From Geobacteraceae bacterium (lineage in GTDB: Bacteria; Desulfobacterota; Desulfuromonadia; Desulfuromonadales; Desulfuromonadaceae), in the NCBI GenBank assembly GCA_020201305.1, contig JAIVHC010000162.1, positions 1-33,304 of the forward strand: DNA of 33,304 nt, read 5' to 3'. Below the pieces are notes generated by a model, which did not search any database, was not told the origin of the DNA, and saw nothing but the letters and a program-made list of their open reading frames with translations. Both the position numbers and the translations under genes were made by a program. This document shows positions 1 through 33,304 of the stretch, piece after piece (the stretch's first letter is position 1; every line of letters begins with the position of its first letter).

Positions 1-10
1 CGGGGTAGTG

Positions 11-175
11 TTAGCAGTTATATTGAACACCTGCAGGGGATGATAGATTGATGGCGTCGCAAAAAGTCCGCCCTTCGGCGTTACGGCGTTTTTTCAGGAC
101 CTCCACATACCTGATGTATGCCTTCGCCCCTGAAAAACCACCAGGCCTTGTAGGTCGAAATTTTTGCTTAGCCAT
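11..175 (-). CDS. mini-ORF carried by MITE-like copy 1 (MAKQKFRPTRPGGFSGAKAYIRYVEVLKKRRNAEGRTFCDAI..., reads out into flank)
   Basis: Open frame from ATG (complement of 173-175) through the whole element; same frame open in copy 2; expression unknown. Confidence 0.25.
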   Translation of the reverse strand: MAKQKFRPTRPGGFSGAKAYIRYVEVLKKRRNAEGRTFCDAINLSSPAGVQYNC

Positions 176-206
176 CTTATGATTTTTTGCGAAAGCATCA
201 TAGATT
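43..206 (-). mobile_element. MITE-like element copy 1 (element 50-199) with 7-bp TSD ATAGATT at 43-49 and 200-206
   Basis: 150-bp element nearly identical to 14877-15026 in opposite orientation; ends GATGGCGTCGCAAAAA.../...TTTTTTGCGAAAGCATC are imperfect inverted repeats; flanked by perfect 7-bp direct repeat ATAGATT. Confidence 0.85.
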
Positions 207-236
207 AATAGCTGGAGCTACTGACAGAAAAGCACC

Positions 237-278
237 AATACAAAAAGGGAGCGGCGTAAGCCACTCCCTTTTTGTATT
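237..278 (-). terminator. Rho-independent terminator downstream of tRNA-Asp
   Basis: AATACAAAAAGGGAGcGGC-GTAA-GCCaCTCCCTTTTTGTATT near-perfect palindrome with T-run on both strands. Confidence 0.8.
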
Positions 279-283
279 GTTAC

Positions 284-360
284 TGGCGGGGCTGACGGGA
301 CTCGAACCCGCGACCTCCGGCGTGACAGGCCGGTGTTGTAACCGACTCTACTACAGCCCC
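284..360 (-). tRNA. tRNA-Asp(GTC)
   Basis: Reverse complement GGGGCTGTAGTAGAGTCGGTTACAACACCGGCCTGTCACGCCGGAGGTCGCGGGTTCGAGTCCCGTCAGCCCCGCCA; cloverleaf, anticodon GTC, encoded CCA. Confidence 0.95.
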
Positions 361-366
361 GCGATA

Positions 367-442
367 TGGTGGGCGAAACAGGGCTCGAACCTGTGACCCT
401 CGGTTTGTAAGACCGATGCTCTCCCAGCTGAGCTATTCGCCC
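367..442 (-). tRNA. tRNA-Val(TAC)
   Basis: Reverse complement GGGCGAATAGCTCAGCTGGGAGAGCATCGGTCTTACAAACCGAGGGTCACAGGTTCGAGCCCTGTTTCGCCCACCA; anticodon TAC, encoded CCA. Confidence 0.95.
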
Positions 443-589
443 ATATCGGTATATCTTGCTTCAGATTTACAATTAAAGCTTCTTGAACAGCGAAATCATT
501 CATGTTTCGCCTTAAGCAACGGCGCAGAAAATACCAAATCCCTTGCACGTTGTAAAGCACATAATTGCGTTTAGTGCGAATTATTTATT

Positions 590-865
590 TTAGCTGTTGA
601 CAGCATCCTTAAGAGCCTTGCCAGCCTTGAACTTCGGTACCTTTGCGGCCGGAATCTGCAGTGCTTCACCGGTCTGGGGGTTTTTCCCGGTACGTGCTGC
701 ACGCTCACCCACACTGAAAGTTCCAAAACCAACCAGGGAAATCTTCTCATCCTGCTGTAGTGCATCTGTCACACTATCAACAAATGCTTTCAGTGCTTTC
801 TCTGTATCCGCCTTGCTAAGACCTGCCTTTTCCGCCATAGAATTTACCAGTTCGGTTTTCGTCAC
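590..865 (-). CDS. hup: HU-family DNA-binding protein
   Basis: 91 aa MTKTELVNSMAEKAGLSKADTEKALKAF...GFGTFSVGERAARTGKNPQTGE, canonical HU. Confidence 0.95.
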   Translation of the reverse strand: MTKTELVNSMAEKAGLSKADTEKALKAFVDSVTDALQQDEKISLVGFGTFSVGERAARTGKNPQTGEALQIPAAKVPKFKAGKALKDAVNS

Positions 866-1083
866 AGCTAACCTCCTAAATCTGTTGTTTTTTAAAATAC
901 CTCGTACTAATAGCAGACTTAAAGAAACATAACAAGCTTCTTTAATTGCCTAATCCGCTCAGTACCCGATTTCAAACCTACGATCTTGTTACCCAATATT
1001 ACCAACCCGAAACGATTACTCATGTTATACGAATTTCAGATGAAATGCACAGAGAAAATCGCTTGCAGATGCGCACTACCGTC

Positions 1084-3432
1084 CTACTCAAGCAAGGCAT
1101 GTGCCAGAACCTCGTCCATGTGTGCCACTAAATTAATATCGAGGGCGCGCCTAACTTCTGCAGGAATTTCTGCGAGATGGCGCTCATTTTCCGCAGGTAT
1201 TAGTACCCGTTCCAACCCTGCACGACGGGCCGCGAGAAGCTTCTCCTTCAACCCTCCGATGGCGAGCACATCACCTCGCAGATTAATCTCTCCGGTCATT
1301 CCCAAAGCTGCATCTACAGGGCGATGGGTGAGCGAAGAAGCCAGAGCTGTAGCTATAGTAATTCCCGCTGAAGGACCGTCTTTGGGGATTGCCCCTTCAG
1401 GAACATGAATGTGTATATCCAGATTCCGATAAAAATCTTCCGACAGTTCAAGCTTTTTCGCTTTTGAGCGAATATACGCATATGCCGCCTGGGCGGATTC
1501 CTGCATAACTTCGCCAAGTTTACCGGTTACATTGAGTTTTCCTTTGCCGGGGAATTCCAGTACCTCGATCATAAGGATATCTCCCCCGACAGGCGTCCAA
1601 GCGAGGCCGGTAGCAATCCCACAGCGCGACACAGAATCTTTACGTCCATAGGTATACGGCGGCACCCCTAGATATTTCTCAATCTGATTGATTCCAATAT
1701 TCCAGATCTTGGTATGGGATGAATTTTCTGCCACCTGACGGGCTACTTTACGGCATATAGCGGCAATGCGCCTCTCCAAATCACGTACCCCCGCCTCGCG
1801 GGTATAACGTCGGATAATATCAGACAGGGCATTATCAGAAAGATTGAACTTATCCGGATCAAGTCCATGCTCTTTCACCTGCTTAAAGATAAGGTGGCGC
1901 CTACATATCTGTATTTTTTCCTCTTCTGAATAGCCTTCAAGGCGCACGATTTCCATACGATCCAACAGGGGTGCTGGAATACCCTGCATCGAGTTAGCTG
2001 TAGCGACAAACATCACCTGAGAGAGATCAAAATCCAGATCGATAAAATGATCCCCAAAGGCAGAATTCTGTTCTGGATCGAGGACTTCCAACATAGCCGA
2101 TGAGGGGTCGCCGCGAAAATCCATGGACATCTTATCTATTTCATCCAACAAAAAGACGGGGTTCTGCACTCCCACTTTCTTGATACTCTGCATGATCTTG
2201 CCGGGCATTGCGCCGATATATGTACGTCTGTGCCCTCTTATTTCAGCTTCATCGCGCACCCCTCCCAGAGAAATACGCACGAATTTGCGCTTCATTGCGC
2301 GTGCAATGGAATGCCCCAGAGAGGTTTTCCCCACTCCGGGAGGACCAACCAGACACAATATTGGCCCCTTAATTTTTTTCACCAGTAGCTGAACTGCAAG
2401 ATGCTCAAGAATCCGCTCCTTGACCTTTTCCAGCCCTGCATGATCTTCATCCAGCACCCGATGCGCCAAGGCAATATCGTTGCAGTCACGCGTGGTTTTC
2501 TTCCAGGGTAGATCCAGTAAGCACTCCAGGTAATTGCGTACCACTGTTGCTTCCGCAGACATGGGTGACATCATCTTGAGCTTACGCATCTCTGCCTTGG
2601 ACTTTTGTTTGGCCGCTGCAGGCATCTTGCTTTTTTCTATCTTGGCTTCCAGCTCTTTAAGTTCCTGCTTGAACTCATCCTTATCGCCGAGCTCTTTCTG
2701 GATCGCACGCATCTGTTCATTGAGATAATACTCTTTCTGGGTGCGCTCCATCTGTCCTTTAACCCGCTTACGGATCTTCTGCTCAACCTTGAGGATCTCC
2801 TCCTCGCGCTCCAGAATCTGCAATACGGCTTCGAGACGCTCTTCCACATCACAGAGTTCGAGAACTTCCTGTTTATCTTCTACGCTGACACTGATCTGCG
2901 CCATAATGGTATCAGCCAGGAGACCCGGTGCTTCTACCGCCTCGACTGCTGTTACCACTTCTGCAGGGATCTTGGTGCTCAAACCGGCATAGCTGTTAAA
3001 CAATTCCCGTACACTGCGACACAGGGCCGTGGTTTCGAGATTATCGGTTCTTGTCTCGTCGAGCTGTTCTACCTCGGCAGCTGTATATGCCTCCATCTCA
3101 TGATACGCAATGAGGCGGGCGCGCGATACCCCTTCGGCAAGAAGCTTGATCGTTCCGTCGGGTAACTTCATCAACTGAGAGATGGTCGCCACGGTACCAA
3201 CGCTGTACAAATCGTTGGCATCAGGGTCATCCACTTCAGGATCGTTCTGCGCGACCAGAAATATCTTTCGCTCTGTTTCCATCGCCTGTTCCAGTGCTGC
3301 AATAGAGCGAACGCGACCGACAAAGAGAGGGGTTACCGTCTCGGGAAAAACAACAATATCACGCAAAGGGAGCAGGGGGTATTCCCCTGCTCCCTCAGCT
3401 TCTTCGGGCGTAAGATTTTCTACAGGTGTCAT
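1084..3432 (-). CDS. lon: ATP-dependent endopeptidase La (Lon)
   Basis: 782 aa; Walker [12 protein letters not shown]; catalytic PKDGPSAG motif. Confidence 0.97.
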
Positions 3433-3458
3433 GTAATATCCAGTCTACGACGCTACGC

Positions 3459-4709
3459 TCAGGCTGAGGCAGTCTCAGCGCACTCGTACACAATTAGAGG
3501 CTCACTCTTATTTGCCACGACATCTTCACTGATAACCACCTCTTTTACATCTTTCTGTGAGGGGATTTCAAACATAATGTCGAGCATGGTCTCCTCCAGG
3601 ATGGAACGCAGACCGCGTGCTCCGGTTTTGCGCTTTGCGGCAAGACGCGCTATCGCTTCCAAAGCTCCGCCAGTAAACTTGAGGTCAACTTCTTCAAGAT
3701 CAAAAAGTTTCTGGTACTGTTTTACCAGAGCATTCTTGGGCTCCTGCAGAATCTGGATAAGAGCCTTCTGGTTCAGTTCTTCGAGGGTTGCAACTACCGG
3801 CAGGCGTCCGACGAACTCAGGAATCAAACCAAATTTCAGCAGATCGCCCGGTTCTACCTTGGCCAACAACTCGCCCTGGACTTTCTCATCCCTGGACTGA
3901 ATATCTGCACCAAAGCCAATTCCTTTTTTGCCAATTCTTTTGGAGACGATATCCTCGAGTCCGGCAAAAGCGCCCCCGCAAATAACGAGGATATTGGAGG
4001 TGTCGACCTTGAGAAACTCCTGCTGAGGATGCTTGCGCCCCCCCTTGGGTGGCACACTCGCGGTGGTGCCCTCGATGATCTTCAGCAGTGCCTGTTGCAC
4101 CCCTTCGCCCGAAACATCGCGAGTTATGGAGGGAGATTCACTCTTACGTGCGATTTTATCAATCTCGTCGATGTAGATAATGCCACGCTGAGCTTTTTCT
4201 ATATCGTAGTCTGCAGCCTGAACCAGAGAGAGGATGATATTTTCCACATCCTCACCAACATAACCGGCTTCAGTAAGATTGGTAGCGTCTGCGATAGCAA
4301 AGGGAACATTAAGTACCCGCGCCAAAGTCTGCGCGAGCAGGGTTTTCCCGCTGCCGGTAGGCCCGAGAAGAAGAATATTGCTCTTCTGGATTTCCACATC
4401 TCCCTTGGAGGCAAGATATTTTACCCTTTTGTAGTGATTGTACACAGCTACAGAGAGCACACGCTTGGCACGCTCCTGGCCGATGACATAGTCATTCAGG
4501 GTCTGCAGAATTTCCATCGGGGTCGGGAGCTTCTTATCATCAGTTATGTCTGACTCAGCAAACTCCTCAGCGATAATCTCCTGACACAGATCGATGCATT
4601 CATCGCAGATATACACGGACGGACCTGCTATGAGCTTTTTCACCTCATCCTGGGACTTGCCGCAAAAGGAGCAGGTCAAATTTTGGTTGCGTACATCTTC
4701 GGAATCCAT
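3459..4709 (-). CDS. clpX: ATP-dependent Clp protease ATP-binding subunit ClpX
   Basis: 416 aa; zinc finger CSFCGKSQ...[23 protein letters not shown]. Confidence 0.97.
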
Positions 4710-4800
4710 ATTATCCCTCCTGGTTCACACACTCTTATGCTTCCGCCGTCAGGCCGGATAAGATCCGGTCATGTTGCAGCCGATGTGGGAACCGTAAATA

Positions 4801-5406
4801 TTATTTCTTTTTTTCTTCGATTTGCTCGTCGCGTTTTACAATACGATCGATGATACCGTAATCACAGGCTTCCTGCGCTCCCATGAAATAATCGCGCTCG
4901 GTATCTGCGGCAATCTTTTTCATGGTCTGGCCCGTATGCTGCACCAGGATCTCGTTCAGGCTCTCACGCAGATAGAGAATCTCCTTCGCATGAATACTGA
5001 TATCGGATGCCTGGCCCTTAAACCCCCCGAGGGGTTGATGAATCATAACTCTCGCGTGAGGTAGCGCAAAACGTTTGCCGGGCGCACCGGCAGCGAGAAG
5101 CAATGCTCCCATACTTGCCGCCTGCCCCACACAGATGGTCGACACCGGGGCCTTGATGTACTGCATAGTATCATACATAGCCATTCCGGCAGAAACGACT
5201 CCTCCGGGAGAATTGATATAGAGGTGAATGTCCTTATCCGGGTCTTCTGACTCCAAAAAGAGCATTTGCGCCACAATCAGATTAGAAATCTGATCATCGA
5301 TGGGCGAGCTGAGCATTATAATACGATCTTTGAGCAGACGTGAATATATATCATAGGAGCGTTCGCCACGCCCGGTCTGCTCAACTACGATGGGAACCAA
5401 ACTCAT
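4801..5406 (-). CDS. clpP: ATP-dependent Clp protease proteolytic subunit
   Basis: 201 aa; [52 protein letters not shown]. Confidence 0.97.
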
Positions 5407-5409
5407 AAA

Positions 5410-6741
5410 CTACTCCTGCTCCTCTTGGGCTTCATTCTTTTCCTTCTCGAGGTCTTCCTTGCTTATATCCTGAATTTCAGCCTGCCCGAGGAGATATGTA
5501 ATAACCTTTTCTTCCTCAATCTGTGCCAGAAGCCCTTTCTTAGCATCTTCTGAAGCGTAGTACTTCTTAACTTCCTCAAGGGGGGCATTGGCCATCTCGG
5601 CAATTTCTTCCAGACGCGCATCGATTTCGCCGTCATCTACCGAGATATTCTCCGCACTTCCTACACCTTCAAGAATCAGACTGCCCTGCACCTGCTTTAC
5701 CGCTGTATCACGATACATGGCACGGAATGCCTCATCGGTAAGGCCCATCATCTCGAGGGACATCCCCTGGGATTTAAGACGCCCGGTTATATTCTGATGC
5801 ATGAAGTCAAGCTGACGTTCCACCATTGACTCCGGAACCTCAATAGGGTTGCGCTCAACCAGCTGTGACATGAGGCGCTCTTTCAGATCCTCTTCGATCC
5901 GCTGCTTTTCCTGCTTGGCATGGTTCTCGGCAACTTTCTCGCGCAAAGCATCCACTGTATCAGCGCCAAACTCCTGCGCCAGTTCATCAGTAAGTTCAGG
6001 TGCCACCTTTGCTTTTATCTCTTTAATGGTAACTTTAAAGGTCACATCCTGACCCGCCAGCTCCTCACTACCGTAGTCCTCGGGGAAGGTAACCTGCACC
6101 TCACCTTCTTCGCCCCGCTTCATCCCCACGAGTTTATCTTCAAATCCGGGGATAAAACTACCAGAGCCAACCTCCAGTTCGTGATCTTCGGCGGCCCCAC
6201 CGTCAAAGGCCTCACCATCAATAAAGCCTTCAAAGTCGATAGTGACAAAATCGCCCTGCTGCACATCATCACGCTCAACTGCCTCATTTTGCGTGCGGGA
6301 GTCAAGCATCTGCTCGATCTGAGAATCAACCACAGAATCGTCAAAGGTATAGATCTCTTTTTTCAGGTTCAGTCCGGAATAGGCAGGATTTTCAATTTCG
6401 GGCTTGACCTCTACATGAAATTCGTAGGTAAACGCTTTGCCCTCATCCAACTCGCCACTGTCTTTAATGGCAGGCTCTCCGATGGCAGCAATATCGTTAT
6501 CGGTAATGGCTTTAAAGTAGGTATCGTTGATAAGTTTACCGATAACTTCCTGCTCCATCTGTCCGGCATAGTACTGTTTGACCAGACGCATGGGCACTTT
6601 ACCCTGACGGAACCCTTTAAGTTTGGCATTGCGCGCAATTTTGGCATATACCGAAGTGATCTCTTCAGTCACCTCATCAGCGCCAACTTCTACAGATATC
6701 TTCTTTTTTACCGGGCTTAAATCTTCTACCTGGGTATTCAT
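5410..6741 (-). CDS. tig: Trigger factor
   Basis: 443 aa; N-terminal GFRQGKVP ribosome-binding motif, FKBP domain, C-terminal chaperone domain; in tig-clpP-clpX-lon order. Confidence 0.96.
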   Translation of the reverse strand: MNTQVEDLSPVKKKISVEVGADEVTEEITSVYAKIARNAKLKGFRQGKVPMRLVKQYYAGQMEQEVIGKLINDTYFKAITDNDIAAIGEPAIKDSGELDEGKAFTYEFHVEVKPEIENPAYSGLNLKKEIYTFDDSVVDSQIEQMLDSRTQNEAVERDDVQQGDFVTIDFEGFIDGEAFDGGAAEDHELEVGSGSFIPGFEDKLVGMKRGEEGEVQVTFPEDYGSEELAGQDVTFKVTIKEIKAKVAPELTDELAQEFGADTVDALREKVAENHAKQEKQRIEEDLKERLMSQLVERNPIEVPESMVERQLDFMHQNITGRLKSQGMSLEMMGLTDEAFRAMYRDTAVKQVQGSLILEGVGSAENISVDDGEIDARLEEIAEMANAPLEEVKKYYASEDAKKGLLAQIEEEKVITYLLGQAEIQDISKEDLEKEKNEAQEEQE

Positions 6742-6910
6742 GTAGCGATCCTCTCTTTAAATATTGATCTGTGAGCTATTTATATTTATTTATGCAGGGG
6801 GTAAATATGAATTGAGTGCAAGGTAGCAATACCGCACTGTCATTTAAAGGGGCAAGAGCCAAAAACCGTTGAATGCACAGAATCAGTATGTAACTAGCTA
6901 CGTATGCTGA

Positions 6911-6962
6911 TGGTGCGAGAGGGGGGACTCGAACCCCCACGGTTGCCCGCTGGATCCTAAAT
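6911..6962 (-). pseudogene. 3' half of tRNA-Leu (TAG loop through CCA); 5' half absent
   Basis: Reverse complement TTTAGGATCCAGCGGGCAACCGTGGGGGTTCGAGTCCCCCCTCTCGCACCA matches a class II tRNA-Leu from anticodon loop to CCA; upstream sequence lacks D-arm, 5' acceptor strand and 5' anticodon strand. Confidence 0.75.
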
Positions 6963-6993
6963 GAACATCGACGATCGAGTCTGGGTATTTAAA

Positions 6994-7070
6994 TGGGGTG
7001 AGTGAAGGGACTTGAACCCTCGACAACTGGAGTCACAATCCAGCGCTCTACCAACTGAGCTACACCCACC
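6994..7070 (-). tRNA. tRNA-His(GTG)
   Basis: Reverse complement GGTGGGTGTAGCTCAGTTGGTAGAGCGCTGGATTGTGACTCCAGTTGTCGAGGGTTCAAGTCCCTTCACTCACCCCA; anticodon GTG, extra 5' G. Confidence 0.95.
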
Positions 7071-7141
7071 ACAGAACGGGGGCTGATACTACGTACTCTG
7101 CTTTTTATTGTCAACACCTATTCAATGAAGCGTATTTTAAA

Positions 7142-7218
7142 TGGCGCGCCAGGGAGGACTCGAACCCCCGGCCCTGTGATTAGAAGTCACATGCTCTATC
7201 CAGCTGAGCTACTGGCGC
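7142..7218 (-). tRNA. tRNA-Arg(TCT)
   Basis: Reverse complement GCGCCAGTAGCTCAGCTGGATAGAGCATGTGACTTCTAATCACAGGGCCGGGGGTTCGAGTCCTCCCTGGCGCGCCA; anticodon TCT. Confidence 0.95.
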
Positions 7219-7231
7219 CTTGAATATAATA

Positions 7232-7308
<77 letters not shown>

Positions 7309-7480
7309 ACGTTCAAGACGCTGTTGTTTATCACTGCATAGGAAAAATTGCAAGTTTTTTGTCACCAGGCCGTATCTGTTGCCCTCCCTGCGGAAGTCTA
7401 CCCCGAAGATAGGCGCGCTGGCGTTTATACCAGACCAGCGCGGGACCGGGCAAGTTCTAAGAGTCGATCTCAACAAAATA

Positions 7481-7999
7481 TCAGCGCGAATCTTGCTTCA
7501 GGTCCACAACCGTTGCCTCTTCGGATTCTGTTTTACCTCCATCTTCCTGCAAAACCTCTTGCTTGAGACGCAGAAATTCCTCCCGGGAAATAAGCTCCTG
7601 ATTGTACATATCCATCAGGCGCTCCAGGCTGCGCGTTCTCGAGGTGGAAGGATCTTCAAGCTGCAGGGGTGCATTGGAGTTCCATCCTTCGTGGCCGGGG
7701 TTCCCACCCACACGCATGGAAGCCAATCCCCCGAAGAGGCTGAGCTCAACACCTCTCCCCTGGGCGCGCATGTGCTGCACCTGATTGCGCTGGCGTCTGA
7801 ATTTCATAAACGCCCATATCAGCGCGGATACAAGGAGAACAAGACCGCCCCCTAGAATCCAGGGCATGTACTGCACCAGCCCACGGAAAAAAATGATAAA
7901 CAATCCCAGCAGCACGAGGAGCAATACATGCAGAAGGAGGATAAAATAACCAGTGAAAATATTTTTTACTATGCTGGGGTTTTCCGGATCTGAAGCCAT
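7481..7999 (-). CDS. Membrane protein with SHOCT-like C-terminus
   Basis: 172 aa; two hydrophobic N-terminal segments; C-terminal [25 protein letters not shown] resembles SHOCT. Confidence 0.7.
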
Positions 8000-8243
8000 A
8001 TCATCTCTTCTATGTAATGAGGTTACCCTCTCTTCAAAGCGTCAGGCTCTTATGAGATTAACAATATAAGCATGAACACTCTGCGGGGCAATGTTTTTCT
8101 GGCTCACCTGCATTCTTCACAGCCACGCATTTAATCTTCTGCCTACCTGTCATTAAACAGTTATTTTCGGGCGAACATATGCTATATTAAACGCGTTTCT
8201 TAAAACCATACCTTTCATTGAACCCGCAAGGAGAACCAAGCCT

Positions 8244-8762
8244 ATGGATAACCCCACCCCCAAGGTACGCCTGCACACCAGTGCCGGAGATATTGTCCTG
8301 GAGCTATACCCCCAGGACGCCCCTGTCAGTGTGAAAAACTTTCTTGAATATGTAAATGATGGATATTACGACGGCAAAATATTTCACCGTGTTATCCGCG
8401 GCTTCATGATTCAGAGCGGGGGAATGGACGCCGTAATGCGTGAAGGGAAACCGCGACGTCCTATCAAAAACGAAGCCGACAACGGACTTAAAAACACTAC
8501 CGGCACGGTTGCCATGGCGCGCACTCAGGTTATTGACAGCGCCACCTCCCAGTTCTTCATCAACGTTTCAGATAACCAGTTCCTCGACCACCGTGAGCCC
8601 AGCCCTGAAGGGTTTGGCTATGCTGTATTCGGTAAAGTTGCTACGGGAATGGACGTGGTAAAGGAGATTGAAAAAAAACCCACCACTTCGCGCAGCTTCC
8701 ATCAGGATGTGCCCAAGGATCCTATAACTATCCTGCATGCGAGTGTGGAAACCGCTTCCTGA
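8244..8762 (+). CDS. Peptidyl-prolyl cis-trans isomerase, cyclophilin type
   Basis: 172 aa; [39 protein letters not shown]; ribosome site AAGGAG upstream. Confidence 0.95.
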
Positions 8763-8803
8763 AAAGCTTTCCCGTTTGCAACTATTAACCATCACTATCG
8801 GTA

Positions 8804-8908
8804 GGGGCTTGTGGTACCCATGGAAAGGGCGTCTGTCGCCATGGACGGCGACAGTCGAACGGCCATGGACGGCGCAAAGTGTCCCTTGGAATGGGTGCCA
8901 TAAGCCCC
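8804..8908 (+). repeat. Nested imperfect-palindrome / three-way-junction hairpin, copy A
   Basis: Outer arms GGGGCTTGTGGTACCCAT / ATGGGTGCCATAAGCCCC; inner CTGTCGCC-ATGGAC-GGCGACAG and GCC-ATGGAC-GGC; alignable with 25945-26063. Confidence 0.7.
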
Positions 8909-8918
8909 GACTGAATAA

Positions 8919-10139
8919 TTACCCCTTGATTGCTACCACATATTTAAGATAACGCCCTTCCGGGCAGGTTACCAGAAACGGGAAGTCAGGCCCCTGCCCA
9001 CTGGTCTGAATAATGCGCAGGGACGTTGCTGCCTGCAGCGCCCCTCGGCGTAGCTCTTTTAAATATTCTGCTACATCAACCTTCTGATGATTGGATGAGG
9101 TTATCAGACATCCCCCTTCCTCAAGTACATCCAACGCGGCGGCAACCAGGTTCGCGGTTCCGCCGCTGGTAGTAAAGCGGTTTTTCCCCACCGTGGAAAA
9201 ACTCGGTGGATCCATAATTACCATGTCGAAACCTTTACCCTCTTGCGCGAACCGATCCAAAACCTTGTGACAATCACCCACGATAAACTGATGCCTACGT
9301 GAATCCAGGCGATTGATCTCAAAATTATTACGCGCCCGATTCTGGTACTGGGTCGAGGCATCCACACTCGTCACCTCAGCTGCCCCGGAAGCGGCGGCCA
9401 CCACAGAAAAAGCCCCGGTAAATGAAAACAGATTCAGGATACGCTTCCCTTCGCAAAAGGGCATAATATCCTTGCGGTTTTGCCGTTGATCCATAAAAAG
9501 ACCGGTATGCAGGCCGTGATTCATGTTAACTTCAAACAGGAGCCCATTCTCTCTGACCCGTAAATTGTTCGGGGCCTGCTGTCCCAGGAGGAGCGAGCTG
9601 TAACGCTTGTCTCCTTTCTTTTCCAGCGCCCGGGTCTTGCGGGGGCGAAATTTTTCATAGATCCCCTGAGGGCGTATCAACCGCTGGAGCGCTTGTACCA
9701 AAGGCTCCCGGAACGGCTCCCACATGTGACTGTAAAGCTGCAACATGATAAATTCGCCATATATATCCACGGTTAAACCGGGGAGCAAATCCCCCTCGGC
9801 ATTAACCAAGCGGTACGCATCAGTCAAATCCAGATCTATATGTATATGGCGCAACCTCAGTGCAGCCTCTAATCGCACATGGAACCACTCTTCATCCAAG
9901 CGGGGCGCTTTCTCCCTGGGGGGCCAACCGATAACCCGCGCTACAATTCTGCGGTCATCATCGCGCAACGCATATGCGAGCAACGTTCCGTCCCCGCCAT
10001 GGAGTGCGATACGCTCCCCACTTGCTCCCGGAGGCCACTGATCGGTAAAGCGATCCCGAATAATCCATAGATGTCCGAGTTTTAGCATCTGCTCTGTTTG
10101 AGGACCAACCACACAGCGCTTCCATCTCTTTGTCGTCAT
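8919..10139 (-). CDS. rlmI: Class I SAM-dependent rRNA (cytosine-C5) methyltransferase, RlmI-like
   Basis: 406 aa; PUA-like N-terminus, NLFSFTGAFSVVAAASGAAEVTSVD, MDPPSF motif. Confidence 0.85.
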   Translation of the reverse strand: MTTKRWKRCVVGPQTEQMLKLGHLWIIRDRFTDQWPPGASGERIALHGGDGTLLAYALRDDDRRIVARVIGWPPREKAPRLDEEWFHVRLEAALRLRHIHIDLDLTDAYRLVNAEGDLLPGLTVDIYGEFIMLQLYSHMWEPFREPLVQALQRLIRPQGIYEKFRPRKTRALEKKGDKRYSSLLLGQQAPNNLRVRENGLLFEVNMNHGLHTGLFMDQRQNRKDIMPFCEGKRILNLFSFTGAFSVVAAASGAAEVTSVDASTQYQNRARNNFEINRLDSRRHQFIVGDCHKVLDRFAQEGKGFDMVIMDPPSFSTVGKNRFTTSGGTANLVAAALDVLEEGGCLITSSNHQKVDVAEYLKELRRGALQAATSLRIIQTSGQGPDFPFLVTCPEGRYLKYVVAIKG

Positions 10140-10268
10140 AGAAAAATTTCCTATCGTTTATGTACATGCGGATACAACCCATTTCCCGTGCTGAGGAAGA
10201 TATGCTACCATCCGCGTGGATTTCATAAAACACAACCAACATTCAATATTTTGCAGCGAGCGCAAACA

Positions 10269-10928
10269 GTGTCAACAAAAGCAGAAGAATTCATAGATAA
10301 CCTGCTCAAGCAGGTGGAACCCGGATCTACCCGCTACACTATCCTCCACAGCGCCAAACAGTTCAAGTCTTCATGGGTGGAGTTGGGACAATTGCTTAGC
10401 GAAGTGCGTCATGCTCAGCTTTACCAGGAGTGGGGATACACCGATTTTGCCGACTACTGCGCGCGCGAGATCCGTATCCGGCGCCAGACTGCAGACAAGC
10501 TCACGCACGCCTACCACTATCTCAAAGAGCACAACCCCACGACACTTTCCGATCCCCAAAACCCTGTACCCATGCCCGACTATCGCAGCTTGAATCTGCT
10601 GGAGCAGATCAATAGCGAAGCGCTCATGGAGGAGGAAGAGCTTCAATCTCTTCAACATCAAGTGTTTTCCGGCACTTTAGCGCATCCCAAACTTGCCCGG
10701 ACCGTGCGCGACCTGAAGCGCGAACAGGCACCATCCGAGATCAAGGAATACACCGACATCAAAAACGCCCTGAGTGCGGCAAAACGCTTTCAGTCCAGCC
10801 TGGAACATCTCCCCGAAGAAATTAGCGCCAGGGTAAACCTTGATTCGTTTGTACATGCCGCAGAGCAGGCACTTGTCATGCTGGAACCTCCCGAAAACAA
10901 AAAGCAAAGCGGAGATGATATTGAATAA
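10269..10928 (+). CDS. Hypothetical protein
   Basis: Open frame from GTG at 10269; SWVELGQLLSEVRHAQLYQEWGYTDFADYCAREIRIRRQTADKLTHAYHYL; ends beside the crp/fnr ORF. Confidence 0.7.
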   Translation: MSTKAEEFIDNLLKQVEPGSTRYTILHSAKQFKSSWVELGQLLSEVRHAQLYQEWGYTDFADYCAREIRIRRQTADKLTHAYHYLKEHNPTTLSDPQNPVPMPDYRSLNLLEQINSEALMEEEELQSLQHQVFSGTLAHPKLARTVRDLKREQAPSEIKEYTDIKNALSAAKRFQSSLEHLPEEISARVNLDSFVHAAEQALVMLEPPENKKQSGDDIE

Positions 10929-10944
10929 GGACAACGCTGTAAAC

Positions 10945-11592
10945 ATGTTCATGCAGGCTTTTTTTGGTCCTGCGACAACGTCCCAGCATCGCGCTCTGGT
11001 GGAGGAAAGTAGCCGCTTAGTAAGAGCGGGGAAAAAACAACTACTCTTCAATGAGGGAGATCAGGGTTCCGAATTCTACTTCCTTGCCAAAGGGAAGATA
11101 AAGCTGTTTCGTGCCACCGAAGATGGAAAAGAAGCCGTAATTCGTCTGCTGGATAGCGGAGAATATTTTGCTGAAATTCTGCTCCAGCTTCAACGCCGCT
11201 ACCCGGTGAGCGCTATTGCACTTGAAGAGAGTGAACTCCTCGCCATTGATGCGCAGAAGATCCTCTGCCATATAGAGAGCAACCCCGCTGCAGCCATGCA
11301 GTTTATCGGAGCCCTGTCACAACGCATCAAATACCTGCTGGGGATGGTAGAACAGTTGACTCTGAGTGATATCCGGCAGCGCTTTATTAACTACCTCCTG
11401 GCGCTGAGTGAAAAACAGGGGAGTAAACAAGTTCGCCTGCCGGCGGCAAAAGGGGAAGTGGCCCTGCTCCTGGGCACTACGGCAGAAACATTTTCGCGCC
11501 TACTGGGCAAGCTCGCTTCTGAAGGAAGCATCAGGATAGAGGGAAGAGATATTCACATCGAGGATACAAGCGCTCTTCGCGAGCGGAATTAA
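10945..11592 (+). CDS. Crp/Fnr family transcriptional regulator
   Basis: Cyclic-nucleotide-binding-like fold FNEGDQGSEFYFLAKGKIKLFRATEDGKEAVIRLLDSGEYF plus HTH LLGTTAETFSRLLGKLASEG; start could be TTG at 10921. Confidence 0.9.
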   Translation: MFMQAFFGPATTSQHRALVEESSRLVRAGKKQLLFNEGDQGSEFYFLAKGKIKLFRATEDGKEAVIRLLDSGEYFAEILLQLQRRYPVSAIALEESELLAIDAQKILCHIESNPAAAMQFIGALSQRIKYLLGMVEQLTLSDIRQRFINYLLALSEKQGSKQVRLPAAKGEVALLLGTTAETFSRLLGKLASEGSIRIEGRDIHIEDTSALRERN

Positions 11593-11696
11593 GGCCACCG
11601 CATACGCAATAGATATGAGACTTAACAGAATACACCAAGCAAAAGATTGCAAGCCCGGATCAATCCTACGCAGGAACATATTACAAGAGGCAAAGT

Positions 11697-12167
11697 TCAG
11701 GTAACAAAGAGTCGATACGATGATCCTTCGCGCTCGCGCTGTAATGCTCCATCCCGATCCATCTGCAACAGCACGGCCTGGAGGGTTTTACGTTTTTCGT
11801 CCGGAAAACTCGAATAGAGCTCTGTCTGGAGAATCCCGGGCGTACGGGACACCAGATCGATAATCTGTGCATCAAGCACATTCTGCGCGTCAGCATCCGT
11901 ATCGATTTGTGTTTTGCCCGCAGCGATTTCAGAATTGTCATCTTGCGCCCAGGCAGAGTCAGATTGCGCTGGACCAGCACTCATCTGACGGTAGAAAAAA
12001 TACCCTAAACCGCCTACGACCAATAATACAAATATAATCTGCCCCATATAACCCCCCTCTGGAACGTCCATTCGATTCTGCGTTAACCAAAAAACCAGTC
12101 CAAGCGTAGCCATACATACAATCAGGTTATCCAGCCAGCTTACGATTGCCATAATCGGCGTCAACAA
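11697..12167 (-). CDS. Hypothetical membrane protein with C-terminal winged-helix-like segment
   Basis: 156 aa; two TM segments; C-terminal LVSRTPGILQTELYSSFPDEKRKTLQAVLLQMDRDGALQREREGSSYRL. Confidence 0.65.
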   Translation of the reverse strand: MLTPIMAIVSWLDNLIVCMATLGLVFWLTQNRMDVPEGGYMGQIIFVLLVVGGLGYFFYRQMSAGPAQSDSAWAQDDNSEIAAGKTQIDTDADAQNVLDAQIIDLVSRTPGILQTELYSSFPDEKRKTLQAVLLQMDRDGALQREREGSSYRLFVT

Positions 12168-12364
12168 TCAGTTGGAGGCCAGGCATATGCAACCAGGCTC
12201 GTGCTTTATTGCTCCCGAACAGCTGCAAATCCGAAGAGAACTGAGAGTATTATTACGTTAAAACGGCAAAATAATCAATAAAAAGTCCACGTTACGCATT
12301 TTCCCCCGGAGCCTGTCATACTTTATGCATCTAAGCGAAAAGCCGACTGGTCGAGGGCAGATTT

Positions 12365-12601
12365 TCAATCGTTTGAAGGGGAATAGCCCTGGCTATTTGT
12401 GGAAAAAGACTTCTGGGTACCCTTTCTCGTTTCTTCTGTGGAAGAATCAGAGACATCGTCAACATTATGCCTATCTTCCTGCTGTGCATTTTTCTCCCGC
12501 AATTTGCGCAGCTGTTCTCGCTCCAGGTCGCGAAAATACTTGTCTTCAAAGGCTTTCTCACGCTCTTCCCACACAGTTTTTTTCATAGGCAATTTCTCCA
12601 A
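12365..12601 (-). CDS. Small highly charged hypothetical protein
   Basis: 78 aa; MKKTVWEEREKAFEDKYFRDLEREQLRKLREKNAQQED...; start overlaps cas6-like 3' end. Confidence 0.55.
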   Translation of the reverse strand: MEKLPMKKTVWEEREKAFEDKYFRDLEREQLRKLREKNAQQEDRHNVDDVSDSSTEETRKGTQKSFSTNSQGYSPSND

Positions 12602-13577
12602 GGAATAAATTCTGCTTGATGCTTTCCGGGTTCATATACTCAATGGAGTATGCTCCGACACCGTAGGCTGCATTCTTGCCCAGGTTCAGTAAACTCCCCA
12701 ACTGGAGCATAGATAACATGGGGCCTGTGACATCGCCCTGTACACGCAGAGTGCCGCAAATACCCCCAAGGGGTTTGGATCGCCCCGATTCAGCGTGTAG
12801 ATAGCGCCAGTCATACCAATGGAGGTTGTTATCCTCACAACTCCAGCCATTTATTTCATACGCCAGTTCGAAATCAACTGGATCCAACTCTACCCCACAG
12901 TGGATATAAAGCATAGCGGTAACCCTGCGCAGAACGAATGGAAACAGCTGACCCAGATCAGGATTGAACAGGGGACGCCCGTGAGTGAGAATGCGTGCCG
13001 GAGTGATAAATTTCAGTTCCAGCAGATCACATGCCTGAGGTTGACCCCCGAGCCACCAGCCCAGATCAAGACGGGGGATGTTATGCAGCTGGTTTCCGCC
13101 GGATTCATGCCACACAGGAATCCTGTCTTCCCCGGCATCGCTTGCGAACACGCACTTCAGGGTATACTTCCCTGCATCAAGGCGTAATCCTGTCTTTCCC
13201 AGAGCTGCAAATACCTCAATCAGACCCGGGGCAAGCTCTGCAATATTTCCAAACAGACGAACTTCAAAAGTGAACAGTTCTCCGGCCCTGTAATCCCCCT
13301 GGCGTATGGACATCGGCACTAATACAAATGCAGGAGCTCCTTTCTGGTAGCGCTTAAGTGCCACAGGATCAGTAGAAAGCGGGGGCTCAAACAGAGGTTT
13401 AAACACCCCTTCTCTGTCGCGCAGAATCTCCTGCGCAGCTGTGCGCAAACGGCGACGCAGGCGCAGAATGGTTGAGATGTCTATGTGAACCGACTCCCCC
13501 ATCCGGCATTCGAAGTGCAACTGGGCAAATTCAGCCTGCAAGAGTAGGGGTATGAGGGGGTTATGCTGTGTCAACAT
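12558..13577 (-). CDS. cas6: CRISPR-associated RAMP endoribonuclease Cas6 family
   Basis: FVLVPMSIRQGDYRAGELFTFEVRLFGNIAELAPGLIEVFAALGKTGLRLDAGKY; PLGGICGTLRVQGD...LGSLLNLGKNAAYGVGAYSIE glycine-rich C-terminal motif of the Cas6 family; ORF open to 13616. Confidence 0.85.
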   Translation of the reverse strand: MLTQHNPLIPLLLQAEFAQLHFECRMGESVHIDISTILRLRRRLRTAAQEILRDREGVFKPLFEPPLSTDPVALKRYQKGAPAFVLVPMSIRQGDYRAGELFTFEVRLFGNIAELAPGLIEVFAALGKTGLRLDAGKYTLKCVFASDAGEDRIPVWHESGGNQLHNIPRLDLGWWLGGQPQACDLLELKFITPARILTHGRPLFNPDLGQLFPFVLRRVTAMLYIHCGVELDPVDFELAYEINGWSCEDNNLHWYDWRYLHAESGRSKPLGGICGTLRVQGDVTGPMLSMLQLGSLLNLGKNAAYGVGAYSIEYMNPESIKQNLFLGEIAYEKNCVGRA

Positions 13578-13759
13578 TATGTATGCCTGCCTGCAGTTCA
13601 AACCGAGCGCGCTCAATTACGCAGGTCTGAGAATATGAGCAACGCGAGTCGATTGCTTTATTCAAACCCTTTTGCTAATCTGCGCATCACTATTGAAGAA
13701 ACCTCGGGATTCCAATCCAAAACATCTCTTATTATCCATAAATCAGGACACTTCCTATC

Positions 13760-14875
13760 ATGTTCAAGTTCGACCTCTTACATACCGACAAACATACCCG
13801 CGCCAGACGCGGGCGTCTCCAGACTCCGCATGGCACTATCGAAACCCCCATTTTTATGCCGGTAGGAACCCACGGGGCCCTGAAGGCAATGACACCAGAT
13901 CAGGTGGAAACAACCGGAGCCCAGATCATCCTCTCCAATACCTACCATCTTCATCTTAAACCCGGTGAGGGGCTGGTCAAAAAAGCCGGCGGTCTGCACA
14001 AATTCATGCACTGGGACAAACCGATCCTTACCGATAGTGGTGGATTTCAGGTATTCTCGCTGCCGCATAAAAAGATTACTGATACCGGGGTATACTTCCG
14101 CCACGAAATCAGTGGGAAGGATGTTTTCCTCGGACCCCGCGAAGCCACCCATATCCAGAACGAGCTTGGTGCTGATATTATCATGGCTTTTGACGAGTGC
14201 ATACCCTACCCCTCCAGCCACGACTACGCCAAGAAATCAATCCAGAAAACCCTGCGCTGGGCGGGTGAGTGTCAAGAGGCACATACGCGCACAGATCAGG
14301 CCCTGTTTGCCATTGTACAGGGGAGTGTTTATCCGGATCTCCGGCGCGAATGTGCTGAGCAGCTCACCAGCATGGATTTCCCCGGCTATGCCGTGGGCGG
14401 GGTAAGTGTCGGAGAAGGGCTGGAGTTGCTTAAAAGCGTGGTGGAATATACCGAACCCTACCTGCCTGTGCACAAGCCACGTTATCTCATGGGGGTGGGG
14501 TTACCTGAAGATATACTCGAGAGTATTGAGCGCGGCATGGACATGTTTGACTGTGTCATCCCCACACGCTATGCGCGCAGTGCGACCCTGTTTACTTCAC
14601 ACGGGAAACTGCGCCTCACCAACAGGCGCTATCGGCGCGATTTTTTCCCCGTCGATCCGGCGTGCGAATGCTACTGTTGCCGCAATTTCAGTCGCGCCTA
14701 TCTGCATCATCTATACAACGCTAACGAGATTCTCTCCGCCACTCTGGCGGCAATCCACAATGTACAATTTTATCTCAATATAGTGGAACAGGCGCGCAAC
14801 GCCATTGAAAAGGATGACTACCCGGCATTTAAGCAGGAATTTCTGGGCAACTACGGTTTTTTTGATACCAAGTAA
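13760..14875 (+). CDS. tgt: tRNA-guanine transglycosylase (queuine tRNA-ribosyltransferase)
   Basis: 371 aa; LTDSGGFQVFSL, IMAFDECIPYP, zinc motif CECYCCRNFSRAYLHHL. Confidence 0.97.
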   Translation: MFKFDLLHTDKHTRARRGRLQTPHGTIETPIFMPVGTHGALKAMTPDQVETTGAQIILSNTYHLHLKPGEGLVKKAGGLHKFMHWDKPILTDSGGFQVFSLPHKKITDTGVYFRHEISGKDVFLGPREATHIQNELGADIIMAFDECIPYPSSHDYAKKSIQKTLRWAGECQEAHTRTDQALFAIVQGSVYPDLRRECAEQLTSMDFPGYAVGGVSVGEGLELLKSVVEYTEPYLPVHKPRYLMGVGLPEDILESIERGMDMFDCVIPTRYARSATLFTSHGKLRLTNRRYRRDFFPVDPACECYCCRNFSRAYLHHLYNANEILSATLAAIHNVQFYLNIVEQARNAIEKDDYPAFKQEFLGNYGFFDTK

Positions 14876-15033
14876 TGATGCTTCCGCAAAAAATCATAAG
14901 ATGGCTAAGCAAAAATTTCGCCCTACAAGGCCTGGTGGTTTTTCAGGGGCGAAGGCATACATCTGGTATGTCGAGGTCCTGAAAATACGCCGTAACGCCG
15001 GAGGGCGGACTTTTTGCGACGCCATCAAGTAAT
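14870..15033 (+). mobile_element. MITE-like element copy 2 (element 14877-15026) with 7-bp TSD AAGTAAT at 14870-14876 and 15027-15033
   Basis: 150 bp, same length as copy 1, about six mismatches; imperfect TIRs GATGCTTCCGCAAAAA / TTTTTGCGACGCCATC; perfect 7-bp flanking direct repeat. Confidence 0.88.
14901..15032 (+). CDS. mini-ORF of MITE-like copy 2 (43 aa)
   Basis: MAKQKFRPTRPGGFSGAKAYIWYVEVLKIRRNAGGRTFCDAIK; stop codon supplied by the target-site duplication. Confidence 0.3.
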   Translation: MAKQKFRPTRPGGFSGAKAYIWYVEVLKIRRNAGGRTFCDAIK

Positions 15034-15083
15034 TACCGGATTCTGACACTATGCCGCTAAACTCGGCATAAAAGGTGGGACAA

Positions 15084-15866
15084 GTGAATTCTACGGGGGA
15101 GTTCAAGCAGGAACATGCCAGACTTCTGAAGCGCGCCCTTACCTGCGACGCTGCAGAGTTGCACACCATTTTGAGATCTGCAGAAAGTGAAGTTATTCGA
15201 GCGGCGCTGAAAAATGTCGCCCTCGAACCGGAACACCTGCAAAATCTGTTACAGCGCCGCGACCTGGATGCAACCCTGCTCACCAATATCTGCAAACACA
15301 AGATGAGCCATACCCGCTCCGTGGTGAATCAACTTCTGGCCCATCCACTCATCAACCCGCAGCAGATAAAAATGGTGCTCGAACGCCTGCACCTACTTGA
15401 ATTGCTCAATATCGCCATCCTGCCCGGACAGGGAGCGGATGTGCGGATCGCGGCAGAACACCAGTTATGCATGCGGCTCCCCACGGCTCCCCTGGGCAAC
15501 AAAATAACCCTGGCGCGCCGCGCTACTTATCCGATACTTGAGGCGCTAATGCTCGAGGGGCATCCGCAAGTGATTGAACCATGCCTCAACAATCCGCGCA
15601 TGAAGGAAGCGGCTATCTACAGATATCTCCACGGTCAAAACGTTGGTGCCGAAAGTATTAACAAGATTGCCAGACACCCGCGCTGGAGCAAACGCCCCAA
15701 CATACGATATGCAATTCTGCGTAACCGCCACACCCCTAAAAGGTTATTCACCCAATTTCTATGCGGGATTCCGCCGCAACAGGCGCGCCAGCTTCTTTGG
15801 AGCAAACATCTAAAACCAGCACAAAAAGAATGGATCAGGGATATTCTGGGTAAGAAGAGTGTGTAG
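15084..15866 (+). CDS. Hypothetical helical-repeat-like (HEAT-like) protein
   Basis: ~260 aa, helix-rich repetitive pattern (LLKRALTCDAAELHTILRSAESEVIRAALKNVALEPEHLQNLLQRRDLDATLLTNICKHK); RBS AAAGGTGG before GTG at 15084 (alternative GTG 15075). Confidence 0.75.
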   Translation: MNSTGEFKQEHARLLKRALTCDAAELHTILRSAESEVIRAALKNVALEPEHLQNLLQRRDLDATLLTNICKHKMSHTRSVVNQLLAHPLINPQQIKMVLERLHLLELLNIAILPGQGADVRIAAEHQLCMRLPTAPLGNKITLARRATYPILEALMLEGHPQVIEPCLNNPRMKEAAIYRYLHGQNVGAESINKIARHPRWSKRPNIRYAILRNRHTPKRLFTQFLCGIPPQQARQLLWSKHLKPAQKEWIRDILGKKSV

Positions 15867-15922
15867 ATTCGACAAGGGGAAAGTCAGCCAGGGGCATAAA
15901 GCCGGCACCTCTGCTGCGTTAA

Positions 15923-16732
15923 TCAATCCAGCGCCACCACAAATCCTGCGCCAAAACCATCCGTTCGCATCTGCGCGCGCCCCTGTTCTGCGGCTGCAAG
16001 GGAATTAAATTTTCCGGCACGCACCCGGAAATAGTGCTGCCCGCTAACCACGCCTGGATATATCTCGGCAAATGCATACTGTTTTCTGAGGCGATCGCGC
16101 AGACGGAGCGCGTTCGCCTCGACGGTAAAGGCTCCGAGCTGCACTCCGAATGGCCCCTCCAGCATATCCTGCGGCAAAGTGAAAAAGTTTTCGCCATGGG
16201 AATCGGTTTTTTTATACCCCAGTGCAGTTACGCGCACCGGCGCGGTTCCCCGATCTACAACATCCAGATTGCGTGCCGCCGTATAGGAAAGATCAATAAT
16301 CCGCCCTTTGACAAAGGGGCCACGATCATTTATGCGCACCACCTCACTACTGCCGTTGGCGAGGTTTTCCACCTTGACAAACACACCCAAAGGGAGGGTT
16401 TTATGCGCTGCAGTCATGGCATACATATCGTACACCTCGCCATTGCTGGTTTTACGTCCGTGGAATTTATCCCCGTACCAACTGGCTATTCCTTCCTGCA
16501 CAAAACCATCATGATCCAGAAGAGGGGTATAGTGCTTCCCCATTATGACATATGGTTTCTGCCACCCTTTGAGAGGAGCATCCGCAGACACGTCAGAAGC
16601 CGTGGTTCCTACCGCAGGGGTAACCGGTTCCGGCTTACGCGAGACCGTGCACGCACTCAAGCCCAGAATAAGAACCAAAAGAAAAAATCGCTTCACTGCT
16701 AACCGGCAGTCACTCCGCATGTTTGTGCGCAA
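15923..16732 (-). CDS. rlpA: Septal ring lytic transglycosylase RlpA family lipoprotein with SPOR domain
   Basis: Lipobox LGLSAC; EGIASWYGDKFHGRKTSNGEVYDMYAMTAAHKTLPLG; C-terminal SPOR-like region. Confidence 0.93.
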   Translation of the reverse strand: MRTNMRSDCRLAVKRFFLLVLILGLSACTVSRKPEPVTPAVGTTASDVSADAPLKGWQKPYVIMGKHYTPLLDHDGFVQEGIASWYGDKFHGRKTSNGEVYDMYAMTAAHKTLPLGVFVKVENLANGSSEVVRINDRGPFVKGRIIDLSYTAARNLDVVDRGTAPVRVTALGYKKTDSHGENFFTLPQDMLEGPFGVQLGAFTVEANALRLRDRLRKQYAFAEIYPGVVSGQHYFRVRAGKFNSLAAAEQGRAQMRTDGFGAGFVVALD

Positions 16733-16736
16733 ATAT

Positions 16737-17705
16737 CTACTCCCCGGACTTGCTTTCCGCGACGATGGTCATGGCCCGGAATTTGTCGTAGCGCTGCTCT
16801 ACCAGTTCTTCGGGAGAAAGCTCCATTAGCTCATCCAGATGGTGTTTCAGCTGTTCCTTGAGTTTTTCGCACGCCAGAGGAACATCGTTATGCGCTCCGC
16901 CGAGAGGTTCAGTCACCACTCCATCAATGACACACCCCAGAGCATCAATATCCGTGGCAGTGAGTTTCAACGCCTCTGCTGCCTGGGGCCCCTTAGTGCC
17001 GTCACTCCAGAGAATGGCGGCACACCCTTCAGGAGAGATAACCGCATACACAGAATACTCCATCATCAGCACCCGATTGCCCACCGCAATGGCCAGGGCT
17101 CCCCCTGAACCACCCTCGCCGGTAATGGTGACAATAACCGGAACTTTTAACGCTGCCATCTCGCGCAGATTCCGGGCTATTGCTTCAGCCTGGCCACGCT
17201 CTTCTGCTCCGATACCCGGATATGCCCCCGGTGTATCCACAAATGTAAAAATGGGTAAGCCGAACTGCTCTGCCATCTTCATAATCCGCAATGCCTTGCG
17301 ATACCCTTCCGGGTTGGGCATACCGAAATTTCGCACCACCTTTTCCTTGGTGTCACGCCCCTTCTGGTGCCCAATTACTGCGCAGGGTTGTCCATCAAAT
17401 CGTGCAAAGCCACATACCAGCGCCGGATCATCCGCAAAAGCCCGATCGCCGTGGAGCTCAAACCAATCGGTAAAGATCCCGTTTATATAATCCATGGTAA
17501 AGGGTCTGCGTGGGTGCCGAGCAAGCTGGGTGCGCTGCCAACGGGTAAGTTTGGAGAAAATATCTTCGCGCAATTTCTCAGCTTTTGCTTCCATCTTCTT
17601 TAATTCACTACTGAAATCCACATTTTCAGTGGAATATTCGCGCAGTTCGTAAATCTTTTTGTCCAGATCGACCAGAGGCTTCTCAAAATCCAGATATGCC
17701 AGCAT
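16737..17705 (-). CDS. accA: Acetyl-CoA carboxylase carboxyltransferase subunit alpha
   Basis: [18 protein letters not shown]...; [44 protein letters not shown]. Confidence 0.97.
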
Positions 17706-17910
17706 TGTAAATCTCCTATGGCGCCGTTTGGTGCTATCGTGACACAAGGTGGGTCATGTTAATTATCCGCATCATGTTCGAAGAAGAGCACAGTTTTACT
17801 TATATTTAAAAACAATATTAAGTGGAAGAGTAAATGTCAGGATATCCATCGAGCTTCTTTGGCTCGAGCATGCTCCTATACGCGCTATTATTTCAGGCAT
17901 ACTATAGAAT

Positions 17911-20900
17911 TCATTCGAATGTGACAACGTTATATCCGAACAATTTTTCTACTGCCTGCACAAATTCGTCACTCGCGGCAACGCCAAGTTCCTGCGCCGC
18001 GGCGATGCTGGTCTCGCTACGATTAGGAATAACCACCATCAACTCCACCTTACAGGTGCCGCTGTAACGCATCATTGTATGTTTGAGTTGGCGCAGGTGA
18101 TCTTCCGTCAATCCCGGAGTACTCAATCTTATTTTCACTTTACTGGTCTGGCGCTCTTTCACCATATCCAGGGGAATAATTTCGTTAGCAAGAATCTTAC
18201 TGCTCTCTTCCCCTGCATCCAGGGTACCGTACACCATAAGGGGTTCATCGGTATCGAGATATTCAGCTGCGGCCTGAAACGCCTCCGGAAATACCACTAC
18301 TTCCACGGAACCGGCGAGATCCTCCAGGGTTATGAAAGCCATGCGGTCGCCCTTTTTGGTCATAAGTTCCTTGGAAGCGGCAACCATACCGCACACCCTT
18401 ACCTCCGATTTGTCCGCCATATCTGCGAGACCGGTGCTGTTGCAGGTTGCAAAGTTTTTGATATCCGCGGCATGGCGCGAGAGGGGATGTCCGGTAATGT
18501 AAAAACCCAGGGCCTCTTTCTCGCACTGCAGCAATTCCTTATCCGACCACTCATCCACATCGGGAAGATCTGTATAACCATTGCCACCGTGAGAAAGCAT
18601 CTCATCGATCTCAAACAGCGATTCCTGCCCTTGCTGGCGCTCGCGCTGGATCTTCTGCCCGATCTCCATGGCCTCTTCCAGGGCGAGCATATACTGGGCG
18701 CGCTTACCCCCGAGGGAATCAAACGCACCGCACCGAATAAGGGCTTCTACCACCTTTTTATTTACCTTACCCAGATCCACGCGTTCGCAGAAATTGTGCA
18801 GCGACTCAAACGCGCCCTCCTCTTCGCGCACACGGATAATGGATTCCAGGGCGGCGCTACCCACACCTTTTACCGCGCCCAGACCAAAGCGGATGGCATT
18901 CTCGTACACGGTAAATGTGCGGATCGACGCGTTGATATCCGGGGGAAGCACGTCGATCCCCATGGCACGCACCTCGGCGATATTCTTAATCACCTTGTCG
19001 GTGTTTTCCATATCCTCGGTCAGAAGCGCGGCCATAAACTCCACCGGGTAGTGGGCTTTGAGGTATGCGGTCTGATACGCAATCAGTGAATATGCCGCTG
19101 AATGCGACTTGTTGAAGCCGTAGGCGGCAAATTTAGCCATCAGTTCAAAGACCGCTTCGGCCTTTTTCTCATTGAGTTTGTTTTCCCGTACTCCGGCCAT
19201 GAAGAGCTCTTTTTGCTTCTCCATCTCCTCGGCTTTTTTCTTTCCCATGGCGCGGCGCAACAGATCCGCACCTCCAAGGGAATAATTCGCGAGGACCTGG
19301 GCAATAAGCATTACCTGCTCCTGGTACACAATTACCCCATAGGTGTCATCAAGGATAGGCTCAAGCTGCTCGAAATCGTACACAATTTTCTTTTTGCCGT
19401 GTTTGCGCAGGATGAAATCATCCACCATTCCAGATCCGAGGGGGCCGGGACGATACAGTGCACATGCAGCTATGATGTCCTCAAAACAGTTCGGTTTGAG
19501 CTTGACCAGGAGTTCCTTCATTCCGGATGATTCGAGCTGAAATACCCCGGTAGTGTCGCCATGGCATAAAAGTTCGTAGGTTTTGGCGTCATTCATATCG
19601 ATCTTATCCAGATCGAAATCCGGCTTGGTTGCCACGTGGATCAGTTCGAGTGCCTTGTCGATAACGGTAAGGGTTTTCAAACCGAGAAAATCGAACTTAA
19701 CCAGGCCGATTTTCTCCACATAACTCATCACAAACTGAGTTGCCTGACTCCCTGATTTAGGATCGGTGTACAGGGGCAGATAGTCAGTTAGGGGCTCAGG
19801 GGTAACCACAAGCCCGGCTGCATGGGTAGAAGCATGCCGGGTCAGCCCTTCAAGGCGCAGGGCAATACTGATCAGTTCCTTGACACGTACATCCTTTTTA
19901 GCCAGTTCCTGCAGACGGGGCTCCTGCTTCAGTGCCTCATTGAGGGTGATATTGAGCACTGTGGGCACCATCTTGGAAATCTTGTCCACTTCGCCGTAGG
20001 GCATATTCAGGGCACGCCCCACATCGCGGATAACCCCTTTCGCCCCCAGGGTTCCAAAGGTAATAATCTGCGCCACATTAGGCTCGCCGTATTTCTGCTG
20101 CACAAAGCGGATAACCTCTTCACGCCCGTAGATGCAGAAATCCACATCGATATCCGGCATGGAGATCCGCTCCGGATTCAGAAAGCGCTCAAACAGCAGG
20201 TCATAGGGCATGGGGTCGATATCTGTGATACGGATGGCATATGCCACCAGACTGCCGGCGGCACTCCCGCGCCCCGGCCCGACCGGAATATTCTGATCCT
20301 TGGCCCAGTTTATAAAGTCGGCGACAATGAGAAAATAGCCTGGGAATCCCATACTGATGATGGTTTCAAGCTCTCGCTCGAGACGTATGCGGTAATTTTC
20401 TTCATCTTCGGGGCCGAAATCGGGTTTCAACTCTTTGATTGACTCGATGCGCTCCTTGAGACCCGCATGCGACATCTCCGTTAACACCTCATCCAGGGTT
20501 TTGTCCGCAGGTTTTTCATACTGGGGAAAATGGTAGGTATTGAAATCAAATTCCACATTGCAGCGCTGCGCAATCTCTACCGTGTTGCTGACCGCCTCGG
20601 GCACATGGCTGAAGAGTTCACGCATCTCATCCGCACTGCGGACATAGAAACCATCGTTAGGAAAACGCATGCGCTTCTCGTCGTCCATACTTTTGCCGGT
20701 CTGTATGCACAGCAACACCTCATGTGCGTACGCATCTTCACGTGTGAGGTAGTGGCAGTCATTGGTCGCGACCAGGGGGATCCCGAGTTCATTACCGAGT
20801 TCAATCAAGCCGGAATTAGCCGTAGCCTGATCCGGGATATTGTTTTCCTGCAGTTCCAGATAGAGGCGATCCTTGTCAAAAATACGCGCCATCTCGGCAG

Positions 20901-21387
20901 TGCGATTTCTGGCTTCATCCATCCCTCCGAGATTGATCAGGGTGGGTATTTCTCCCCCCAGACACGCAGTCATAGCAATAAGCCCTTCATTGTGGGCTTC
21001 GAGCAGCTCCCAGTCGATGCGCGGCTTGTAGTAGAATCCCTCGCGGTAGGCGGCAGACACCATCTGGCACAGATTTCTGTACCCCACCTGATTTTTACAC
21101 AAAAGCACCATATGGTAGGCCGCTTCGGATGATCCGCGCGCGTTCTTCTTGTCAAAGCGGCTTGAAGGCGCAACATACACCTCGCACCCGATAACAGGCT
21201 TCACTCCGGCAGCCACAGCCTTGGTATAGAACTCTACCGCCCCGAACATATTGCCGTGGTCGGTTACCGCCACCGCCGGCATATTGAGCTCTTTTACCCG
21301 GTTAACCAGCTCGGGAATACGGATGGCACCATCGAGCAGGCTGTACTGACTATGCAGATGTAAATGGACAAAATCGGCGTGTTTCAT
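17911..21387 (-). CDS. dnaE: DNA polymerase III subunit alpha
   Basis: ~1158 aa from MKHADFVHLHLHSQYSLLDGA; PHP domain, PDIDVDFCIYGREEVI, GVFQLESSGM; C-terminal OB region. Confidence 0.98.
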   Translation of the reverse strand: MKHADFVHLHLHSQYSLLDGAIRIPELVNRVKELNMPAVAVTDHGNMFGAVEFYTKAVAAGVKPVIGCEVYVAPSSRFDKKNARGSSEAAYHMVLLCKNQVGYRNLCQMVSAAYREGFYYKPRIDWELLEAHNEGLIAMTACLGGEIPTLINLGGMDEARNRTAEMARIFDKDRLYLELQENNIPDQATANSGLIELGNELGIPLVATNDCHYLTREDAYAHEVLLCIQTGKSMDDEKRMRFPNDGFYVRSADEMRELFSHVPEAVSNTVEIAQRCNVEFDFNTYHFPQYEKPADKTLDEVLTEMSHAGLKERIESIKELKPDFGPEDEENYRIRLERELETIISMGFPGYFLIVADFINWAKDQNIPVGPGRGSAAGSLVAYAIRITDIDPMPYDLLFERFLNPERISMPDIDVDFCIYGREEVIRFVQQKYGEPNVAQIITFGTLGAKGVIRDVGRALNMPYGEVDKISKMVPTVLNITLNEALKQEPRLQELAKKDVRVKELISIALRLEGLTRHASTHAAGLVVTPEPLTDYLPLYTDPKSGSQATQFVMSYVEKIGLVKFDFLGLKTLTVIDKALELIHVATKPDFDLDKIDMNDAKTYELLCHGDTTGVFQLESSGMKELLVKLKPNCFEDIIAACALYRPGPLGSGMVDDFILRKHGKKKIVYDFEQLEPILDDTYGVIVYQEQVMLIAQVLANYSLGGADLLRRAMGKKKAEEMEKQKELFMAGVRENKLNEKKAEAVFELMAKFAAYGFNKSHSAAYSLIAYQTAYLKAHYPVEFMAALLTEDMENTDKVIKNIAEVRAMGIDVLPPDINASIRTFTVYENAIRFGLGAVKGVGSAALESIIRVREEEGAFESLHNFCERVDLGKVNKKVVEALIRCGAFDSLGGKRAQYMLALEEAMEIGQKIQRERQQGQESLFEIDEMLSHGGNGYTDLPDVDEWSDKELLQCEKEALGFYITGHPLSRHAADIKNFATCNSTGLADMADKSEVRVCGMVAASKELMTKKGDRMAFITLEDLAGSVEVVVFPEAFQAAAEYLDTDEPLMVYGTLDAGEESSKILANEIIPLDMVKERQTSKVKIRLSTPGLTEDHLRQLKHTMMRYSGTCKVELMVVIPNRSETSIAAAQELGVAASDEFVQAVEKLFGYNVVTFE

Positions 21388-21504
21388 GGGAAAATCCGTT
21401 GTCGAACAAGGCAATTGGTGAAATGGATGTACTCAACGTAAACGCTGCTGCAACGTGATCAGGGCGCAAGACTGCCGGGCCGCACTATAAACCCGGTTTC
21501 CGAC

Positions 21505-22107
21505 TCAAGCCAGGGGATCGATGCCAGACTTCTGTAACATACTTGTGAGGGAAATAAGAGGAAGGCCGATGAGGGCGGTGTAGTCGCTTCCCGTTACCTG
21601 TTCCATGAGCGCGATGCCCAGTCCTTCAACCTTGAAGGATCCGGCACAATCGAAAGGACGTTCGCGCTCCAGATATGTTCTGATCTGGGCGGAACTCAGG
21701 GCACGCAACACCACAGTGGAGACAGCACTGGCAACCTGGGTATGCCCTGTGACGGAATCTACCAATGCCAGCCCGGTATAGAAGTGGTGTTTTATCCCCG
21801 CCATACGCTCCAATTGGCGTTGTGCGCCGAGCATATCTCCTGGTTTCCCCAGAATACGCCCGGAGGCATCGCAAAAAACCTGATCCGAGCCGATAATAAG
21901 TGCATCAGAACAGGTATTTACCAGACTGCGCGCTTTCCCCAGCGCCAGGTGCTTCACCTGCAACTCCGGGGCTACCCCCTGATCAATGGTTTCGCTGAAT
22001 TCAGGGGAGAGCGCCTTGAAGTCGAGGCCCAGGCGCGAGAGAAGCTCTTTGCGGTAGGGGCTCGAAGATGCGAGAATTATAGATCGCTGCACTGGTACAG
22101 TCTCCAA
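21505..22107 (-). CDS. maf: Maf-family nucleotide pyrophosphatase
   Basis: 200 aa; IILASSSPYRKELLSRLGL, IIGSDQV, GSFKVEGLG. Confidence 0.93.
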   Translation of the reverse strand: METVPVQRSIILASSSPYRKELLSRLGLDFKALSPEFSETIDQGVAPELQVKHLALGKARSLVNTCSDALIIGSDQVFCDASGRILGKPGDMLGAQRQLERMAGIKHHFYTGLALVDSVTGHTQVASAVSTVVLRALSSAQIRTYLERERPFDCAGSFKVEGLGIALMEQVTGSDYTALIGLPLISLTSMLQKSGIDPLA

Positions 22108-22218
22108 TTTAATACTGATATGATGCGCACCCGAGGCTTGAAGGTCGGAGCTGCCTATTTATTCTGCCAGCGCTCAAGCCATTCCAGAATTTCGCGGGTT
22201 TTCTCTTCCATCAATTCC

Positions 22219-23454
22219 TTATCCGCGCGACTCTCGACATTGAGACGCACGACCGGCTCGGTATTGGAGCTGCGCAGGTTCCGGAGCTAATTCACGCTCC
22301 AGCGTCTTTAGCGCTTCGGGGGCATTGTTCACCTCGCGGTTGATTTCCCCACTCGCCGGATATGCCGCAATACATTCCTGCACTAACTGCGACAGGGGCT
22401 TTTTACTTTTTGCCATCAACTCCAACACCAGCAACCACGGAATCATGCCGCTATCGCAGTAGGAAAAATCGCGGAAATAGTGATGCGCACTCATCTCCCC
22501 GCCGTAAATCGCGTCCTCGGTACGCATGCGCTCTTTGATGAAGGCATGCCCGGACTTACTCTGCACCGCCGTTCCGCCGCCGGCTTTCACAATATCCAGG
22601 GTGTTCCACACCAGACGCGGGTCGTGGATGATTTTCGCCCCGGGCTCCTTATCCAGGAACGCCGCCGCCAGCAGCCCTACAATGTAGTACCCTTCGATAA
22701 AATTGCCCTGTTCATCAAACAAAAAGCAGCGGTCAAAATCTCCATCCCACGCAACCCCCACATCCGCGCCATGTTCCAACACGGCTTTAGAGGTTGCCTC
22801 ACGGTTCTGCGTCAGCATCGGATTGGGGATGCCGTTAGGAAATCTGCCGTCAGGCTCGTGGTTAATCTTGAGCATCTTACACGGAAGATGGGGTTCGATA
22901 GCGTCGAGGGTCGGACCCGCACACCCATTGCCTCCGTTCACCACGACCTTGAACTCCGGCAGGTCCAGGGTATCCAGATAGGAGAGCAGATGCTTTACAT
23001 AGGCTTCACGTACATCCAGGCTCTGCACGGTACCAAAACGATCCGGATCGTCGAATTCGGCGACCTCGGCTATTTTACGGATCTCCACCAGGCCGGTATC
23101 GGCACTGATGGGTCGCGACTCTTCGCGCACCAGTTTAAGCCCATTATAGTCCATGGGATTATGGCTTGCAGTAACCATAATGCCGCCGTCCATCTTCTCG
23201 TGGAAGGTGGCGAAATACACCTCTTCGGTGCCACACTGGCCGATATCGTACACATCCACCCCGGACTCGGTCAGGCCAAGGCACAATGCCTGGGTCAAAA
23301 GCGGACTGGTCAGACGCACATCATACCCAACTACAACACGTTGCGGTCGTAGATGTTGCGCATATGCACGCCCGATGCGGTAAACCACCTCTTCATCCAG
23401 TTCATCGGGAATTCTACCGCGAATATCGTATGCCTTAAAACAGGTTAGTTCCAT
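22219..23454 (-). CDS. Phosphomannomutase/phosphoglucomutase with frameshifted C-terminus (natural C-terminus continues in another frame to 22155)
   Basis: [58 protein letters not shown]; last domain [41 protein letters not shown] found in a different frame. Confidence 0.9.
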
Positions 23455-23574
23455 GGACGATCCTTTTGGTTTGCAGTTACGATTAGTGGATAAGTTTTTG
23501 CGACATCACCAAGTGTACCCTGAGGCATTATCGGGGTCAAACATGGAAAGCCCCCTTCACATGTTTCTTTCTTA

Positions 23575-24165
23575 TTATCCGTCTTGCGCGATGATATGTC
23601 GCGCTGCAGCGCGCAGGTCATCACACACGGCTATACGCTCAGTCTCCTGCCATTTCAGCACTGTAGATTTCTCGCAGGTTTTACCCCCATATCCGGTCCG
23701 CACAAGGATAGGATGACACCCGGCACCCAGCCCCGCTTCGAGATCAGCTACCTTATCCCCCACCATGTAGGATGTTGCAAGATCGATGTTTAGATCCTGC
23801 GCTGCCTCGAAGAGCAACCCCGGTTCCCCCTTGCGACATTTACACGCACGGGTAAACCGGCCGTTTCCTGCGCTTGGATGATGAGGACACATGTAGAACG
23901 CGTCAACATGGGTAAAATATCCCTGCAATTGATTCTGCATATAGGTGTGCAGACGTTCAACCTGGGCAGCGTTGAAGTACCCGCGCGCGATCCCGGACTG
24001 GTTGGTAACCACCACCACCAGAAACCCTGCGCGTTTCAAAGCGCGAATCGCTTCAGGAGCGCCGGGAATAAACGCAAAATCGCGCTTATCAACGAGGTAA
24101 TCCTTCTCAATATTGATGGTGCCGTCCCGATCCAGGAATACGGCACGGTGTTGCCTGGTACACAT
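23575..24165 (-). CDS. gmhB: D-glycero-beta-D-manno-heptose 1,7-bisphosphate 7-phosphatase
   Basis: 196 aa; VFLDRDGTINIEKDYLV, VVTNQSGIARGYF, CPHHP...CKCRKGEPG, MVGDKVADLEAG. Confidence 0.94.
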   Translation of the reverse strand: MCTRQHRAVFLDRDGTINIEKDYLVDKRDFAFIPGAPEAIRALKRAGFLVVVVTNQSGIARGYFNAAQVERLHTYMQNQLQGYFTHVDAFYMCPHHPSAGNGRFTRACKCRKGEPGLLFEAAQDLNIDLATSYMVGDKVADLEAGLGAGCHPILVRTGYGGKTCEKSTVLKWQETERIAVCDDLRAAARHIIAQDG

Positions 24166-24199
24166 GCGGACATCCTATCTGCTATTATTCAGCAAAGAA

Positions 24200-24230
24200 A
24201 ATGGCCACGAAGTTCAACCAGGTGGCCATT
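24200..24230 (-). terminator. Putative terminator downstream of guaA
   Basis: AATGGCCAC...GTGGCCATT stem followed on the minus strand by TTCTTT. Confidence 0.55.
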
Positions 24231-24247
24231 CTATGAGTTAATTAACG

Positions 24248-25807
24248 CTATTCCCACTCAATCGTTGCGGGGGGCTTGCTGGAGATATCGTAGGTTACAC
24301 GGTTGATCCCCTTTACCTCGTTGATAATCCGATTGCTGATACGCGCCAGATCGGCATAAGGCATGGGATACCAGCCTGCGGTCATGAAATCCTTGGTTTC
24401 CACCGCCCGTAGCGCGACCACGTATTCGTAGCTCCGTCCGTCTCCCATCACGCCTACGCTTTTAACGGGTAAAAACACCGCAAATGCCTGGCTGATCTTG
24501 TCGTAGTGCCCACTGGTAAACAGCTCCTCAATATATATGGCATCCGCCTGACGTAGAATATCCGCGTATTCCGGCTTTACCTCGCCGAGGATACGTACCC
24601 CGAGACCCGGGCCCGGGAACGGATGGCGCCACACCATACCACGGGGGAGACCGAGTTCTTCCCCGATGGCGCGTACCTCGTCTTTGAAGAGTTCTCGCAA
24701 TGGTTCCAAGAGTTTGAGTTTCATATGTTCGGGCAGACCACCGACATTGTGATGACTTTTGATGTTTTGCGCCTTGCCGGTCTTCGCTCCGGCAGATTCG
24801 ATGACATCGGGATAGATGGTTCCCTGCGCGAGCCACTTTACCCGGGGCAGATTGGCAGCATGTGCATCGAACACATCTATAAACAATCCACCAATTATCT
24901 TGCGCTTCTGCTCTGGATCAGTCACCCCTTTCAGAGCACTCATGAAGCGTTCCTGCGCGTCCACCCGGATAACCTTCACCCCCAGATTTTCTGCAAAGGT
25001 CGCCATCACCTGATCCCCTTCGTGGAGACGCAACAGACCATTATCCACAAATACACACGTCAGCTGATCACCAATGGCACGATGGATAAGTGCCGCCGCT
25101 ACCGAGGAATCCACGCCGCCGGAAAGCCCCAGAACCACGTGATCATCGCCAACCTGGGCCTGAATTCGCGCCACCGCATCGTCAATAATACGCCCAGGAG
25201 TCCATTTGCCGGTGCAGGCACAGATTTTACGCACAAAGGTGTTGAGCAGCTGTTCTCCGCGCGGAGTATGGTTCACCTCGGGATGAAACTGAACCCCATA
25301 CAGACGACGTTCCACATTCTGCACCGCACATACCGGCGCATTTACAGTACCTGCGACAACCTCGAACCCCGGCGCCACTACATCCACATGGTCGCCGTGG
25401 CTCATCCACACATGGCTGCTGCCATCGATAAAGAACTCATCAAACAGCGGTCCCGGCTGCCCTTTAGCCTGCAGTTCCGCATGTCCGTACTCACGTTTCC
25501 CGGCCGAAACTACATTGCCACCGAAATGGCGCATCAAGAGTTGCATGCCATAGCAGATCGCCAACACCGGCACGCCGAGCTCGAACAGGGCCTCCTCTAC
25601 GGCCGGAGCGCCCTCTTCGTACACCGACTTCGGACCGCCGGAGAGGATAATTCCGTTGGGGGCAAACTGCTTGATGCTTTCAAGATCCATATCAAAGGGA
25701 TGTAACTCACAGTACACATGCGCCTCTCTGACCCTGCGCGCAATCAACTGGGTGTACTGGGAACCAAAATCCAGAATAAGGATCCGTTCGCTGTGAAGAT
25801 CAGCCAT
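24248..25807 (-). CDS. guaA: GMP synthase (glutamine-hydrolysing)
   Basis: 519 aa; [31 protein letters not shown]-terminal KPPATIEWE. Confidence 0.98.
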
Positions 25808-25848
25808 GATTACTCCTGGTAGTATCGCAAAAAATCATAGTTTAAAGC

Positions 25849-25876
25849 GCAGGGGCAATTCAAGAATTGCCCCTGC
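25849..25876. other. Perfect 13-bp-stem hairpin in guaA leader
   Basis: GCAGGGGCAATTC-AA-GAATTGCCCCTGC. Confidence 0.75.
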
Positions 25877-25944
25877 AATCAACCTAATAAAACCATTTCA
25901 GTAAAAAAAAGATTGTAACTGTTCACCACAGTTTAAAATAGCCT

Positions 25945-26063
25945 CAGGTGGTAGAGCCATGGTTCCCGGTGGAAGGGTGTCTGGCTCACGGATAGAGCCA
26001 GTCAAGCCTCAGGACGAGTTTATGCGTCCCTGGAACCGGGGATCATGGCTCTTTCCACCCCTG
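25945..26063 (+). repeat. Nested imperfect-palindrome / three-way-junction hairpin, copy B
   Basis: Outer arms CAGGTGGTAGAGCCATGGTTCCCGG / CCGGGGATCATGGCTCTTTCCACCCCTG; inner CTGGCTC-ACGGATA-GAGCCAG; alignable with 8804-8908. Confidence 0.7.
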
Positions 26064-26090
26064 TAGTGAATAATTACAAAATATTCTCTA

Positions 26091-28415
<2,325 letters not shown>

Positions 28416-28435
<20 letters not shown>

Positions 28436-29492
28436 AATTTTCAGACCTGCCTTCCTGTGTTGGTATGTATTCTACTTTATGGCGTCGCAAAAACTCACCA
28501 ACTGCAGCGTCCGCAAAATCGGCACGAGTCTCGCCGGGGAACCCCACAATTATGTCGGTGCTCAGGCGAATTTGCGGGCAGCAGCGCCGCAGCTCTTCAA
28601 CCCGGTGAAGATACTCGGCACGGGTGTAACCGCGCTCCATGGCCTGTAAAACACGCTCGGAACCGCTCTGGAGCGCCAGGTGCATCTGCGGGCACAACTT
28701 AGGCAGGGTGGCAAAACACTCTATAAGCTCCGGACTGAGATCTTTCGGATGGGAAGAAGTGAAACGGATGCGCTCAAGCCCTTCAAGGGCATGCACAGCA
28801 TGGAGCAATTGTGCAAAGCTTATTTCGCCAGGGCTGGTAAGGCCATAGGAATTTACATTCTGCCCCAGAAGGGTGACTTCACGCACCCCCTGCTCTACCA
28901 GCGCTTGCACCTCGGTGACGATTTCGTCGCTGCTACGGCTTACCTCACGCCCACGCACATAGGGGACAATACAGTAGGTGCAGAAATTGTCGCATCCCTG
29001 CATGATGGTGACAAACTTGCTCACCGCATTCGCACTGCTGCGCACGGGGAATTCATCAAAGCGTGCAGAACTGTGGTTAAACGCAGTTTCACAGCGTTTG
29101 TGCCGCGATGTTTCGACATCCCGCACCATTTCTGCAAGTTTGTGCACATTGTGGGTTCCGAACACGATATCCAGACACGTCACCTCGTCGAGGAGACGTT
29201 CGCGCTCCTGCTGCGCCACACAGCCGCCCACGGCGATAATCAGTTCGGGGTTTTTATCTTTCAGGGGCTTAAAACTCCCAAGATGCCCATAGACCTTACG
29301 CTGTGCTTTATCTCGCACTGAGCAGGTATTAAGGATAATGAGATCGGCATTCTCGGGGGTATCAATCTGATGGTATCCGATATCGGCAAGCAGGGAGGCG
29401 ATCCACTCGGAATCCACCACATTCATCTGACAGCCAAATGTTTCCAAATAAAGATTTTTATATGTTCTGTTTTTATATGTTCTGCTGCACAT
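28416..29492 (-). CDS. miaB: tRNA-2-methylthio-N6-dimethylallyladenosine synthase, C-terminally truncated (no TRAM domain)
   Basis: ETFGCQMNVVDSE, QGCDNFCTYCIVPYVRGREVSR, TDIIVGFPGETRADF; diverges after GFPGETRADFADA; start MCSRTYKN preceded by GGCGAGGG. Confidence 0.92.
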
Positions 29493-29561
29493 GCTGCCCT
29501 CGCCTAATCCGGCTAAAACATTCGGTAAATCCCGTGAATAGACCAAAAGGAGTGCTAAAAG

Positions 29562-30131
29562 TCAACGCTTATTTTCACAACGTTGTTCTGCTTTTTCCTT
29601 AACGCATTTTCCATCCTGCTGCTGACCATAGCGCTGCAATTGTGTCTTTAGAATCGTGTACGCCTTTTGCGCATCTTCAAGGCATTCGAGGGTCACATTC
29701 TGCGTCCCGAACTGTGCATGCACCCACCCGAGTCCAGCGATACTATTGCGGTACAACTCCAGACGTACATCTTCGAGTGCAGTATAGGAATAAAGCGTGA
29801 CGCGACTGTTGCGTCCACGTTGAATCCACAACCCCGTATGACTCATGAGGTAAAAAACATGCTCCCATTGGAGGCGAGCGCGGACAAGACGGCCCAAACT
29901 CAAGGCAAGAGCTACCAGGAGCAATGGCACGGGGAGGAAAACCACTCCCCATGCAGCATCTGCATTCCAGGCATGCCACATCCATATCTGCCAGATTAGT
30001 GCAAGGCCCCATACAGCCGCCCAGCGCAGGGCACTGCGCCCGTGGCGTAAGGTGTAACACCGCGGCGTCGGTCGCCCCTGCCAGAGTACCTGCTCGGCCC
30101 CGATATCGATAATAGGCTGAGATTTATTCAT
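29562..30131 (-). CDS. Hypothetical membrane protein, possible PH-like domain
   Basis: Starts MNKSQPIIDIGAEQVLWQGRPTPRCYTL; two TM segments then YLMSHTGLWIQRGRNSRVTLYSYTALEDVRLE. Confidence 0.7.
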   Translation of the reverse strand: MNKSQPIIDIGAEQVLWQGRPTPRCYTLRHGRSALRWAAVWGLALIWQIWMWHAWNADAAWGVVFLPVPLLLVALALSLGRLVRARLQWEHVFYLMSHTGLWIQRGRNSRVTLYSYTALEDVRLELYRNSIAGLGWVHAQFGTQNVTLECLEDAQKAYTILKTQLQRYGQQQDGKCVKEKAEQRCENKR

Positions 30132-30358
30132 TCCGGTTACCCCTGTCCCATCAAGGATGGCTATATACTTAAAATCTAAAAATGTGATCACCAAAGTATG
30201 CGCAATTGCGCTAGAAAAGAAGAAAAAGCAGTAGCCAACACCGCTCTATTCATGTAAGGTTACGCGTTTTCCCAAATTCATGGGCACCTTTTAGCGTTAT
30301 TATAACGCAGCAGATATCAAGAACAGATCGAGGGATCAGATCAAGGAGATTTTACTAC

Positions 30359-32167
30359 ATGACAGAACAGATCAGAAACATCGCCATTATAGCACACGTT
30401 GACCACGGCAAGACCACACTCGTTGATGCTATGCTGCAACAATCCGGGGTGTTTCGCGCCAATCAGGAAATTACCGAGCGCATAATGGACAGCAACGATC
30501 TGGAAAAGGAACGCGGTATCACCATCCTGTCGAAGAATCTCTCCGTCCAGCATGGCGACATCAAAATCAATATCGTTGACACCCCCGGACACGCTGACTT
30601 CGGTGGCGAGGTTGAACGCGTCCTGAAAATGGTGGATTCGGTGCTCTTACTTGTAGATGCGTTTGACGGCCCCATGCCGCAGACCCGTTTTGTACTGAAA
30701 AAATCCCTCGATCTGGGTTTGCAGCCCATCGTGGTTATCAATAAGATCGATCGCCCCGGCGCGCGCCCGCAGGAAGTGGTAGACATGGTTTTCGATCTGT
30801 TCTGCGAGCTCGATGCAGATGAGCACCAGCTTGACTTTCCCATCATCTTTGCCAGCGCGTTAAAGGGTTTTGCTCTCAACGAACTTGAAGACAGCGACAC
30901 CGATATGGAACCGCTCTTCGAGTGCATCAAAGCAAAGGTTCCCGCTCCGAAGTGTGACCCGGATAAACCGTTTCAGTTTCTGGTTACCAGCATCGACTAC
31001 AACGACTACATCGGCCGCATAGCCACGGGCAAGATATTCAACGGACGCGTGCGTGACGGACAGAATCTGGCGCGCATTGATAAAAACGGCGGCGTAACCC
31101 AGGGGCGCATCTCGAAGCTCATCGGATATCAGGGGGTGCAACAGATAAGCATTGAAGAAGCCGAAGCGGGGGATATCGTCACCATCGCCGGCTTCAATGA
31201 CATCAGTATCAGCGAAACCCTCGCCGCCCCCGATGCACCAGAACCGCTTCCGTACGTGAATATCGACGAACCCACCCTCTCCATGAACTTCGTCGTCAAC
31301 ACCTCTCCATTCGCGGGCAAAGAGGGGAAATACGTCACCTCACGCAACATCTACGAGCGCCTGCAGCGCGAATTGCGCACCAACGTGTCCCTGCGCGTAG
31401 AAGAGACGGAAAACACCGACACCTTCAAGGTCTCCGGGCGCGGCGAGCTTCATCTGTCGATTCTCATAGAGAATATGCGCCGCGAAGGCTACGAACTTGC
31501 CGTATCAAAGCCGCAGGTAATCTTCCGCGAAGAGGACGGACAGAAGCTCGAACCCTTCGAAAGCCTCACCATTGATGTGCCGGAGGAATACCAGGGCACC
31601 ATCATCGAGAAACTCGGCCAGCGCAAAGCGGAGATGCTGAGCATGAAGCAACTTGATGGGGTCAACCGCATCGAATTCTCCATCCCTTCCCGCGGTCTTA
31701 TCGGGTTCCGCACCGAGTTCATGACCGATACCCACGGCACCGGGACCATGGCGCACTGCTTTGACACCTACGCCCCCTACAAAGGAGATATCAGCGGGCG
31801 CAAAAACGGCTCCCTGATTGCCATAGAAGCGGGTGAAACAGCAGCCTACGCCCTCTTCAACCTCCAGGATCGCGGCATTCTGTTTGTGCATCCGGCCACC
31901 AGGGTATACACGGGGATGATCATAGGGCAACACGCCAAGGAGAATGATCTGGTAGTCAACACCAGTAAGGGGAAAAAGCTCACCAATGTGCGCTCTTCCG
32001 GCACCGACGATGCGATCCGACTTATCCCGCCGCGCATCCTCACCCTGGAGCAGGCCCTCGAATACATCGACGACGATGAACTGGTAGAGATCACGCCGAA
32101 GTCGATCCGCCTGCGCAAAAAGGTCCTCGATGCCAACGAGCGCAAAAAGTCGGAAAAGAAGAAATAG
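30359..32167 (+). CDS. typA: Translational GTPase TypA/BipA
   Basis: 602 aa; [61 protein letters not shown]. Confidence 0.98.
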
Positions 32168-32203
32168 CACTGTAACGCAGAGCAAACATCAATGTCGCAA
32201 CCA

Positions 32204-32240
32204 GCACGGGGCGAAGATTTAATCTTCGCCCCGTGCTTTT
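32204..32240. terminator. Rho-independent terminator between convergent typA and SNF2 helicase
   Basis: GCACGGGGCGAAGATT-T-AATCTTCGCCCCGTGC followed by TTTT. Confidence 0.9.
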
Positions 32241-32266
32241 ACTTAATACCTCCAAGTCTTTTCATT

Positions 32267-33304
32267 TCAACGTTCCAGCAATGCGAGCAGCTCTTCACCA
32301 TCAACAGCGTCACCCTGCTCTGGAGCATCATCCTTGCGTGCGACTATATCCGCTAGATGACGCTTTTTTTCCTGCAGTTCGAGAATCTTCTCTTCTATGC
32401 TCTTTTCAGCTACAAGTTTGTACACGAACACCGGCTTATCCTGGCCGATGCGATATGCACGGTCGGTAGCCTGATTCTCCACGGCTGGATTCCACCACGG
32501 ATCGTAGTGGATGATAGTATCAGCCGCCGTCAGATTCAGTCCTACCCCACCCGCTTTAAGACTGATGAGAAACACCCTGGCGTCACCGTTTTGAAAGCGC
32601 TCGATGGCCTCATCACGCTTACGCGTACGCCCGGTCAGTTTGGTATATTCGATACTGCGCTGTTTGAGCTCTTCTTCAATCAGGTTGAGCATCGAGGTAA
32701 ACTGGGAAAACACCAGCACCTGGCGCCCTTCACTCAACAGGGTATCCAGCATCTGCAGAAGGCGCTCAAGTTTGGCTGAATGCTTCACCCTGGCGGCGCT
32801 CTCGAGTTTCACCAGGCGCGGATCACAACACACCTGGCGCAATTTCAACAGAGCATCGAGGATCTCAATGCGACTCTTCTTCAGGCCCTTTTGTTCCAGT
32901 AACTGCGCCACCTTATGCGACATGGCGCTGCGCACACTTTCGTACAGACGTGCCTGTGCGCTCTCAAATTCGATTCTGGTTACGACAGTGGTTTTAGGTG
33001 GCAATTCTGTAGCCACCTGTTGCTTGTCCCGGCGCAGTACAAACGGACGGATACGCCGCTCAAGTTCACGGCGGCGCGCAACATCACCTTCTTTTTCAAT
33101 GGGATTGCGGAACAGACGATTAAACGCATCTTTAGTCCCCAGATAACCCGGCAGCATAAAATTGCACAGCGACCATAACTCCCCGAGGTGATTTTCTACC
33201 GGAGTACCGCTAAGACACAAACGATGGCGGGCCTTCAGAGAGCACGCTGCCTGTGCCACTTTAGTGGTCGGGTTCTTAATAGCCTGGGCTTCATCGAGAA
33301 TCAG
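32267..33304 (-). CDS. SNF2/RapA-type DEAD/DEAH helicase, partial (5' end beyond window)
   Basis: [92 protein letters not shown]; frame remains open to window end. Confidence 0.95.

Follow-up and report, generated by a model that had tools for sequence, protein, structure and literature searches.

In the type III systems of MMB-1 and Thiomicrospira, Cas6 is fused to RT and Cas1 and has a cognate array (PMC8102632), which is not the case for the protein described here. In such a type III Cas6-RT-Cas1 protein, the active-site arginine R37 was found to be needed for cleavage, of which 12% was left after its mutation (PMC8102632). A search of the open literature, subscription papers being outside its scope, gave no report on an orphan Cas6 in the Desulfuromonadia.

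Here, a Cas6-like protein was analyzed that is encoded in a stretch of 33,304 nucleotides (the window) from a Geobacteraceae bacterium. The ORF starts with an ATG codon (Table 1). Its product matches the Pfam family CRISPR_Cas6 (PF10040) with an E-value of 1.7e-10 and a score of 41.9 bits, which is above the curated cut-off of 25 and qualifies it as a family member. The Cas6 model of PADLOC covers residues 15 to 313, and thus nearly the full length, with an E-value of 3.5e-53, and the PADLOC Cas6 models matched all 55 of the 55 family proteins scanned from the order Desulfuromonadales. In addition, LGSLLNLGKNAAYGVGAYSIE was found in the protein. The AlphaFold model, which was built on an alignment of 72 rows, is confident (pLDDT 90.2, pTM 0.87), and model and alignment together display the two-RRM Cas6 fold with a C-terminal Gly-rich loop. 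All of the nearest solved structures identified by Foldseek are Cas6 proteins; the best match was the Cas6 domain of the MMB-1 Cas6-RT-Cas1 fusion (PDB 6dd5; E-value 5.5e-13), and the Thiomicrospira protein (PDB 7kft) was matched with 6.6e-12. The original prediction of a Cas6-family protein is borne out by the two profile matches, by LGSLLNLGKNAAYGVGAYSIE and by the modeled fold.

Table 1. Features at the Cas6-like locus, with positions in the window.
Feature	Position	Strand	Evidence
Cas6-fold protein, 339 aa, class-wide and probably domesticated family	12558..13577	(-)	Pfam, PADLOC, AlphaFold + Foldseek, family alignment
Partner gene, IF1-like (PF04568) N-terminal helix W-x-E-R-x-K-A-x-E	12365..12586	(-)	Profile matches, locus comparison
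tgt, divergent neighbor, conserved synteny anchor	13760..14875	(+)	ORF reading, locus comparison
tgt/Cas6-like intergenic region	13578..13759	(+)	Sequence inspection
Small membrane-anchored protein, unknown family	11697..12167	(-)	Pfam scan, locus comparison

In the family alignment, the relatives linked to CRISPR share the motif GSxLRGxFG and four cysteines (100% each), an RxSxRQ loop (96–100%) and the histidine of LHVGK (91%). The RxSxRQ loop and the four cysteines are absent from the copies of the order, and of all these motifs only the arginine of LRG (R41 in the numbering of the 339-aa protein) was neither lost nor changed. It was identified in 97% of the order copies, in which G110, P193, R195, R217, R218, W254, D256, G271-G272, G300-K301, G306 and G308 are conserved as well, together with the Gly-rich loop and the sequence GKxAxxGxG. 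The order rows of this alignment count some genomes twice. At position 298, an N was found in 78% and an H in 11% of the order copies, compared to the 91% histidine of the CRISPR-linked relatives, in agreement with the earlier remark that the window protein carries an asparagine where many Cas6 homologues have a histidine. No conserved histidine could be found anywhere in the aligned order copies. Compared to the exchange of His for Asn, at a residue that may or may not be catalytic, the disappearance of the RxSxRQ loop and the four cysteines is the more telling change.

The absence of any conserved histidine, the predominant N at position 298 and the lost RxSxRQ loop could indicate that the protein no longer cleaves RNA and serves as an RNA-binding regulator or RNA chaperone. 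However, R41, R217, R218 and K301 are near-invariant in the order, and a crenarchaeal Cas6 has been described as having an atypical active site, as far as the title of the respective publication tells (PMC3652601). Furthermore, an arginine is the active-site residue (R37) of the type III Cas6-RT-Cas1 protein (PMC8102632). R41 may be its equivalent, but this equivalence is untested and no alignment stands behind it. A complete loss of cleavage is possible, though somewhat doubtful; it forms a sub-case of the domestication proposed below, so that the confidences in the two overlap.

No repeat-spacer array was detected in the window, neither by a direct-repeat search nor by script, and no other cas gene was recognized among its ORFs, all of which were read and a subset of which was compared with Pfam and PADLOC profiles. 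Within these searches, the orphan status assigned to the gene in the original prediction was confirmed. The genome to which the window belongs is a draft of 325 contigs with a completeness of 92%, in which profile searches identified no Cas1, Cas5, type III RAMP or Csm1. Candidate Cas3 matches were rejected (at most 35.9 bits at a cut-off of 102), since they resemble general helicases. The array search of the genome, which had been proposed earlier as a check, revealed no array of the ATTGAAAC type, based on a pattern search for the ATTGAAAC repeat end only. At the level of whole genomes, arrays were likewise sought by this pattern alone, and the search was not exhaustive for Cas10, for type I and type II effectors, or for arrays whose repeats end differently. 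Since the genome is only a draft, a congener and a closed relative weigh in the argument.

A PF10040 search identified the gene in 54 of the 58 order genomes, in single copy in 53 of the 54 carriers (two matches in G028). Across the class Desulfuromonadia, a family profile identified it in 176 of 195 genomes (about 90%), including genomes of the Geobacterales type, some of which contain two or three family members. A query of the genome contigs with a single sequence gave no matches, and the relatives were recovered with an alignment as query. In one family (f4), the gene is absent from all ten sampled genomes. Cas1 was detected in 23 of the 58 order genomes, but not in the genome studied here or in its congener. 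The Cas6-like gene is present in 22 of the 23 genomes with cas1 and in 32 of the 35 without it (Fisher p 1.0), and its presence is independent of cas1 across the order. The two properties expected of a CRISPR component, a linked array or cas genes and a dependence on CRISPR across genomes, were not found: the first is missing from the window gene and from the order loci, and the second from the gene's distribution. At least 27 carriers, including the single-contig genome G026, contain neither Cas1 nor Cas5 nor an array with the ATTGAAAC repeat end. With working controls, no type III RAMP (PF03787) was detected in any of the 58 order genomes, and Csm1 reached its cut-off in none of them. Below the cut-off, Csm1 gave short, partial matches of up to 26 bits. 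The possibility that the order has a type III system at some other place was rejected for want of RAMP or Csm1 profile support. The lack of PF03787 in the Desulfuromonadales sampled contrasts with the rest of the phylum sample, in which such loci are common.

Two candidate roles had been put forward originally, a trans-acting Cas6 for a remote array and a domesticated RNA-processing protein. As a standing host factor, the former would mature crRNA for a remote or occasional array, for which the intact fold and Gly-rich loop and the type I arrays and Cas5d present in some relatives could be cited. In type I-C systems, however, crRNA processing is done by Cas5d. The RxSxRQ motif, invariant in CRISPR-linked relatives, is gone, a type III RAMP was found in 0 of 58 genomes, and many carriers are without any CRISPR sign searched. 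The additional family members in some Geobacterales genomes also speak against this role, although their own linkage to CRISPR is unchecked. In view of the at least 27 carriers and the source genome, in which none of the CRISPR genes or array types searched was found, the trans-acting candidate is disfavored and considered unlikely, and the domesticated candidate is supported.

The usual locus in the order is dnaE-accA-rlpA-tgt / Cas6-like gene / small genes / eno-phoH-HD, with the Cas6-like gene divergent from tgt. Here, the housekeeping setting beside tgt described in the original prediction proved to be conserved across the order loci, at which no array was found. In several families and in most of the examined class-level (Geobacterales-type) loci, frdCAB is located between tgt and the Cas6-like gene, whose neighbors across the class are tgt, frdCAB or eno. 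The locus set counts some genomes twice, and gene names beyond those profiled were judged from the sequence. Outside the class, the relatives occupy type III loci that also contain Cas1, Cas10-like and RAMP genes, and several of these loci have arrays. An origin in a defense family would be compatible with a stand-alone anti-phage protein that has no link to crRNA. Defense genes are usually patchy in distribution, whereas this gene is near-universal, single-copy, vertically inherited and placed among housekeeping genes, and such a function is regarded as very unlikely.

For tgt, the intergenic region contains a likely sigma-70 promoter (TTGC and a TATAAT-like −10 element, identified by eye), which is common to the relatives. 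A structured leader of the Cas6-like gene was rejected, since by eye the intergenic regions share only this apparent promoter. The small membrane-anchored protein is often encoded by the next gene in the same direction in relatives, which is an association only. The protein encoded at 15075-15866 (+) has no Pfam or NCBIfam match and adjoins tgt in many order loci. In a Geobacter group (L127, L134, L143, L147, L158), the Cas6-like gene adjoins an fdhD-like gene, a second non-CRISPR setting, and at four of these loci the product of a further gene is similar to HlyD-type secretion proteins; both names are sequence-based judgments.

The Cas6-like gene is followed downstream by a small gene of the same orientation, and in the window the two overlap by 29 nt, the end of the former with the start of the latter. 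In most relatives, its product combines an IF1/IATP-like N-terminal helix with a TFIIB-type Zn ribbon. In the full-length relative tested, the ribbon matches PF13453 (7.5e-14) and the match to PF04568 is weak; the window copy is barely above the PF04568 cut-off. The ribbon is missing in the window and in the congener, where the helix alone is left. The gene was found in 50 of the 58 order genomes and is adjacent to the Cas6-like gene in 44 of these 50. The Cas6-like gene was retained without a detected partner in four genomes (G019, G039, G040, G049). In f4 both genes are missing, and ftsH directly follows tgt in the same block. This joint absence supports a partnership but does not prove it, because it represents one evolutionary event in one family; a physical partnership of the two proteins is inferred. 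A connection of the gene absence in f4 with a loss of fumarate reductase was rejected, as 9 of 10 f4 genomes contain frdA. Helix and ribbon are also joined at L069:6464-6778, and a full-length copy was found on a 4.6-kb contig of the draft genome itself (C69:141-428), for which contamination is possible.

Between close pairs of the Cas6-like gene, dN/dS ranges between 0.06 and 0.18. The gene is therefore maintained by purifying selection. In an unrooted tree of 73 rows, the order copies (SH-aLRT 100), the Geobacterales copies (99) and the CRISPR-linked copies (98) each form one side of a branch. The phylogeny, also named earlier as a check, thus separates the class copies from the CRISPR-linked ones. 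If the root is assumed to lie among the CRISPR-linked copies, a single domestication in the class ancestor follows. A single capture is hence inferred, and one versus two captures remains unproven because the tree is unrooted. The missing root would also allow the class copies to be the ancestral form, from which CRISPR systems recruited the Cas6 of this subfamily. However, copies linked to CRISPR are spread over many phyla, and the wider fold relatives are Cas proteins. A capture from CRISPR is therefore simpler, and the reverse direction has very little to recommend it.

Domestication after capture is thus the preferred explanation. In the ancestor of the Desulfuromonadia, a single capture would have brought a type III Cas6 into the vicinity of the tgt/frdCAB/eno block, where it became independent of arrays and cas genes and was inherited vertically. 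It would act as a two-RRM RNA-binding protein that recognizes a cellular RNA and possibly cuts it, probably together with the small IF1-helix/Zn-ribbon protein. This scenario is considered likely as a whole, with the RNA and its cleavage unknown. RNA binding by the protein is inferred; neither an RNA target nor a conserved RNA element was found for it, and the conserved synteny could be passive. The further proposal that both proteins form a class-wide housekeeping ribonucleoprotein which acts on a specific cellular RNA, by processing or guarding it, is tentative, falling just short of an even chance. If true, a CRISPR maturase would have undergone exaptation to a role outside immunity. More generally, domestication would provide a clear case of a crRNA maturase that left immunity for core physiology, vertically and class-wide. 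It is testable because the class has culturable members. The class-wide retention, independent of CRISPR, points to an undescribed role in ordinary cellular RNA biology. Tools which take any Cas6 profile match as a sign of CRISPR will produce false calls across the Desulfuromonadia.

Compared to known systems, the fold of the window protein is the same as in Pyrococcus furiosus Cas6 and Cas6-related structures (PDB 3i4h, 3ufc), from which it differs in organism and context. The identity to the closest solved folds, 6dd5 and 7kft, is about 14–15%. The type III-associated Cas6 proteins of PF10040, with CRISPR-linked relatives in Poribacteria, Hydrogenophilales, Magnetococcales and other Desulfobacterota, show homology over the full length and share TPxRL, LRR, WxDW, LGGxxG and GKxAxxGxG. 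In contrast to these, the order copies are located away from cas genes and arrays, are without RxSxRQ and the four cysteines, mostly have an Asn in place of His298, and are vertically inherited and near-universal.
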